DNA of 64,000 nucleotides. Source: an uncultured Aquimarina sp. GTDB taxonomy: Bacteria; Bacteroidota; Bacteroidia; Flavobacteriales; Flavobacteriaceae. The notes under the pieces were generated by a model. The model was not told the DNA's origin. It did no database searches and saw only the letters and a list, made by a program, of their open reading frames with translations. The stretch covers positions 1 to 64,000 of the forward strand of contig CANMTP010000008.1 in NCBI GenBank assembly GCA_947500845.1. The letters run 5' to 3'. Positions 1 to 64,000 of the stretch are shown here, piece by piece. A program made the translations under genes and the position numbers. The stretch's first letter is position 1; each line of letters begins with the position of its first letter.

Positions 1-54
1 TACCCAACTAAACCAAATATCAATATAGATAACCTACAAAGAATTGGGTAAGCC

Positions 55-465
55 TTAAACCGAACTCACGTTAATTACTTTACCCTCTATGACATAATCC
101 TTCCCCTCTAACAAAGAAATTGAATCATTTAATTTGACAGGATGCTTAAAAAATATGATTAGGCTGGATGTTATGTTAGAAAGAATCGACCATTGCGCAA
201 AAAAAGCAACTCCCACAACTGTGAGAACCGATCCAACAAAAACTGCCAAATCTGATTGATTCACCCCCCATATGAGAAACACGAAAATTATACATATGGA
301 AAGTAATATCACATTGATAATTTTTTTTATGAGGATTCCTCGTGACTGCTGAATCAAACGCTGCGTGAGAGTCCTATTGATAATCTTAAAAAAGGCTACC
401 CTCAATACAAAGTATATAGTAACAATAACTATAGATTCAATTATATTTATGTAGTAAGGTTTCAT
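55..465 (-). CDS. Short MscS-like mechanosensitive channel protein, probably truncated
   Basis: A 136-aa membrane protein with hydrophobic segments near residues 9-28, 48-67 and 72-95, followed by the sequence FFKHPVKLNDSI, typical of the pore-lining helix and start of the beta domain of small MscS channels. Such channels release solutes on osmotic downshift. The reading frame stops soon after the first beta strand (GKVINVSSV), where family members normally continue for tens of residues. Past the stop the same frame reads GLPNSL and then another stop, recalling the (I/L)PNS motif of MscS, so I infer a decayed 3' end. The start ATG at 465 precedes a good membrane helix. It could alternatively be a functional short form. 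Confidence 0.6.
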   Translation of the reverse strand: MKPYYINIIESIVIVTIYFVLRVAFFKIINRTLTQRLIQQSRGILIKKIINVILLSICIIFVFLIWGVNQSDLAVFVGSVLTVVGVAFFAQWSILSNITSSLIIFFKHPVKLNDSISLLEGKDYVIEGKVINVSSV

Positions 466-513
466 TTAATATGATCTTATCAAATCAAAGTTCAGGTAAA
501 AGATATTTTCAGT

Positions 514-1290
514 TTATTTCAGGAAAGAAACTTTTCCGGTATCCATATCGTAAACCGCACCTATCACTTTTATTTCTCCTTTATCAACCATTTCTTTTAA
601 TATCGGACTTTTTTCATGAATACTGTTAATAGTGTTATGCACATTGCTTTCACAAACCAGATGAACAAATTCTTCGTTTTTAGAATTTCTTTCTCCCGAG
701 TACTCAACCTTATCCACCGCTGGTTTGATCTTAGATAACATAGGTGTAATATTTCCTAATTCTACGTTGTCGATCGCTGCTTTTACCGCTCCGCAATGTT
801 CGTGTCCCATAACTAAAATAAGTTTAGAACCAGAAACCTTACAAGCGAACTCCATACTTCCCAGAATATCTTCATTTACAAAGTTACCTGCTACCCTGGC
901 CACAAAAATATCACCGATTCCTCTGTCAAAAACATCTTCTACAGGCACTCTACTATCCACACAAGAAAGTATGATCGCCTTTGGATATTGAGCATTAGTA
1001 CTTTTTCTAACCTGCTCTGAATGATCACGGGCCGTGAGATCATTTCTCATAAATCGCTGATTCCCTTCTTTGAAGGATTGTATTACCATATCAGGAGTTA
1101 AAGCTTCTTGTTCCTCCTTTGTTAGTACATCTTCGACCAATCCAACAACACTCTCCTCATTTTTCTCATTACTTATTTCATTGGTAGTTTGATCATTGAC
1201 TGATTCCTTGTTCTTTGGTTGTTCATCACAAGAAATGATGGTTAAGATGATCACCATCATGCCTAAGATACCCCTAATTAGATTTTTCAT
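514..1290 (-). CDS. Beta-class carbonic anhydrase, lipoprotein
   Basis: Interconverts CO2 and bicarbonate using a zinc ion. The 258-aa product has a lipoprotein signal peptide with lipobox IISC (Cys21), a Ser/Asn/Glu-rich spacer to about residue 60, and then the beta-carbonic anhydrase domain. Zinc ligands are visible as Cys110 (in CVDSR, which also supplies the Asp112/Arg114 dyad), His163 and Cys166 (in HEHCG). The lipobox places it on the periplasmic face or outer membrane, whereas most beta-class enzymes are cytoplasmic; lipoprotein forms are known in Bacteroidota. It is transcribed alone, divergently from the acyl-CoA dehydrogenase gene. Confidence 0.92.
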   Translation of the reverse strand: MKNLIRGILGMMVIILTIISCDEQPKNKESVNDQTTNEISNEKNEESVVGLVEDVLTKEEQEALTPDMVIQSFKEGNQRFMRNDLTARDHSEQVRKSTNAQYPKAIILSCVDSRVPVEDVFDRGIGDIFVARVAGNFVNEDILGSMEFACKVSGSKLILVMGHEHCGAVKAAIDNVELGNITPMLSKIKPAVDKVEYSGERNSKNEEFVHLVCESNVHNTINSIHEKSPILKEMVDKGEIKVIGAVYDMDTGKVSFLK

Positions 1291-1437
1291 AAAATTAATG
1301 TGATTAAAAGTTTGAATCTAATGTATGAAATTGAATTCAAACTATTTGAAAAAGAGGTTAGTTAAATATTTCCAAAATTTTTATAAATCCAATCGTTTCG
1401 TGTGAAGTTTTCTTACTTTCAATTAAAAGAAATGTAA

Positions 1438-2799
1438 ATGCAATTATTTAGCAAAATAAAGAAAGTTATCCACTTAATGAAAGAAGTGGATTTTGATGAA
1501 TTATCCAAAATATCTGAAAAAATTGACCTTTCAGAAATCATGAAAACCGTTGGAGAGCTTGATGAGTCACAGCTAAATGGCCTGATGAAAATGCTTACCG
1601 AAAAACAAAAAAAAGGACAAAGTAAACTTCCACCGATTGACGGAGATTTCTATGATTACGACTTAAAGCTTACACAAGAAGAAAGGAATATACAATTAAA
1701 GGTTCGCAATTTTATGGAAAATGAAGTTGAACCTATTGCAAATGAGTACTGGAATAAAGCACAATTCCCGATGGAAATTATCCCGAAACTAGCCAAGCTA
1801 AATATCTGTGGCGTTGCATACAAAGGTTATGAGTGCCCTGACTTACCTTTTGTAATGGAAGGAATTATCGCCGAAGAAATTGCAAGAGTAGATGTTTCTA
1901 TATCTACTTTTTTTGGCGTACATAGTGGCTTAGCCATGGGCTCTATTTATCTATGCGGAAGTGAGGAACAAAAACAAGAGTGGTTGCCCAAAATGCAACG
2001 ACTCGAGGCAATTGGTGCTTTTGGACTTACCGAACCTAATGTTGGTAGTGGTGCGGCTGGAGGATTGGAAACAACCTGTAAAAAAGAAGGCGATCAATGG
2101 GTGCTTAATGGTCAGAAAAAATGGATAGGAAATGCAACATTTTCTGACGTAACAATCATATGGGCGAGAGACGTTGATTCTAATCAAGTTAAAGGTTTTT
2201 TGGTACGCAAAGAAAATCCGGGATTTGTCGCTGAAAAAATTGAAAATAAAATGGCGTTGCGAACAGTGCAAAATGCCTTAATTACACTCACAGATTGTAA
2301 AGTACCAGAACAGGACAGGTTGCAAAAAGCAAATTCGTTTAGAGATACTGCAAAAGTTCTAAGAATGACAAGGGCTGGAGTAGCCTGGCAAGCCTTGGGA
2401 TGTGCGAGAGGTGCCTATGAAAGCGCTTTGAAGTATACTAAAAAAAGAGAGCAGTTCGGTAAACCCATTGCAAAATTTCAACTTATACAAAATCATCTTG
2501 TAGAAATGTTAGCAAACCTAACAGCCATGAAAGCAATGGTTTATCGTTTATCTGAGTTGCAAGATCAAGGTCTTCTTACAGACGAACATGCATCACTAGC
2601 CAAAGTTTTCTGCTCCATGCGAACGCGGGATGTTGTTAGTAGAGCTCGGGAAGTTATGGGCGGAAATGGTATTTTACTAGAATATGATGTTGCCAGGTTC
2701 GTAGCTGACGCTGAAGCAATTTATTCCTATGAAGGTACCAAGGAAATAAATTCTCTAATAGTAGGGCGTGCAATTACGGGTTATAGTGCCTTTGTATAA
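1438..2799 (+). CDS. Acyl-CoA dehydrogenase (glutaryl-CoA dehydrogenase-like)
   Basis: FAD enzyme introducing a 2,3 double bond into an acyl-CoA. After an unusual helical N-terminal extension of about 75 residues comes a complete acyl-CoA dehydrogenase fold, including the FAD-binding segment GAFGLTEPNVGSGA and the terminal SYEGTKEINSLIVGRAITG. The last is very close to glutaryl-CoA dehydrogenases and carries the putative catalytic Glu432. The total of 453 aa exceeds the usual 380-400 because of the extension, whose function I do not recognise. It lies 19 bases before the fumarate reductase-like flavoprotein, so the two are probably co-transcribed. Substrate specificity (glutaryl-CoA or short branched acyl-CoA) is inferred only. 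Confidence 0.9.
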   Translation: MQLFSKIKKVIHLMKEVDFDELSKISEKIDLSEIMKTVGELDESQLNGLMKMLTEKQKKGQSKLPPIDGDFYDYDLKLTQEERNIQLKVRNFMENEVEPIANEYWNKAQFPMEIIPKLAKLNICGVAYKGYECPDLPFVMEGIIAEEIARVDVSISTFFGVHSGLAMGSIYLCGSEEQKQEWLPKMQRLEAIGAFGLTEPNVGSGAAGGLETTCKKEGDQWVLNGQKKWIGNATFSDVTIIWARDVDSNQVKGFLVRKENPGFVAEKIENKMALRTVQNALITLTDCKVPEQDRLQKANSFRDTAKVLRMTRAGVAWQALGCARGAYESALKYTKKREQFGKPIAKFQLIQNHLVEMLANLTAMKAMVYRLSELQDQGLLTDEHASLAKVFCSMRTRDVVSRAREVMGGNGILLEYDVARFVADAEAIYSYEGTKEINSLIVGRAITGYSAFV

Positions 2800-2818
2800 T
2801 CACATATAGTTTAAAAAA

Positions 2819-4567
2819 ATGAATACACATACCACAAATGTATCTAACGTTTTAGTCATAGGTAGTGGTGGCGCAGGACTTAGGGCGGCCATTGAGGCAA
2901 AAAAAGCTGGCGTTGAAGTAACCGTTATTGGCAAAAGACAAAAAGAAGATGTACATACCGTTTTGGCTGCGGGTGGTATCAACGCAGCACTGGGAAATGT
3001 TGACCCAGAAGATTCCTGGCAACAACATTACGCTGATACGATGCTCGAAGGCTACGAACTCTCTGAACCTAGGATGGTTGAATTAATGGCTAAAGAAAGT
3101 CCGGAATTAGTCAAAGAAATCGACGAATGGGGTGCCAATTTTGCTAAGCTAGAAAACGGAAAATTGGACCAGCGCTTTTTTGGTGCACACACGTACCGAA
3201 GAACCTGTTATTCTGGTGATTATACGGGAAGATCTATCCTATTTGCACTACTAAAAAAGGCTGAATCTCTTCAAATTCCCATTCACGATTCACAATATGT
3301 TACCGAATTGTTAGTTCATAACGGCATTTGTTTTGGCGCGATGACCTTCGATATCAAAAATGGGGAACGTACCGTATTCCTTGCCGATTCGGTGGTCCTT
3401 GCTGCAGGTGGCCACACCAGGATTTGGCGCAAAAGTTCATCGAGAAGAAATGAAAATACAGGTGATGGCTATTATCTCGGTCTTAAAGCAGGATGCACGT
3501 TGACCGATATGGAATTGGTTCAATTTCATCCCACAGGAATGGTAATTCCAGAAGAAATAGCAGGTGCTCTAGTGACTGAAGCCGTGCGAGGAGAAGGTGG
3601 TTACTTAATCAATGGAAATGGCGAACGGTTTATGAAAAATTATGATGCCGACCGTATGGAACTTTCTACTAGAGACCGGGTAGCAATGGCAAATTACACT
3701 GAGATTATGGAAGGGCGTGCTACTAAAAATGGTGGTGTTTATCTCGATATAAGCCACAAGTCTAAAGACTTTATTATCGAGAAACTCCCTAGAATGTATC
3801 GGCAATATCTAGACACGCTAATGTTGGATATTTCAAAACAACCTATGGAGGTAGCTCCTACTGCTCATTACTCTATGGGTGGAATTTTGGTGCACGCAGA
3901 TGATCATTTTACAGGAATAGAAGGATTGTATGCTGCCGGCGAAGTTACGGGTGGATTGCATGGCGCCAATAGATTAGGCGGAAACTCATTAGCCGAAATA
4001 TTAATCTTTGGAAAACGTGCCGGGAAATACGCTACAGAGCGGTCCCTGAACATGGATGTGCAATATCGCTCTAGGAAAGTCATTCAAAAAGCACACGATA
4101 AAATCGATTCCCTGATAAAAAACGGAAGCGAAGTTGCCAGACCATTACAACGAGAATTGAGAAATATAATGTGGGCACATTGTGGTGTAGTGAGAAGCGA
4201 AGAAAAACTACAGCAAGGACTGTCAAAAATAGACGAACTTGAAGACGCTGCAAAACACCTGGATGTGCGACCAGATTCTGAAGGCTTTGAAGATGTGATG
4301 TTGGCATTCGATTTAGAAGGATCTATACTTTCAGCAAAAGCAACCATTCTTGGCGCTATTGAAAGAAAGGAAAGTAGGGGCGCACATCAAAGAACAGATT
4401 TCACAGAAATAAAAAATGAAATGAAGGTCAATTTCATTTCAAAACTAAATGGCGATAATCAACTTGAAATCACTAAAAAAGAACTTGAACCCATTAGCGA
4501 AGACCTGAAAAAGGTCATAGAGACTACCGATAAAATAAAGAGTTTTAAGGGAAAATTACTGGAATAG
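2819..4567 (+). CDS. Fumarate reductase / succinate dehydrogenase-type flavoprotein
   Basis: A 582-aa FAD protein of the SdhA/FrdA/L-aspartate oxidase family. Visible are the dinucleotide motif GSGGAGLRAA (15-24), VHTVLAAGG with His46 at the position of the covalent-FAD histidine of SdhA/FrdA, the substrate-site stretch FHPTGMV, TEAVRGEGG, and the C-terminal HYSMGGI and GANRLGGNSLAE motifs. The family interconverts succinate and fumarate or oxidises L-aspartate; His46 argues for the SdhA/FrdA side. No iron-sulfur (SdhB) or membrane-anchor gene is adjacent, which is unusual, and the only partner is the acyl-CoA dehydrogenase just upstream. An electron-transfer link between the two is inference. 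Confidence 0.85.
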   Translation: MNTHTTNVSNVLVIGSGGAGLRAAIEAKKAGVEVTVIGKRQKEDVHTVLAAGGINAALGNVDPEDSWQQHYADTMLEGYELSEPRMVELMAKESPELVKEIDEWGANFAKLENGKLDQRFFGAHTYRRTCYSGDYTGRSILFALLKKAESLQIPIHDSQYVTELLVHNGICFGAMTFDIKNGERTVFLADSVVLAAGGHTRIWRKSSSRRNENTGDGYYLGLKAGCTLTDMELVQFHPTGMVIPEEIAGALVTEAVRGEGGYLINGNGERFMKNYDADRMELSTRDRVAMANYTEIMEGRATKNGGVYLDISHKSKDFIIEKLPRMYRQYLDTLMLDISKQPMEVAPTAHYSMGGILVHADDHFTGIEGLYAAGEVTGGLHGANRLGGNSLAEILIFGKRAGKYATERSLNMDVQYRSRKVIQKAHDKIDSLIKNGSEVARPLQRELRNIMWAHCGVVRSEEKLQQGLSKIDELEDAAKHLDVRPDSEGFEDVMLAFDLEGSILSAKATILGAIERKESRGAHQRTDFTEIKNEMKVNFISKLNGDNQLEITKKELEPISEDLKKVIETTDKIKSFKGKLLE

Positions 4568-4602
4568 CAAGCTCGTATAGCAACGGTAACTGCCCCAAAG
4601 GC

Positions 4603-4616
4603 AGTCATAATTATAG
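4603..4616 (+). repeat. 14-bp inverted repeat, left copy
   Basis: AGTCATAATTATAG. Its exact reverse complement lies at 5327-5340, so the pair brackets the Cys-rich gene. The motif has an AT-rich palindromic core, which weakens its significance. Confidence 0.5.
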
Positions 4617-4786
4617 ATTGTACTTTATCGTATCCGATGTATTTAAAATTGAGCCTCGGTTATACGTAAAGCAGATTAAATGATTCCCAACGCAGATGAC
4701 AATTACGATGCCAATCCAGTCATGTGCGCTTACCGGCAATCGTAAAAACAACAATTTATACAAATAAATAAAAGTATATATAACCG

Positions 4787-4800
4787 ATTAGGGCCTTTTG
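4787..4800 (+). repeat. 14-bp direct repeat, copy 1
   Basis: ATTAGGGCCTTTTG, identical to 5275-5288. The flanks do not match. Confidence 0.5.
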
Positions 4801-4914
4801 CACGCAAATTAAAAGAACGAGCTAAACAGGCAGATTCTTTACTTATCATATACCGGGAGAATAATAAATAAGCTTCAGAATAAACCTGAAACTTGTTTTA
4901 TACATAGTACGCTG

Positions 4915-5163
4915 TTATGCTCTGGCATTTTGTGGTGCCCAATGAGAACAGAGCATTCCCGGAGCTGCTTTTTGCGGGTTTGCACAATCACTGGTTTCAT
5001 ATCGCATACATGTATCACAGTTTCTATTATCTTTTAATGTAGCCTTCATCTCGAAGCTGTCACAGGTATAACTACTACTAACTTTTACTCCGTGTACCTT
5101 GCAAGTATCGTTTTGCATTAAATTTTCACAGTTTTCACAACTGTTTCCTAATCGTATAGCCAT
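4915..5163 (-). CDS. Small cysteine-rich protein
   Basis: An 82-aa protein starting MAIRLGNSCENCENL. It has nine cysteines in paired arrangements (SCENCENL, TCKVHG, TCDSF, NCDTCMRY, DCANP, LCSHW), which suggests binding of zinc or an iron-sulfur cluster. No catalytic family is recognised, but small Cys-rich proteins of this kind recur in Flavobacteriaceae. I chose the ATG at 5163; the only upstream in-frame start is a TTG adding eight unconvincing residues. It stands alone between repeat copies and a decayed dps fragment. Confidence 0.7.
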   Translation of the reverse strand: MAIRLGNSCENCENLMQNDTCKVHGVKVSSSYTCDSFEMKATLKDNRNCDTCMRYETSDCANPQKAAPGMLCSHWAPQNARA

Positions 5164-5274
5164 TTTGTTTTGTTTTTTAAGTATCAACTAAAAATACTAA
5201 CCATAATAGATAGAAACAATTTAAATAGCTGTTTTACCATTGTTTGTATTTAGATTGTCTTAAAATAATATGGT

Positions 5275-5288
5275 ATTAGGGCCTTTTG
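5275..5288 (+). repeat. 14-bp direct repeat, copy 2
   Basis: Exact second copy of ATTAGGGCCTTTTG (see 4787-4800), just upstream of the Cys-rich gene on its own strand. Confidence 0.5.
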
Positions 5289-5326
5289 ACAATTAGAAAA
5301 ATCATTTGGAAACACCCTTACGAATA

Positions 5327-5340
5327 CTATAATTATGACT
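5327..5340 (-). repeat. 14-bp inverted repeat, right copy
   Basis: Exact reverse complement of 4603-4616, ending two bases before the large hairpin at 5343. Confidence 0.5.
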
Positions 5341-5342
5341 AG

Positions 5343-5389
5343 TCCTGAAATAGCATTACACTCAAGTTTAGTGTAATGCTATTTCAGGA
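5343..5389. repeat. Perfect 20-bp inverted repeat (hairpin)
   Basis: The arms (5343-5362 and 5370-5389) are perfectly complementary and separated by seven bases. No T-run follows on either strand, so it is not a standard intrinsic terminator. It sits exactly where the dps-like reading frame ends, and its right arm supplies the stop codon. It could still stop or stabilise transcripts of the upstream molybdenum operon, or be the end of a small decayed mobile element. Confidence 0.75.
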
Positions 5390-5500
5390 TGAGACACAGT
5401 GGAATTTTCGGGTTTTTGTATACAGTACACATTCATCTGTAAGGACATCTGTGAAAGATTGCCGTTGATTTTTATCTAATCCTGTTTCTATTTTTTTCAT
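5384..5500 (-). pseudogene. N-terminal remnant of a Dps/ferritin-like gene
   Basis: From ATG at 5500 the minus strand encodes 38 residues starting MKKIETGLDKNQRQ and including DECVLYTKTRKFH, then a TGA. Flavobacterial Dps proteins, which sequester iron and protect DNA, begin with an equivalent segment (..EKNR..., LLADEFVLYTKTRNxHWNV). Here a few residues before DECVLYTK appear lost, the conserved HWNV is altered to HCVS, and the remaining roughly 110 residues are absent. The frame runs into the 20-bp inverted repeat. I infer a truncated, non-functional dps relic. Confidence 0.55.
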
Positions 5501-5613
5501 AAGTTTATTTTTATTGTCTTTTAATGGCCTTATGGAACCTTTGACAATCAAAATAATTATTCTGCTATGTGTTTAATAATTATTTTAATCGAGTCGGTTT
5601 CATTTGTTCTAAA

Positions 5614-6639
5614 TTATTTTTCGTTAAGTACTATTTCGGTAGTGTTATGGTTTTTGTCTATTGTTTGTTTTTTAAGAATCGATAGAATTTCTGCAATGAT
5701 GGATAGCGCTATCTCTTCAGGGGTTTCGGCACCTAGGTTCAACCCTGCAGGGCTATGGATGAGCTCTAAAAATTCAGGTTCAACTTCTGGATAGACATCA
5801 AAAATCTGATTTTCTAACTGCGCTTTTCGTTTAGAAGACCCTAAAACCCCAATGTAGTTTTTCTCAAAAGGCATTAGTTTCAAGAGGTATTGAAAATCCA
5901 GCGCAAAATTGTGCGTCATCAAAACTGTGACCGTCCTATCATCTATACAACTAAAATCAATGGTTTCTGGGGTTTCGTTGAGAATGATATCGGCCTTTGG
6001 AAAATCAATTTTATCTTTTGGATTTTTTAAGGAAGCAACAATGGTCACTTGCCAACCTAAAAATGCAGCAGCCTCGCAAAGTTTCTTGGCATCGTGTTCA
6101 GCCCCTACGATAACCAATTGTGTATCGGGATGAATACGCTGCATGAATACCTGTTCTGCATTGGAAACAGCAGTTGTTAGGTTAGGATTAGTAGAGAACT
6201 TCACTTCTGCAAAAGCAAATACAGAACCAAAATCTCCGCTGATATCCTGTGCCGGTTTATACATGGAATGGATTTCAAAAGAATGTCTGGTGTCCAATGC
6301 ATTCTTAATAATTTTTCGATGTTCATCTTTTAGTTCAAAAGGTTCTATAAGAATATACAGAAACCCTTCACAGCCCAAACGATATCTCCCATCATAAGAA
6401 ATCACCCGTGCTCTACCCGTTTTAAAAACTGTTTTAGCAGCATTAAAAATATCTTTTTCTACACAGCCGCCACTTAACGCACCTTGCATAGCGCCATTCT
6501 CGCCCAAAAGCATTCGTACTCCAGGTTTTCTATAGGAAGAACCGTGCAATCCTACCAAGGATGCCATCACGGTAGATATACTAGCATTTTGGCAACGGTC
6601 ATAGAAGGCTATCATTCTTTGTAGTTCAAATACTTTCAT
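5614..6639 (-). CDS. xdhC: XdhC/CoxI-family molybdenum cofactor maturation protein
   Basis: XdhC-family proteins bind molybdenum cofactor, promote its sulfuration and deliver it to xanthine dehydrogenase-family apoenzymes. The 341-aa product has the N-terminal XdhC_CoxI segment (SSYRKPGVRMLL, then GALSGGCVEKDI) and a C-terminal Rossmann-like domain starting QLVIVGAEHDAKKLCEAA. It is the last gene of the minus-strand molybdenum operon, and its ATG overlaps the stop of the upstream barrel gene (TAATG), implying translational coupling. It is the only XdhC in the window, so it may also serve the second molybdenum enzyme at 27887-31729. Confidence 0.88.
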   Translation of the reverse strand: MKVFELQRMIAFYDRCQNASISTVMASLVGLHGSSYRKPGVRMLLGENGAMQGALSGGCVEKDIFNAAKTVFKTGRARVISYDGRYRLGCEGFLYILIEPFELKDEHRKIIKNALDTRHSFEIHSMYKPAQDISGDFGSVFAFAEVKFSTNPNLTTAVSNAEQVFMQRIHPDTQLVIVGAEHDAKKLCEAAAFLGWQVTIVASLKNPKDKIDFPKADIILNETPETIDFSCIDDRTVTVLMTHNFALDFQYLLKLMPFEKNYIGVLGSSKRKAQLENQIFDVYPEVEPEFLELIHSPAGLNLGAETPEEIALSIIAEILSILKKQTIDKNHNTTEIVLNEK

Positions 6640-7340
6640 TATTCTTTATTTATAAGTCGGCCAGCATAGGTGATGCTAAAAAACGCAATATGTTGCCAGC
6701 GTAAACTGGAAACGCTGCTATCTCGATAACGGTTTAAATAAATAGCGGACACACTTGTGGATGGCGTTAATTTATATTTCATCCCAGTGATGACTCTATT
6801 TTCAGTAGAGAATCCTGCTTGTTGTGTAGGGAACCACTCGTTCATTAAAAATACTTGCCATTTGTCATGTATCTGAGGGGCGATTCCTATACGTATTCTG
6901 GTTCTATAATTCAAAAGAACCTTTTGTTGTATGGTCAAATCCTCCAGATAGATCTGCTCTGCCGTTAGTCGTACCAAAGGATTTAGTTTGTTTTTAGAAA
7001 ATACTTTCTGCCATTTTAATTGCAGTGCATTTCCAGAAAGACCATCGGGTAAACTGATATAATTTTCATGAAGCGAAAGTGTTCCAAGTTTATCAAATGC
7101 GTATGCAATTTCCAGAGCAGGTATAAAACCGCCGTAACTAGATGAATTATCATCAAAGATGAGCATGAGACTAGGTTTAGCAAACCATTTTGAGGTGCCT
7201 AATGCAAATTGTGCTTCTGTATGAAGAAAGAGCGACACATCATCATCATCGGGAACAATATCTACCTGACCAGATGCTTGCCATGTTCCTAATACGACTA
7301 TACATACAAACCAAATAGATATCTTAAGTCTCTGATACAA
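6639..7340 (-). CDS. DUF2490-like outer-membrane beta-barrel protein
   Basis: A 233-aa protein with a signal peptide ending ASGQ near residue 25, followed by alternating hydrophobic/polar strands and aromatic girdle residues. It resembles DUF2490 family proteins (TENRVITGMKYKL, a late LRWQHIAFF strand). Function is unknown. It sits between the FAD subunit gene and xdhC, so an outer-membrane role in the same process, such as substrate uptake, is a reasonable inference. The only plausible start is TTG at 7340, because no ATG precedes the signal peptide. Confidence 0.65.
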   Translation of the reverse strand: MYQRLKISIWFVCIVVLGTWQASGQVDIVPDDDDVSLFLHTEAQFALGTSKWFAKPSLMLIFDDNSSSYGGFIPALEIAYAFDKLGTLSLHENYISLPDGLSGNALQLKWQKVFSKNKLNPLVRLTAEQIYLEDLTIQQKVLLNYRTRIRIGIAPQIHDKWQVFLMNEWFPTQQAGFSTENRVITGMKYKLTPSTSVSAIYLNRYRDSSVSSLRWQHIAFFSITYAGRLINKE

Positions 7341-7354
7341 GGTTATTTTACGTT

Positions 7355-8347
7355 TTAAATTAACCCTGTAATTTCACTGAATGCTCTAGTTACCACACGA
7401 GGTACCAGCTCTATTTTAAAGGAATTACTGCCATATCCTTTAGCATTTTCAACAACTTTTTCTCCAATCTTTTTGAAAAGTGCTTGAGAGGGTGCTTGAC
7501 CAATAAACATTTTTTCGGCTTCTTTGTCTCTCCATGGTTTTGGTGCTATGCTGCCAAATGCCATACGTGCATCGGTTATTACACCAGTCTCCATCGTAAC
7601 GGCAGCAGCAACGGAAACCAATGCAAAGGCATACGAATGTCTATCTCTTACCTTTAGATATGTAGAGCATTTTGCAAATTTTTTAGTGGATGCCGGCAAG
7701 TCAATCGAAGTAATGAGTTGCCCGGGTTTCAATATATTGTCAATCTCAGGGGTATCTCCTGGTAAAGCGTGAAACTCTTCAATAGGAATAACTATTTCAC
7801 TGCCGTCTATATCCATTATATTAACTTTTGCCTCTAATGCCGTCAATGATGCGCACATATCCGACGGAAAGGAAGCAATACAGTTTTCGGAAGTTCCTAA
7901 AATGGATAAAATCCTATTATGACCATGCATTGCTGCGCAACCAGAACCTGGCTCTCTCTTATTACAAGGAAATTTGGGTGACATATAATAGGAACAACGG
8001 GTACGTTGCATAAGGTTGCCACCGTTGGTCGCTTTGTTTCTTAGTTGGTCGGTTGCACCCAACAAAATAGCTTCAGAAACAATAGGGTAGTTCTTTTTTA
8101 CCGCTTTATGGTCTGCAGTATCGCTATTGCTTACCAGCGCACCTAAGCGCAATCCGCCCTGATGTTCTTCTATTTTATTGTAGGGCAGTTTATTGATATC
8201 GATTAAGACATCAGGGTGAAAAACATCCCTACGTATTCTATCTACCAAATTAGTGCCTCCTGCAATAAACTGTGTCTTTTCTGCTTCTGTATGTTTTGCT
8301 ATCGCGCTAGCTGCGTCTTCTGTTCGTATGTATTTAAATGGATGCAT
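7355..8347 (-). CDS. Molybdenum hydroxylase FAD-binding subunit (XdhB/PaoB-like)
   Basis: Middle electron-transfer subunit of a three-subunit xanthine oxidase-family enzyme. The 330-aa protein carries the FAD pyrophosphate-binding segment FIAGGTNLVD near residue 30, then ATNGGNLMQ. A Cys-rich insertion (RCSYY, PCNKREPGSGCAA, ENC) matches FAD subunits that hold an extra [4Fe-4S] cluster, as in PaoB. I start at ATG 8347; the longer frame begins at a TTG and would overlap the upstream gene. It lies 10 bases after the iron-sulfur subunit gene. Confidence 0.9.
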   Translation of the reverse strand: MHPFKYIRTEDAASAIAKHTEAEKTQFIAGGTNLVDRIRRDVFHPDVLIDINKLPYNKIEEHQGGLRLGALVSNSDTADHKAVKKNYPIVSEAILLGATDQLRNKATNGGNLMQRTRCSYYMSPKFPCNKREPGSGCAAMHGHNRILSILGTSENCIASFPSDMCASLTALEAKVNIMDIDGSEIVIPIEEFHALPGDTPEIDNILKPGQLITSIDLPASTKKFAKCSTYLKVRDRHSYAFALVSVAAAVTMETGVITDARMAFGSIAPKPWRDKEAEKMFIGQAPSQALFKKIGEKVVENAKGYGSNSFKIELVPRVVTRAFSEITGLI

Positions 8348-8357
8348 GGTTTCTTTT

Positions 8358-9029
8358 TTAAGATTTTTGTCTTTGTAATAATTCTTTGGGCACGTTACCG
8401 TCCCTGACGGCTTCAACGGCAGCTACGATACCCTTGTAAGCACCACATCTGCAAATATTACCACTCATCCACTCCTGAATTTCCTCTGTGGTCGCGGCAT
8501 GGTTTTCTTTAAGTAACATCACGGCAGACATAATTTGACCAGAGGTACAGTACCCACATTGAAAGCCATCGTGCATCATAAAAGCACCTTGTACAGGATG
8601 AAATTCATTTTCAGTCCCCAAGCCTTCAATTGTAGTGACCTCTAGACCGTCTGTTTGAATGGCCAGCGTAAGGCAGGAATTAACCCGCATGCCATCCAGG
8701 TGCACCGTACACGCACCGCAAGCCCCCTGGTTACAACCAATTTTGGTACCTGTAAGCCCTAATTGCTCACGAAGCAGGTCGGCCAAACTTGTTCTTGGAT
8801 CAATTTTCATGCGCATTGCTTGCCCGTTTATGATGGGTTCTATTTCTAAATATTCCTCAAAATTCAAGGGCTTTTCTTCTGAGCTACATGCTAAGGTTAC
8901 ATAGGGTGCCAGTGCCAAGCCAGCTGCGGCGAGTGTTGACCGAGCAATAAAATTACGCCTGCTTAAACCGGCTTTTTCTGAGGAAATCTCCTCGGGCCAT
9001 ACCTCTTTATCTGATTTGTTTTTTTTCAT
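8358..9029 (-). CDS. Molybdenum hydroxylase 2Fe-2S subunit with Tat signal (PaoA-like)
   Basis: Carries two [2Fe-2S] clusters that pass electrons from the molybdenum site to FAD. The 223-aa product has a twin-arginine signal (SRRNFIARS near residues 23-31, then an Ala/Leu-rich segment), a plant-ferredoxin-type domain with CNQGACGACTVHLDG, and a second domain with CGYCTSGQ and CRCGAY. Tat export of the folded complex to the periplasm, as for E. coli PaoABC, is inferred. The segment TLACSS near the cleavage region could be a weak lipobox. Confidence 0.92.
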   Translation of the reverse strand: MKKNKSDKEVWPEEISSEKAGLSRRNFIARSTLAAAGLALAPYVTLACSSEEKPLNFEEYLEIEPIINGQAMRMKIDPRTSLADLLREQLGLTGTKIGCNQGACGACTVHLDGMRVNSCLTLAIQTDGLEVTTIEGLGTENEFHPVQGAFMMHDGFQCGYCTSGQIMSAVMLLKENHAATTEEIQEWMSGNICRCGAYKGIVAAVEAVRDGNVPKELLQRQKS

Positions 9030-9048
9030 TTTTTAATAAGTTTTGTGA

Positions 9049-9441
9049 TTATTGCCCCTCGTATTTTTCTCTGATTAATGTGTTGTAAAACTCCCTGAAC
9101 TTAAAAAGCTTATCGTCTTTAAATTGAAAAAGCACACAGTAATCGTTGGTGTATTTTTCGTTTTTATTATTTTCCAGATGGCCTTTGAACTCCATAAATA
9201 GATGCTCACCATCTGCCATCAACAAAGCAGGTTGGGATTCAAACTTTTCTGGTGTTTTCCTTTTAAAGGCATCTTCAAAATAATCTACTATATTATCCCT
9301 ACCTTCTACACTCCAGGCACCTTTGGGTGAAAATGGAAATTCTAACGTACCATCTGGGTGCCAAATATCCCTCACAGCATTGACATCACCTGCTACCAAA
9401 ATATCTAAAAACCGATTGGCTTCTTTTTCCAAATTTTTCAT
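9049..9441 (-). CDS. SnoaL/NTF2-like protein
   Basis: A 130-aa alpha+beta protein of the SnoaL-like/NTF2 superfamily. It has the N-terminal helix with FLDILVAGDVNAVRDIWHPDGTLEFPF, then RDNIVDYFEDAFK, and a strand-rich C-terminus ending FKFREFYNTLIRE. Members act as small isomerases or hydrolases or bind small hydrophobic ligands. It sits inside the molybdenum operon, between the Mo-subunit and 2Fe-2S subunit genes, which suggests action on the substrate or product. The reaction cannot be read from the sequence. Confidence 0.78.
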   Translation of the reverse strand: MKNLEKEANRFLDILVAGDVNAVRDIWHPDGTLEFPFSPKGAWSVEGRDNIVDYFEDAFKRKTPEKFESQPALLMADGEHLFMEFKGHLENNKNEKYTNDYCVLFQFKDDKLFKFREFYNTLIREKYEGQ

Positions 9442-9442
9442 A

Positions 9443-11665
9443 TTACAGAAGCTTATCTAAGGTTATAGGTAGGTTTCTAATGCGTTTTCCCGTAGCATTA
9501 TAGATGGCGTTGGCAATTGCTGCGGAAACTCCAATAGCACTAAGTTCGCCAATACCTCTTCCACCATGCGAGCTAAATTTATAATCAGGCATGTTCAAGA
9601 ACTCTATAGTTAAATCATTGATGTCAGCATTAACCGGAACGTGATATTCGGCCAGGTCTGCATTGATAATTCTGCCTGTCGCGTGGTCGAATTCCGTAGC
9701 CTCTAACAATGCCATACTGTAACCAAATATTATCCCTCCATACATTTGACTGTTTGCTAGCTTGGGATTAATAATTGTACCAGCATCAAATACACCCACA
9801 ATTCGTGGGATGGTAATGACTCCCAAATCAGGGTCGATATTCGCCTCGACGAAAATGGCTCCAAAAGATTGATACGAGTATTCAGCCTCTTGACCGAATG
9901 CAAAGCCTTTTACCACAGAAGAACTTTCTTCAATGACCAATTCTTTTTTGTTAGCTCGTTTCATCACCTCTTGTACAGTATCCTTTTTTCCACTAGAATC
10001 TTGCATTGTTCCGTTGGCGAAAGAGAGTTTATCTGAATTTAATTGAAATAATGGACTGTCTTCTTGTTTTACTGCTAAATCAAGCAGTTGTTTCTTCAAT
10101 TTTTCCGCTCCTTTCTGAATATAGCTACCAGCACTTGCGGTAACCATGGACCCTCCAGATAAGGGTCCTGCGGGAAAATCTGAATCACCAATTTCTATTT
10201 TTATATTTTCGAGTGCTAATCCGGATGCCTCTGCGGCAATCTGTCCCATAACCGTATACGTACCTGTACCAATATCCTGAATGGCCGTTTGTACTGTTAA
10301 AACTCCATTTTCATCAAGAATCAGCTTACAACTACCACCAGAACGATAGGCAGGATAGGTTGCTGTTGCCATACCATGCCCAATTAATTGACCATTCTTC
10401 ACCATCTTACCGGGTTGGCGGTTTCTATTATTCCAACCAAACAGTTTTGCACCTCTTTCATAACATTCACGAACATTATTGGATGAATAAGGTAGATTAT
10501 CTACCGGATTTACTGCTGCAAAATTCTTAACCCTTAAATCAATGGCGTCCATTTTTAATTTTTCCGCAAGTTCATCTAAGGCTGACTCCAGAGCAAAACT
10601 ACCATTAGCTTCACCAGGTCCTCTCATGGGTGTTGGGGTTGGGTAATTAAGTTTGGTATATTGGTGAACCATAGAAAAATTAGGAATGTCATATAATTTG
10701 GCCGATGTTAATCCGCAAGGTTCATAATGTCCTCCTAGTATGGACCCATACGAATAGGTAATGTGCTCTGCAGCTGTAATATTTCCATTGTTCTCAGCAG
10801 CTAGAGTAATGCGTTGGCTAACTTCTGGTCTATGACCGGCCGAAGTGTACATATCTTCTCTACTCAGGATCAGCTTTACAGGTCTGTCCATGATTTTGGC
10901 AGCCATTGGGGCTAAAAGTGTATGAGGCCAAAAAAAGCCTTTACAACCAAAACCACCACCGATATAATAGGCAATTAAACGAACATTTTTTGGGTCCATT
11001 TCAAAACAATGCGCCACGCAATTACGTGAGTTGTCCACTCCTTGAGTCGAATCATAAACCGTTAATTTTTCACCTTTCCATATGGCGATGGTAGCACTGG
11101 GCTCCATTGGATTGTGATGCTCTGCGGGAACGGTATAATCTTCTTCTACTACTACGGAAGCACTATTTTTAGCTTGTTTAAAATTGCCTCTTCCATGCTG
11201 TAGCTCTTCACCTGTATTATATCGTTCTGGCGTTACATAATCATCATAAACCCTTTCTTTGTCAAGCGCCGCAGCTTTTTCTTGATAGCTCACTTTGAGT
11301 CGGGACGCTCCTAGTCTTGCATCCTCAATGGTTTCGGCTAAAATGAGTGCGATGTGCTGCCCTATATTGTAAACCTTATTATCTTGAAGTGGTATAAAAG
11401 GTTCGCCGGGAAAAAGATTAAATCCACCATCACCTCCTGTCGGGTAAGGCTTCAATTTTAAAGCATTACCAGCATGAATAACTTTCACGACACCGGGAAT
11501 CTTCTCTACTTCTTCTGTAGCCATATTGGTTATTGTTCCATTGGAAATGGCACTTTTTACAATAACAGCATACAAAGGATTATCAACAGGATGTTCTGAT
11601 GCATACTTTGCTTTTCCAGAAACCTTTAGTGGGCCATCGACCCTTAGTTTTTCTTGTCCTATCAT
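9443..11665 (-). CDS. Molybdenum hydroxylase catalytic subunit (PaoC/XdhC-large-like)
   Basis: The 740-aa molybdopterin-binding subunit of a xanthine oxidase-family enzyme, which hydroxylates or oxidises aldehydes, purines or aromatic N-heterocycles. Visible are the N-terminal VSGKAKYASE domain, GGGFGCKGFFWPH, RGPGEANGSFALESALDEL, the cofactor loops IQDIGTGTYT and GGSMVTASAGS, and the catalytic GIGELSAIG with Glu707. It has no signal peptide of its own, so export would be by hitchhiking with the Tat subunit. The stop lies one base before the SnoaL-like gene start. Substrate is unknown. Confidence 0.93.
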   Translation of the reverse strand: MIGQEKLRVDGPLKVSGKAKYASEHPVDNPLYAVIVKSAISNGTITNMATEEVEKIPGVVKVIHAGNALKLKPYPTGGDGGFNLFPGEPFIPLQDNKVYNIGQHIALILAETIEDARLGASRLKVSYQEKAAALDKERVYDDYVTPERYNTGEELQHGRGNFKQAKNSASVVVEEDYTVPAEHHNPMEPSATIAIWKGEKLTVYDSTQGVDNSRNCVAHCFEMDPKNVRLIAYYIGGGFGCKGFFWPHTLLAPMAAKIMDRPVKLILSREDMYTSAGHRPEVSQRITLAAENNGNITAAEHITYSYGSILGGHYEPCGLTSAKLYDIPNFSMVHQYTKLNYPTPTPMRGPGEANGSFALESALDELAEKLKMDAIDLRVKNFAAVNPVDNLPYSSNNVRECYERGAKLFGWNNRNRQPGKMVKNGQLIGHGMATATYPAYRSGGSCKLILDENGVLTVQTAIQDIGTGTYTVMGQIAAEASGLALENIKIEIGDSDFPAGPLSGGSMVTASAGSYIQKGAEKLKKQLLDLAVKQEDSPLFQLNSDKLSFANGTMQDSSGKKDTVQEVMKRANKKELVIEESSSVVKGFAFGQEAEYSYQSFGAIFVEANIDPDLGVITIPRIVGVFDAGTIINPKLANSQMYGGIIFGYSMALLEATEFDHATGRIINADLAEYHVPVNADINDLTIEFLNMPDYKFSSHGGRGIGELSAIGVSAAIANAIYNATGKRIRNLPITLDKLL

Positions 11666-11692
11666 ATTGGTTGTCTTTTCATTTTTTAATAA

Positions 11693-12319
11693 TTATAGTT
11701 GAGATACTGCCTCTTTTATAGGGGTATGACCGTCATATAATTCAAATATTTTTCCAATGGCATTTTCATTTTCAAGACATGCTACTGCAACAGCCGCAAC
11801 ATCTTCTCTAGAAATACTGCCCATACCTCCGGCATTTTGGTTTAACGTAACTTGGTTCTTCGATGAATTGTTATTCAAAGAGCCAGGTCGTATGATGGTC
11901 CATTCAAGTGAACTGTTCATCAACTCTTTTTCACCGTCTGCCTTCGCCTGCAAATAGTCTTTATAAGCATCGCCCCAAGAATTGGGTTCATGTGCCCCAA
12001 GCGCGCTTATGAGTATAAATCGGTTTGTATCATTAGACTGGCATGCTTCTATTAAATTTTTCACACCACGGTGGTCTACTTTTTGATGATTACCCGAACC
12101 TCCCACCGCTGCAAAAATGATGGCATCAATAGTATGCAAGTAATTTTGAATACTTGGGTCGTTGATATCCTTTATAAGAGGTTTTGCCCCTTTAGCCTTC
12201 AAAGAACTTTTCTGATGCTCTTTTCGAACAAGCCCTACCACCCGAACATCATGCTCAATTAGTTTTTTAACAATTAAGCTTCCTGTTTTTCCATTGGCTC
12301 CAGCTACGAGTGCATTCAT
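11693..12319 (-). CDS. NAD(P)H-binding atypical SDR oxidoreductase
   Basis: A 208-aa Rossmann protein starting MNALVAGANGKTGSLIVKKL, the nucleotide-binding motif of NmrA/BVR-B-like atypical SDRs, with later RFILISALGAHEP and EWTIIRPGSL. Such proteins are NAD(P)H-dependent reductases of quinones or flavins, or redox sensors. It is first in the minus-strand operon, 27 bases before the molybdenum subunit, so it may take part in the same detoxification or sense its redox state. The reaction is not evident. Confidence 0.82.
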   Translation of the reverse strand: MNALVAGANGKTGSLIVKKLIEHDVRVVGLVRKEHQKSSLKAKGAKPLIKDINDPSIQNYLHTIDAIIFAAVGGSGNHQKVDHRGVKNLIEACQSNDTNRFILISALGAHEPNSWGDAYKDYLQAKADGEKELMNSSLEWTIIRPGSLNNNSSKNQVTLNQNAGGMGSISREDVAAVAVACLENENAIGKIFELYDGHTPIKEAVSQL

Positions 12320-12499
12320 ATTAAATAGTGTAAAGTTTCTTATTTTCTCAAGTTTTTGTCTATGTCAAGATATTTATCATTATGTATTTAAGTATGTCAT
12401 TATTCCCATTTTTCTTGGTAGTTATTCACACTCCTTTTTTTTAGAATGAATCCAGATAAGTGCATCCACAAAAACATTCATTCTACATGCGCGTAATTC

Positions 12500-13456
12500 T
12501 CATTTTAAAAATTTTCCTATCCTGTTCCGGTATTGGTTTGGCGTCATTTGGGCACGGTTTTTAAAAAAGCGAACAAAATAAGAGGGCGAATTAAAGTCTA
12601 GAAAGAAGGCGATTTCAGAGATCGTCTTATTGGTATGAATTAGCTTTGACTGGGCTGCCAACAAGGTGCGTTCAAAAATGAGGTCCGATGCCTTTTTGCC
12701 ATAAGCTTCCTTTACCATGTTGTTTAAGTAGTTGGCATTGATGTTTAAATCTTTGGCATAATCGGCAACCCGCTTTGTTGCTATAAAATTTTGCTTGTGC
12801 CCTTCGATATAATGGTCTTCTATTTTCTCTTTAAAATCTTCACTTATTTTCATGGCCCTGGACCGATTTCTGTTTAAGAGATTAGACAGACTCCCTAGGT
12901 GGCATTCTTTTTGGGTACGTAAAAGTAATTCCATAATCCATAGGTGTATAAACTCCTCGCCTTGTGTCGAGCGATAGTCCTCTAATGCAATGTCGAACCG
13001 TTGCTGGTAATAATCGCTCACCTCTTGCTCCAAGTGAAATTTTGGCACCACCCGAGTATCCAAAAAGTCGAGCTTACGCATATACTTTTTATCGGTAAGT
13101 CGACGCACTATGAAGTCTTTGGTAAAGGCCAGTACATAGCCAGAAGCTTTTTTGATTTCTTTCCAAGAATTTAACTGCCCTGGTTGCGTAAAAAACAGAT
13201 AGTTACGCTCCAGTGTAATTTGGGTGAGCTGATTGGTTTTTTCTATTTCACCATCAGTAACAAAATAGATAATGAAAAAGTTCTGATAGTAGGTGTTAGA
13301 CTCTTGGGTAACGGTATGCGATACATCTTCAAGCCTTGCCATACAAACCTCTTGATGAGGTTTAACGTTAAAGTATTTGTCTTCTTCGAGATCCTCTTTT
13401 AAAAAAAAGGTCTCAAAATCGTGAAAGTCTAAGATAGTGTAAGCGTTGGGATCCAA
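12500..13456 (-). CDS. AraC-family transcriptional regulator
   Basis: A 318-aa protein with an N-terminal cupin-like sensor region (about 40-150) and a C-terminal AraC/XylS double helix-turn-helix (about 220-318). The latter includes VADYAKDLNINANYLNNMVKEAYG and ISEIAFFLDFNSPSYFVRFFKNR. It probably activates neighbouring genes in response to a small molecule; its location upstream of the molybdenum operon and divergent from the GAF/sigma-54 regulator favours local targets. The longest frame begins with TTG at 13456; no ATG exists before residue 35, which would cut into the sensor domain. Confidence 0.88.
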   Translation of the reverse strand: MDPNAYTILDFHDFETFFLKEDLEEDKYFNVKPHQEVCMARLEDVSHTVTQESNTYYQNFFIIYFVTDGEIEKTNQLTQITLERNYLFFTQPGQLNSWKEIKKASGYVLAFTKDFIVRRLTDKKYMRKLDFLDTRVVPKFHLEQEVSDYYQQRFDIALEDYRSTQGEEFIHLWIMELLLRTQKECHLGSLSNLLNRNRSRAMKISEDFKEKIEDHYIEGHKQNFIATKRVADYAKDLNINANYLNNMVKEAYGKKASDLIFERTLLAAQSKLIHTNKTISEIAFFLDFNSPSYFVRFFKNRAQMTPNQYRNRIGKFLK

Positions 13457-13809
13457 AATATAATCGTTTTTATATTTCAGAGTAATACAGAATTATGCCA
13501 AGTATTTCTTTCTTTATAAGTATATGTTTTACAAGACTTTATGAATTATACAATTTAAAGCTTCAAATATATTCCCAAAAAAACTGAAAAAATAACTATA
13601 TTTAATCCTATAATTTCTGGGAAAAAATGGAATATTGAAAAGCTACTGAACCTGATTTACCGTGTAATTTGAGATAACATCATAATCACGAGAAGATACT
13701 GGTGAAAACAATGAAAAAAGTGGCCGCATTCTGATAAAAAAGAATCCAAACGATTGCATTCCCAAATAAAATGGGAAATTAACAAAAAACAACAATAGTC
13801 TATAACACC
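13457..13809. promoter_or_regulatory. Divergent regulatory region between AraC and GAF/sigma-54 regulator genes
   Basis: 353 bases without a gene, holding the promoters of two divergent regulator genes. AT-rich; a short inverted repeat TTCCCA/TGGGAA lies at 13759-13777, about 33 bases before the sigma-54 regulator start, and could be an operator. I found no convincing TAnnTTTG or GG-N10-GC promoter. Confidence 0.4.
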
Positions 13810-16800
13810 ATGACATCAAAGGAAGAAAAGCTTGTACAACAACTGCAAGAAGAAATACAGTTCAAAGAAACCTTACTCAGCATTAGCGAGGCGGTAGCAA
13901 GTATTAAAGGCCGTGAAGCTTTATTAAAAGTGGTTTTTGAAAAAATCAATCCTATTTTTAACTTTTATGATGTTGGCTTATTTGTTATTGACAAAAATGG
14001 TTCTGCAAGTGATTTAGCGGCTATTAATCCAAATATAAGTCCGTCTGAGGTAAATCATAAACTGTTTACTCAAGGAATAAATACTTTTGAATATAAAAAA
14101 TCTGCTATTGAATGGGTAGTAAATATTGTAGAGAAGAATAAGCAACCTTACATTCTTCACTATAACGAAGAACTCTACGACATGTGGCCTGATTATTACC
14201 AGACAGATATAATGAAGGAAGTAGGATATGCGGAATCTATGATTACCACACTCTCTGTAGGTGGGGACCTAATTGGCGCCTTTTTTGTCAACAGTTTGCA
14301 AAAAAATAATTTTCAAATTACACAGTTTCCACTTTTCCAAGCCATTGCCGACCAATTAGCCGTTGCGGTAAGCAATGTACTTGCTAATGAGCAGTTACTG
14401 GAAGAGAAACAGTTCAAAGAAACCTTATTGGATATTAGCGAGGCAGTAGCAAGTACTCAAACCGGTTCCCAGCTACTAAAAGTTATACTTGACCATATAC
14501 AACCCATCTTCAATTTTTACGATATTGGACTATTTGTTTTCGATAATCAGAATAACCATCTGAATGATTGGGTAATCAAATACCCTATCCTATCAGACTC
14601 TAAAGGTAGCCAACAGATGTTCGATAACCCCACTAAGTACAGTCAAATAGAAATAAATACGGACGGTTTAGTTTCTGAATTGATAACGAAATTAACGAAT
14701 GATGGATCTCCCTTGATTGCCAATTTATCCGAACTAGCGGATCGTTATCCTGATTTTGTGCAAAACGACATAATTAAAGAAGAGGGCTATCAAGATACAA
14801 TGATAGCTTTGCTTCGTTACAGTGGGAAAATTTTAGGGTTGTTCTGCCTAAATTTGTGTGAAAAAAAAAATTACAGAAAAGAACAATTCCCCCTCTTCCA
14901 AGCCATTGCCGACCAGTTAGCGGTTGCTGTAAGTAATGTGAACGCTAATGAGCAGTTACTGGAAGAGAAACGGTTTAAGGAAACTTTATTGGGTATTAGC
15001 GAGGCAGTGGCAAGTATTCAAGACCGAGAAGAATTGTTCCGGGTCATTTTTGAACGAATAAGACCACTTGTTAAGTTTGATGATTTTGGCCTTTTCCACC
15101 TAGACGCAAGCGGTCGGTACCACCGTGATTTGGCGGTTACCGATGAACATAGTATATACAACACAGGTGTAAAAGCATCAAAAATTAATGAGTATTTGCC
15201 CCACGATGATTCGGTCAAGGTGTTTATGAACGAAGGGCCGATGACTATTTCATTGGGTGAATTGACAAAGCGTTTCCCTGGTCACCCTTTCTTTCCGTTT
15301 ATGCAGGAAGCTGGACTCAAGCAGATTTTCGGCGGTCCGCTGGTGTATCAGGGAAAGAAAATTGGCATGTTAGCCTTTAACAGTAAACAAGAAAACTTCT
15401 ATTCCGAAAAAGACTTTCCTCTCTTCCAAGCCATTGCCGACCAATTGGCGGTTGCGGTAAGCAATGTACTTGCCAACGAGCAGTTAGTCGAAGAAAAACA
15501 AAAAACCGAAGATTTACTGGCCATTACAGAATCTATCGCCAATATTACTACAGGACCCGAACTGATAAAAGCTATCTTCGACAAGCTTCAAAAAGTCTTT
15601 CCCTTTGATGATGCCGGGCTGTTCCATTTAGATTATGAAAATAATAGGGAGCGCGACTTAACGGTGGATTATGGTTATGAAATCAGCGGCATCAATGCTG
15701 CCCATGTGCATGAAGGATTAACCGGATGGATGCCCTTGAGCCAAGCTTCCAAACTGGTGGTACAACAAGGTGTTTTGGTAAAAGGAAAAGAAATCTATGA
15801 AGAACTTGAACATCCTCATTTCAAAAATCCCAAAAACCGCATATTTGAGCAAATCATAGCAGCACCGTTACAACATGGCGACCAAACTATTGGGCTATTG
15901 TGTTTCTGGGGCAAGCAGCCCAATACCTTTGATAATCAATTACCACTTTTTAAAGCGATTACCGATCAAATGAGCATCGCTCTGAATAATATTATTGCCA
16001 ACGAACAGCTTATCGAAGAAAAGCGAAAAACCGAAGATTTGTTGGCTATTACTGAATCTATAGCCAACATTACAACGGGCCCAGAACTGGTACTTGCCAT
16101 CTTTGATAAGCTTCAAAAGGTATTGCCGTTTGATGATGCCGGGCTGTTTCATCTGGATTGGGAAAACGAAAAAGAATGTGATCTTATAGTTGACTATGAA
16201 TATTATTCATCAGAAACCAGCAAAACGATAAATTCTTCAGGAATAAGGGGTTGGTTACCTATGACCGAGCTTTCAAAAAGGATGGCTGAAAAGACTGTTA
16301 TACTATCTACAGAAACGCTTTATAAAAAGCACCAGCATCCTCATTTTCAATACACAAAAAAAGTTCCATTCCAACAAATAATTGCAGGGCCACTTAAGCA
16401 AGGTGAGCGAACCATTGGCCTTTTCTATTTTTGGAGTAAGACACCTCAAGCGTTCGACGAGAAATTGGTATTTTTTAATACCGTTGCTGATCAATTAAGC
16501 GTTGCTTTAAGTAACGTTCTTGCTAATGAACAGTTAGTCGAAGAAAAACAAAAGACTGAAGACTTATTGGCCATTACGGAGAGTATAGCCAACATAACAA
16601 CCGGTCCCGAACTGGTATGCGCTATTTTTGACAAACTACACAAAGTATTACAGTTTGATGAGGCCGGATTATTTCATTTAGATTGGGAAAATGAAAAAGA
16701 GCGTGATTTAATTATAGACTATGGATACTTTGTATCGGAAACAGGTAAATCAATCAATCAATCTGGTATTACGGGTTGGTTGCCAATGACAGAGCTTTCT

Positions 16801-19200
16801 AAAAGTATCGCAAGAAAGACGGTACTATTATCTACAGAAAAGCTATATCAAAAATATCGACACCCTCATTTTAAATACACCAAAAAAGTTCCATTCCAAC
16901 AAATAATTGCTGGCCCGCTAAAACAAGGCAAACAAGCGATTGGGCTGTTTTATTTTTGGAGTAAGGTACCTAATGCGTTTGATGATAAATTAACCCTGTT
17001 TAATGCCATGTCCGATCAATTAAGTGTAGCACTCAGTAATATACTGGCTAATGAAGCCATTCAATTGGATAACAAACATAAAAAAGTATCGCTTGATATT
17101 GCCAAGTCGATAGGCACCATTAACAAAATCGATGTTTTGTTAAAAGAGACAGTCAAAACACTAGTACCTATATTTAAATCACAAGAGCACGCTTTGATTA
17201 TTATCGATGAAGAACAAGATGAATATGTCGATTTGGCCGTAATGCGCCAAGAAATCGCCGGTAATGCGCTAGACCTAAAGTTATCTGAAAAGGGTTTTTA
17301 TTCCCGTGTCAAAATCCCTTACAAAGGTTCACAATTAGAAGAAGTGGTCCTGTCAATCAAACAAAATAACGATATCCCTGTATTGTTTGATTACAATAAA
17401 GACTATAGCCAATATAAGGATAAAAAGCTATTGGAAGAATTGCGCAAAAAACTAGATACCTGTGCGATAGCACTGCTCAAAGTATCAGGAAAAATAATAG
17501 GTGTCTTTATACTTGCGTATACTGAAGGCAACGAATTTGATATCAGCCAGATCGAGCTCTTTAAATCTTTAAGTGACCAGTTGGCGTTGGCCGTAAGCAA
17601 TGTATTGGCAGCTGAGGACATTCAACGACGCGAACAGGAAAAGTCATTACAAATCAGTATCGTTAATACGTTGAACAGCAACATCGCCTGGAAGGACAAA
17701 TTATTGCAATTGACACAATCCTTTTCTAATCATCTAGATAACCATGTAGTTATTTTTGCTTTTCAACCAGAAAAAAGCACCGAATTCTGCCATACTTTTG
17801 AAAAAGTCGGTGCTAATGAGTACAGACACTTTGATTATCAAAATTTTCTCGATTTTATAGAGCTTGACGAAGAAGAATATCGAAACAATAAAGAGAAAAC
17901 CAACGGCTCGCTACTGCAAACATGTACAGCCTTTGTAAAACATCAACAAAAAAATACAGTACTGCAAAAAGTGGCTAAAAAGTTCAATGTAAACAGTAGA
18001 CTAACAACCTCGTTTAAATTGACCTTTCCCGGACACTACCGCCTTAGTTTTTTGAGCAAAAATGATTTAGGGTATACTGAAAAGGACAAGCAGCTGTTGG
18101 AAGTCATTAGGCCCTCGTTAGAGCTTGCTCTAGAAAAGGTATTTGCCCTAGAGCGCATTACCGAATTGAATGCACAGCTAAGACAAGAGAAAAACTACTT
18201 ACGCGAAGAAATAAAGTTAGACCATGATTTTGAGAACATCATCGGCCAACATATTTCCTTAAAAAACGCTTTTGAGCAGGTACGGCAATTGGCCCCGATG
18301 GATATCAGCGTCCTTATTACAGGAGAAACGGGTACGGGAAAAGAATTGATTGCCAGGGCACTGCACGAAACCTCGGTTCGCAGCGAAAAAACCCTTATCA
18401 AGATGAATTGTGCCGCAATGCCCTCTGAGCTCATAGAAAGTGAACTTTTTGGTCATGAAAAAGGCGCCTTTACCGGTGCCACCAAACAACGCATTGGTAA
18501 ATTTGAGCTGGCGCACGAAAGTACCATCTTTTTAGACGAAGTGGGTGAACTATCCCTCGAAGCACAGGCAAAATTACTTCGGGTGTTACAAGAAAAAGAA
18601 TTTGAGCGCCTGGGAGGGAGCAAAACCTTAACTTCCGATTTTAGAGTAGTAGCTGCTACTAACCGTAATCTACAAGAAGCCATAGATGAGGGCACATTTA
18701 GAAGCGATTTGTTTTATCGCCTTAACGGCTTTCAGATTTATCTACCACCTTTACGGGACCGTCTGGAAGATGCCCCATTACTAGCAAGACATTTTGCCAA
18801 AACCTTTGCCTATAAAATAGGCAAACCATTTACCGGTTTTACACCACAAAGCCTTTTACAAATTCAGGAGTATAGTTGGCCGGGCAATGTTCGTGAACTC
18901 AAAAACCGGGTTGAACAGGCACTGGTCACCGCCAAAACCGATATCGTTACCTTGCAATTCTCTGATGAATCGCCACTGCAACATCCCGTAATTTCAAACA
19001 AAAGCATATCATCCGAAGGTTTAACTATAGACTATATTGAAGAACGAAAAAACTTGTTAGAAAAAGAACTGCTCAGCCAAGTACTTGAGCAGACCAACTG
19101 GCGGGTCAGCGGTCAAAAAGGTGCGGCAAAACTATTGGGACTCAAAGCAACAACATTAGAGTACCGTATGAAAAAGTTGCACATTTCCAAGCCTTCATAA
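13810..19200 (+). CDS. Giant multi-GAF sigma-54-dependent transcriptional activator
   Basis: A 1796-aa regulator. Residues 18-1440 are a chain of seven clear GAF-type sensor units plus one diverged unit, beginning near 18, 202, 389, 566, 741, 916, 1089 and 1277. A short coiled linker (about 1440-1470) leads to a sigma-54 AAA+ domain with Walker A GETGTGKE (1505-1512), the loop GAFTGA (1552-1557) and FLDEVGEL as Walker B. A Fis-type helix-turn-helix (GAAKLLGLKATTLEYRMKKL) ends the protein. It would activate RpoN promoters on ligand binding. No receiver or kinase domain is present. Units 4-6 repeat with an exact 525-base period. It sits between the two molybdenum gene sets, so it probably controls part of the island. 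Confidence 0.93.
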   Translation: MTSKEEKLVQQLQEEIQFKETLLSISEAVASIKGREALLKVVFEKINPIFNFYDVGLFVIDKNGSASDLAAINPNISPSEVNHKLFTQGINTFEYKKSAIEWVVNIVEKNKQPYILHYNEELYDMWPDYYQTDIMKEVGYAESMITTLSVGGDLIGAFFVNSLQKNNFQITQFPLFQAIADQLAVAVSNVLANEQLLEEKQFKETLLDISEAVASTQTGSQLLKVILDHIQPIFNFYDIGLFVFDNQNNHLNDWVIKYPILSDSKGSQQMFDNPTKYSQIEINTDGLVSELITKLTNDGSPLIANLSELADRYPDFVQNDIIKEEGYQDTMIALLRYSGKILGLFCLNLCEKKNYRKEQFPLFQAIADQLAVAVSNVNANEQLLEEKRFKETLLGISEAVASIQDREELFRVIFERIRPLVKFDDFGLFHLDASGRYHRDLAVTDEHSIYNTGVKASKINEYLPHDDSVKVFMNEGPMTISLGELTKRFPGHPFFPFMQEAGLKQIFGGPLVYQGKKIGMLAFNSKQENFYSEKDFPLFQAIADQLAVAVSNVLANEQLVEEKQKTEDLLAITESIANITTGPELIKAIFDKLQKVFPFDDAGLFHLDYENNRERDLTVDYGYEISGINAAHVHEGLTGWMPLSQASKLVVQQGVLVKGKEIYEELEHPHFKNPKNRIFEQIIAAPLQHGDQTIGLLCFWGKQPNTFDNQLPLFKAITDQMSIALNNIIANEQLIEEKRKTEDLLAITESIANITTGPELVLAIFDKLQKVLPFDDAGLFHLDWENEKECDLIVDYEYYSSETSKTINSSGIRGWLPMTELSKRMAEKTVILSTETLYKKHQHPHFQYTKKVPFQQIIAGPLKQGERTIGLFYFWSKTPQAFDEKLVFFNTVADQLSVALSNVLANEQLVEEKQKTEDLLAITESIANITTGPELVCAIFDKLHKVLQFDEAGLFHLDWENEKERDLIIDYGYFVSETGKSINQSGITGWLPMTELSKSIARKTVLLSTEKLYQKYRHPHFKYTKKVPFQQIIAGPLKQGKQAIGLFYFWSKVPNAFDDKLTLFNAMSDQLSVALSNILANEAIQLDNKHKKVSLDIAKSIGTINKIDVLLKETVKTLVPIFKSQEHALIIIDEEQDEYVDLAVMRQEIAGNALDLKLSEKGFYSRVKIPYKGSQLEEVVLSIKQNNDIPVLFDYNKDYSQYKDKKLLEELRKKLDTCAIALLKVSGKIIGVFILAYTEGNEFDISQIELFKSLSDQLALAVSNVLAAEDIQRREQEKSLQISIVNTLNSNIAWKDKLLQLTQSFSNHLDNHVVIFAFQPEKSTEFCHTFEKVGANEYRHFDYQNFLDFIELDEEEYRNNKEKTNGSLLQTCTAFVKHQQKNTVLQKVAKKFNVNSRLTTSFKLTFPGHYRLSFLSKNDLGYTEKDKQLLEVIRPSLELALEKVFALERITELNAQLRQEKNYLREEIKLDHDFENIIGQHISLKNAFEQVRQLAPMDISVLITGETGTGKELIARALHETSVRSEKTLIKMNCAAMPSELIESELFGHEKGAFTGATKQRIGKFELAHESTIFLDEVGELSLEAQAKLLRVLQEKEFERLGGSKTLTSDFRVVAATNRNLQEAIDEGTFRSDLFYRLNGFQIYLPPLRDRLEDAPLLARHFAKTFAYKIGKPFTGFTPQSLLQIQEYSWPGNVRELKNRVEQALVTAKTDIVTLQFSDESPLQHPVISNKSISSEGLTIDYIEERKNLLEKELLSQVLEQTNWRVSGQKGAAKLLGLKATTLEYRMKKLHISKPS
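13861..15504 (+). repeat. Tandem GAF repeats, type A (three units)
   Basis: Within the giant regulator gene. Units start at 13861, 14413 and 14974 (spacing 552 and 561 bases), each opening with (Q/R)FKETLL.ISEAVAS and closing with FPLFQAIADQLAVAVSNV. The closing segment is nearly identical at the DNA level between units. Confidence 0.85.
15505..17073 (+). repeat. Tandem GAF repeats, type B (three units)
   Basis: Units begin at 15505, 16030 and 16555, an exact 525-base (175-codon) period, each opening TEDLLAITESIANITTGPEL. Units two and three share the further segment KKVPFQQIIAGPLKQG, so they appear to be the most recent duplication. Confidence 0.88.
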
Positions 19201-19369
19201 GTACTGACGTCCAAACCATTTCTTTCTTATTCAAAAAACAACTGATAGTTTCTGAAGTGCTTTTATGTCATTTTTCCTAGGAAAAGTGAAACACATTAGC
19301 ATTGTAAATAATCTACCTTACAGGACCACTTTTCTGTTGAACAAATCAACAAGAGTTTAGACGCAAGGT

Positions 19370-20749
19370 ATGAACAAACAATATGATGCCATCATTATAG
19401 GAACAGGTCAGGCAGGAGTACCATTAGCGAAAGATTTGGCCGCTGCCGGTAGAAAAGTCGCTGTATTTGAGCGCAAGCGTTTCGGAGGCACCTGCCCTAA
19501 CGTAGGTTGTGTACCTTCAAAGACATTTCATGCCAGCGCTAAGGCTATTTTTGATGCTAAAAAAGCTGCTGAATATGGTGTTACGGTTCAAGGCTTAATT
19601 AAAGCAGATTTAAAGGCAATCGTAGCTCGAAAAAATGCCATTATCGCACCGATTAAAAAGAGAAAAGACAAATTCAAGGCACTAAAACATATTGATTTTT
19701 ACAACCAACATGCCAGATTTAGCGGTACACAAAGTATAAATGCCAACGGCACTATTTTAACCGCAAAATTCTTTTTCATCAACGTAGGTGCACGACCACG
19801 TATCCCTTCTTATGCGTACAAGGTCGATTTTTTGACCAGCACTACTATTCTCGATTTAGAAATGGTACCTGAGCATCTTATCATCATTGGTGCCGGTGCA
19901 ATCGGTCTGGAATTTGGACAAATGTTCGCCCGCTTCGGTAGTAAAGTGACCATCGTAGAAATGGGTAGCAGGATATTACCCAGGGAACATGAGGATGTTG
20001 GTTTAGCTGTACAAGAAGTTCTCGAAGCAGAAGGCATTATTTTTAGACTGAATGCAGAATGTATCGACTGCAACACCAATAAAAACAAAATTGAAGTGCA
20101 CCTGCATTGTTCTGAAGCAGAAAAAGACCGATTAACTGGTACGCACATTCTTTTTGCAACGGGCAGGCAGCCCAATACCGATGATTTAGGTCTGGAAAAA
20201 GCGGGTATAGAACGTAATGATAATGGCTTCATAAAAGTAAATGACCTTTTAGAAACCAATGTCAAAAATATTTGGGCATTGGGAGATTGTAACGGCAAAG
20301 GTGGTTTTACCCATACGGCGTACCACGATTATCAAATTGTAAAAGACCAACTGTTAGGCAACGGAAAACGCAAAGCTTCGGATAGAATACCCTGTTGGTC
20401 ACTGTTTATCGACCCACCGCTCGCCCATATAGGTTTATCAAAAAAAGAAGCCTTGGCAGCTATTGAAAGGGACAATTTTCTACTAGCACAGTTACCGATG
20501 GAACATGTAACCCGTGCCATAGAAAAAGGTGATACCCGCGGTTTTATGGAAATTATTGTCCATAAGAAAACAAAGAAAATTTTAGGGGCGACCCTCTTTG
20601 GCGTAGGTGCAGACGAGGTCATTCATGCGGTGCTTCAAAATATGTACTGTAAAGGTACCTATGAAGAATTAAGGGATGCCGTACACATACATCCTACAGT
20701 TGCGGAGTTTTTACCAACCCTAATGGAAAAATTAAAACCCTTGAAGTAG
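19370..20749 (+). CDS. Pyridine nucleotide-disulfide oxidoreductase (mercuric reductase-like)
   Basis: A 459-aa FAD flavoenzyme with the N-terminal FAD motif IIIGTGQAGVPLA, the redox-active disulfide GGTCPNVGCVPSK (about residues 40-52), the NAD(P)H motif IIGAGAIGLEFGQMF, FATGRQPNTDDL, and the C-terminal dimer domain with the His-Pro pair (HIHPTVAEFLP). It belongs with dihydrolipoamide dehydrogenase and mercuric reductase relatives but lacks the N-terminal metal-binding domain and the C-terminal Cys pair of true mercuric reductases. It probably reduces a small disulfide or electrophile. It heads a plus-strand run of redox genes; the next gene starts four bases after its stop. Confidence 0.88.
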   Translation: MNKQYDAIIIGTGQAGVPLAKDLAAAGRKVAVFERKRFGGTCPNVGCVPSKTFHASAKAIFDAKKAAEYGVTVQGLIKADLKAIVARKNAIIAPIKKRKDKFKALKHIDFYNQHARFSGTQSINANGTILTAKFFFINVGARPRIPSYAYKVDFLTSTTILDLEMVPEHLIIIGAGAIGLEFGQMFARFGSKVTIVEMGSRILPREHEDVGLAVQEVLEAEGIIFRLNAECIDCNTNKNKIEVHLHCSEAEKDRLTGTHILFATGRQPNTDDLGLEKAGIERNDNGFIKVNDLLETNVKNIWALGDCNGKGGFTHTAYHDYQIVKDQLLGNGKRKASDRIPCWSLFIDPPLAHIGLSKKEALAAIERDNFLLAQLPMEHVTRAIEKGDTRGFMEIIVHKKTKKILGATLFGVGADEVIHAVLQNMYCKGTYEELRDAVHIHPTVAEFLPTLMEKLKPLK

Positions 20750-20753
20750 CGCT

Positions 20754-21356
20754 ATGAACATTGGAATAATAGGAACTGGAAGTTTGGGCAGCACCTTGGG
20801 GCAGCTGTTCTGCAAAAATCTGCATAAGGTTATGTTCACCTGTAAAAGACCGGAAGGCTTGCACACATTTACCCAAGCCGTAGGACCAAATGCTTTTTAC
20901 GGAAGCGTAGAAGATGTGTTACAGTTTGCAGATGTTCATGTGATAGCTATCCCTTTTCTGGAACTTCAAAACCTTGCTACCCAATGCGAACTATTTACAA
21001 CCGGTAAGGTTTTAATCGATACTACACGACCTTGCTCAAAAGGAAGGAAAATGTTAGGAAACAATGGATTTATAGATAGTGCGAAGAACAACTACCTAAG
21101 CCATCTTTTTCCAAATGCCTATTTGGCGAAAGCATTTAACATCCATTCTAGTGACGTTATCAAAAAACACGCTTTTAAAAGGCTGCCGCATCAAAAACTC
21201 ACTCTTCCGTTTACGGCAAATCATCCCGAGGTAAAACAGATTGTAGAAAGCCTTATTTCGCACTTGGGTTTTATCCCGGAATTTCAACCTATCGCAAAAA
21301 ACAGTACTATCGATATTGATAAAAACCAAAAAACAGAAGAAAGAATAAAAACGTAG
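20754..21356 (+). CDS. F420H2:NADP+ oxidoreductase-like NAD(P)-binding protein (paralog 1)
   Basis: A 200-aa Rossmann protein starting MNIGIIGTGSLGSTLGQLF, with the pattern of the NADP oxidoreductase coenzyme F420-dependent family (AKAFNIHSSDV in the middle, conserved PF...HPEVKQIVESLI). Bacteroidota generally lack F420, so the true electron partner is probably different. A second member of the same family lies at 27033-27659. It is closely coupled to the disulfide oxidoreductase gene upstream. Confidence 0.78.
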   Translation: MNIGIIGTGSLGSTLGQLFCKNLHKVMFTCKRPEGLHTFTQAVGPNAFYGSVEDVLQFADVHVIAIPFLELQNLATQCELFTTGKVLIDTTRPCSKGRKMLGNNGFIDSAKNNYLSHLFPNAYLAKAFNIHSSDVIKKHAFKRLPHQKLTLPFTANHPEVKQIVESLISHLGFIPEFQPIAKNSTIDIDKNQKTEERIKT

Positions 21357-21438
21357 CGGAAAAACGGATAGTCACATTGTAGCAAGAAAAATCAAATAGA
21401 AATTATAGAAGAACAACAATTTACTTAAACAGAAAAAT

Positions 21439-21864
21439 ATGAAAACAAAAAAAGTCTATACGGCCCAAGCATTCGCTACAGGAGGAAGAGAAGGAAGTGT
21501 CACCTCTGAAGATGGGGTGCTCGATTTAAAAATGAATCTAAAAAATGATGGTTCGGCCACAAATCCCGAACAATTGTTTGCAGCCGGATATGCAGCCTGC
21601 TTTGAAAGTACCATCCAGATGCTGGCCAGACAGCAACATATTACACTAACGGAAACAGGAGTGAATGGTCTTGTCGATTTGCAGCAAGATGAAAATGGCT
21701 ATGGCATTGCTGTTGTCCTTGAAGTTTCGTTACCCGAATTGGACGAAGAAACTGCCCATGATTTACTTGAGAAAGCGCATCAAAACTGGCCGTATTCAAA
21801 AGCGACCAGAAATAATATCCCTATAACCATTAATCTGGTTCGCAAAATGACTTCAACACTTTAA
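21439..21864 (+). CDS. Ohr-type organic hydroperoxide reductase lacking the resolving cysteine
   Basis: A 141-aa OsmC/Ohr-family protein of the Ohr subfamily, which reduces organic hydroperoxides using two cysteines recycled by lipoylated proteins. The N-terminal GGREG (Arg17), NPEQLFAAGYAACF (Glu44, peroxidatic Cys54) and AHQNWPYSKATRNNI are visible. In typical Ohr the last motif is CPYSxATRGN, whose Cys resolves the disulfide; here that position is Trp117 (codon TGG, 21787-21789). The enzyme may work with one Cys, use an external thiol, or be impaired. The surrounding genes fit a role in oxidative or electrophile stress. Confidence 0.88.
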   Translation: MKTKKVYTAQAFATGGREGSVTSEDGVLDLKMNLKNDGSATNPEQLFAAGYAACFESTIQMLARQQHITLTETGVNGLVDLQQDENGYGIAVVLEVSLPELDEETAHDLLEKAHQNWPYSKATRNNIPITINLVRKMTSTL

Positions 21865-21874
21865 ACTATAGACT

Positions 21875-22528
21875 ATGGAATATACAGAAAAATCAATCAT
21901 CATCGTGGGCGCAGGACCTGGAATAGGACATGGCGTAGCACAAAAGTTTGGTGCCGAAGGTTATAGTGTTGGTCTCATCAGTAGAAAAGAGAAAACCCTA
22001 AAAACCTTGAAAGAACAATTAGAGAATGATGGTATCGCAACAGTATACGCTACTGCCGATGTCACTGATGTCGAAGCTTTTTCCAAAGCATTGCGAGAAC
22101 TGGATAAAAAATTACCCAACCTTACCGTGGTACATTACAATGTGGCACCTATGGCACCAAAACATCTTTTAAGTTACGATACCGAAAGTTTTATAAACGG
22201 CTTGCACATAGGTCTTGGAGGAATCATTACGGTCATCAATACGCTTTTTGGAACACTCAAGGAAAATGAAGGAGGTCTTTTATTGACCGGTGGTGGTTTT
22301 GCTGATTATCCCAGTGCAGATTTTGCGACCACTTCTATTGCTAAAGCAGGTATTAGAAATATGGCACCGCAGTTATTTGAAGCATTAAAGGAAGAAGGTA
22401 TGTACGCCGGAGCCTTGGAAATATTCGGTGAAGTCACTGAAATAGCTAAAAAACATAATCCAAAAGCTATTGCAGAACATTTTTTTCAATTGTGGCAAGA
22501 GCGTAGCGAAGCCTTAGTAAAATATTAA
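21875..22528 (+). CDS. SDR-fold protein lacking the catalytic tyrosine
   Basis: A 217-aa short-chain dehydrogenase/reductase-like protein with the NAD(P) motif IIVGAGPGIGHGVA (about 8-21) and VHYNVAPM in place of the usual NNAG. At the active site the canonical YxxxK is replaced: the region reads ADFATTSIAKAGI, with Lys kept but Thr where Tyr should be. It may therefore bind cofactor without normal carbonyl reduction, or use a different mechanism. It lies 10 bases downstream of the Ohr gene and is probably co-transcribed. Confidence 0.8.
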   Translation: MEYTEKSIIIVGAGPGIGHGVAQKFGAEGYSVGLISRKEKTLKTLKEQLENDGIATVYATADVTDVEAFSKALRELDKKLPNLTVVHYNVAPMAPKHLLSYDTESFINGLHIGLGGIITVINTLFGTLKENEGGLLLTGGGFADYPSADFATTSIAKAGIRNMAPQLFEALKEEGMYAGALEIFGEVTEIAKKHNPKAIAEHFFQLWQERSEALVKY

Positions 22529-22664
22529 TTATTTTCTTGAATGAAGCGTGTTAAAATGACATAGAAACGAGGAATAGTAAAACGCCAATGGGTCTCTAGT
22601 GTTTAGCTTTAGGGTATACAAATCAGTTCACTCAATAAGAACCATTTAAACAACTAGAGAACAG

Positions 22665-23639
22665 ATGAAATCATGGCGAATTATAGAACCTGGAGACCTT
22701 GAGCAGTTCAAGCTTCAGGACATCCAACAGAACGAACTCTCTAAAGGTAAAGTGCGGATTAAAGTACGCGCAATCGGTGTTAATCCAGCAGATGTAATGC
22801 AGGTTATGGGCACCCACCAAAATCCGCCACCGCTACCTTTCAGTCCTGGATTTGAAATTTCAGGAGAAGTATCCGCATCCCATTCAGAGAAATATAAAGA
22901 GGGCGACCGGGTCATGGCATCTATGCATTTTGGAGCGTATCAAGAATATGTAGACGTTCCTGAGAATTTATTAGAAATCATTCCTGAAACGGTTTCATTT
23001 ACCCAAGCGGCAGCGATACCCATTGCTTATGGCACTGCCTATATTTCTATGATACATCGAGGTAATTTAAAGTCAGGGGAAAGTCTTTTAATTTTTGGGG
23101 CTACAGGCGGTGTAGGTTCAAGAATGGTCGAAATAGGAGCGGCCAAGGGGGCAAATGTTATTGCAATCTATTCCAAAGCGGAAGAAATGGATTATTTAAA
23201 ATCTTTGGGCGCTGATGAATGCATTAATTATAAAACAGAAGATATCATAGCACGCGCCAAAGAAATCACAGCTGGCAAAGGTGTAGATGTTATCGCCGAC
23301 CTGGTCGGTGGGAACTTATTCCAAAAAGCATTAGAAAGTATTGCCTGGGAAGGCAGAATACTTCCGGTAGGTGCGGCCAGTGGAGAAATACCACAGTTGA
23401 CCTCGATAGAAATGCTTATTCGAAATGCTTCCTTAGTAGGGACAGATTTTGCAGCTTATATCGTAAACGAACCAAAAACAGTTAGCAAAACATTTCAAAA
23501 ACTCTTCAAGTGGTACGCCAAAGGAAAACTCAATTTCCCCCAGCCCTCCAACATTCTTTCCTTTGAAAACGCAAAAGAGGTATTTAAAAAAATGCAGGAA
23601 GGGTCATTAAAAGGTAAAACAGTTTTAGAAATACAATAA
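22665..23639 (+). CDS. NADPH:quinone reductase-like zinc-independent alcohol dehydrogenase
   Basis: A 324-aa medium-chain dehydrogenase/reductase. It has the GroES-like N-terminal half (FSPGFEISGEV, GDRVMASMHFGAYQEY) and a Rossmann half with LIFGATGGVGSRMVEIGAAKGANVIA and GADECINYK. Zinc-ligand cysteines are absent, as in quinone oxidoreductases and enoyl reductases such as QOR. It would reduce quinones or alpha,beta-unsaturated carbonyls with NADPH. It is followed at 37 bases by another SDR gene on the same strand. Confidence 0.87.
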   Translation: MKSWRIIEPGDLEQFKLQDIQQNELSKGKVRIKVRAIGVNPADVMQVMGTHQNPPPLPFSPGFEISGEVSASHSEKYKEGDRVMASMHFGAYQEYVDVPENLLEIIPETVSFTQAAAIPIAYGTAYISMIHRGNLKSGESLLIFGATGGVGSRMVEIGAAKGANVIAIYSKAEEMDYLKSLGADECINYKTEDIIARAKEITAGKGVDVIADLVGGNLFQKALESIAWEGRILPVGAASGEIPQLTSIEMLIRNASLVGTDFAAYIVNEPKTVSKTFQKLFKWYAKGKLNFPQPSNILSFENAKEVFKKMQEGSLKGKTVLEIQ

Positions 23640-23675
23640 TCAATTCACGGAATATAAATTAATTTAAAAAAAATC

Positions 23676-24449
23676 ATGAATACATTCGAAAAAAAAGTAG
23701 TGTTGGTCACAGGTTCTACAGGTGGCATCGGACAAGCTGCCGCAAAGCAGTTTGCATCAAAAGGAGCTAAAGTTATTATTTCTGGCAGAAGAAAAGACAA
23801 AGGTGATAAGGTAGTTAAGGATATTGAAGATGATGGCGGGCATGCTTTTTTTATAACCATGGATATTTCTGATACCAATTCTATTAAACAGGCTTTGGAA
23901 ACTGCGGTCGCTAAATATGGTAAATTGGATGTTTTGGTCGCTAATGCCGGTCGGGAACAACCTACTACCGCAGCAATAGAACAATTACCCGATAGTGAAG
24001 TAGATATGATTATAGACACGAATTTAAAGGGTACTTATTTTACCATTAAATACGCCTTACCGCATATGAATAAGCCAGGAGCATCGGTTTGTGTGGTATC
24101 TTCTCTTTGGAGTCTGTTGGGCGGTGCCGGGCTAACCGCTTATACGGCTACCAAAGGAGGTATTAATGCCTTGACTAAATCCTTAGCGGTCGAACAAGGA
24201 CCTGCCGGCGTTCGAGTCAATTGTATAAGTCCTGGAGCCATTGAAACAGCAATGTTGAATCGCTTCACACAAGGCTCTGATATGTCCGAGTATTATAAAG
24301 CGAACATGCCCTTACAAAGGGCGGGACAGGCAGAGGAAGTAGCTGCTGCCATTCTCTGGATATCTTCAGATGATGCTTCCTATATAACTGGTGAGATATT
24401 AAGTGTTGATGGAGGTGTCACCAATAAAATGTCAACGGCAGGGATGTAA
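23676..24449 (+). CDS. Classical SDR family oxidoreductase
   Basis: A 257-aa short-chain dehydrogenase with all classical motifs: VTGSTGGIGQAAA (cofactor), VANAGREQP (NAG variant), catalytic Ser (VVSSLWS), YTATK (Tyr/Lys) and SPGAIETAM, ending in TGEILSVDGG. It is close to 3-oxoacyl-ACP reductase/glucose dehydrogenase-like SDRs. The reaction is an NAD(P)-dependent alcohol/carbonyl interconversion of unknown substrate, plausibly aldehydes or ketones given the neighbours. Confidence 0.88.
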   Translation: MNTFEKKVVLVTGSTGGIGQAAAKQFASKGAKVIISGRRKDKGDKVVKDIEDDGGHAFFITMDISDTNSIKQALETAVAKYGKLDVLVANAGREQPTTAAIEQLPDSEVDMIIDTNLKGTYFTIKYALPHMNKPGASVCVVSSLWSLLGGAGLTAYTATKGGINALTKSLAVEQGPAGVRVNCISPGAIETAMLNRFTQGSDMSEYYKANMPLQRAGQAEEVAAAILWISSDDASYITGEILSVDGGVTNKMSTAGM

Positions 24450-24496
24450 AAAAATCCAAGAAATAAAATTCTAACATTATAATATTTTAAATAATT

Positions 24497-25048
24497 ATGG
24501 AGAATAAAAAAATCAACAGTTTGCCGATTATCGATATATGGTCTAAAACCTTTCAAATTTGTTGGGTAACCAACGACTTGGACAGAGCTGTTCAAGAATT
24601 GAAAAAGAAGTTTGACATTCCCAAATTTCTGGTAATGCGCGATGTTTCTTTTGATGACGTGTACTACCACGGAAATTTAGAAAAAGAGTATGAATTAAAT
24701 GCAGCTTGGGCAAATGGCGATAATTTTAATCTTGAACTCGTTCATCCTCTGAAAGGGTTCACCACAGAATTCTATGGGTCGAAGTTACCTAGTGATGAAT
24801 TTGTACTTCAATTTCATCATATGGGAGTACGTTACGATAATGATATACAAGGCTACGAGCAAGCTATTAAGGCATTAAAAAATAAAGGCTTTGAGCAGGT
24901 GGTTGATTCTGGTATCACTGGTATTTCAAAATTCTGCTATTTCGATATGCGTGATTTGCTCGGTCATTACTTAGAACTAATCTGGTTCAATCAGGAAGGA
25001 ATAGATTTTATGAATACGTTAGTGACCGGAGAATTTGACGGTGAGTAG
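24497..25048 (+). CDS. VOC superfamily (glyoxalase-like) protein
   Basis: A 183-aa protein with the vicinal-oxygen-chelate fold, opening with FQICWVTNDLDRAVQELKKKF and closing with DMRDLLGHYLELIWF. A His (FHHMGVRY) and a terminal Glu (LELIW) could be metal ligands. The family includes glyoxalases, dioxygenases and resistance proteins. It follows the SDR gene by 47 bases in the stress-type cluster. The specific reaction is unknown. Confidence 0.75.
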   Translation: MENKKINSLPIIDIWSKTFQICWVTNDLDRAVQELKKKFDIPKFLVMRDVSFDDVYYHGNLEKEYELNAAWANGDNFNLELVHPLKGFTTEFYGSKLPSDEFVLQFHHMGVRYDNDIQGYEQAIKALKNKGFEQVVDSGITGISKFCYFDMRDLLGHYLELIWFNQEGIDFMNTLVTGEFDGE

Positions 25049-25201
25049 GTGATTCACTTCTTACACAAAATAAAATCTATATGGAGCTCTGTAAAATGGA
25101 CAATTTTGCTTGTGGTATTTTGAACATTTAGAAATACTTACATGAAAATTCCCTACAACTATAATACTCAAGCAATAGACATAAAATAAGAATTGAATAA
25201 A

Positions 25202-26092
25202 ATGAAAGAAACAATTTTAATAACCGCAGCCACAGGGAATATCGGTAGCGAACTTACCGGACTTTTAGCAACACATCCAAATGTAGACGAAGTACGGATA
25301 GCAACTAGAAATCCGGAATCCCAAAAAGCTCAGCTGTTACAGCAGTTTAACCCGCATACCATAAAACCACTACATTTTGATGTAGAAGACAAGAGCACTA
25401 TAAGAGAAGCACTCAAAGACGTTACCAAAATATGTTTGATAACGCCTTTATCTGATAAAATGGTCGATTTTCAAGAAATAGTTGTAGACGAAGCCAAAAA
25501 ACAAGGCATACACTACATTATAAAAGTAAGCGTAGATGCGGCAAGTCCTGATGCTGCGGAAGGCCCAGGTGCAGCACATTGGGCAGGAGAAGAACTAATT
25601 AGAAAAAGTGGTATACCTGCCACCATGCTCAGGCCTACCATTTTTATGCAGCACTTTTTAATCGTACCGGGGCTTTACGAAAAAGGCGATGATACCTTTT
25701 ATCTGCCATCTGGAGATGGTAAAATGGCGCTTTTAGATTGCAGGGACATTGCTTTAGCTGCTGCTGCTTTGTTAACTGACCCATCGAAATCAAACCTGTT
25801 TGAAGAGGACTATTTTATGCTAACAGGACCCGAAGCCCTAACCGCTGAACATATAAAACAAGAACTCTCTCAGCTCAATAAAGATAAATTGTTTGTGCAC
25901 GAAGCCTCAGAAGAAGCATTTATAGAAAATTCGCAAAAAATAAATTCCCCAGTGGAACTAAAAGAGATTTATGAAGCGGGTAAAAACGGTGCCTTTGCAA
26001 ATGTAACAACAGAAGCCTTTATAAAGATTACCGGTACTAGACCAAGGTCCTTCGCCAGATTTGCCTGGGACCATCGGTATTATTTTCAGTAG
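25202..26092 (+). CDS. NmrA-like NAD(P)H-binding protein
   Basis: A 296-aa atypical SDR starting MKETILITAATGNIGSELTGLL, with IKVSVDAASPDA and STMLRPTIFMQ-like stretches (ATMLRPTIFMQHF) of the NmrA/QOR2 group. These either reduce quinones with NADPH or act as NADP sensors. I use the ATG at 25202 because the longer frame starts with TTG. It ends 40 bases before the next gene's start and is probably cotranscribed with it. Confidence 0.82.
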   Translation: MKETILITAATGNIGSELTGLLATHPNVDEVRIATRNPESQKAQLLQQFNPHTIKPLHFDVEDKSTIREALKDVTKICLITPLSDKMVDFQEIVVDEAKKQGIHYIIKVSVDAASPDAAEGPGAAHWAGEELIRKSGIPATMLRPTIFMQHFLIVPGLYEKGDDTFYLPSGDGKMALLDCRDIALAAAALLTDPSKSNLFEEDYFMLTGPEALTAEHIKQELSQLNKDKLFVHEASEEAFIENSQKINSPVELKEIYEAGKNGAFANVTTEAFIKITGTRPRSFARFAWDHRYYFQ

Positions 26093-26132
26093 AATGAACA
26101 ACTATGAAAATCATCAGTTTAATCAATCAACA

Positions 26133-27020
26133 ATGAAAAATATAATAACAATAGTATTAACAAGTATACTTTTTAACAACATGAATGCACAAGAAACATT
26201 AAAATTTAAGGTTATCGGCGGTTACCAATTCGCAGAAGGTTATGCCATACAAAGCAATGATCCCTTTGTTTATGCGCAGGCCGGGCAGCTCACGGGCTCT
26301 TGGCACTGGGAATTTGAAAACGCGAAAAAAGGAAACACGCACATCAATGGTGCAACTGCCAATCGGGTGCTCTACAACGGTAAGAACGAGCTCATGGGCA
26401 CCATGAAAATAAACATGTTCGAATTTGAAGGCTCAGAACCCGAAAGTGACCTGTTGTTTTTGTCCTACAAAGCTCAGGAGTTTACCATCGAAGGTAGTAA
26501 GGTCACGATAAAGGTGTCGGGAGAATTTACAGGCGGTACAGGAAAGTACCAAGGAGCCAGGGGTTGGTTGACGGTCACTTCTATCAACGGTTTTTTTGAT
26601 GATGGCAAGGGCGAGATTTATCTTGGTGAGGTACCAAGAATTACAGAAGAAAAAGTGAGACAATGGACCGTGGACTATTTCAAGGCTACCCAAAGTGGCG
26701 ATGCCGAAATATGGGCAAATTCCTTTGCAGGTAACGCTTACATCAATGACCCCTATGGTAGTCCGGCGCCAAACAACAGGGAAGAAATAGTACAAATAGG
26801 TCAAAATTTCATGTCGGCCTTTAAAACAGCCGGTCTCTACCCTGATTACATTTTTGTAGATGGTCTGGTAGCAACCTCAAAATGGACGGGAAGAGGAACT
26901 ACCAATGATGGCGACAAGGTCACTTTTGAAGGAGTGAATGTGACCACTTACAATGAGAAGGGCCAAATAACTAGTCATATTGGATATTGGGACCCAACCA
27001 AAATGAACGTAGAAAAATAA
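26133..27020 (+). CDS. Secreted fusion of an allene oxide cyclase-like barrel and a SnoaL-like domain
   Basis: The 295-aa product begins with a signal peptide (MKNIITIVLTSILFNNMNAQ), so it is exported. Residues about 25-165 form a beta-rich domain (GQLTGSWHWEFENAKKG, GEFTGGTGKYQGARGWLTV) like allene oxide cyclase/dirigent barrels. Residues about 170-290 form a SnoaL-like domain (FKATQSGDAEIWANSFAGNAYINDPYG ... ATSKWTGRGTTNDG). Both folds bind hydrophobic small molecules, so a periplasmic role in processing the cluster substrate is a possible inference. The longer frame from 26061 would bury the signal peptide. Confidence 0.68.
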   Translation: MKNIITIVLTSILFNNMNAQETLKFKVIGGYQFAEGYAIQSNDPFVYAQAGQLTGSWHWEFENAKKGNTHINGATANRVLYNGKNELMGTMKINMFEFEGSEPESDLLFLSYKAQEFTIEGSKVTIKVSGEFTGGTGKYQGARGWLTVTSINGFFDDGKGEIYLGEVPRITEEKVRQWTVDYFKATQSGDAEIWANSFAGNAYINDPYGSPAPNNREEIVQIGQNFMSAFKTAGLYPDYIFVDGLVATSKWTGRGTTNDGDKVTFEGVNVTTYNEKGQITSHIGYWDPTKMNVEK

Positions 27021-27032
27021 ACCTTTTACATC

Positions 27033-27659
27033 ATGAAAATAGGAATCATAGGCTCGGGAAATATTGGAGGTAACCTGGGCAAACACTTTGCAAACGCGGG
27101 ACATGAGGTATTCTTTAGTTCCCGTAATCCGGAAAAGCTTTCTGGCTTGGTCAACGAAATTGGCCAACGGGCACATCGAGGAACCGTTGAAGAAGCCGCT
27201 ACTTTTGGGGAGGTCATTTTACTAGCCACGCCCTATGGAATGCTTCCTGAAGTTCATGAAAGAATTGGTAACCTACGCGGTAAAACGCTTATTGATGCGA
27301 CCAATTTCTACGTGCAACGCGATGGTGCGGAAATCAAAAAGCAGATGAATGCACAAAATCAAAGAGAATCCGAATGGGTGGCGCATTATTTTAAAGGAGC
27401 GGCCATTAGCAAAGCATTTAATACCATACCAGCCGCAAAATTGAGAGACGAAGCATTTAAAAAAGACGATACGCAAGAAATTGTACCCTTTGGCGCAAGT
27501 AATAAACAAGCAAAAGAAATCACACAGCAACTTATTTCAGCTATTGGTTTTAAGCCTGCCTTTATTGGCGATTTATCGAAAACTCAAGTCATGGAGCCTG
27601 ACCAAGAACTGTATATGGGATTTCCTGCTGAGGAAGAAGTAAATGCATATACAATATAA
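27033..27659 (+). CDS. F420H2:NADP+ oxidoreductase-like NAD(P)-binding protein (paralog 2)
   Basis: A 208-aa Rossmann protein starting MKIGIIGSGNIGGNLGKHFANAGHEVFFSSRNPEKL, with LLATPYGMLPEV, LIDATNFY and ISKAFNTIPAAKL, typical of the F420-dependent NADP oxidoreductase-like family. It is a paralog of the protein at 20754-21356 with better-preserved family motifs. It starts 13 bases after the secreted barrel/SnoaL gene, and its stop overlaps the next start (TAATG), so it belongs to the second molybdenum operon. Confidence 0.82.
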   Translation: MKIGIIGSGNIGGNLGKHFANAGHEVFFSSRNPEKLSGLVNEIGQRAHRGTVEEAATFGEVILLATPYGMLPEVHERIGNLRGKTLIDATNFYVQRDGAEIKKQMNAQNQRESEWVAHYFKGAAISKAFNTIPAAKLRDEAFKKDDTQEIVPFGASNKQAKEITQQLISAIGFKPAFIGDLSKTQVMEPDQELYMGFPAEEEVNAYTI

Positions 27660-27886
27660 TGGATAAAAGGAAGCCCAGACAAATACGTTGGAGAATAGTC
27701 TTATTAGCTTGGCCTTGTGTTTATGGTCTTATCTACTTGGCCGGTTTTATTGTGCATCTAATTATTCCTGATGCTTCTGAGCCAGTCACAATTGGCATTA
27801 GCTCTTTTTTTATTTGCAGTACCATGATTTATGCTGTGGTTCCGCTCATATCAAAACATTTTAAAAACTTTATAACCAAAACATAA
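27659..27886 (+). CDS. Small two-helix membrane protein
   Basis: A 75-aa protein with two hydrophobic segments (about 12-34 and 45-66) and positively charged ends. Its ATG overlaps the preceding stop as TAATG, and its own stop directly abuts the ATG of the 2Fe-2S subunit gene, so it is translated within the second molybdenum operon. No family is recognised. It may anchor the exported molybdenum enzyme or pass electrons toward the quinone pool, but it has no visible cofactor ligands, so this is speculation. Confidence 0.65.
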   Translation: MDKRKPRQIRWRIVLLAWPCVYGLIYLAGFIVHLIIPDASEPVTIGISSFFICSTMIYAVVPLISKHFKNFITKT

Positions 27887-28498
27887 ATGAAAGAAGAAAA
27901 CAAACCGGTAAAGAAAGGATTTAGCCGCAGAAATTTTTTACAAGTTTCTGGTACCGGTGTAGCAGGATTGGCGGTTGCACCCCTTTTAGGTGCGCAGGCT
28001 GTAGAACAGAAGAATCCCGAACGACCTTTTGAAATACCTAACGCTGTTGATGTGCAACTAAATATCAATAACGAGACTATAAAGCTAAAAATAGACCCAC
28101 GTGCCAGCCTGCTAGATACATTAAGGTATAAGCTAAACATGACGGGAACTAAAAAAGGTTGCGATGCGGGACACTGCGGAGCGTGCACCATTCACATTAA
28201 CGGCGAACGCAAGTTGTCTTGCCTTACGCTTGCAATGCGCCATCAAAACGATAAGATTACAACCATTGAAGGGCTATCAAAAGATGGTGTGTTACATCCG
28301 GTACAACAAGCCTTTGTTGATAATGACGCTTTTCAATGTGGGTATTGTACCTCTGGACAAGTGATGTCTGCCGTCGCCTGTATTAAAGAAGGGCATAATA
28401 AAAGTACAGAAGAAATTAAGGAATACATGAGCGGTAACATTTGCCGCTGTGGAGCTTATCCAAATATCATTAAAGCAGTTAAAGCGGCATCTAAATAA
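27887..28498 (+). CDS. Molybdenum hydroxylase 2Fe-2S subunit with Tat signal (second set)
   Basis: The 203-aa paralog of the subunit at 8358-9029. It has a twin-arginine signal (FSRRNFLQVSG near residues 12-22, cleavage likely after GAQA), ferredoxin motif CDAGHCGACTIHINGERKLSC, and the second-cluster motifs CGYCTSGQ and CRCGAYP. It transfers electrons from molybdenum to FAD. It is exported folded, carrying the other subunits, as inferred from PaoABC-type enzymes. The FAD subunit follows after eight bases. Confidence 0.92.
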   Translation: MKEENKPVKKGFSRRNFLQVSGTGVAGLAVAPLLGAQAVEQKNPERPFEIPNAVDVQLNINNETIKLKIDPRASLLDTLRYKLNMTGTKKGCDAGHCGACTIHINGERKLSCLTLAMRHQNDKITTIEGLSKDGVLHPVQQAFVDNDAFQCGYCTSGQVMSAVACIKEGHNKSTEEIKEYMSGNICRCGAYPNIIKAVKAASK

Positions 28499-28506
28499 CA
28501 TAGACT

Positions 28507-29514
28507 ATGAATTTTTTTCAATATACTGAAGCAAAAACAACGCGCGATGCTATCAAGGCCAAACAGGAAAAAGAGGCTTCTTACTTTATAGCCGGAGGTT
28601 CTAACCTGGTCGATATGATGAAAGAGGGTATTCAGCATCCACAACAGCTTGTTGACATTAATACCATTTCTGGCTTACGCGAAATAAAAAATACGGGGGA
28701 TACGGTGTACCTGGGTACGCTCGCTTCCAATACAGTAGCAGCAGAATCTGAGAAGATTATCAACTTTGCACCTCTTGTATCGCAAAGTATTGTAAAAGGC
28801 GCCACTCAGCAAATACGAAATATGGCGACCATAGGGGGCAACTTAATGCAAGAATCCCGATGCCCCTTTTTCTACGATGTTTCTGCCTCTTGTGGGCGAA
28901 GAACTGTGGGAGATGTGTGCCCAACGGTAACGGCCAAGGATGGTATTAGAACCAATGCGCTATTCGGGCTGAACGAGAGTTGCAATACCCCACATCCTTC
29001 GGATATGGCTGTTGGTATGTTAGCCTTAAGATCAAAAGTGGTATTACAATCGAAAAATGATACCCGTAAACTTACGCTAGATAAGTTTTATCACATCCCT
29101 GTTAAAGAAAACACCAAAATCACCCATTTACAGGATGGCGAAATGATTGTTGGAGTTGAAATTCCGCTAGAACATGGTTTTAACCATTCGGCCTACCTAA
29201 AAGTTAGAGACAGAAAATCATACGCATTTGCACTTATTTCGGGTGCGGCAGCACTCAATATTCAAACAGGAACCATACTCAATGCTGGGTTGGCCTCAGG
29301 TTGGGTTGGCACTATCCCTTGGCGATTTGAAGAAGCAGAAAATTTCCTGCAAGGAAAAGCTGCTACCGAAAGCAATTTTAGGCAAGCAGCAAAAATTGCT
29401 GTCGGTAACGCTCAGCCTAAGAAAAATAATGCTTTTAAAGTAAAACTCTTGGAAAAAATCTTAATAAGAACCCTATTAATGGCAAAAGAAACACCTTATG
29501 GAACAAATAACTAA
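28507..29514 (+). CDS. Molybdenum hydroxylase FAD-binding subunit (second set)
   Basis: A 335-aa FAD subunit with FIAGGSNLVDMM near residue 28 and TIGGNLMQ. A Cys-containing insertion (RCPFF, SCGRRTVGDVCPTV, ESCNTPHPSDM) agrees with an additional [4Fe-4S] cluster as in PaoB. The C-terminal CO-dehydrogenase flavoprotein domain includes YLKVRDRKSYAFALIS, nearly identical to that of the first set. Its 3' end overlaps the start of the catalytic subunit gene by 17 bases, which implies tight coupling. Confidence 0.9.
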   Translation: MNFFQYTEAKTTRDAIKAKQEKEASYFIAGGSNLVDMMKEGIQHPQQLVDINTISGLREIKNTGDTVYLGTLASNTVAAESEKIINFAPLVSQSIVKGATQQIRNMATIGGNLMQESRCPFFYDVSASCGRRTVGDVCPTVTAKDGIRTNALFGLNESCNTPHPSDMAVGMLALRSKVVLQSKNDTRKLTLDKFYHIPVKENTKITHLQDGEMIVGVEIPLEHGFNHSAYLKVRDRKSYAFALISGAAALNIQTGTILNAGLASGWVGTIPWRFEEAENFLQGKAATESNFRQAAKIAVGNAQPKKNNAFKVKLLEKILIRTLLMAKETPYGTNN

Positions 29515-31729
29515 ACCACTCAACCGAGTAGACGGTCCTGATAAAGTTTCGGGAAAAATTTGCTATGCCAATGATGTCGCTATCGATAACTTGGCTTTTG
29601 GTTATTTCGTATCCGCCACTATTGCCAAAGGTCGGGTAAAGTCTATTCGTACAGAAAGAGCTCTAAGCCAAAAAGGCGTACTCAAAATATTTACCCATAA
29701 AAATATGCCAAGGCTCTACAGTCCGCCAACGTACATCTCACCTTTTGACCCAAGTGGTGATAGTGGGCAACAAAAACACGTCCCCATGCAGGACGATAAG
29801 ATTGCCTATGACTTGCAATATATTGCTCTTGTCGTCGCAGAATCTTTCGAAGTAGCGCAAGAAGCAGGTCACCTTATTGAAGTTGTCTATGAAGAAGAAA
29901 AAGGAACGTATGAAGAGCATCCCAATCCTAATAATGCCGAAGAGTTGGAATTTCTTTTCGGAATCATGGAAGGAGATTATCACAGAGGAAAGCCGGAAGC
30001 ATCCTTTGAAAAGAGCGAAGTGAAACTAGAACAAACTTATACGACCCAGACCATGCATCACCAACCCATGGAGCGCCATGGCACAACTGCGGTTTGGAAT
30101 GCAGGAAGCCTGACAGTTTACGAACCGACTGCCTGGATTTTTGGTCACCAAAAAGGAGTGGCAGAGATGTTGGGAATGCCCGTAGAAGATGTAACTGTAA
30201 TTTCCCCTTATGTTGGTGGTGCGTTTGGTGGCAAGGGTTTGGTAGCACCTCACACTGGTATCGTGGCTGCTGCTGCAAAGGAAGTAAACCGCCCGTTACG
30301 TGTTGAATTGACCAGAAAACAATTGTTTGGATGCGTCGGCTTACGCTCGGCTACACATAGCGAGGTAAAAGTAGGTGCTGAAAAAGATGGTACCATTAAT
30401 TCTATCATTATTCATACCACGGGCGAAACGTCTGAATTCCAGAAAACAGCTTTTGAGTCCAGTGTCATTGCACCACGGATGATGTATAACAACCCTCATA
30501 TGCGGGCAAAGATGGAAGTCGCACCAGTACCTATGAGCGGTCCCGTACCCATGCGTTCCCCTGGGGAAGCCAGTGGTCTGTTTTTGCTGGAATCTGTTCT
30601 AGATGAGCTTTCCTATAAATTAGACATGGACCCGATAGCCTTACGAAAAAAGAACCATGCCGATAAAAACCTGGAAACAAACCTTCCGTGGACTTCAAAA
30701 CACCTCAATGAATGTTATGATGTAGGGGCTAGAAAATTTGGATGGAACAAACGCAATCCTAAGGTAAGCAGTATGACTAAAGATGGCATGCTTGTAGGTT
30801 ACGGAATGGCCAGTGGCAGTTATCCTACCTTGTTTCATCCCGCTTCCGCAAAAGCGAAATTATTAAATGACGGTAGCGTAGAGCTCATTGTAGGTACTCA
30901 GGAAATAGGTACAGGGACCAATACCATTATTCGGCAAATTGCTGCCGACTATCTAGGGGTAGATATCAAAAACATCAAGGTAATAATGGGAAACACGAGT
31001 TATCCCAAAACACCACCAACCGTGGCTGCATTTACCGCTGCTAGTGTAGGTACTACCATTGCAAAGGTTTGTGAGCAATTAAAAACGAATCTTATCAGGC
31101 TCGCGACTTCAAATGAAGCTTCGCCCCTATTTGGACTTAAAGTAGAAACACTAAACATCAGCAATGGAACGATTACCAATGGTACAAAAGAAGAAAGCCT
31201 TCAAACAACATTAAAGTGCGCAGGCCGACCCTATGTAGAGACACAACTTCAGACACAATACAGTCCAGAAATGTTCAAAAAATCATCTTCTTCCTTTGGA
31301 GCCAATTTTGTGGAAGTAGAAGTTGACCCCATTACCGGCTGGGCATCGCTCAAAAGAATTGTAGGGGTTTACGATTGTGGAAAAATCATTAATCCGAAAA
31401 CTGCACATTCTCAACTGATAGGCGGTTGTGTTTTTGCGATCGGTATGGCGATGCAAGAAGCCGCTGAAAGAGATTTAAGCAATTTTCGCTATCTCAACTC
31501 AGATTTGGGCGGCTATCATATGCCAGTACAGGCAGACATTCCAGACCTTGACCTTTCCTTTTTAGACCATACTGATAAAGAGGCCAATATACTAGAGGTT
31601 AAATCGGTAGGTGAACTGGGCGGTGTAGGCTTACAGGCTGCCATCATGAATGCTATCTATCATGCAACAGGCGTAAGGATACGGTCGCTACCTTACAAAC
31701 CCGAAAAGCTTTTGGAGATAGCGGAATAA
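29498..31729 (+). CDS. Molybdenum hydroxylase catalytic subunit (second set)
   Basis: A 743-aa molybdopterin-binding subunit with RVDGPDKVSGKICYAND, GGAFGGKGLVAPH, RSPGEASGLFLLESVLDEL, TQEIGTGTNT, and the catalytic segment SVGELGGVGLQAAI carrying Glu706. It has the same architecture as the enzyme at 9443-11665 but is clearly diverged, notably GGAFGGKG versus GGGFGCKG near the cofactor, so the two probably have different substrates. It is encoded in the order 2Fe-2S, FAD, Mo, the reverse arrangement of set one, where Mo comes first. Confidence 0.93.
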   Translation: MEQITKPLNRVDGPDKVSGKICYANDVAIDNLAFGYFVSATIAKGRVKSIRTERALSQKGVLKIFTHKNMPRLYSPPTYISPFDPSGDSGQQKHVPMQDDKIAYDLQYIALVVAESFEVAQEAGHLIEVVYEEEKGTYEEHPNPNNAEELEFLFGIMEGDYHRGKPEASFEKSEVKLEQTYTTQTMHHQPMERHGTTAVWNAGSLTVYEPTAWIFGHQKGVAEMLGMPVEDVTVISPYVGGAFGGKGLVAPHTGIVAAAAKEVNRPLRVELTRKQLFGCVGLRSATHSEVKVGAEKDGTINSIIIHTTGETSEFQKTAFESSVIAPRMMYNNPHMRAKMEVAPVPMSGPVPMRSPGEASGLFLLESVLDELSYKLDMDPIALRKKNHADKNLETNLPWTSKHLNECYDVGARKFGWNKRNPKVSSMTKDGMLVGYGMASGSYPTLFHPASAKAKLLNDGSVELIVGTQEIGTGTNTIIRQIAADYLGVDIKNIKVIMGNTSYPKTPPTVAAFTAASVGTTIAKVCEQLKTNLIRLATSNEASPLFGLKVETLNISNGTITNGTKEESLQTTLKCAGRPYVETQLQTQYSPEMFKKSSSSFGANFVEVEVDPITGWASLKRIVGVYDCGKIINPKTAHSQLIGGCVFAIGMAMQEAAERDLSNFRYLNSDLGGYHMPVQADIPDLDLSFLDHTDKEANILEVKSVGELGGVGLQAAIMNAIYHATGVRIRSLPYKPEKLLEIAE

Positions 31730-31745
31730 TTAAAAACACAAACAT

Positions 31746-32540
31746 ATGAAAGCCAAAAACAAGATAGCCTTGGTTACCGGTGGTAGCCGTGGCTTAGGAA
31801 AGAACATGGCAATCGCACTGGCCGATGATGGTGTAGACATCATTTTCACTTATTATAACGAAGTTGAAGAGGCCCAAAGTGTAGTAGCAGAATTAGTTGA
31901 AAAAGGGCAATCGTCACAGACGCTACAATTAGACCTTGTACAGTTTAATCTACTAGATGAGTTTGTTCAAAAGTTCAGGACCATACTTAAAGAGGAATGG
32001 GGAGTTGAAACTTTCGATTTCTTAATACACAATGGTGGCATTGGAGCGAGTATTAGTATCGAGGATTGTACTGAAGAAAAATTTGACCAGTTACTGTACA
32101 TACATTATAAAAGTGTCTATTTCTTAACCCAAAAATTAATTCCTGCGGTTAATGATGGTGGTTGTATTGTTTTCATTACCAGTGCCACTACCCATTATTG
32201 TATTCCTGGATATTCGCTCTATAGTTCGTTAAAAAGTGCCTTGGAAATGCTTACAAAACATGTGGCGCAAGAATATGGTAATCGTGGTATTAGGTCGGTT
32301 GCAGTGGCACCTGGAGCCATTGCTACTGATTTTAATAATGCCAAAGCCAGGTATGACGAAGAAGTGCAACAAAAACTTGCCAATATGATCGCTTTAGGCC
32401 GTGTCGGTCAACCCGATGACATAGGTCAGGTAGTTGCTTTCTTATGTAGTGACGCCGCTCAGTGGATTAACGGGGAGCGCATCGAAATTTCGGGGGGGGC
32501 AGGCTTTGTAGAAGAAAAGAAATATGAAAAATATAATTAA
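31746..32540 (+). CDS. Classical SDR family oxidoreductase
   Basis: A 264-aa short-chain dehydrogenase with VTGGSRGLGKNMAIAL, IHNGGIGAS, catalytic Ser (FITSATT), YSSLK (Tyr/Lys) and APGAIATDFN, ending WINGERIEISGG. It lies 16 bases after the molybdenum subunit gene and its 3' end overlaps the outer-membrane porin gene by 17 bases. It probably reduces or oxidises a carbonyl compound connected with the molybdenum enzyme's product. Confidence 0.88.
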   Translation: MKAKNKIALVTGGSRGLGKNMAIALADDGVDIIFTYYNEVEEAQSVVAELVEKGQSSQTLQLDLVQFNLLDEFVQKFRTILKEEWGVETFDFLIHNGGIGASISIEDCTEEKFDQLLYIHYKSVYFLTQKLIPAVNDGGCIVFITSATTHYCIPGYSLYSSLKSALEMLTKHVAQEYGNRGIRSVAVAPGAIATDFNNAKARYDEEVQQKLANMIALGRVGQPDDIGQVVAFLCSDAAQWINGERIEISGGAGFVEEKKYEKYN

Positions 32541-34014
32541 GCATAATTTTCAAAGGACTTTCGGTCTTTTTATTCTAGCGATAGTATGGATAAACACCAG
32601 TATGTTTGCCCAAGAAGGAAAAGCGCAAGACAGTAATGGGCTAGAACAGTTTGAAGTTAATGATATCCACGGTCAGTTATTCATTAGTAGAAGATTCAAT
32701 ATTATTCGATACTTGGACAAGTTTGATTATCTGCGAACGAATGAAAAAATCAATTTTTGGGAACGCTTAAAATATATTCCCATACATAAAAAAACCAATA
32801 CATATCTTTCTATAGGAGGTGATTTAAGAACACGTTTTGACTATTTTAAAACAGATAATTTCGAAAGATTAGAAACGCCTACGGAAGAATACCGCTACGA
32901 CCAGCGTTTGATGTTTCATGCCGCTATTCGTCATAAATACTTTGGAGTGTTCTCACAGGTACTTTCTGCGTGGCGATTAGGCAATGATTTGCCAGAAGCT
33001 CCTGTAGATGCAGATGACTTAGCACTTCATCAACTCTTTTTCATACTGAAATACCCACATGAAAGCACCGGAAAACAATCTTACCTACGTATAGGCAGAC
33101 AGGAAGCCTTCATAGGGTCTGGTCGATTGTTTGCCATTCGTGAAGACCCTAATGTAAGACGGTCATATGACGGTGTTCGCAGTAATCTTTTTATCAACCG
33201 ATTTAAGGCAGACCTTTTTTATTTTAGGGAAGTACCTATTGAACCCAATGTTTTTGATAATGATTGGTTAGCAGACCGTGAACTGTTTGGTATTTACACG
33301 ACCACACCATTAAATAAACAAGAGAACAGGTTAAATCTGGAATTATATTATGTTGGTATCGACCATTGGGAAAACTTTAACCAAGATATCATCGAGGAAG
33401 ATGAAAGACAGACCGTGGGTGCAAGATTGGTCCACCGCCGCAATCTTGATATCGGTTTTGATTTTGACCTAGAGGCAAACTATCAGTTTGGGAGTGCCGG
33501 TGAAACCGATGTTAACGCCTATTCCATAAGTACAGACATAGAATACTTTTGGAAGATTAATCAAAAAGAACATCGATTAGGTCTGGAGGCCAACATTTTT
33601 AGTGGAGATAAAGAAGCAAACGACGGCGAATCAAATACCTACAATCCGCTTAATCCGGCATTAGGATTTTTAAGCCGTGCGCCCTTCTTAAACTTTAGCA
33701 ACCTGATAACGGTAAATCCTTCGTATCGTCTGTTATTGCCTAAAGGAATCGCAGTCACAGCGGAAACAGCCTTTGCTTGGCGGCAGAATACTTCAGATGT
33801 TATCTATTCACCACCGGGCTTACCTTATTTCGGTAATGCTTATGAAAGTGAAAATAGTTATGTAGGTCTAATACCCAGCATAGAATTGGAGTGGGCACCC
33901 AGCGCTTTTTTAAGCTTTGAATTGTTTTATTCCGGTCTCATCAAAGGTGAATATTTCGCGAGTGGTAGTGAAAATCAACATAATGTGGCCTTAATTACCT
34001 ATCTCAGGTTTTAG
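32524..34014 (+). CDS. Alginate-export-type outer-membrane porin
   Basis: A 496-aa protein with a signal peptide (to about FAQ, residue 30) and a C-terminal beta-barrel ending in Phe (ALITYLRF), as expected for outer-membrane insertion. The segment GGDLRTRFDYFKTDNFE and the GRQEAFIGSGRLFAIRE stretch match the Alginate_exp family. These form 18-strand anion-selective pores for polymers or organic acids. As last gene of the second molybdenum operon it probably moves a substrate or product across the outer membrane rather than alginate, since no alginate genes are present. Confidence 0.82.
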   Translation: MKNIIKHNFQRTFGLFILAIVWINTSMFAQEGKAQDSNGLEQFEVNDIHGQLFISRRFNIIRYLDKFDYLRTNEKINFWERLKYIPIHKKTNTYLSIGGDLRTRFDYFKTDNFERLETPTEEYRYDQRLMFHAAIRHKYFGVFSQVLSAWRLGNDLPEAPVDADDLALHQLFFILKYPHESTGKQSYLRIGRQEAFIGSGRLFAIREDPNVRRSYDGVRSNLFINRFKADLFYFREVPIEPNVFDNDWLADRELFGIYTTTPLNKQENRLNLELYYVGIDHWENFNQDIIEEDERQTVGARLVHRRNLDIGFDFDLEANYQFGSAGETDVNAYSISTDIEYFWKINQKEHRLGLEANIFSGDKEANDGESNTYNPLNPALGFLSRAPFLNFSNLITVNPSYRLLLPKGIAVTAETAFAWRQNTSDVIYSPPGLPYFGNAYESENSYVGLIPSIELEWAPSAFLSFELFYSGLIKGEYFASGSENQHNVALITYLRF

Positions 34015-34049
34015 AAATTTCCAATATCAGCTATTTGGTAATTTAGGTT

Positions 34050-34379
34050 TTATTTAATCTGAAAATCTGTTCCTTTAAAGGTTCTCTGATGTTCGATTTT
34101 CGCAAAGTATTTTATATCATCAACTGTAATAGGTCGTCCGTTAATTTCCCGATTGAAGGATGCCACATAATCTTTAATCAGCTCTCTGGTGTACCTTTTT
34201 AAATCTTGGCTGTTGTTCTGCAATTTTTTCAATTCATATTTTGAAGGACTAATGGTAATCGAATAAAATTTGGGCTCTTTCTTTTTCGGTTTTGCCGTGT
34301 TTCCATCAATTTCTTTGACCACTTCTTCAGCAGAAATCTCATCGTTTATAAACCGTATTTCTGTATTAGGATGTATCAT
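34050..34379 (-). CDS. Hypothetical protein coupled to the RimK-like gene
   Basis: A 109-aa charged protein of no recognised family, rich in Lys and Glu, with a Lys-rich linker ([10 protein letters not shown]) about a third of the way in and a helical C-terminus ([15 protein letters not shown]). No signal peptide or membrane segment. Its ATG overlaps the stop of the RimK-like gene (ATGA), so it is translationally coupled and probably works with it. It is the last gene of the polyamine operon, convergent with the porin gene. Confidence 0.6.
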
Positions 34380-35752
34380 CGCTTAAATTTTAACTTCTTT
34401 TCGATAGCTTCAATCATAATATTGGCAATATCTAATCCGGTTGCATTTTCTATTCCCTCTAGTCCAGGGGATGAATTCACTTCTAACAATAGAGGGCCCT
34501 TATTAGATCTAATGATGTCTACACCGGCTACCGGAAGATTTAAAATTTTTGCTGCCTTAATTGCCAGTTTTCGCTCTTCGGTAGTTATTTTGATTTTGGA
34601 TGCAGATCCACCTTGGTGGATGTTAGCTCTAAACTCGCCTCTGGCAGCTTGCCTTTGCATAGAGGCTACTACTTTTCCGTTTACGACAAAACAACGAATG
34701 TCCTGTCCGTTAGCTTCTTTAATAAACTCCTGTACCAAAATGTTGGTCTGTACACTTTTAAAGGCATTGATCACGCTTTCTGCAGCTTTGTTAGTTTCTG
34801 CGAGCACAACACCTTTGCCTTGAGTACTTTCTAAGAGTTTGATAATTAATGGTGCTCCATTGACCATTTTGATCAAGTCTTTGGTATCCAGAGGGGACTT
34901 TGCAAAACCTGTAATCGGGATATGTATATCATGTTTGGCAAAAAGTTGGGTTGCGAGTAGCTTATCTCTGGATTGGGTAATCGCTTCTGCTGTATTCAAA
35001 CAATACGCTCCCATAGAATCGAATTGCCGGATTAATGCACATGCATATAACGTCATAGAGGGCCGTATCCTTGGAATAATGGCATCAAATTCATCAATGA
35101 TATTTCCTCCACGGTACCGTATTTCGGGTTGTATAGCATCTAATTTCATGTATGCCTGCTCTACGTTTAGAAATACCATTTCGTGACCTCTGGCTACACC
35201 TGCTTCAACAATACGTTTATTACTATATAGTTCTGGATTACTCGCTAACAATGCAATTTTCAACCCTGACTTCGCCTTAATAAATGGAGCATATTTTTCT
35301 GTTATTTGTTCTGAAGTAAAGCTAGTTGCCATATAGGTGGCAGATGGATTTACCATATATCGCCCCACTAATGCCTCACGACCTAATAGCATGCGAAATT
35401 CCATTGCATCACGATTAGCTAGTGTCAATTCGATTTCAAAAGTTTTGTCACCTATAGACACCGGTGTCTTGATTACGAAACGTTGTTCTGAAATCCCGGA
35501 GGAACTTTTCACAATGCGTTTATCGTGGAATTTGGTTTCACACGTTATGATAATGCTACGATTATCCTGAATTGGATTAACTTCAAAGCGTACCCATTCC
35601 TCTGTACCTTTATACAGTATTTTTATATTGTTTGCCTGTATCGAAGAGGTTTTTGCTCCAGAATCTACGCGTGCTTTGATTGCTGGAATTCCAAACTCTT
35701 TGAATACACACCATTCTTCACTGCCTATTATTTTTAGATCTATTATTTCCAA
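34376..35752 (-). CDS. Fusion of retropepsin-like domain and RimK-type ATP-grasp ligase
   Basis: A 458-aa fusion. Residues 1-145 are the RimK-associated 'ATP-dependent zinc protease' domain, a retropepsin-like fold with [14 protein letters not shown] and [13 protein letters not shown]. Residues about 160-455 are a RimK-type ATP-grasp ligase ([58 protein letters not shown]). RimK adds glutamates to the C-terminus of ribosomal protein S6; related ligases make other amide bonds. The frame begins with TTG at 35752, directly before the conserved IIGSEEWC. Its place in a polyamine operon raises the possibility of a non-ribosomal substrate. Confidence 0.88.
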
Positions 35753-35766
35753 TGTCTTGTTTGTAT

Positions 35767-36546
35767 TTACATTAATTTTATAACGAACATATCAATAACT
35801 TCGAACAAGATTAAAATGATAATGATCCACTCCAACTTACTACTTTCCTTATGAAACATAATATCTTTAAAAAGCTCTAAGTTTTCTTTTATAATTTCGA
35901 TCTGATCATGAATACTTCTATAGCGATCTTTTAGATCAAAAACCCGTTTTAGATCCTGATCTAATTTATTAAGGGTTTCATCATCCCAAGTCACATCATG
36001 AGAATCAAATATGTAAAGATTCTCTGAAATTTTATTTTTGATATTTAAAACACGCCCAATATACTTTTTAAGGTTTTTGCCACTAATATCTAACTTACCT
36101 TTTTCCTCAAGATATGTGGTATGGACCTTGGTGTCTTCTAAGATTTGTTCTGAGATGTTTGAATAACTATCAAGTGCAACAGATTGGGAAACATTGAGCA
36201 TCACTAGCCGTAATGATTCAACATTAAAGTGCTTCAGGGTTACAGTCCCAAAGGATACGGTATTTGATGTTCCTCCAATAATGATGTCTATGTTTTCAGA
36301 AACTTCTTCTTTAATGAAACTTTTACCATACATCAATATCTCATTACAAATCTCTTCGGCATTATCTTTACTGATATTATAAAAACAAATCACTCCATAT
36401 TTAAAAATATAGATATACTGTCCTTGAAAATATTCGTAAAACAGTTCATCTGTATCAAAAAATAATAATTCGGCCTCGAAATTTTTTCTGCAATTCTTTA
36501 TCGAAATAACATCGGCAATTTGAATCGCATACGCTTCAGTTTTCAT
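35767..36546 (-). CDS. RMD1/YagE (DUF155) family membrane protein
   Basis: A 259-aa protein of the RMD1/Sif2 (DUF155) family. It has [19 protein letters not shown] near residue 50, a long helical region with [29 protein letters not shown], and a C-terminal transmembrane helix ([17 protein letters not shown]). Yeast and human relatives support mitochondrial translation; the bacterial role is unknown. It lies in the polyamine operon, five bases after the VOC gene and 14 bases before the RimK fusion. Confidence 0.85.
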
Positions 36547-36551
36547 GATTG

Positions 36552-36968
36552 TTAGGCGGTGAATATCTCTCCGTGGTCTTTAAAACTCTTAAACTCTACC
36601 ATATATCCATTAGGATCTTTTACAAAAAAGGAAAGATGTTCTCCAACCTTGTTTTCAAAAAAAGTAACTTCAGTGGTTACGTCTATATCCATTGAAAAGA
36701 GTCGAGAATATAACTTACCCCAAGTTTCTACATCTATGATTACTCCGAAGTGAAAAGACGGTAATACCTGATCTCCTAGGCGATAATTTTTGAAATTAAA
36801 ATTAAAATCTCCGGCTTCGGTGAAGGTAATCTGGTTTCCATATAAATTAATATCCGCCCAACCATCTGTAAATCTTCCTAATTTAGCCCCAAGTTTGTAA
36901 TTATAGAAATTTTTTGTTTTTTCTAGATCTTCACACGGTAATGCTAAGTGAAATTCTGCTTTTTTCAT
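36552..36968 (-). CDS. VOC superfamily (glyoxalase-like) protein
   Basis: A 138-aa vicinal-oxygen-chelate protein starting MKKAEFHLALPCEDLEKTKNFYNYKLGAKLGR, with the second half motif SFHFGVIIDVETWGKLYSRL and FFVKDPNGYMVEFKSF. His7 and the late Glu (MVEFK) are the expected metal-ligand positions. The family includes glyoxalases and dioxygenases; the substrate is unknown. It is embedded in the polyamine operon with short gaps on both sides. Confidence 0.82.
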   Translation of the reverse strand: MKKAEFHLALPCEDLEKTKNFYNYKLGAKLGRFTDGWADINLYGNQITFTEAGDFNFNFKNYRLGDQVLPSFHFGVIIDVETWGKLYSRLFSMDIDVTTEVTFFENKVGEHLSFFVKDPNGYMVEFKSFKDHGEIFTA

Positions 36969-36980
36969 TGTACATTAATT

Positions 36981-37280
36981 TTAATCTTCTTCGATTTCTG
37001 GTTGTTCTGGTAATTCAGTTTCCTGCTCTTGATCATCTTCATCCTCGTGACTTTCCATCGCACTAACTAGTCGTTTACTAACTTTAACCAAATATAAAGT
37101 GTCTTCAGTTTTTACTTCTACACATTCTACGACTTCGTTTTTTGCATTTCTAAACGTAATAATATCATCTTCATCATACCCGTCTGGATATTTCATCACT
37201 AACAAATCCAGAATGGTATTGGTTAACTTTTTGAAATCAACAATAACTTTTTTTAAATGATCGTTTCTTGATCTTTTCAT
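36981..37280 (-). CDS. Hypothetical acidic protein of the polyamine operon
   Basis: A 99-aa protein with a basic N-terminus (MKRSRNDHLKK), a central segment YPDGYDEDDIITFRNAKNEVVECVEV, and a very acidic tail (SHEDEDDQEQETELPEQPE). No known family. It lies four bases upstream of the deoxyhypusine synthase-like stop-to-start junction and is surely co-transcribed. The acidic tail could interact with polyamines or basic proteins, which is speculation. Confidence 0.7.
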   Translation of the reverse strand: MKRSRNDHLKKVIVDFKKLTNTILDLLVMKYPDGYDEDDIITFRNAKNEVVECVEVKTEDTLYLVKVSKRLVSAMESHEDEDDQEQETELPEQPEIEED

Positions 37281-37284
37281 ATTA

Positions 37285-38259
37285 TTACATATTTAATAAA
37301 TAAGCAAATAGTAAAGGTGCTACAATGGTAGCATCTGATTCAATAATAAATTTTGGAGTGTGAATATCTAACTTACCCCAGGTGATTTTTTCATTAGGTA
37401 CGGCTCCGCTATACGATCCATAACTTGTGGTTGAGTCACTTATTTGGCAGAAATAATTCCAAAAAGGAGTATCGGTACGCTCCATATCCTGATATAACAT
37501 GGGCACAACACAAATAGGAAAATCTCCTGCAATACCACCACCTATTTGAAAGAATCCAATGCCATTTTTAGAATTATCGGTATACCAATCGGCCAGAAAG
37601 GTCATATACTCGATACCAGATTTCATGGTACTTGCTTTCAGTTCACCTTTCATTACATAGCTAGCAAAAATGTTACCCATTGTACTGTCTTCCCATCCGG
37701 GTACTACCATTGGCAGGTTAGCTTTGGCAGCTGCGTACATCCAACTGTCTTTTATATCTATCTCATAGTATTGTTCTAACACACCAGATAATAACATTTT
37801 ATACATAAATTCGTGCGGAAAGTAGCGTTCTCCTGCTTCTTCAGCATCTTTCCAGATCTTAAAAATATGTTTCTGTAATCTTCTAAAAGCTTCTTCTTCT
37901 GGTATACAGGTATCTGTAACACGATTTAATCCTTGTTCTAACAATTCCCATTCCTGTTGTGGGGTTAAATCTCGATAATTTGGTATTCTTTTGTAATGGC
38001 TATGCGCCACAAGATTCATAATATCTTCTTCGAGATTTGCTCCTGTACAAGAAACGATGTGCACTTTATCCTGACGAATCATTTCTGCAAAGATTTTTCC
38101 CAGTTCTGCAGTACTCATAGCACCTGCAAGAGAAACCAGCATCTTTCCACCATGATCCAGTTGGGATTCATATCCTTTTGCAGCATCGACCAAAGTAGCA
38201 GCATTGAAGTGCAAATAGTAGTTTTCTATAAATTGCGATATAGCTCCTTTAGTCTTCAT
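37285..38259 (-). CDS. Deoxyhypusine synthase-like protein
   Basis: A 324-aa member of the deoxyhypusine synthase family (NAD-dependent transfer of the aminobutyl group of spermidine). Seen are LVSLAGAMSTAELGKIFAEMIR, VSCTGANLEEDIMN, and the C-terminal GAVPNEKITWGKLD, with the catalytic Lys expected in that loop. Bacteria lack eIF5A, and bacterial members often make homospermidine or carbospermidine-type products or remain unassigned. It overlaps the agmatinase gene by 11 bases. With arginine decarboxylase and agmatinase upstream, a polyamine product is well supported; which one is not. Confidence 0.88.
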   Translation of the reverse strand: MKTKGAISQFIENYYLHFNAATLVDAAKGYESQLDHGGKMLVSLAGAMSTAELGKIFAEMIRQDKVHIVSCTGANLEEDIMNLVAHSHYKRIPNYRDLTPQQEWELLEQGLNRVTDTCIPEEEAFRRLQKHIFKIWKDAEEAGERYFPHEFMYKMLLSGVLEQYYEIDIKDSWMYAAAKANLPMVVPGWEDSTMGNIFASYVMKGELKASTMKSGIEYMTFLADWYTDNSKNGIGFFQIGGGIAGDFPICVVPMLYQDMERTDTPFWNYFCQISDSTTSYGSYSGAVPNEKITWGKLDIHTPKFIIESDATIVAPLLFAYLLNM

Positions 38260-39190
38260 CTGAGTTATATTTTAAGCGATTCAAATTGTTTTCTTTTTGG
38301 TTGGTGTATAAATTCTCGTTCTCATCATCCTCATCCTGTTCTGCAAATTTGTAACTCAACATTTTATAGTATAATTTGGCAGCAGCAAAATCAGAGGATT
38401 TATCATTTTTATTAGGGCATAATTCTACAATATCAAATCCTACTACATTTTTTTCTTCAAATATTTTTTTAAGAAACTCAAGAGTTTCATACCATAATAA
38501 TCCCCCTGGTTCTGGTGTTCCCGTAGCCGGCAGAATAGAAGGATCGAGAGCATCCAGATCAAAAGTGATGTAAACATTATCTGTCATTAGTTCGATGGCG
38601 TTATCCATCCAATAATCATCTGTTGCCATTTCGTGAGCAAAGAACACATGATCTTCATTCATTACCAATTTTTCTGAAGCATCCATACTGCGAATCCCCA
38701 CTTGAATAAGGTTGGTGTTTTGATTGGCTTCATACAATGCACAGGCATGATTGTACTTAGACCCCTCATACTCTTTTCTCAAATCAGCATGAGCATCTAT
38801 TTGAACTACTGTTAAATCGTTGAAACATTCATCAAAAGCGCGTATAGCCCCTATTGCAATAGAATGTTCTCCTCCAAAAAGCGTCACAAATTTGTTGCGT
38901 TTTATAGTAGATTTAACAACATTGTGTACAGCTGTAACCATAGCTTCTGGCGAGGAGTTTTCATCAATGGCATCTGCGAGATAAATTCCTTGTTTGTATA
39001 CTTCGCTATTGGTCTCTATATCGTATAGCTCCATATTTTCTGAAGCGTGTAAGAACGCTTCAGGCCCTTTATCGGCTCCCTTACCCCAGGTACTGGTACC
39101 ATCGTAAGGAACAGGTATTAATACTACTTTTGATTTGTCATAGCCAGCATATTGATCAGGAATTCCGGCGTATGTTTTCTTAGTTTCCAT
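38249..39190 (-). CDS. speB: Agmatinase
   Basis: Hydrolyses agmatine to putrescine and urea using two Mn ions. The 313-aa ureohydrolase keeps every metal-ligand motif: GGEHS, DAHADLR and FDLDALDPS, with TPEPGGLLWYE after them. It sits directly downstream of arginine decarboxylase (22-base gap) and overlaps the deoxyhypusine synthase-like gene. The acidic C-terminus beyond residue 285 (EQDEDDENENLY) is an unusual tail. Confidence 0.93.
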   Translation of the reverse strand: METKKTYAGIPDQYAGYDKSKVVLIPVPYDGTSTWGKGADKGPEAFLHASENMELYDIETNSEVYKQGIYLADAIDENSSPEAMVTAVHNVVKSTIKRNKFVTLFGGEHSIAIGAIRAFDECFNDLTVVQIDAHADLRKEYEGSKYNHACALYEANQNTNLIQVGIRSMDASEKLVMNEDHVFFAHEMATDDYWMDNAIELMTDNVYITFDLDALDPSILPATGTPEPGGLLWYETLEFLKKIFEEKNVVGFDIVELCPNKNDKSSDFAAAKLYYKMLSYKFAEQDEDDENENLYTNQKENNLNRLKYNSDED

Positions 39191-39212
39191 TTTAAAAAAT
39201 GTTTCGATTAAA

Positions 39213-40667
39213 TTAATTATGAGGTATAAGTGTTTCTTTTTTTGAATGTTCTTTTGTTACTTCTTGTATTGTTTTTTGATACCCTAGAATAGATAGTAAC
39301 TGTTCTGAGGTTTGTTGTGGTGCAAAAACTTCTGTTGTTAACGCTCCATTTTCGTCACGATTTATCAAAATATGCTTAGGTTGGGGAATCAGACAATGTT
39401 GCAATCCGCCAAAACCACCAATAGTTTCCTGATATGCACCCGTATTGAAAAAACCGATATACAAGGGTTTGTCTTTTTTATATTTTGGTAGATATATAGC
39501 GTTCATATGTTGTTCAGAATTATAATAATCATCACTATCACATGTTAATCCACCAAGCAGTACGCGTTCATATTCATCTTGCCATCTATTTACCGGAAGC
39601 ATTACAAAACGCTTATTTATTGCCCAGGTATCTGGCATTGTTGTAATAAAAGACGAATTGATCATATTCCATTTTTCGCGATCGTTTTGCTGTTTTTGAT
39701 AGAGCACCTCATAAATAGCCCCACCACTTTCACCTACGGTAAAACTTCCAAATTCGGTAAATATATGAGGGACATCTACTCTCGCTTCTTCACAGGCAAT
39801 CTGGATTTGATTTACGATTTCATTGATCATATACTGGTAGTCATAATCGAATGCCAAAGAGTTTTTTATAGGGAAACCACCACCGATATTTAAGCTATCC
39901 AGTGATGGGCATATTTTTTTAAGACTAATGTATACTTTTAGGCATTTTAATAGCTCATTCCAATAGTACGCGGTATCGCGAATACCTGTATTGATAAAGA
40001 AATGAAGCATTTTCAGTTTCACTCTAGGATTGTTTTTGATTTGATTGTTGTAAAAAGACACGATATTTCTATAGCCAATCCCTAATCTGGAGGTATAGAA
40101 TTCAAACTTTGGTTCTTCTTCAGAAGCAATACGGATACCTACCTGAAAATCTTCATTAATCACATTGCTTAATAAATCTAACTCTTCATAATTATCAATG
40201 ATTGGAATACAGTTATGATGCCCGTTATTAATCAATCGGGCAATATTTTGAATATATTGATTACGTTTGAAGCCATTACTAATCACATAAGTGTCATTAT
40301 TAATTTTACCTTGTGCCTTTAAGTTTTCAACAATATCAATATCAAAAGCTGAGGAGGTTTCTATATGAATATCATTTTTTAGTGCTTCGTTTAATACATG
40401 TTGAAAATGAGAGCTTTTGGTACAATAGCAATAGTTATAATTACCGGCATAATTATTCGCTTTGATGGCATTAGCAAACCATCCTTTGGCCCTGTTAATA
40501 TTTTCTGATATTTTAGGGAGATAGGTAAATTTTAGAGGCGTACCATATTGGGCGATCAACTGCATAAGGTTGATGCCATGAAACTGTAATTGGTTATCCT
40601 CTAGTTTAAATTCTTCTTGAGGGAAATGAAACGTTTGATCAATAAGATCGATATATTTTGTTTTCAT
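39213..40667 (-). CDS. speA: Biosynthetic arginine decarboxylase
   Basis: Pyridoxal-phosphate enzyme converting arginine to agmatine, first step of the polyamine route encoded downstream. The 484-aa protein has the alanine-racemase-fold barrel with NYCYCTKSSHF holding the PLP lysine, LNIGGGFPIK, IFTEFGSFTVGESGGAIYE, and a C-terminal beta domain with GFFNTGAYQE. It is shorter than E. coli SpeA (about 630 aa) but usual for Bacteroidota. The gene has a long leader with a candidate structured RNA. Confidence 0.92.
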   Translation of the reverse strand: MKTKYIDLIDQTFHFPQEEFKLEDNQLQFHGINLMQLIAQYGTPLKFTYLPKISENINRAKGWFANAIKANNYAGNYNYCYCTKSSHFQHVLNEALKNDIHIETSSAFDIDIVENLKAQGKINNDTYVISNGFKRNQYIQNIARLINNGHHNCIPIIDNYEELDLLSNVINEDFQVGIRIASEEEPKFEFYTSRLGIGYRNIVSFYNNQIKNNPRVKLKMLHFFINTGIRDTAYYWNELLKCLKVYISLKKICPSLDSLNIGGGFPIKNSLAFDYDYQYMINEIVNQIQIACEEARVDVPHIFTEFGSFTVGESGGAIYEVLYQKQQNDREKWNMINSSFITTMPDTWAINKRFVMLPVNRWQDEYERVLLGGLTCDSDDYYNSEQHMNAIYLPKYKKDKPLYIGFFNTGAYQETIGGFGGLQHCLIPQPKHILINRDENGALTTEVFAPQQTSEQLLSILGYQKTIQEVTKEHSKKETLIPHN

Positions 40668-40886
40668 CTGATTTGTTTTGATTTGCAGATGAATTCACCA
40701 TTGAAAACACAGACCAAATGAGCCTGAAAATCGATGGATCTTCCATTATTTGAGATTAAAAAAATTGAAAGTGATAAGAAAACGGCAATGCCATTTGTAT
40801 CAATTATCTCATACTCGAATAATAGAAATAGTATAAGGAACGAATGGTATTCGCTCTAAAGATCTTAGTGTAGTGGTATATTTTTT

Positions 40887-40965
40887 AGAAGTCAGCCTGA
40901 GAATTCGGTTCCCCATCCCTGAGGCAGCTTTTGGAGTAGACTTCTTTATGCTCCTAAGCCCGAAT
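40887..40965 (-). ncRNA. Candidate structured RNA in the speA leader
   Basis: On the minus strand, AGAAGUC (40939-40945) pairs with GACUUCU (40887-40893). Inside it GCCU/AGGC closes a stem capped by GG-GGAA-CC, a GNRA-type tetraloop. A 13-base bulge (40926-40938) can pair CUCC with an upstream GGAG (40951-40954), and AUUCGG (40960-40965) can pair with CCGAAU (40903-40908) in a competing or pseudoknotted arrangement. No U-run follows. Mutually exclusive helices suggest a cis-regulatory switch for the polyamine operon. I cannot match it to a known class, and the plus-strand orientation cannot be excluded. Confidence 0.4.
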
Positions 40966-41026
40966 CTGAAAAACGTTTTCATTTATGTAGGCAATGCGTC
41001 CTTATAGACTCATTATTAATTATATT

Positions 41027-41034
41027 CAAATGTA
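41027..41034 (-). promoter_or_regulatory. Putative -7 element for the speA operon
   Basis: TACATTTG matches the Bacteroidota TAnnTTTG consensus about 360 bases upstream of speA, placing the candidate structured RNA in the transcript leader. A TTTTTG lies upstream but with a shorter spacing than usual. Confidence 0.4.
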
Positions 41035-41164
41035 ATAAAAAAGTGATATCAAAAACTTTTTTTGAAGAAAAATCAAATTATTTTAGAATTACCAGAATAA
41101 TTGTATAAACATAACCATTGGTTTTGATCCATTCTCTGATTACAGAAACTTTTATAAACAAAAA

Positions 41165-41189
41165 TAACCACATCAAAATTAGGTGGTTA
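41165..41189 (-). terminator. Probable intrinsic terminator
   Basis: 7-bp stem TAACCAC/GTGGTTA followed on the minus strand by TTTTTGTTT. It lies downstream of the tRNA terminator and upstream of the speA leader, insulating the two. Confidence 0.5.
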
Positions 41190-41280
41190 CTAATACCGAT
41201 AACGGAGCTCTCTTCGACTCATACTTCACTCAGGATAAACCTCTCGCCCTTGTCAAGTCTTCAATACATTATGACATTAA

Positions 41281-41310
41281 AAAAAGCTCCACATTTCTGT
41301 GAAGCTTTTT
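41281..41310 (-). terminator. Intrinsic terminator of the tRNA gene
   Basis: Near-perfect stem (AAAAAGCT/AGCTTTTT plus CACA/TGTG, one mismatch, loop of four) followed by a T-run on the minus strand, starting six bases after the tRNA 3' end. Confidence 0.8.
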
Positions 41311-41315
41311 CTTAG

Positions 41316-41388
41316 TAGCGGGAACAGGACTCGAACCTGTGACCTTCGGGTTATGAGCCCGACGAGCTGCCTACTGCTCTATCCCGCG
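41316..41388 (-). tRNA. Initiator tRNA-Met (anticodon CAU)
   Basis: A full 73-base cloverleaf. The acceptor stem pairs 2-71 to 7-66 (GCGGGA/UCCCGC) but position 1 is C opposite U72, the mismatched end that marks initiator tRNAs. The anticodon stem has the three consecutive G:C pairs of initiators around CUCAUAA. The T-loop reads UUCGAGU. CCA is not encoded. A promoter lies about 80 bases upstream and a terminator directly downstream; a decayed copy lies in between. Confidence 0.92.
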
Positions 41389-41403
41389 ATATATAATAAA
41401 TGA

Positions 41404-41464
41404 TTTACTCGTCTTTTAAACTTCGAGTTATGAGCTCGACAAACTACTTATTATCCCTTGCGGA
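41404..41464 (-). pseudogene. Decayed tandem copy of the initiator tRNA-Met gene
   Basis: On the minus strand this segment aligns along its whole length with the tRNA immediately downstream. It keeps GTCGAGCTCATAACTCGAAG, the anticodon arm, with a compensatory pair change (one G:C to A:T) relative to GTCGGGCTCATAACCCGAAG. The acceptor and T arms are degraded (CGCAAGGGATAATAAGTAG at the 5' side). It cannot fold as a full tRNA but still lies between the promoter and the intact gene, so it is probably transcribed. Confidence 0.6.
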
Positions 41465-41467
41465 CGG

Positions 41468-41497
41468 CAAATATACGATCATTTTTATTGTAAACAA
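41468..41497 (-). promoter_or_regulatory. Promoter of the initiator tRNA transcript
   Basis: TATATTTG (41468-41475 on the minus strand) fits TAnnTTTG, with a TTG (41495-41497) 19 bases upstream, the standard Bacteroidota spacing. Confidence 0.7.
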
Positions 41498-41558
41498 CAC
41501 TATTTTTATTAAAAAATTCTAAAAAAATGATAAGTATCTTTTAATAAGCATTTTAAGG

Positions 41559-41741
41559 TTATTGTTCAATATTAATTGCTTCGAAGCCTACTAATTCTTG
41601 ATCTTCGAACCTTGGATGCAACTCTATAGGATTGCAACATACTTCACAATCTTCAACATATACCTGATAGGTCACTGATGGATCCAATAGCATCGAGATT
41701 TCTTCCCAACAATATGGACATTGAAAAAAATGTTCGAACAT
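41559..41741 (-). CDS. CPXCG motif-containing cysteine-rich protein
   Basis: A 60-aa protein with CPYCWEEI and CEVCCNPIEL, the two CxxC pairs of the small zinc-ribbon CPXCG family, here with Cys-Pro-Tyr-Cys-Trp. It probably binds one zinc; the function is unknown. It follows the TolC-family gene by 28 bases and may share the efflux transcript. Confidence 0.85.
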   Translation of the reverse strand: MFEHFFQCPYCWEEISMLLDPSVTYQVYVEDCEVCCNPIELHPRFEDQELVGFEAINIEQ

Positions 41742-41768
41742 TTAAGTTATGTATTATACCGTAAAACT

Positions 41769-43070
41769 CTAAAACTCTATATTCAACAACTGCCCTGTTA
41801 ATTGCAATAGCTGCAACTCTGCAAGCTTAGCATCGTATTTCGCCAAGGTTTTATTGGTTTGAGCTTGAATCAAATTAATCTGTGCTTGTCTAAATTCTAT
41901 AGAGGTAATCTGACCAAGATTAAATCGTTCTTTAGAGCGCTCAAAGTTATTTTGATTGGTCACAACATTTTGTTGCTGTATTTCGTAAACTTTTAAACGA
42001 TTTTCATAATTGCCCAATGCATTGGCAATATCTCGTTTCACCTCTTGCTCTAGTTGTTCTTGTTGAATTTCCTGATTTTCTAAGGCAATTTTTGCATTCT
42101 TAATTTCTGTAATAGTACGTCCTCCATCAAAAAGATTCCAACTCAAATTTACAGATGCCGAAAGACCATATGACGTAAGCGTTGCTAAGAAAGCAGCAGC
42201 ATTGTTGTTGTTTTTGTTCCATCCGTATGTCCCGGTTAAACCAATAGTAGGTAAATAACCCGATTTACTTACTTTAAGATCATATTCGTTGATTTTGATA
42301 TTGCTTTGATTGCGTAAAATTCTTACGTTATTTTCAAATGATTTTTCTAGAAAACCGTCGATCTGCAATCGGTTTACAAAATTAATGGTCGTATCTACTG
42401 CAAATGTTTTGGTAAGATCATTATTAACAATCAGATTTAAATCACGTTTGGTATTAACTAATAGTTGTTTTGTATTGATTAAATTTATACTATCGTTGGC
42501 CGCATCAACCTGAGCGTTAAGCACATCAAGTTTTGTGTTTTGGCCATATTCAAATTGATAATTAGATCTGGTTATTCTTTCTTCGGAAATTTGCAAAGTT
42601 TCTTTCAAAATTGTAACATTTTCTGAAAGTCTTGCTATTTCAAAATACACAGTAAACAGCTGAAGGATTGTGTTTTCTATGGTTTCTCGTGCTTGTAATT
42701 CAGTTAAATTATATTGTTCCTTTAGTCTTTTATAATTATACCAACGCCCTAGTCCGTCAAACAATGTATAATTAAGATTAACCGCTGCGTTATAACGATC
42801 ACTCTCTGCACCATTCAAAATATTCGTCTCTCCATTGGCAAACTGTGCTTCGATATTATCTCTATTATAAACGGCAGCAGCATCACCAGTTACGTTAGGC
42901 AAATAACCCGAATTTAAAATGTTTTTATTATTTGACGCTATTTGTATGTCGTTGGTGGCAATCAATATTCCGAAATTATTCTCTAATGTTAGTCGTATAG
43001 CTTCCTGCTTTGTTAACTTTTGAGCTACCACTCCAGAAGTTAAAAACAGAAAGAAAATCAATGTTTGCAT
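41769..43070 (-). CDS. TolC-family outer-membrane efflux protein
   Basis: The outer-membrane channel of a tripartite RND pump. The 433-aa protein has a signal peptide (MQTLIFFLFLTSGVVAQ), then the duplicated TolC/OEP helical repeats (LTKQEAIRLTLENNFGI ..., LDVLNAQVDAANDSI ..., ITSIEFRQAQINLIQAQ). I start at ATG 43070, just after the stop of the pump gene; a longer frame from 43106 would overlap that gene and add a charged stretch before the signal. It works with the two genes upstream. Confidence 0.9.
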   Translation of the reverse strand: MQTLIFFLFLTSGVVAQKLTKQEAIRLTLENNFGILIATNDIQIASNNKNILNSGYLPNVTGDAAAVYNRDNIEAQFANGETNILNGAESDRYNAAVNLNYTLFDGLGRWYNYKRLKEQYNLTELQARETIENTILQLFTVYFEIARLSENVTILKETLQISEERITRSNYQFEYGQNTKLDVLNAQVDAANDSINLINTKQLLVNTKRDLNLIVNNDLTKTFAVDTTINFVNRLQIDGFLEKSFENNVRILRNQSNIKINEYDLKVSKSGYLPTIGLTGTYGWNKNNNNAAAFLATLTSYGLSASVNLSWNLFDGGRTITEIKNAKIALENQEIQQEQLEQEVKRDIANALGNYENRLKVYEIQQQNVVTNQNNFERSKERFNLGQITSIEFRQAQINLIQAQTNKTLAKYDAKLAELQLLQLTGQLLNIEF

Positions 43071-43074
43071 ATAA

Positions 43075-46000
43075 TTACGCTTCTTGCAGTTCCTTAGGTT
43101 CTTCATCTACTTCTTTTTGTTCTTTTATAGCTCGTTCTACTTCTTCCTTGGTTATTTTATTTCCGGTAGCCAACCACTTGGTTCCAACTTTAATACTATT
43201 GCTAAATGATAGATATAATGGTAATACCAATAATGTAAGTACTGTTGCAAAACCAATCCCATAAGCAATAGAAATTGCCATAGGAATCAGGAATTGCGCT
43301 TGACGACTCTGTTCAAAAATCAATGGTGCCAATCCAGCTATAGTCGTTAAAGACGTTAGGAAAATGGCTCTAAAACGTGATTTACCAGCCTCATAGATAG
43401 CATCATCAAAAGTCATTCCTGATCGAAGATTACTGTTAAATTTCCCTATGAGTACCAATCCATCATTGACCATAATCCCAATAAGTGCAATAATTCCCAA
43501 TAAAGACAATATATTGATAGGGAAACCGTGTATCCAGTGCCCTAATGCTACCGCGGGAAGACTTAACGGAATCAAGAGTAATAGCAATAATGGTTGACTA
43601 TAACTTCTAAACGTAAATGCTATAGTAATATATATTAATGCCAAAGAGGTAAGACCGACTGGCCCTAAGGACCCTAAAAACTTACCTGCTTCTCTGTTTT
43701 GCCCTTCATAAGAAGGAGTTACCGTAGGATATTTTGAAATAATATCAGGCATTATTATTGTACGAATTTCATCTAAAACATCTGTGGAACTGGTCGTTTC
43801 AGGATTTTTTAGATCTGCCGAAATCTGAATTTCACGTCTTCCATCTAGATGATTTACTGCAACATCTCCACGTTCTATAGTATACTCTGCGATTTCATTT
43901 AGTGGCACTCTCTCGCCTGTTGTAGTGGCTATTCGCATATTATCCAAATCCAAAATAGAAGAACGGTTTTCGCGATTATAACGTACCCAAACTCTAATTT
44001 CATCTTGTCCTCTCTGAAAACGTTGTGCCTGTACCCCAAAGAAACCTGCTCTTACCTGAGCCATTACGTCCCTTAGATTAAGTCCCAGAGCATAAGCGTT
44101 TTCCTTGAGTTCTAATCTGATCTCTTTAATTCCTGCAGGATCATTATCGGCTACATCTTTTAATCGTACATCGTCTTCCAAGACTTTTTTAAACTCTTCT
44201 TTGGCAGCTTTTAGCTCTCTAATATTATTTCCTAATAAAGAAACCGAAACAGGGCTTCCACCAAAATTACCCCCAGAACCAAATATTAATCGTTCTGCAC
44301 CAAATACAGGGCCTACTTTTTCGCGTAGGCGGTTTGCGACTAGTCCTGAACTTACAGCATCAGGACGTTCTTCTCCTGGTAAAAGATTAATTCGCAAAGA
44401 AGCACCAGAAGATGAAGAGATACTTCTGATTACATTTTCAAACAACATTTTACCTTCATATTCTTCTCCTTTTAAAAATTCATCGGTGAGTTCCTGATTG
44501 ATGAGCCACGCATTTTCTTCTATCATAGATATAATAGAATCGGTTACCTTTTCATTTGTACCATTAGGCATTCCTAAATCAACTGAAACTGCATCACTGG
44601 CTATACGAGGAAAAAATGAAGTTCTTACGATTCCTCCTCCAACACTTCCAATAGTTAATATGAGAATAACTATAAAGATAGAAAAAGTAAAAAATTTATT
44701 TTTTAAGGCGAACTGCAAGGTTGGGCTATACATATGATCACGAAGCCATTTCATGATTCGATCACCAAAAGTATTCACATAACGAAGCTTAGAAAACAGT
44801 TTAGCTATCCCTTTTTTAGGTGCTGCAGTTTCTGCCTTTAAGGCTTTAGAATGCGCCAAATGTGCAGGAAGTATGATCAGTGCTTCAACAAGAGAGACCG
44901 TAAGTGTAAGAATAACAATAACAGATACTTCTCCAAAAAAATCACCAATTCGACCATCAAGAAACAAAAAGATGCCAAAAGCCAATATGGTGGTCAAAAT
45001 AGCAGAAACAATAGCAGGAATTACTTCCATAGTGCCATCGATAGCAGCTTGAACCGGAGTTTTTCCTTTTTCGTAATGTTGATAGATGTTCTCTGCGATA
45101 ACGATTCCATCATCAACCAAAATACCAATGACAATGATCATGCCAAATAGCGATAATACATTGATCGTAACATTAAAATAACCGGCAAAGACAAACATTC
45201 CTAAAAATGCTATGGGTAAGCCAAAAGCTACCCAAAAGGCTAGGCGAGTGTTAAGGAATAGTGACAAGAAGGTGAGCACCAGTAACATACCAATAACAGC
45301 ATTCTCTGTAAGAAGTTTTGTACGCTGTACCAAAGTTATAGAACGATCGCTAATGACGTTAAGCTGTACGTTATTATACTTCTGATTAAATTCTTCTATG
45401 TATTCTTTTGTTTTTTCTGCCGAAGAAATAAGATCCTCTGTGTTAGTACTTGTTATTTCTACATTAACTGCAAGATCCCCGTTAAAATATGTAGCGTTAG
45501 GGGATTCTGAAAAGCGATCTCGTATTTCGGCAACGTCTTTAAGTCGTATGGTTCGACCAGAAGCATCTGCTCGTATAACCAAATTAGAAAGTTCATTACC
45601 ATAATAAGAACGATTATTGGCTCTAATAAGGTATTCTTCGGCATTTGTCTTAATAGTTCCTCCTGTAGTTAAAATATTAGCCTGACTTACCGCCTGAGCC
45701 ACTTCATTAAAACTGAGTCTGTAGGCTAACAAACTATTTTCATTAACTGCTATTTCGATTTCTTCGTCTGGATAACCACTAATATTAATCTGCGATATAC
45801 CATCAATACTTCTGAGATCGTTCTCAATCTGACGGGTAATTTGTTTGAGCGTACTCAAAGGAATATTGGTCCCACTTACTGCAAAATTAATAGTGGGTCG
45901 AACAGCCTCTTGCTTACCTACTACGATAGGCTCCATTCCTGTGGGAAAAGAAGGTACCCTATCTACAGCATTTTTCACTTCGAGTAGCATAAAATCGATG

Positions 46001-46302
46001 TCTTTCCCTTTTTCGATTTCGACATTGATACTACCGCTATTTTCTCTAGATGTTGAAGTTACACGTTCTATCCCCTCTAATCCTTTAAGATTATCTTCAA
46101 TTTTTAGCACTACGCCTTCTTCGATCTCTAGGGGAGACGCTCCGGGATACGCTACGCTGATATTTATATTTTTGGAATCTGTGAGAGGAAAGAATGATGA
46201 TTTCAGAGAGAGTGCGCCAAAAACTCCAAACGCAATAAAAGCGATCACTATAACGTCTACAGCAACATGATATTTGATAAAATAAGAAATGACTTTGCGC
46301 AT
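43075..46302 (-). CDS. RND efflux transporter permease
   Basis: The 1075-aa proton-driven inner-membrane pump of the AcrB/HAE1 type. It has an N-terminal helix (YHVAVDVIVIAFIAFGVFG), large periplasmic loops, and the paired membrane blocks (NVLSLFGMIIVIGILVDDGIVIAENI; ILSLLGIIALIGIMVNDGLVLIGKF). Asp residues of the relay helix are present (VDDG). It exports toxic organic compounds through the adaptor and TolC proteins encoded beside it. It starts two bases from the adaptor stop and is followed by tolC. Substrate is unknown, but control by the MarR protein upstream fits a drug or phenolic compound. Confidence 0.93.
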   Translation of the reverse strand: MRKVISYFIKYHVAVDVIVIAFIAFGVFGALSLKSSFFPLTDSKNINISVAYPGASPLEIEEGVVLKIEDNLKGLEGIERVTSTSRENSGSINVEIEKGKDIDFMLLEVKNAVDRVPSFPTGMEPIVVGKQEAVRPTINFAVSGTNIPLSTLKQITRQIENDLRSIDGISQINISGYPDEEIEIAVNENSLLAYRLSFNEVAQAVSQANILTTGGTIKTNAEEYLIRANNRSYYGNELSNLVIRADASGRTIRLKDVAEIRDRFSESPNATYFNGDLAVNVEITSTNTEDLISSAEKTKEYIEEFNQKYNNVQLNVISDRSITLVQRTKLLTENAVIGMLLVLTFLSLFLNTRLAFWVAFGLPIAFLGMFVFAGYFNVTINVLSLFGMIIVIGILVDDGIVIAENIYQHYEKGKTPVQAAIDGTMEVIPAIVSAILTTILAFGIFLFLDGRIGDFFGEVSVIVILTLTVSLVEALIILPAHLAHSKALKAETAAPKKGIAKLFSKLRYVNTFGDRIMKWLRDHMYSPTLQFALKNKFFTFSIFIVILILTIGSVGGGIVRTSFFPRIASDAVSVDLGMPNGTNEKVTDSIISMIEENAWLINQELTDEFLKGEEYEGKMLFENVIRSISSSSGASLRINLLPGEERPDAVSSGLVANRLREKVGPVFGAERLIFGSGGNFGGSPVSVSLLGNNIRELKAAKEEFKKVLEDDVRLKDVADNDPAGIKEIRLELKENAYALGLNLRDVMAQVRAGFFGVQAQRFQRGQDEIRVWVRYNRENRSSILDLDNMRIATTTGERVPLNEIAEYTIERGDVAVNHLDGRREIQISADLKNPETTSSTDVLDEIRTIIMPDIISKYPTVTPSYEGQNREAGKFLGSLGPVGLTSLALIYITIAFTFRSYSQPLLLLLLIPLSLPAVALGHWIHGFPINILSLLGIIALIGIMVNDGLVLIGKFNSNLRSGMTFDDAIYEAGKSRFRAIFLTSLTTIAGLAPLIFEQSRQAQFLIPMAISIAYGIGFATVLTLLVLPLYLSFSNSIKVGTKWLATGNKITKEEVERAIKEQKEVDEEPKELQEA

Positions 46303-46304
46303 GA

Positions 46305-47471
46305 CTACTGTTTTGTGCCCGTACTGATCATATTATTGTCAGATACCGAAGATTTTTTACTTTTTTCCTGATAAACCTTTACTAACATCCCTGCATAAGC
46401 TCCGGGAACAGGTTTATTCAGGATTATATTTCCATCAGGAACTCCTTTAAGCACTACCTTTTTATCAGAGAAATAAACGGGTTGTACATCGATAACATCT
46501 AATATACTATCTCTTACCACAAAGATCTGATCTCCATTCTGAAGCAGATTACGATCGATCTCGATAGCATTAGTTTCTTTTTTGGCATCTAAATTAGCTT
46601 CGAGATAGATTCCTTCTTTCAACATAGGATCTTTAACTTCTATAAAAGCAGTAATGGTTTGCGTAGCTTGATCCACCCTGCTATTAATTCTACTAACCGT
46701 TCCCTTGTAGTTTTTAGTCTTATTTAGGTTAGAAAGTTCTACTGACTCTCCTAATTTCAGAAGATCTGCATATTCTTTTCCTACAGCAACTTCCATTTCG
46801 TACACTCCCGTTTCTATAAATTCTCCTAATTTCTGACCTTGACGAATTAAAGTTCCTTCAGTCACCAAAGCCTCTGTCAACACACCATCAAACGGAGCCG
46901 AAATAGTATATTTTGACAATCTTTGCTCTAGATTCTTTACATTGTAGTAGGATGTATGAATATTTCTTCCTGTAATAAAATATTTTTCTTTTTCTGAAGT
47001 AGTCTCTGGAAGCTGTGGAGTAGCTTTGTTCATATCAAAATTACTAAGATATGTTTGCCATTTATCATAAATTTCTGGATAATCCATACGTAAATCAGGC
47101 ATGATTGCGGTAACTTGATTATACAAATTACTCTTTGCAGATTGGACACTTGCATAATATTCTGAAGCATCAATTCTAATCAATGATTGACCTCTTCGAT
47201 ACTTTTGTCCGGTTTTAAAAAGCTTAGCCCCTCCCTTGAAAATTCCTTGAACTTCAGCATATAGTTCCAATCTTCTTTTGGCGGTAAGATTTCCGTTAGC
47301 AGCTATTTTTATAGGTACAGTACCATTCTTTATAGTATCAACAAAGACAGTTTTGATTACTTTGGGTGGTCTTGGTCTAGGCCTTGTTTTGCTGTTAATT
47401 ATCTTTACAGTAAAAAATACAGCTCCAACGATTAATAACAATCCGAGAACAGAAAGTATTATATTTCTCAT
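46305..47471 (-). CDS. RND efflux periplasmic adaptor (membrane fusion protein)
   Basis: A 388-aa membrane fusion protein linking the inner-membrane pump to the outer-membrane channel. It has an N-terminal membrane anchor (IILSVLGLLLIVGAVFFTVKI), a barrel-sandwich half (VPIKIAANGNLTAKRRLELYAEVQG and YTISAPFDGVLTEALVTEGTLIRQGQKLGEF), a beta-barrel and the C-terminal region. The coiled-coil hairpin is short. It is the first gene of the efflux operon; a TAGTTTTG -7 element lies at 47512-47519. Confidence 0.92.
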   Translation of the reverse strand: MRNIILSVLGLLLIVGAVFFTVKIINSKTRPRPRPPKVIKTVFVDTIKNGTVPIKIAANGNLTAKRRLELYAEVQGIFKGGAKLFKTGQKYRRGQSLIRIDASEYYASVQSAKSNLYNQVTAIMPDLRMDYPEIYDKWQTYLSNFDMNKATPQLPETTSEKEKYFITGRNIHTSYYNVKNLEQRLSKYTISAPFDGVLTEALVTEGTLIRQGQKLGEFIETGVYEMEVAVGKEYADLLKLGESVELSNLNKTKNYKGTVSRINSRVDQATQTITAFIEVKDPMLKEGIYLEANLDAKKETNAIEIDRNLLQNGDQIFVVRDSILDVIDVQPVYFSDKKVVLKGVPDGNIILNKPVPGAYAGMLVKVYQEKSKKSSVSDNNMISTGTKQ

Positions 47472-47511
47472 ACTTACAATTTTGTTTAAGCTTTGTCTTA
47501 AAAAAGCTACA

Positions 47512-47519
47512 CAAAACTA
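47512..47519 (-). promoter_or_regulatory. Putative -7 element of the efflux operon
   Basis: TAGTTTTG matches TAnnTTTG about 40 bases upstream of the adaptor start. A 10-bp palindrome ACGTGCACGT lies upstream at 47568-47577 and may be a regulator site. Confidence 0.4.
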
Positions 47520-47595
47520 TCAACAACAAGGTTAGGTTGCAGTTAAAGAACTCATAAAAATTAACATACGTGCACGTTCTTATAAATCTAAACAA

Positions 47596-47621
47596 AAAAA
47601 CATCTGTTACCAGATGTTTTT
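47596..47621 (-). terminator. Intrinsic terminator after the marR-like gene
   Basis: Perfect 11-bp stem (AAAAACATCTG/CAGATGTTTTT, loop of four) with T-runs on both sides. It separates the regulator transcript from the efflux operon. Confidence 0.8.
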
Positions 47622-47644
47622 AAAATAAAGTAATACACGAATTA

Positions 47645-48100
47645 TCATTCTGCTATATCGGCGATTTTCGTTTTTATTTTTTTAAGCACGGTGATTAATG
47701 TTTCTATTTCTTCTTCACTAAGGCTTTCCTGAACCGCAGGAATTAAATCATACATAATGGGCTGCACTTTTTGTATAATTTCCTTACCATGATCTGTCAA
47801 AAAAATGCGATTAACCCTTCTATCGTTTTCATCACTTTTTCTAACCACCAGATTTTTACTTTCCATTGTATTTATCAATATAGTCATAGAAGTTTTATCT
47901 CTATGGGTAATGAAAGCTAAATCATTTTGTGGTTGTCCATCATTTACATTTAATCTTTTAAGCACACTCCACTGTTCTTTGGAAAGGTCCAATCCATTTT
48001 CGCGAAATGCTTTTTGAACTAAAAACCCAAAGTCATAGTGAATCTTACCAACCCAAGACAGTGCGTGGGCATTTAAATCGATGGCTTTTGTATTATTCAT
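47645..48100 (-). CDS. MarR-family transcriptional regulator
   Basis: A 151-aa winged-helix regulator. Helix-turn-helix QNDLAFITHRDKTSMTILINTMESKNLVVRKSDENDRRVNRIFLTDHGK is typical of MarR, flanked by the dimer helices. It usually represses an adjacent efflux or stress operon until a phenolic or other ligand binds. I use ATG 48100 because the longer frame begins at TTG. A perfect palindromic operator lies 47 bases upstream, indicating autoregulation; the efflux operon downstream is the obvious second target. Confidence 0.9.
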   Translation of the reverse strand: MNNTKAIDLNAHALSWVGKIHYDFGFLVQKAFRENGLDLSKEQWSVLKRLNVNDGQPQNDLAFITHRDKTSMTILINTMESKNLVVRKSDENDRRVNRIFLTDHGKEIIQKVQPIMYDLIPAVQESLSEEEIETLITVLKKIKTKIADIAE

Positions 48101-48146
48101 AAATACCAATATTTAATTTTTCAGTACAAAAATATCTATAAAAATC

Positions 48147-48164
48147 TAGTTGCACTTGCAACTA
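48147..48164. promoter_or_regulatory. Palindromic MarR operator
   Basis: TAGTTGCACTTGCAACTA has perfect 8-base half-sites with a 2-base spacer. It overlaps the expected -33 zone of the marR-like promoter (a TATTTTTG -7 element follows toward the gene). The size and symmetry fit a MarR dimer site. Confidence 0.6.
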
Positions 48165-48321
48165 ACGATAAAAATATCACAAAAGTATTATGAGATTTCT
48201 AACTTAACTTTAAGGTAACAAATGATTGTTTTTGAAATCTGCAAAAAATGAATTCCAGATCTGAAAATACCCTAGTTTAATGTCAAAAAAATCGTTAATC
48301 TATCAAAAAACTGATACTATT

Positions 48322-50244
48322 TTAAGCATTCGTAAGCGAGTCAATTTCTTCTTGAATAGTCTCCCAATTTTCCATCAAAGATGATAATTCATCTTTTTTT
48401 GCCTGATATTGATCAAAAAAGCTAGGTTGTGCTATAGTTTGATCGTAATTAATAGCCAATTCTATATCTATTTCTTTAATTTCTTTCTCAAGCTTATTAA
48501 TTTTTGACTCGATATTACTAAGCTTATTATTTAATGATTTGAGCTTTTTTTGGCTCTCATAAGACTGTTTTGCTGTCTCTTTGGTGTCAGAGACAGCCTT
48601 TACCAGTTTATCTTTTTTTTCTATATCCCGAAGATCATTGATTCTACGCTGCTCTAAATAGAAATTTATATCGCCAAGGTACTCTTTGATTTTCTTGTCT
48701 TTAAATTCATACACTGTATTGCTCAATCCCTGTAAGAAATCTCTATCATGAGATATCAGGATTAAGGTTCCCTCAAACGTTTTTAACGCCGCTTTGAGTA
48801 CGTTTTTAGATTTGATGTCCAAATGGTTTGTGGGCTCATCCATCACAAGGACATTAAACGGTTGAAGTAACATTTTACACAATGCTAACCTATTACGTTC
48901 TCCCCCTGATAGTACTTTTACTTTTTTATCTACCTCTTCTCCCCTAAAAAGAAAAGCGCCCAACATGTCCCTAACCTTACTACGAGTTTTTTCATTAGCC
49001 GCATTAATCATGGTATCATGAACAGTTAACTCCCCATCCAGGTATTCAGATTGATTTTGAGCAAAATATCCTATCTGTACATTATGGCCTAATTTAAATT
49101 CTCCGTCATGAGGTATTTCATTAACAATAATCTTAGCCAAAGTAGATTTTCCTTGTCCATTTTGACCGACAAAGGCTATTTTTGAACCACGCTCAACTAA
49201 TAAATCAACCTTCTTTAGCACCTCCTTTTCTCCATAATTCTTTCTTATACCCTCAGCTTCCATGACTACTTTACCCGGCTGGACACTTACCGGAAAATTA
49301 ATGTTCATCACAGCATTATCATCTTCGTCTACTTCTATCCTGTCAATCTTATCTAATTTTTTAATTAGTGATTGAGCCATAGACGCCTTAGAAGCTTTGG
49401 CTCTAAATTTCTCGATTAGCTTTTCAGTTTGCTCTATCTGCTTAGACTGATTTTTTTGTGCTGCTAGTTGTTGTTCTCTAATCTCTTTGCGCGACACCAA
49501 ATATTTTGAATATGGCTTGTTATAATCATAAATACGCCCTAAAGAAATCTCGATAGTCCTATTGGTTACATTATCAAGAAACATTTTATCATGTGAAACG
49601 ATAATCACTACACCGGCATATGTTTTTAGAAAATTTTCTAACCAAATAATAGATTCTATATCAAGATGGTTTGTAGGCTCATCTAATAATAAAATATCAT
49701 TATTTTGCAGTAAGAGCTTAGCCAATTCAATTCTCATGCGCCATCCTCCTGAAAATGTATCGGTCAATCGGTCAAAATCTTCTCTCACAAATCCCAGGCC
49801 CTGTAATACTCTTTCTGTCTCTCCTTGGTAATTATATCCTCCTAAGATTTCATAATGATGCGTATAATCGCTTAAATCGGTAATTAACTGATTATAGCTT
49901 TCACTTTCATAATCGGTTCGCTCTGCAAGTTGTGCATTGATGTCGTCAATATCGCGTTCGATATTTTTAATTTCTATAAAAGCTTCATAGGCTTCCTCTA
50001 GTACGGTTCGACCTTGTACAAAATCGATATCCTGTTTTAGAAAACCAATTTTTATCTCTTTATCCATTGCAATCTGACCAGAATCTGGTTCTTGCTCTTT
50101 AGATAAAATTTTAAGCATAGTAGATTTTCCGGCTCCATTCTTTCCTACTAATCCAACCCGATCTCCAGCACTTAGCATATAGCTAATCTCTTCAAAAAGA
50201 TATTCTCCTCCAAATGAGATCGACAAGTTATGTATGTTTAACAT
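48322..50244 (-). CDS. ABC-F family ATP-binding protein
   Basis: A 640-aa soluble protein with two ABC ATPase domains: Walker A GKNGAGKS and signature FSGGWRMRIELAKLLL in the first, GQNGQGKS and LSGGERNRLALCKMLL in the second, joined by an ABC-F linker (about 250-320). A C-terminal coiled coil (KKLKSLNNKLSNIESKINKLEKEIKEI) follows. Such proteins act on the ribosome in translation control or antibiotic protection. It is of the Uup/YheS/EttA type and not a transporter. I start at ATG 50244; the longer frame adds 27 residues and would cross the divergent DUF983 gene start. Confidence 0.92.
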   Translation of the reverse strand: MLNIHNLSISFGGEYLFEEISYMLSAGDRVGLVGKNGAGKSTMLKILSKEQEPDSGQIAMDKEIKIGFLKQDIDFVQGRTVLEEAYEAFIEIKNIERDIDDINAQLAERTDYESESYNQLITDLSDYTHHYEILGGYNYQGETERVLQGLGFVREDFDRLTDTFSGGWRMRIELAKLLLQNNDILLLDEPTNHLDIESIIWLENFLKTYAGVVIIVSHDKMFLDNVTNRTIEISLGRIYDYNKPYSKYLVSRKEIREQQLAAQKNQSKQIEQTEKLIEKFRAKASKASMAQSLIKKLDKIDRIEVDEDDNAVMNINFPVSVQPGKVVMEAEGIRKNYGEKEVLKKVDLLVERGSKIAFVGQNGQGKSTLAKIIVNEIPHDGEFKLGHNVQIGYFAQNQSEYLDGELTVHDTMINAANEKTRSKVRDMLGAFLFRGEEVDKKVKVLSGGERNRLALCKMLLQPFNVLVMDEPTNHLDIKSKNVLKAALKTFEGTLILISHDRDFLQGLSNTVYEFKDKKIKEYLGDINFYLEQRRINDLRDIEKKDKLVKAVSDTKETAKQSYESQKKLKSLNNKLSNIESKINKLEKEIKEIDIELAINYDQTIAQPSFFDQYQAKKDELSSLMENWETIQEEIDSLTNA

Positions 50245-50250
50245 CAGCTT

Positions 50251-50282
50251 TTGAATATTTTCTGCAAAGATGATTAAATTTG
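50251..50282 (+). promoter_or_regulatory. Promoter of the DUF983 gene
   Basis: TTG (50251-50253) followed after 21 bases by TAAATTTG (50275-50282), close to the Bacteroidota consensus, 20 bases before the ATG. Confidence 0.65.
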
Positions 50283-50302
50283 CGTTAGCATAAAAATCAC
50301 AT

Positions 50303-50689
50303 ATGAACTTCTTGAAAGGAACCAAAATTTATAGCATTTTAACCGGAAGTTGCCCGGTTTGCCAGAACGAAAGTATGTATGAAGTTTCTAATCCTTATAA
50401 AATAGGAGATACCCTAAAAATGAACGAGCGTTGTAGCCATTGTGATACCAAGTATAAAATAGAACCGTCGTTTTTTTATGGGGCAATGTATGTAAGTTAT
50501 GCAGTAGGAATAGCTTTTGCCGTGGCAGCATTTGTAATCACTAATTTAATTCTAAAATTAGGGTTGCTAAGCACTTTCTTGGCTATTGTAGCAACACTTA
50601 TAGCATTTCTACCCATAATTTTAAGGCTGTCCAGAAATATATGGATCAATATTTTCATGCATTATAGTAAAGAAAAGAATCTATCTTAA
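50303..50689 (+). CDS. DUF983 family membrane protein
   Basis: A 128-aa protein with a zinc-ribbon start (CPVCQNES ... CSHCD) and two transmembrane helices (about 60-83 and 87-108), the DUF983 pattern. Biochemical function is unknown. It is transcribed divergently from the ABC-F gene and its 3' end overlaps the convergent FAD oxidoreductase gene by nine bases. Confidence 0.88.
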   Translation: MNFLKGTKIYSILTGSCPVCQNESMYEVSNPYKIGDTLKMNERCSHCDTKYKIEPSFFYGAMYVSYAVGIAFAVAAFVITNLILKLGLLSTFLAIVATLIAFLPIILRLSRNIWINIFMHYSKEKNLS

Positions 50690-51727
50690 TTTTTCAAAAC
50701 GTTCAATATCGCATTCTTTACTCAAAGAAATATTGTGTTCTATGTGATTATAAAGATGCTCTGCCGTTGTAGGGCCAATGAGTATTCCTCTACTACCAAG
50801 ACCATTAAGGATATGAACATTTTGGTAGTCTGGATGAGTTCCTGCCAAAGGCCTTCGATCTCTTACAGTGGGCCTAATTCCAGCTACCTGCCCAACAACT
50901 TCATAGTCAACTTTTAAAAAGCGTTCTAATTTTTTTTGTATTTCTTTTCTAGCTGTATTTGTGATTTCTGGAGACTTATCATCATGGTTATACGTGGCTC
51001 CTATTTTGTAGTGATTGTCTCCCAATGGAATGATGAAAACAGAAGATTTTACGGCTTCTTCTAATTGCAATGCTTCAGACTTAATGATAATATATTCCCC
51101 TTTATTTCCAACTACCGGCAAATAATTGAATAATGGATTGTTCTTAATACCAAAACCTTCAGTAAAAATGATATTTTTGGCTTTCAGACCGTTATAAGCC
51201 ACGAAGTCTTCATTGATAATTAATTCATTATACTCAAAGGATTCATTGACCAAACATTTCTTTTGATCGAGATATCTTAAATAAGCAGAAAGCATTCCTT
51301 TGATGTCAATTCTTCCAGTATGCTTTACTTTTCCGTAGCTATAAGGAATATCTAAAGCTAAATTACTATTCTTAAGTAATTTTGTAGAGAGAAATTGATT
51401 CAGAATAGGTTTGTCACATGCTTCAAACCATGTGTTTTGTTCTTCAATTGAATTGAATCTGCGTAATATTGGAAGATCAATTACCAATGATTCCTGCAAT
51501 TTGGTCTCGATATTTCGATAAAAAGGAATAGATTTTTCGAGTTGTTCTTGAGCACTCCAAGCCGGCGTGAAACGTTTCAAGATTACAGGGTTAAAAAGCC
51601 CACCTGCCACCCTGGATGATTTTTGAGAGTAGTTCTCAAAAACACAGAAAGATTTATTATTAAGCTCTAGTTGTTCAACAAAAGACAATCCAGCTAATCC
51701 ATATCCAACAACAATATAATCTAACAT
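50681..51727 (-). CDS. FAD-dependent oxidoreductase (DAO family)
   Basis: A 348-aa flavoprotein of the D-amino acid/glycine oxidase (DAO) fold, with the FAD motif VVGYGLAGLSF at residues 6-16, SSRVAGGLFNPV, KGEYIIIKSE, and the late AGIRPTVRDRRPLAG and LNGLGSRGILIGP. The last resemble tRNA 5-methylaminomethyl-2-thiouridine enzyme and glycine oxidase-like proteins. Substrate is unknown. It is downstream of gldN, separated by a terminator. Confidence 0.86.
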   Translation of the reverse strand: MLDYIVVGYGLAGLSFVEQLELNNKSFCVFENYSQKSSRVAGGLFNPVILKRFTPAWSAQEQLEKSIPFYRNIETKLQESLVIDLPILRRFNSIEEQNTWFEACDKPILNQFLSTKLLKNSNLALDIPYSYGKVKHTGRIDIKGMLSAYLRYLDQKKCLVNESFEYNELIINEDFVAYNGLKAKNIIFTEGFGIKNNPLFNYLPVVGNKGEYIIIKSEALQLEEAVKSSVFIIPLGDNHYKIGATYNHDDKSPEITNTARKEIQKKLERFLKVDYEVVGQVAGIRPTVRDRRPLAGTHPDYQNVHILNGLGSRGILIGPTTAEHLYNHIEHNISLSKECDIERFEKLR

Positions 51728-51740
51728 GTCCCAAAAATAA

Positions 51741-51770
51741 TAAAACGCTCAACTTTCATTGAGCGTTTTA
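51741..51770. terminator. Bidirectional intrinsic terminator after gldN
   Basis: Perfect 12-bp stem TAAAACGCTCAA/TTGAGCGTTTTA with a 6-base loop and T-rich flanks on both strands. It lies between gldN and the FAD oxidoreductase gene. Confidence 0.85.
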
Positions 51771-51797
51771 CATATTATTTATAGAGTATCTTGGAAA

Positions 51798-52688
51798 TTA
51801 GTAACTCCACATATCCATTTCAAAATTTCGAATACTTTCTTTAATTCGTTCACTTTCCAGAAGTTGCATCAAGGCATTATCTACGATATAATCTGTAATA
51901 GAACGGTCACCTTGTTCATTATCTTCCTTATAAATAACAGAATTAAAGCGTCTTGCGTTGAGAATATGATCCAACGTAAAAGGCATTGATGTATTTCTTC
52001 TGTTAAACGCAGATGCATTATGAAGAATCTCTCTTACATCTGGATACCAAACCCAGAAAAGAGCTACCATATCAGGCTCATCATCATCAATAAAGTTAAC
52101 ATCTGGAGCAACAGGTGCTAATCCCAACATTCTGTATCTTAGTTCTCCTTGACGCTTATCAAAATACCAATATCCTCTGATTTTATATTCTGCAATATCT
52201 GCTGAAGTAATATCTCTTCTATTGATATATTGCGGATCAACAGTTTCACCGGCATTGTATTGCTCATATCCTAAATCTGTAGTATCTATCTTAGACATTG
52301 TAGATTCTAGATCCTGAAAAGTACGTGTTTCGGTAAAATATGAATCTGAATAAATATTTTTGATCTTACCGCTTTTAATATTCGATACCAGCACATCATA
52401 TAATGACCTACGGTTCACTCCAATATTATTAGTATCAATAGGGTAATACAATGGGAAATTTATACGCTCATCTAGATCGATAGTCTCCCAAGTAGTCTTT
52501 GCCCACAATACGTCACGCTTATCTACATAGGCATACTCTAGCGGGTGATCATTATCGTATAGGATTTGATCTTGCGTTTTCTTTCCAATATCACTGGGCT
52601 GATCAGCGTTTAGTACGTTGATTTGGCCGTATGAAATTATAGAAACGAAAAGACCTAAAACGGTTAATACAAAATTTCTCAAATTCAT
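51798..52688 (-). CDS. gldN: Gliding motility/type IX secretion protein GldN
   Basis: Periplasmic component of the type IX secretion system and gliding motor; GldN associates with the GldK ring at the outer membrane. The 296-aa product has a signal peptide ending at YGQ (residue 22) and the GldN pattern (LEYAYVDKRDVLWAKTTWETIDLDERINFPLYYP, FDKRQGELRYRMLGLAPVAPD, WVWYPDVREILH). It is last in the gldKLMN run, 15 bases after gldM. Confidence 0.95.
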   Translation of the reverse strand: MNLRNFVLTVLGLFVSIISYGQINVLNADQPSDIGKKTQDQILYDNDHPLEYAYVDKRDVLWAKTTWETIDLDERINFPLYYPIDTNNIGVNRRSLYDVLVSNIKSGKIKNIYSDSYFTETRTFQDLESTMSKIDTTDLGYEQYNAGETVDPQYINRRDITSADIAEYKIRGYWYFDKRQGELRYRMLGLAPVAPDVNFIDDDEPDMVALFWVWYPDVREILHNASAFNRRNTSMPFTLDHILNARRFNSVIYKEDNEQGDRSITDYIVDNALMQLLESERIKESIRNFEMDMWSY

Positions 52689-52703
52689 AACTAATTAAGT
52701 TTT

Positions 52704-54251
52704 TTAATTTGTTAACTCAACAATTACCGGAGATATTTTCTTCAGCTTATATCCTGCATTTGTAGTTAACTGTGCTTTTATATCAATTATTTGTACAGAA
52801 GAACCTCTTTTAGCCTTACGTAAAGCAGATTTAGCTTTAGAATCTAATCTTCCTCCTCGAATGCTAACAGTAGGCTGACCTTCTACTTTAAATTTAAATC
52901 CTGTAACCTTTAATTTAATATCAAAATCAAAATCAGGTAATATTGCCCCAATAGAAGAAATCTCTAATGCATTTCTTGCCATCTTGATAGATCCGTCCTC
53001 ACCTCTTACAGTACCAACTGGTCTAGGAATATCCTTGATTCTAAATTTCTTACTATCACTTACCGTAGTACCGTTAGCAAGTTTACCACTCACTTTGATA
53101 CTAACTTCACGAGCTTTTACCGTAGTAACATTCATCATGTATTTACCAGCACCACCAGCTTTTCTTAATCCGGGAGCACTAGCATTTACGTTAGGAACAC
53201 CAGGAATAGAAATTGTCATTGGATTATTTACACCACGATATACGACATTCATTTTATCTGCCGATATTACCGCAGAATTTGGTCGAGGGATAACAGTATA
53301 AGAACTCTTAATAGGAATCTTTACTATAGAATCTCCTTCTTTAAACTCAAGTTCTCCAGCTACATCTCTTTCTCCAACATTACCCGCTGGGAAATCAAGC
53401 ATGATCTGTCCGTTCTGAACTTTGGTTTGCTCTTTGCCATTAACCATAACTTTGGTTGGCTTTAAGGTTGCGTCAAAACGTCCAAGAACGATTCTACCTT
53501 TAAACTTCTCGCCACTAAAGAAAGCTGTTTTATCAGCTACTACGATTGCTTCGTAGTTACTAAACGAAAGCTCTGAAGCCTGTTGTCCTGCTAATAATGC
53601 AGAAAGCACTTTGCTTTCAGTAGTCTTAACGTCAGCTTGCATTTGAGTAAGCTTTGTAAGAGAAGCTACTAATGGAAAACCTTCAAAACTATAGTTTAAC
53701 CATTTTTTGTTTACTCCTGAACGATCCTTTACATCTGCGGTAGCAAATGTTTTTAAAACATCATTAGCTACAGACTCATCCACTTCTTTTACTTCTTTAA
53801 TAACCGAAGCAACACCATCACGATATTTTTCAACATTATCTAGAAATTCTTGAGCTTCTGCTGTAACTTTTCCTCCTTCAAAAAACTTCTGGTCCAAAGC
53901 CAATGACTTATCCATAGTTTCATAATCTGTAGGATCACTTAAATCAGAAGTTAATTCTGTTTTAAGTTGCTCGATATATGTATTAAACTCATTTGAAAAA
54001 GCACTAATCTGATCTGCTTTTTCCTTTAATGGAGTGTATTTTTCTGGCTGTTCATTAACTTTTTCAGCCAAACCAGCCATAAACGAGTTATTTCTTTCTG
54101 TAGAGATTGCATTAGATTCGGTTAATTTTTCATTCATCAAACCGAATGCTGATAGTACCTCTTTAGACATATTTAATGCCATCATTGCGATGAAAACCAG
54201 ATACATCAGGTTAATCATCTTCTGCCTTGGGGATAATTTTCCTCCTGCCAT
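52704..54251 (-). CDS. gldM: Gliding motility/type IX secretion motor protein GldM
   Basis: Forms with GldL the proton-driven motor of gliding and type IX secretion. The 515-aa product starts MAGGKLSPRQKMINLMYLVFIAMMALNMSKEVL, the conserved single transmembrane helix of GldM that packs against GldL, followed by periplasmic domains rich in beta strands. The segment PRPNSAVISADKMNVVYRGVNNPMTISIPGV opens domain 3. It lies 46 bases downstream of gldL. Start and length agree with the family. Confidence 0.96.
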   Translation of the reverse strand: MAGGKLSPRQKMINLMYLVFIAMMALNMSKEVLSAFGLMNEKLTESNAISTERNNSFMAGLAEKVNEQPEKYTPLKEKADQISAFSNEFNTYIEQLKTELTSDLSDPTDYETMDKSLALDQKFFEGGKVTAEAQEFLDNVEKYRDGVASVIKEVKEVDESVANDVLKTFATADVKDRSGVNKKWLNYSFEGFPLVASLTKLTQMQADVKTTESKVLSALLAGQQASELSFSNYEAIVVADKTAFFSGEKFKGRIVLGRFDATLKPTKVMVNGKEQTKVQNGQIMLDFPAGNVGERDVAGELEFKEGDSIVKIPIKSSYTVIPRPNSAVISADKMNVVYRGVNNPMTISIPGVPNVNASAPGLRKAGGAGKYMMNVTTVKAREVSIKVSGKLANGTTVSDSKKFRIKDIPRPVGTVRGEDGSIKMARNALEISSIGAILPDFDFDIKLKVTGFKFKVEGQPTVSIRGGRLDSKAKSALRKAKRGSSVQIIDIKAQLTTNAGYKLKKISPVIVELTN

Positions 54252-54297
54252 TCTTCTTAAATTTTGGTAGTTATTATAATAATACTTCTAAATACTG

Positions 54298-54921
54298 TTA
54301 ACTTCTGTTCATTGCAGTTAACATACCACCATATACTCCGTTAAGAGAAGAAAGGTTACTAGCAAGGCTTGCCATTTGATCTTGAAGTTTTGCTGCATTA
54401 TCGGCGATAGCCTGGTTAGCTTCAGCCTGACGTGCAGAAGACTCTAGCTGTACTTTGTACAAGCTATTTAAAGATTCTAGGTGAGAAGCAGCACTAGCCA
54501 TTTCTTCACTATATTTTTTAGTACCTTGAATAGCATCTACTGTAGGAGAAATGTTTTTAGCCGCTCCTTCGAAGTTACGGATACTTTCACCTAAACTACT
54601 CATAAGGCTAGAATCTACTCTAGCTTCTTTAAGCATCTCGTCTAATTTTTTAGACAACATACCGTCTGGAGTCATATCTTTCTTATCTCTTTTGTTTCCT
54701 CCTGCTAATTCAGGATATACAAGAGACCAGTCTAATTCGTCATCTACAGGTTCGAATGCAGAAACAGTAAATACAAATGCTTCTGTAATAAGACCAATAA
54801 TAAGCATTTGATTACCAAATGGCCAGTGCATAATTTTAAAAAGTGCACCTAATATTACTACGGCCGCTCCTAGACCGTATACCATGTTCATTAATTTTTT
54901 GCTTGCTTTTGAATTTGCCAT
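54298..54921 (-). CDS. gldL: Gliding motility/type IX secretion motor protein GldL
   Basis: Cytoplasmic membrane half of the GldLM motor. The 207-aa protein has two helices (about 11-30 and 37-56). Charged residues lie inside the membrane segment: Lys29, His32 and Glu47, matching positions implicated in proton coupling. A coiled cytoplasmic tail follows (AAKNISPTVDAIQGTKKY ... SLASNLSSLNGVYGGML). It is encoded between gldK and gldM in the conserved order. Confidence 0.96.
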   Translation of the reverse strand: MANSKASKKLMNMVYGLGAAVVILGALFKIMHWPFGNQMLIIGLITEAFVFTVSAFEPVDDELDWSLVYPELAGGNKRDKKDMTPDGMLSKKLDEMLKEARVDSSLMSSLGESIRNFEGAAKNISPTVDAIQGTKKYSEEMASAASHLESLNSLYKVQLESSARQAEANQAIADNAAKLQDQMASLASNLSSLNGVYGGMLTAMNRS

Positions 54922-54996
54922 AATAAATTTGTTTTGTTTTTTTTAAATCTAAATGTTAAAAAAGGGTTAGTAATTAAGTTGATAGAATTTTGGGAC

Positions 54997-56370
54997 TTAT
55001 TTTTGATTCACAGTATTATCTTCTCCAGTCACGTCAGTACCCATATAGTCCTGAACCGTTCTAAATCCGATATAACTTCTCGCAGAATCAGCGTATTCGT
55101 AATCTCTGGTACTTACCTGTAGGAAATAAGCAACATCTTTCCATGATCCTCCGCGCACTACTTTACGTTTATTTTCATCATCGTTAACATTTGGGTTCAT
55201 TGATGATACGTATTCGTATGCTGATGGATCATAAGAGGACTGTACCCACTCAGAAACATTTCCTGCCATGTTGTACAGGTTATAATCATTAGGATCAAAT
55301 GTTCTGGCTTCTACAGTATATAAGAAATTATCTGCTGCATAGTTTCCTCTAAGAGGTTTAAAATTCGCAAGGAAACAACCTCTATCGTTCAAAGCATAAG
55401 GACCTCCCCATGGGTATGTAGCCGATTCGAGACCTCCTCTAGCCGCATACTCCCATTCTGCTTCTGTAGGTAGTCTAAAATAGTTTACGAATTCTTTTCC
55501 TTTCCTCTTTTGAAAGGTATTTTTTTCAATGGTTCTCCAACGACAGAAGGCTTTTGCTTGCTCCCAAGACACACCTACTACCGGATAATCATCATAAGCA
55601 CTATGCCAGAAATAATCATTATGCATAGGCTCGTTATACGAGTAACTAAAATCTTTAATCCAAACTGTTGTATCTGGATACACTTCTATTACTTCTTCTT
55701 TTACAAAATCTTTTCTTCCTCCTTTTCTAGCACGCGCTGCTGCCTGAATATCCATCCAAGTAAATCTAAATTTAAACTTACTTACATCTAAAGTGCGTCT
55801 TCCATTGTATGATTCTTCCAAAGGAACATACATAGTATCCATAACTTCCGCATAGAACTCATCTGGATAATCTTCAATATCCCATTCGATATCAATATCC
55901 TTATTAAGTCCTCGACCTTCATAACCAGTGGTTCCTGTACCACTGTAGTTATCGTACATATATTTTTCGTATACCGTCATATTTTCGGTATCGGCATCTA
56001 AGAATGCATACTCTCCAATACCATCATCACCAGGTGTTTTACCTAGTTCGTCGGCCATAATAGCAAGTCTCATTCGGATTGTAGAATCTCGAACCCAATT
56101 TACAAATTGTCTATACTCACTGTTAGTGATTTCGGTCTCGTCCATGTAGAATGAACGAACAGTAACCATTTTCGTTGGTGCATTTGCCAGCGCCGCTTTG
56201 TCATCATCAGATTTACCCATGATAAATGATCCTCCGGGGATGAGTGCCATTCCATATGGTTTCTGTGGGTGCCATTTTTTTCCTTGTGCTCCTACTAGTT
56301 CTCCGCGGCTTCCACCACCACAACTATAGAGCATTGCTAAAATAGCAAAGAGTGATACAAATTTCTTCAT
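54997..56370 (-). CDS. gldK: Gliding motility/type IX secretion lipoprotein GldK
   Basis: Outer-membrane lipoprotein forming the large periplasmic GldK/GldN ring of the type IX system. The 457-aa product has a lipoprotein signal with Cys17 (MLYSCGGG) and a formylglycine-generating-enzyme-like fold (ALIPGGSFIMGKSDDD, RSFYMDETEITNSEYRQFVNWV, RLPTEAEWEYAARGG, GNVSEWVQS, VRGGSW). The FGE catalytic cysteines are not needed for its structural role. It heads the gld run, 110 bases downstream of the arginase-fold gene. Confidence 0.96.
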   Translation of the reverse strand: MKKFVSLFAILAMLYSCGGGSRGELVGAQGKKWHPQKPYGMALIPGGSFIMGKSDDDKAALANAPTKMVTVRSFYMDETEITNSEYRQFVNWVRDSTIRMRLAIMADELGKTPGDDGIGEYAFLDADTENMTVYEKYMYDNYSGTGTTGYEGRGLNKDIDIEWDIEDYPDEFYAEVMDTMYVPLEESYNGRRTLDVSKFKFRFTWMDIQAAARARKGGRKDFVKEEVIEVYPDTTVWIKDFSYSYNEPMHNDYFWHSAYDDYPVVGVSWEQAKAFCRWRTIEKNTFQKRKGKEFVNYFRLPTEAEWEYAARGGLESATYPWGGPYALNDRGCFLANFKPLRGNYAADNFLYTVEARTFDPNDYNLYNMAGNVSEWVQSSYDPSAYEYVSSMNPNVNDDENKRKVVRGGSWKDVAYFLQVSTRDYEYADSARSYIGFRTVQDYMGTDVTGEDNTVNQK

Positions 56371-56480
56371 AACGTGTTTTAGGTTAAGATCTTCTAGATT
56401 TAAGGACGTAAACCTATTTATTTATTTCCAGAAAAACAATTTTTTTCTAAAAAAAACCTTAAATCAGCCTAATAAAAATG

Positions 56481-57644
56481 TTAAACTTCGTTTTTTCGTT
56501 TTGCCTTATACCATCTTTCAGGTATTTCTTGATTACAAGCACGCTCATAATCGCTGTATGTGCAAGGTAATAACGTATGTCTTTCCAATTTATTATTACC
56601 AGATGAAAGAAAAGGTATTTCTATCCACCATCTTCCGGTTTTTGCACTCTTGTAAAAAGACAAAATTTCATCATCGATGGGTACATTATAATGTAAGGTA
56701 CTTTTTTGATTCTTTATGTCTAGTTCGTTAGACCTATAATTAAATCCCTCTATAAAATACCAGATGATTTGGGCAATTAGCATCGATGTCATCTCTTCAT
56801 TCTTGAAATTCTTAAACTCGTAAATTCCAAAACTTTTCACTCTATCACTAATTCCTGCATATCTAGAGATAGTACAAATTTCTCTTCCGTCAAAACCATT
56901 AGGAGAAGAAGTAACGCCATTCATACTATTAGAATTCATAACCCCCAAATCAACTGAAACAATATCTGCATCTCTCATGATAGGCTCTACTATAGTCACA
57001 TCTGAAATAACCTCTCCCAAACGATAGGCATCAAAATATAATTTTTCTATGAGGTCGATCTCTTCTTGAGCATTGAAATAGGTTTGATATCCTATATTAC
57101 TATAATTAAAAAGATTATATGGTTGTTCGACAATAATTTTACCTATAAAAGAAGTATTAGTAATGGGTTCTGAAGAATTTCCCAAATCAAATTTACTATC
57201 TACATTAGCAAGGTTGACCATTCGCTCTAAAATATCAAAAGATCTGTATTGAGCATATACGAGGTCTTGACTTCCTCCTATTATAACCGGGATAATTTTT
57301 TTTTGTAGTAATGCCGACAATACTTCCTGAACCAAATAATAAGTATCGCTTACTTCGTTACCGGGATTAATATCACCAAGATCAGCGATGTTTACATCCC
57401 AGTTTCCCGGATAAAGCTCGTATAAGGACTTTCGTATAGTATCAAAACTCAATTTCTCTCCTAGAAAATTAACATCATTTCTATTTTCCTGAATCCCTAG
57501 AATTGCAATATCAGTTTTTTTTAGATCAGGAACCCCATTATCTGCCGTATGAATTTTAATTTGTTTCCCCAATGAATGATCTGAAAGCAATTTAGTATGT
57601 GCGGCAACCAAATCACTAACTGGAACAAGAAATTCGAAAGACAT
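56481..57644 (-). CDS. Arginase-fold (formimidoylglutamase-like) protein with degraded metal site
   Basis: A 387-aa ureohydrolase-fold protein usually annotated as formimidoylglutamase. Position by position against the arginase metal motifs: GGDHS reads GGSQD, DAHxD reads NVDSKFD (His replaced by Lys), and SxDxD reads SVDLG (second Asp replaced by Gly). The agmatinase at 38249 keeps all of these. I infer that it binds one or no Mn and may be a non-catalytic scaffold or regulator. It lies between topA and gldK, a placement I recall from other flavobacteria; a link with gliding or secretion is possible. Confidence 0.8.
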   Translation of the reverse strand: MSFEFLVPVSDLVAAHTKLLSDHSLGKQIKIHTADNGVPDLKKTDIAILGIQENRNDVNFLGEKLSFDTIRKSLYELYPGNWDVNIADLGDINPGNEVSDTYYLVQEVLSALLQKKIIPVIIGGSQDLVYAQYRSFDILERMVNLANVDSKFDLGNSSEPITNTSFIGKIIVEQPYNLFNYSNIGYQTYFNAQEEIDLIEKLYFDAYRLGEVISDVTIVEPIMRDADIVSVDLGVMNSNSMNGVTSSPNGFDGREICTISRYAGISDRVKSFGIYEFKNFKNEEMTSMLIAQIIWYFIEGFNYRSNELDIKNQKSTLHYNVPIDDEILSFYKSAKTGRWWIEIPFLSSGNNKLERHTLLPCTYSDYERACNQEIPERWYKAKRKNEV

Positions 57645-57647
57645 GTA

Positions 57648-60137
57648 TTACTTCTTTTTGGTTGTATTTTTCTTTTTAGCAGTTTTTTTCTTAGGAGCGT
57701 TTTTCTCGATAAGATCCTTTACCTTTTCTAAAGTTAATTTGGAGGCATCAACAGTTTTCGGTAATTCAATTTTAATTTTACCTTTTAAAATATTGCTCCT
57801 ACCCCATCTTGCTTTTTCTACTCGAATACCTTCTTCTTCCCAATTATGGATAACTTTATCAATTTCCTTTTGTTTCTTCTCCTCTATCAATGTAACGATA
57901 TCATTTTCTGATAAATTATCGAAATCATATTTCTTATTCACATTGATAAACATGTTGTTCCATTTAATAAATGGACCAAATCTACCTTTTCCTTTTTGAA
58001 CCGGAAGATTTTCATACATATATATAGGAGCATCGGCTTTTTCTTTAGCATCGATCAACTCGATCGCTCTATCCAGAGTAATATTAAGTGGATCCTCGCC
58101 TTTTTCAAGCGAAACAAACTTTTCTGCAAATCGAACATAGGGTCCAAAACGACCATTATTCACTACGATGGTCTCTCCTTTATATTCACCTAATTCTTTC
58201 GGCAACTGAAATAAATTCATAGCCTCTTCAAAAGAAATACTGCTTAATGTTTGGCCTGGAGGCAGACTTGCAAATTTAGGTTTATCTTCATCATCTGCAG
58301 TTCCTATCTGTACCATTGGACCAAATTTACCCAAGCGTACACTCACGACTTTACCTGTTGAAGGATCTTCTCCAAGAATACGTTCACCCACTTCTCGTTC
58401 TGCATTTTGCGCCACATCTTCTACTCTTGGATGAAATTCTTCATAGAACTCTCTCATTACATTTGTCCAATCTTCCTGACCTTCAGCGATTTCATCAAAA
58501 TCTTGCTCTACTTTTGCAGTAAAATTATAATCCAGGATTGAAGAAAAATGATTTACGAGAAAATCATTAACTACCATTCCTACATCTGTTGGGATTAGTT
58601 TTCCTTTGTCACTTCCTACCTTTTCGGAAAGTTTTTTCTCGTGTACCGAATCTCCCGAAAGTGTCATCTGGATGTAATTACGAACCTCACCTTCTTTAGC
58701 TCCTTTTTCTACGTAATTTCTATTTTGAATGGTTGAAATGGTTGGTGCATATGTTGAAGGGCGACCAATACCCAATTCTTCAAGTTTTTTAACCAAAGAA
58801 GCTTCTGTGTAACGGCTTGGAGGCCTGGTAAATCTTTCTGTGGCGGTAATATATTTATTAAATAGGGTTTCATTTACTTTCATCGCAGGAAGGATTCCCT
58901 CTTGCTCTTCATCTTCATCATCGTTCCCTTCTAGATATACTTTTAAAAACCCTTCAAATTTGATTACTTCGCCACTTGCCGTGAATTGATCATTATGCGT
59001 ATTCGCATCAATTTTGACATTGGTTCTTTCTAATCTTGCGTCACTCATTTGTGAAGCAATAGCTCGTTTCCAGATCAACTCGTATAATCGCTGCTGGTCG
59101 TAATCTACATTTACAGAATGCCTGGAAAAATCTGTCGGTCGTATTGCTTCGTGAGCTTCTTGCGCACCTTTTGACTTACCTTTATATTGCCTGGGATTAC
59201 TAAAATCTTCTCCGTAGGCAGAGATAATTTCAGCCTTTGCTCCGTTTTGAGCTTCTAAAGACAGGTTAACACTATCGGTTCTCATATAAGTGATCAACCC
59301 GGCCTCATATAACCGTTGCGCCATTGTCATGGTCTTACTTACAGAGAAATATAATTTTCTAGAAGCCTCTTGTTGCAGTGTTGAGGTTGTAAATGGTGGC
59401 GCCGGTAACTTTTTTGCAGGTTTCGTAGAAAGATCTGCAACTTTAAAGTTTGCACCTATATTTTTATTCAAAAAGGATTCAGCCTCTTCTCTGGTCTTAA
59501 AATTTTTAGGAAGCTTTGCCTTAAAGGACTTACCAGCTTCGTTAGAAAATTCGGCATCAATCCTATAGGAAGCTTCGGGTTTAAAATTGATTATCTCTCT
59601 TTCTCTCTCTACAATTAATCGTACAGAAACCGATTGTACTCTACCTGCAGACAACCCTCCTTTTACTTTACGCCAAAGCACAGGGGATAGCTCATATCCA
59701 ACCAGCCGATCCAAAACACGCCTAGCCTGTTGCGCATTTACGAGGTTATAATCGATAGTACGCGGATTTTCTATTGCTTTAAGAATTGCATTTTTGGTAA
59801 TCTCATGAAAAACAATTCTTTTTGTTTTATTTTTATCAAGTTTTAAGGTTTCGGCAAGGTGCCATGCGATGGCTTCTCCCTCTCGATCCTCATCACTTGC
59901 GAGCCATACCATCTCTGCATTCTTAGAAAGATCTTTCAGTTTTTTTACAACATCCTTTTTATCTTTAGAGACAATATATTTTGGTTTAAAATCACCATCG
60001 ACATCAACTCCTAATTCTTTTGAAGGTAAATCTGCGATGTGCCCAAAACTGGATGCAACTGTGTAATCTTTTCCAAGAAATTTTTCTATTGTTTTTGCCT
60101 TTGCAGGTGACTCTACAATCACTAAATTCTTAGCCAT
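57648..60137 (-). CDS. topA: DNA topoisomerase I
   Basis: Type IA topoisomerase relaxing negative supercoils. The 829-aa protein has the Toprim domain (VIVESPAKAKTIEKFLG, ASDEDREGEAIAWHLAETL), the gate region with active-site Tyr284 (GLITYMRTDSVNL), and C-terminal topo_C repeats (SVRLGKFGPMVQIG, NNGRFGPYVRFAEKF, KGKGRFGPFIKWN). It ends in a Lys-rich tail (KKKTAKKKNTTKKK). Zinc-finger Cys clusters are absent, common in this phylum. It stops four bases before the arginase-fold gene start, so the two are co-transcribed. Confidence 0.96.
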   Translation of the reverse strand: MAKNLVIVESPAKAKTIEKFLGKDYTVASSFGHIADLPSKELGVDVDGDFKPKYIVSKDKKDVVKKLKDLSKNAEMVWLASDEDREGEAIAWHLAETLKLDKNKTKRIVFHEITKNAILKAIENPRTIDYNLVNAQQARRVLDRLVGYELSPVLWRKVKGGLSAGRVQSVSVRLIVEREREIINFKPEASYRIDAEFSNEAGKSFKAKLPKNFKTREEAESFLNKNIGANFKVADLSTKPAKKLPAPPFTTSTLQQEASRKLYFSVSKTMTMAQRLYEAGLITYMRTDSVNLSLEAQNGAKAEIISAYGEDFSNPRQYKGKSKGAQEAHEAIRPTDFSRHSVNVDYDQQRLYELIWKRAIASQMSDARLERTNVKIDANTHNDQFTASGEVIKFEGFLKVYLEGNDDEDEEQEGILPAMKVNETLFNKYITATERFTRPPSRYTEASLVKKLEELGIGRPSTYAPTISTIQNRNYVEKGAKEGEVRNYIQMTLSGDSVHEKKLSEKVGSDKGKLIPTDVGMVVNDFLVNHFSSILDYNFTAKVEQDFDEIAEGQEDWTNVMREFYEEFHPRVEDVAQNAEREVGERILGEDPSTGKVVSVRLGKFGPMVQIGTADDEDKPKFASLPPGQTLSSISFEEAMNLFQLPKELGEYKGETIVVNNGRFGPYVRFAEKFVSLEKGEDPLNITLDRAIELIDAKEKADAPIYMYENLPVQKGKGRFGPFIKWNNMFINVNKKYDFDNLSENDIVTLIEEKKQKEIDKVIHNWEEEGIRVEKARWGRSNILKGKIKIELPKTVDASKLTLEKVKDLIEKNAPKKKTAKKKNTTKKK

Positions 60138-60157
60138 AGTCCTTTAATTTCTGACCA

Positions 60158-60165
60158 CAAAAGTA
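60158..60165 (-). promoter_or_regulatory. Putative -7 element of topA
   Basis: TACTTTTG matches TAnnTTTG, 20 bases upstream of the topA start. I see no clear -33 TTG. Confidence 0.4.
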
Positions 60166-60211
60166 TATCAAAAAAATGATATCCAGATTCTTTATTAAAA
60201 AATTACTTTAA

Positions 60212-60239
60212 AAAAAACCTGTCTCTGGACAGGTTTTTT
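60212..60239. terminator. Bidirectional intrinsic terminator
   Basis: Perfect 12-bp stem AAAAAACCTGTC/GACAGGTTTTTT with a 4-base loop, directly downstream of the membrane-protein gene at 60245 and upstream of topA. Confidence 0.85.
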
Positions 60240-60244
60240 GATTT

Positions 60245-61030
60245 TTATTTTACAAATAGTGTAGGGTCTTTTTCGGTTCCATCATCTTCAAAACCAATGG
60301 TGTCCTTATACATATGATACACGGGCATGTGTACAAAAGAAGCCGTAAGGAATATCCCTACAAAACACAACAAGGTCCCAACTAATTGAGATAAAATTGA
60401 GGAAATAAGTATTAGCCCAAAAGCAACTAACCAAATTTTATTACCTAATTTGAAGCTAGCCTTAATCAGATCTGAAGTATTAACGTCGGGATTAAATGCA
60501 AACATCACTCCTAATAACTGAAGCGGAACCATTACATAAAAAATTGGAAGATAACATAATAATGCTGCTAATAAAGCGATTCCAAAAGAAGCAATTGCAA
60601 TAGTAAATACTTTTCCTATATATTTACCTTTTAAGAACATAAAATACGAAGAGGTTTCTGGAAGACCGTGATCAACTTGTTTACAAACCCTGTAAAAATG
60701 AGCCGTAATTGCAAACTGAAGAGCGGCAGCAATCATAGTGATTACGATAACCAAAATAATAAATAAGATCATTAAACCTATAGATAGTTCTTCTTTGGGA
60801 AAATCATCATATCCATTATAGTTTTGTTCAAATCCATCGATACCTATGATAGCAAAAAGAGGAATATACATAGCAAAAAACAATGGGAGCATTACCAGTA
60901 GGGATATTAATAAGTGGACGAATCCCTGAACCCATACTTTTTTAAAAAGTTCAAAACTTTTACTAAACACATCTCCAAAATCCAAGGAAGTACTTTTTTC
61001 TATTCTTTCAAAGAGTTTATTTGACGTCAT
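60245..61030 (-). CDS. Hypothetical multi-pass membrane protein
   Basis: A 261-aa integral membrane protein with about five to six hydrophobic segments (for example FVHLLISLLVMLPLFFAMYI, IGLMILFIILVIVITMI, FTIAIASFGIALLAALLCYL) and a charged N-terminus. Related flavobacterial proteins are often mislabelled beta-carotene monooxygenase; I see no such catalytic motif. It may be of the DUF975/glycerophosphoryl-diester-phosphodiesterase membrane-domain type. It is transcribed divergently from miaB with a TATATTTG -7 element at 61059-61066. Confidence 0.75.
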   Translation of the reverse strand: MTSNKLFERIEKSTSLDFGDVFSKSFELFKKVWVQGFVHLLISLLVMLPLFFAMYIPLFAIIGIDGFEQNYNGYDDFPKEELSIGLMILFIILVIVITMIAAALQFAITAHFYRVCKQVDHGLPETSSYFMFLKGKYIGKVFTIAIASFGIALLAALLCYLPIFYVMVPLQLLGVMFAFNPDVNTSDLIKASFKLGNKIWLVAFGLILISSILSQLVGTLLCFVGIFLTASFVHMPVYHMYKDTIGFEDDGTEKDPTLFVK

Positions 61031-61058
61031 ATCATTACATTTATTGGTTGTAAAAGAT

Positions 61059-61066
61059 CAAATATA
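61059..61066 (-). promoter_or_regulatory. -7 element of the membrane-protein gene
   Basis: TATATTTG fits TAnnTTTG, 28 bases before the ATG at 61030. Confidence 0.5.
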
Positions 61067-61095
61067 GATTTTTTAAAAAATAAAACCCTGACACT

Positions 61096-61126
61096 TTGTC
61101 ACAAATCGTATTAAAAGGTATCTTTG
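61096..61126 (+). promoter_or_regulatory. Promoter of miaB
   Basis: TTG (61096-61098), 20-base spacer, then TATCTTTG (61119-61126). This is the clearest Bacteroidota promoter in the window. Confidence 0.75.
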
Positions 61127-61165
61127 CACATTAATTGACCCCAATGGTTAATGAATTATTTTTTT

Positions 61166-62611
61166 ATGGAGAAGATTATTGATGAAAACATACAAGGACA
61201 ACCACTCGTTCTTGATCAGAAGCGAGGGAACAATCGTAAGCTTTTTATAGAAAGTTATGGTTGTCAGATGAATTTTAGCGATAGTGAAATAGTAGCTTCC
61301 ATTTTGGCCAAAGAAGGTTTCAATACCACCCAAAACCTTGAAGATGCCGACCTGGTATTGGTCAATACGTGTTCTATTCGAGAAAAAGCCGAGCAAACCG
61401 TTAGAAAACGTCTAGAGAAATATAACGCTGTAAAAAAAATCAATCCAGGAATGAAAGTGGGTGTTCTGGGTTGTATGGCAGAACGTTTAAAAAGTAAATT
61501 CCTGGAAGAAGAAAAAATAGTAGACTTGGTTGTTGGCCCCGATGCATATAAAGACCTTCCTAATTTAATTGAAGAAGTGGATGCCGGACGTAATGCAGTT
61601 AATGTAATTCTGTCTAAAGAAGAAACGTATGGCGACATTTCACCCGTACGTTTGCAAAGTAATGGCGTTTCTGCTTTTGTATCGATTACCAGAGGTTGCG
61701 ACAATATGTGCACTTTTTGCGTAGTCCCTTTTACCAGAGGAAGAGAACGAAGTCGTGACCCCCAAAGTATTCTGCAAGAAATTGATGAATTAGCAACTCA
61801 GAATTTCAAAGAAGTCACACTATTAGGACAAAATGTAGATAGTTATTTATGGTATGGCGGTGGACTTAAGAAAGATTTCAATAAAGCTTCTGACTTCCAG
61901 AAAGCAACCTCGGTAAATTTTGCTAAACTATTGGATATGGTTGCTGAAAAACACCCGAAACTTAGATTGCGTTTTACTACATCAAACCCACAAGACATGA
62001 CCTTGGATGTGATTGAAGTTATGGCGAAGCACAAAAACATATGTAAATACATTCACCTGCCCATACAAAGTGGAAGTGATCGTATTCTAAAAGAGATGAA
62101 CCGATTGCATACGCGCCAAGAATACTTTGATTTGATAGATAATATTAAAAAAATGATTCCAGAGTGTGCGATATCGCAAGACATCATTACAGGATTCCCT
62201 ACAGAAACTGAAGAAGACCATCAGGATACTTTATCTCTAATGAAATATGTAAAATACGATTACGGCTTCATGTTTGCCTATTCTGAAAGACCAGGAACAC
62301 TAGCCGAACGTAAAATGGAGGATGATGTTCCTGAGGAAGTTAAGAAAAGACGCCTTGCAGAGATTATTGGGCTACAACGTAAGCATAGCGAGTATCGACA
62401 TCGTGCCTTTATTGGACAAACATTAGAGGTTCTGATCGAAAAAGAATCAAAAAAATCTGATGCCCATTGGAGCGGAAGAACCACTCAAAATACCGTAGCA
62501 GTTTTTCCGAAAGGGGCTTATAAAATAGGAGATTTTGTCATGGTTCGTATTGATGATTGCACGAGTGCCACCTTGCTAGGAGAAGCTGTGGGGTATTCAG
62601 AAAATAATTGA
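61166..62611 (+). CDS. miaB: tRNA-2-methylthio-N6-dimethylallyladenosine synthase MiaB
   Basis: Radical-SAM methylthiotransferase modifying A37 of tRNAs. The 481-aa protein has the N-terminal UPF0004 domain with its three cluster cysteines (SYGCQMNFSDSE, VNTCSIREKAE, LGCMAERL), the radical-SAM motif RGCDNMCTFCVVPFTRGRERSR, and a C-terminal TRAM domain. I use ATG 61166 (MEKIIDEN); five extra residues from the upstream ATG at 61151 are also possible. It is followed after 26 bases by the sigma-54 activator gene. Confidence 0.96.
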   Translation: MEKIIDENIQGQPLVLDQKRGNNRKLFIESYGCQMNFSDSEIVASILAKEGFNTTQNLEDADLVLVNTCSIREKAEQTVRKRLEKYNAVKKINPGMKVGVLGCMAERLKSKFLEEEKIVDLVVGPDAYKDLPNLIEEVDAGRNAVNVILSKEETYGDISPVRLQSNGVSAFVSITRGCDNMCTFCVVPFTRGRERSRDPQSILQEIDELATQNFKEVTLLGQNVDSYLWYGGGLKKDFNKASDFQKATSVNFAKLLDMVAEKHPKLRLRFTTSNPQDMTLDVIEVMAKHKNICKYIHLPIQSGSDRILKEMNRLHTRQEYFDLIDNIKKMIPECAISQDIITGFPTETEEDHQDTLSLMKYVKYDYGFMFAYSERPGTLAERKMEDDVPEEVKKRRLAEIIGLQRKHSEYRHRAFIGQTLEVLIEKESKKSDAHWSGRTTQNTVAVFPKGAYKIGDFVMVRIDDCTSATLLGEAVGYSENN

Positions 62612-62637
62612 AATCAAACTAATTATAGTTTTTATAC

Positions 62638-63894
62638 ATGGAATCAGTTCAGGCCATAAAACAACGATTTGGAATTATAGGAAACGATCCAAAACTTAAT
62701 CGTGCGGTAGAAAAAGCCATTCAGGTTGCTCCCACAGATATTTCGGTACTGGTAACTGGAGAAAGTGGAGTGGGAAAAGAAAGTATCCCTAAAATTATTC
62801 ACTCTTTATCTCATCGTAAGCACGGAAAATATATTGCTGTAAACTGTGGTGCCATACCAGAAGGAACAATTGATAGTGAGCTTTTTGGTCACGAAAAAGG
62901 AGCATTCACCGGAGCTACACAAACTCGTAGTGGATATTTTGAAGTTGCAAGTGGTGGCACCATATTTCTTGACGAAGTAGGAGAACTTCCCCTAACTACG
63001 CAAGTACGCTTATTAAGAGTTCTTGAAAATGGCGAATTCATCAAAGTTGGGTCTTCAAAGGTGCAAAAAACAGATGTTCGTATTGTAGCCGCAACAAACG
63101 TAAATATGTTTGAAGCTATTAAAAAAGAAAGGTTCAGAGAAGATCTGTATTATCGTTTAAGTACCGTAGAAATCCTTCTGCCTCCACTTAGAGAACGTAA
63201 AGGAGATATTCATCTGTTATTTAGAAAATTTGCTTCAGATTTTGCTACAAAATATAAAATGCCAACCATTCGCTTAACAGATGATGCAGTTAGCTTGCTG
63301 GAAAAATATCACTGGAGCGGTAATATTAGACAATTACGCAACATTGCAGAACAAATTTCGGTCCTTGAACAAGAGAGAACTATATCGGCTACTAGCTTGC
63401 ATGGCTATTTACCTAATATAGGAAGTAACTTGCCCGCTGTAATTTCTTCAAGTAAAAAAGAAAGCGATTTTAGTAACGAAAGAGAGATTTTATACAAAGT
63501 ACTTTTCGATATGAAAAGTGATCTTAATGACCTCAAAAAGTTAACTATGGAGTTAATGCAAAGTGGTAATATGCAGCAAGTACAAAAGGATAATGAAGGA
63601 TTGATCAGGAAGATCTATAGGGAAGATGAGCAAGAAGAAGTTCGCTTTGAAGAACCTACCGCACCTGCCGAGGTTTTACAAATACCTCCTCCTTCTACTC
63701 CGTCAAAAGAAGAGGATAAATATCATTTTGCCGAAGAAATCGAAGAAGAAGAGACATTATCTTTGCATGATAAAGAACTCGAATTGATCAAAAAATCATT
63801 AGAGCGTCATCGAGGAAAACGTAAAGCAGCTGCAGAAGAATTGGGAATAAGCGAACGTACCCTTTACAGAAAAATCAAACAATATGACCTGTAA
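62638..63894 (+). CDS. Sigma-54 activator without receiver domain
   Basis: A 418-aa protein consisting almost entirely of the sigma-54 AAA+ domain from its N-terminus: Walker A GESGVGKE (41-48), GAFTGA (88-93), FLDEVGEL, and the R-finger region FREDLYYRL. An acidic and Pro-rich linker (about 300-385, PTAPAEVLQIPPPSTPSKEED) and a Fis-type helix-turn-helix (KRKAAAEELGISERTLYRKIKQYDL) follow. With no sensor or receiver domain it may be controlled by level or by partner proteins. It occupies the miaB-lptE interval, an order I recall from other Flavobacteriia. Confidence 0.93.
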   Translation: MESVQAIKQRFGIIGNDPKLNRAVEKAIQVAPTDISVLVTGESGVGKESIPKIIHSLSHRKHGKYIAVNCGAIPEGTIDSELFGHEKGAFTGATQTRSGYFEVASGGTIFLDEVGELPLTTQVRLLRVLENGEFIKVGSSKVQKTDVRIVAATNVNMFEAIKKERFREDLYYRLSTVEILLPPLRERKGDIHLLFRKFASDFATKYKMPTIRLTDDAVSLLEKYHWSGNIRQLRNIAEQISVLEQERTISATSLHGYLPNIGSNLPAVISSSKKESDFSNEREILYKVLFDMKSDLNDLKKLTMELMQSGNMQQVQKDNEGLIRKIYREDEQEEVRFEEPTAPAEVLQIPPPSTPSKEEDKYHFAEEIEEEETLSLHDKELELIKKSLERHRGKRKAAAEELGISERTLYRKIKQYDL

Positions 63895-63896
63895 TA

Positions 63897-63917
63897 GGTT
63901 TGAGGTTTGAGGTTTGA
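63897..63917 (+). repeat. Three heptamer repeats GGTTTGA
   Basis: Three perfect tandem copies of GGTTTGA immediately after the sigma-54 activator stop codon, 35 bases before the next gene. A possible slippage tract. Confidence 0.8.
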
Positions 63918-63951
63918 GAAAAATGGAATTATCGAAATTTATAAAAAATTG

Positions 63952-64000
63952 ATGAGTAGTATAAAACATATTGTAGTTAGTATTTTTACACTGGTATTAA
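63952..64000 (+). CDS. Start of a probable lptE-like gene (cut by window end)
   Basis: An ATG at 63952 opens a frame reading MSSIKHIVVSIFTLVL up to the window edge. This is a positively charged start followed by a hydrophobic stretch, like a signal or lipoprotein signal peptide. Downstream of miaB and the sigma-54 activator, Flavobacteriia usually encode LptE, which supports lipopolysaccharide delivery to the outer membrane. Only 16 codons are visible, so the assignment is contextual. Confidence 0.45.
   Translation, partial: MSSIKHIVVSIFTLVL

Follow-up and report, generated by a model that had tools for sequence, protein, structure and literature searches.

To our knowledge, the characterised hydrolases of the ureohydrolase superfamily need both metal sites. 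Among the described relatives of the protein analysed here, the arginase-like protein of T. brucei (4rhm), which we take to share the ureohydrolase fold but to lack a functional metal site, is eukaryotic, belongs to another context, and stands at rank 47 among the fold matches. A second comparison is offered by metformin hydrolase, whose metal-free subunit MetCb (MfmB) is described as a pseudoenzyme and protein binder; in the MetCb clade three to five of the six metal ligands are changed, and MetCb pairs with an adjacent active paralog (PMC11271267). The protein described below resembles MetCb in its ureohydrolase fold and in the loss of several ligands, with three of six changed and thus within the three-to-five range of that clade, whereas its gene has no such active neighbour in the window. 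The third system is the PorP/SprF-GldKLMN operon of the type IX secretion system (T9SS), with which the gene shares its neighbourhood across many families. It is kept in genomes in which SprA and GldM were not found, and 15 genomes with both give no match to it. Within the open-licence literature, we found no paper joining gldK to arginase and T9SS or to formimidoylglutamase, formiminoglutamase to gliding in Flavobacterium, or formimidoylglutamase to topoisomerase in Bacteroidetes, and nothing for the locus tag Fjoh_1852; arginase and formimidoylglutamase go unmentioned in the available part of PMC7440613.

The window, that is, the whole 64,000-nucleotide stretch of an uncultured Aquimarina contig that was analysed, carries topA, the gene of interest (hereafter pseudo-ureohydrolase), gldK, gldL, gldM, and gldN in this order, all on the minus strand. 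Its features are as follows.

56481..57644, minus strand: pseudo-ureohydrolase, 387 amino acids plus stop, open reading frame with ATG start (Pfam Arginase, 51.5 bits, cut-off 22)
56739..57644, minus strand: arginase-fold domain, residues 1–302 (best structural alignment to 4mxr_A)
56484..56738, minus strand: family-specific C-terminal domain, residues 303–387 (from alignments)
57264..57278, minus strand: GGSQD, residues 123–127, His ligand replaced by Gln, D127 kept (alignment)
57186..57200, minus strand: DSKFD, residues 149–153 within NVDSKFD, D149 and D153 kept, His ligand replaced by Lys (alignment)
56943..56957, minus strand: SVDLG, residues 230–234, D232 kept, second Asp replaced by Gly (alignment)
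57648..60137, minus strand: topA, DNA topoisomerase I (Pfam Topoisom_bac, Toprim_C_rpt, and Toprim)
56371..56480, minus strand: 110-bp gap preceding gldK, with a promoter-like element at 56409–56439 (TTG-N20-TAGGTTTA; relaxed pattern)
54997..56370, minus strand: gldK (TIGR03525, 605 bits, cut-off 350)
54298..54921, minus strand: gldL (TIGR03513, over cut-off)
52704..54251, minus strand: gldM (TIGR03517, over cut-off)
51798..52688, minus strand: gldN (TIGR03523, over cut-off)
38249..39190, minus strand: agmatinase-type paralog with all six ligands, used as comparison protein (open reading frame and alignment)

Orthologs at 71–90% identity are present in ten named loci (L075–L084), nine from Aquimarina and one from an uncultured Flavobacteriaceae bacterium. 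Against eight Aquimarina orthologs, dN/dS of the pseudo-ureohydrolase ranges from 0.046 to 0.127, indicating strong purifying selection on the gene.

The AF2 model of the full protein, computed with 40 sequences, reaches a pLDDT of 88.8 and a pTM of 0.91 and shows the ureohydrolase fold up to about residue 305. In VIA-align, T. cruzi formiminoglutamase (4mxr_A) superposes with a Z of 33.9 (rmsd 2.2, 276 aligned residues, 17% identity, model residues 21–305) and B. subtilis HutG (3m1r) with a Z of 31.9, and the likeness to these two HutG structures extends over about residues 19–306. Moreover, PF00491 matches above its gathering score, while the six-ligand binuclear metal centre of the superfamily is not present. 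A tree of 37 proteins places the 33 family rows on one branch (support 99/99), apart from HutG, agmatinase, and the two out-of-class relatives L073 and L074; it is midpoint-rooted, its bootstrap is not fully settled, and the agmatinase and f2 branches are very long. L074 retains all six ligands and L073 five. The simplest history would comprise a single loss of the second metal site and a single acquisition of the C-terminal domain, both preceding the spread of the family.

At the six ligand positions the window protein reads Q D K D D G, compared with H D H D D D in the complete-site HutG of the same genome. Thus, three of six ligands are altered, one per motif, and three aspartates are retained, while the agmatinase at 38249–39190 carries GGEHS, DAHAD, and DLDALD. 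To follow these positions through the family, 197 members (196 distinct sequences, the window included) were aligned together with the genome's own HutG and the agmatinase; the set is weighted to the window's own family (80 named loci plus same-family loci), and all ligand statements refer to aligned residues, not to pocket geometry. No member keeps six or five ligands; 23 members retain four, 152 retain three, 14 retain two, 7 retain a single one, and 1 has lost them all. The ligands of the second metal only, which we take to correspond to H126 and D234 in arginase-1 numbering, are found as His in 5 and as Asp in 6 of the 197 members, and never together; at the position of this His, 120 members have Lys or Arg. 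In contrast to this loss, the first-metal aspartates D149, D153, and D232 are jointly kept in 173 members, though with the His in only 20. Further, Q187 occurs in 197 of 197 members, D127 in 191, and E276 in 148, with N, G, S, or D at position 276 in the remaining 49. The second metal site is gone family-wide and the first is partly kept, as read from the aligned residues. Low dN/dS, together with the lack of any member with more than four ligands, makes the altered motifs unlike chance or a decaying gene.

These data bear directly on the preliminary description, which had reported that GGSQD, NVDSKFD, and SVDLG are altered while the agmatinase of the same window is intact; the letters are exactly as quoted there. 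Its ureohydrolase ancestry is borne out by structure prediction and superposition, and the alignment of orthologs that it proposed confirms the altered residues across the family. Its wording that the protein had lost its metal site holds for the second metal, whose ligands never occur together, and goes too far for the first, whose three aspartates mostly persist.

Ten listed members from families f2 and f5 retain zero to two of the six ligands and still keep the gene; labels such as f3 or g15 are arbitrary numbers for families and genera, not taxon names. The f2 orthologs L063–L067 sit on a very long branch, keep one of the six ligand positions, have a changed C-terminal domain, and have topA in the same locus. 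The f5 orthologs L068–L072 are degenerate, and L069, L070, and L072 are also short; in L068, L069, L070, and L072 the opposite-strand neighbour genes form one cluster, of which the L069 member matches OmpA. As a separate observation, a third arginase-family open reading frame of the genome (L003, G000:C19:49493–50050) has GGDCG at the expected His ligand and keeps DAHAD and DFD.

The second hallmark of the family is the C-terminal domain. Every one of the 197 members has 60 residues or more within the corresponding alignment region, and positions with one residue in at least 93% of members number 10 of 85 in this domain and 34 of 302 in the arginase domain, so that both are about equally conserved in the 197-member alignment. 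F330, S333, W339, W340, C361, and Y366 are each found in at least 96% of members, with W339 at 100% after rounding and C361 at 99%. A counterpart of the domain is absent from the genome's own HutG, L073, and L074 in the alignment, and no match from outside the class extends past query residue 321. A profile of the domain was significant in 23 of 28 related genomes, always inside an open reading frame of pseudo-ureohydrolase size. No stand-alone copy reached significance in the 28 genomes (next matches at E 0.026 or weaker), in a search whose profile misses the protein itself in at least one genome: of the five genomes without a significant match, G012 (f2) carries the protein and scores E 0.68. 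The domain is strongly changed in f2. Modelled alone (pLDDT 76.9, moderate), it gave no Foldseek match at E ≤ 0.001, and the best VIA Z was 3.6.

The position between topA and gldK recurs. The order topA, gene, gldK occurs in 29 of 29 same-family loci and in 79 of 80 named loci. Forty further loci from 31 families were hand-chosen among high-scoring profile rows, which may overstate linkage; 29 of them have topA, the gene, porP, and gldK in one row on a single strand, and of the rest, three have topA and porP at a contig end, three topA only, one porP and gldK without topA, and four none. By the measure of core-gene linkage, then, the gene behaves like a T9SS component, with gldK linked in 30 of these 40 loci as well. 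Neither topA nor gldK is linked in the loci of f3 (9), f4 (10), f5 (5), f8 (7), and f9 (2); in f2, topA is present in five of five loci, within 2 kb in only two, and gldK is linked in none of those fetched. The topA tie is likewise absent in loci of f85, and in f6 and f91, where porP and gldK remain. Neighbours in f3, f4, f5, and f8 include thioredoxin-like, S13 peptidase, OmpA, and ferredoxin reductase-like genes, and no common partner was seen among them. On the far side of topA, miaB lies on the opposite strand in the window (61151–62611) and in many of the 40 other-family loci; the conserved block thus reaches past the T9SS genes.

Gene spacing separates the two sides of the gene. The gap to topA measures 3 bp in the window and does not exceed 15 bp in 68 of the 80 named loci, which makes co-transcription with topA likely; in other families it is at most 17 bp in 15 of 35 loci and larger in 20, up to 1045 bp. 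Towards the T9SS genes, the gap is at least 87 bp in all 112 loci measured (gldK, 88–195 bp in 79 loci; porP, 87–1284 bp in 33 loci), and consequently the T9SS operon probably begins downstream of the pseudo-ureohydrolase gene. Applying what we assume to be the promoter consensus to the gldK gap, a relaxed pattern written after viewing the window matched 78 of 79 named, mutually related loci, compared with 10.5 in single-base shuffles; the strict pattern matched 2 of 79 and is absent in the window. We regard this as no more than a hint of a promoter preceding gldK. The closeness to gldKLMN emphasised in the preliminary description is therefore a recurrent trait of many families, and the co-transcription with topA that it stated is likely as a prediction from spacing.

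Presence and absence of the gene tell a different story from linkage. With the family profile, 366 of the 395 genomes drawn from the class give a match (E ≤ 1e-5). Three of these matches (G349, G380, and G378), with best E values of 4.5e-16 to 1.9e-21, are no stronger than those of HutG and possibly lie outside the family. SprA is matched in 385. Gene and SprA occur together in 362 genomes, SprA without the gene in 23, the gene without SprA in four (G002, G347, G517, and G634), and neither in six; nine gene-negative class genomes were identified by absence from the profile-match rows. Seven of the 23 SprA-positive, gene-negative genomes are drafts less than 80% complete, and GldM is present in 15 of the other 16, all of which were searched. 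At the gldM locus in 14 of these 15 genomes no match to the gene was found, with one contig cut near porP. Since the gene is missing from genomes with SprA and GldM, even at the gldM locus, its presence tracks lineage more than T9SS.

The converse case is found in genus g15 of family f3, of which 60 genomes were searched with the models for the gene, SprA, and GldM. The gene is present in all 60, SprA in 18 (none found in 42), and GldM over cut-off in 51. Nine genomes have neither SprA nor GldM above cut-off (G517, G669, G679, G695, G700, G707, G712, G716, and G720), T9SS status being judged by these two models only, and all nine carry the gene as a nearly full-length match with E below 1e-145; G679, G707, and G716 consist of one contig each. 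Five of the nine (G517, G695, G700, G712, and G720) have no second arginase-family match, G695 being 85% complete. The gene is thus separable from SprA and GldM in nine g15 genomes and from a ureohydrolase partner in five. A GldK search in two g15 genomes found G002 over cut-off and a best score of 95.5 bits in G517 (cut-off 350). T9SS sorting-domain matches number one to three in each of 25 g15 genomes searched, SprA-positive ones included, and hence do not discriminate. GldM over cut-off without SprA occurs in 33 of the 60 genomes, and GldM is split over two open reading frames in G701; in g15 the motor seems to outlast the translocon. Two further candidates were set aside. G347, a draft of f64, was dropped as a T9SS-negative carrier because it shows at least 148 matches to the T9SS sorting domain, so that the lack of SprA and GldM probably reflects assembly gaps, and G634 (85% complete, no SprA) was not counted, as GldM and GldK are present. 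Gene presence does not follow SprA and GldM, and the recruitment to gliding or type IX secretion suggested in the preliminary description finds no support on either side of this comparison.

We propose that the gene encodes a class-wide non-catalytic pseudo-ureohydrolase, soluble and made together with topoisomerase I, which would act by binding and would not need the T9SS, and we give this reading an even chance of being right. Sequence, model, and tree support a non-catalytic ureohydrolase that descends from a formiminoglutamase-like protein, has had its second metal site taken apart, and has gained some 85 residues as a C-terminal domain. Solubility and joint production with topoisomerase I are suggested by gene spacing. 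The protein would bind rather than hydrolyse: its old pocket, with three aspartates and the invariant Gln, may accommodate a small ligand or one metal ion, or contain no more than an internal salt bridge, the last in keeping with the Lys or Arg found in place of the second-site His in 120 of 197 members, while the C-terminal domain may contact a partner. Its role would be one of housekeeping, not specific to the T9SS, and the adjacency to gldKLMN would reflect an old shared gene order. This reading draws on the fold, the ligand loss, the C-terminal domain, purifying selection, the match in 366 of 395 genomes, the topA spacing, and the retention in g15, and also on the invariance of Q187, the single family branch, the sole PF00491 match in 8 of 30 genomes, and the complete HutG elsewhere. 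Several findings speak against it. That the three aspartates survive in 173 of 197 members, in 20 of them alongside the His, is more than a purely structural relic needs and leaves room for a mononuclear enzyme; the recurring porP-gldKLMN neighbourhood exceeds expectation if the two were unrelated; the topA tie is missing in f3, f4, f5, f8, f9, f85, f6, and f91, and the gap exceeds 17 bp in 20 of 35 other-family loci; and in G012 of f2 the C-terminal domain has diverged beyond what its profile picks up at a significant level (E 0.68).

Four other readings were considered. An ordinary formimidoylglutamase that holds two metals by other residues is hardly credible: although the best structural match is a formiminoglutamase and all 25 members of A1 match the NCBIfam HutG model TIGR01227 at E ≤ 0.001, the window protein scores 68.4 bits against an equivalog cut-off of 229.15 and has neither second-site ligand. 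Moreover, the genome encodes a HutG with all six ligands elsewhere (L205:7733–8686, minus strand, contig C1), flanked by genes that, from their translations, we take to be hutU, hutI, and hutH. Pseudo-ureohydrolase and this HutG share D127 (GG-x-x-D) and Q187, both of which the agmatinase lacks, but they differ in the three changed ligands, the sub-cut-off score, the extra C-terminal domain, and the location outside the hut operon, between topA and gldK. With its score, its ligands, and a complete HutG in the hut operon, an active HutG was rejected. Highly improbable, too, is that the protein assists an active ureohydrolase as a regulator or structural subunit, in the way MetCb does for MetCa of metformin hydrolase, even though chains of the latter rank among the best matches in both sequence and fold and the three changed ligands fall within the span of the MetCb clade (PMC11271267). 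No adjacent ureohydrolase gene exists in the 64-kb window, and PF00491 has a single match in 8 of 30 chosen genomes, at the pseudo-ureohydrolase position in seven, the eighth being G553. As 13 of the 30 were picked for having no second match, this count shows that such genomes exist but gives no frequency; it led us to discard such a partnership as the general role.

Better placed, if still unlikely, is a mononuclear or metal-free hydrolase or lyase, in which the three surviving aspartates would act on some substrate together with E276 and the invariant Gln. The joint conservation of D149, D153, and D232, the near-invariance of D127, and E276 in 148 members favour such an enzyme, while both metal sites are intact in no member, position 276 varies in 49, and the listed f2 and f5 members keep the gene with two ligands or fewer. 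We likewise consider it improbable, to a similar degree, that a dead ureohydrolase was recruited as a T9SS or gliding accessory, either as an adaptor that serves the GldLM motor from the cytoplasm or as a regulator of porP-gldKLMN. The row of topA, gene, porP, and gldK in 29 of 40 loci, the near-constant gldK link in same-family and named loci, and the profile match in 362 of 385 SprA-positive class genomes speak for it. Against it stand the g15 genomes that keep the gene with neither SprA nor GldM, three of them in one contig, the SprA- and GldM-positive genomes without it, the spacing of at least 87 bp to porP or gldK, and the missing gldK link in the fetched loci of f2, f3, f4, f5, f8, and f9. 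Given where the gene does and does not occur relative to SprA and GldM, we set a T9SS-only role aside as the main reading.

The binding, non-catalytic pseudo-ureohydrolase that we favour thus concerns a gene matched in 366 of the 395 genomes sampled from a large bacterial class, for which the label formimidoylglutamase, expected from automatic pipelines in the preliminary description, would mislead. It combines a metal-hydrolase fold without the second metal site with strong selection and a place between topoisomerase I and the T9SS motor. That a dead ureohydrolase can serve as a protein binder is exemplified by MetCb (PMC11271267). Retention without SprA and GldM directs tests away from gliding and onto a housekeeping role, and Q187, the three aspartates, W339/W340, and C361 are marked as residues for mutation. 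A further step, which we regard as a long shot, is that this is an undescribed core protein of the class, a dead ureohydrolase in which the old pocket would detect a metabolite or one metal ion and the C-terminal domain would relay the signal, either to topoisomerase I or to the expression of the adjacent secretion motor; if so, DNA topology or envelope secretion would follow nitrogen or amine status.
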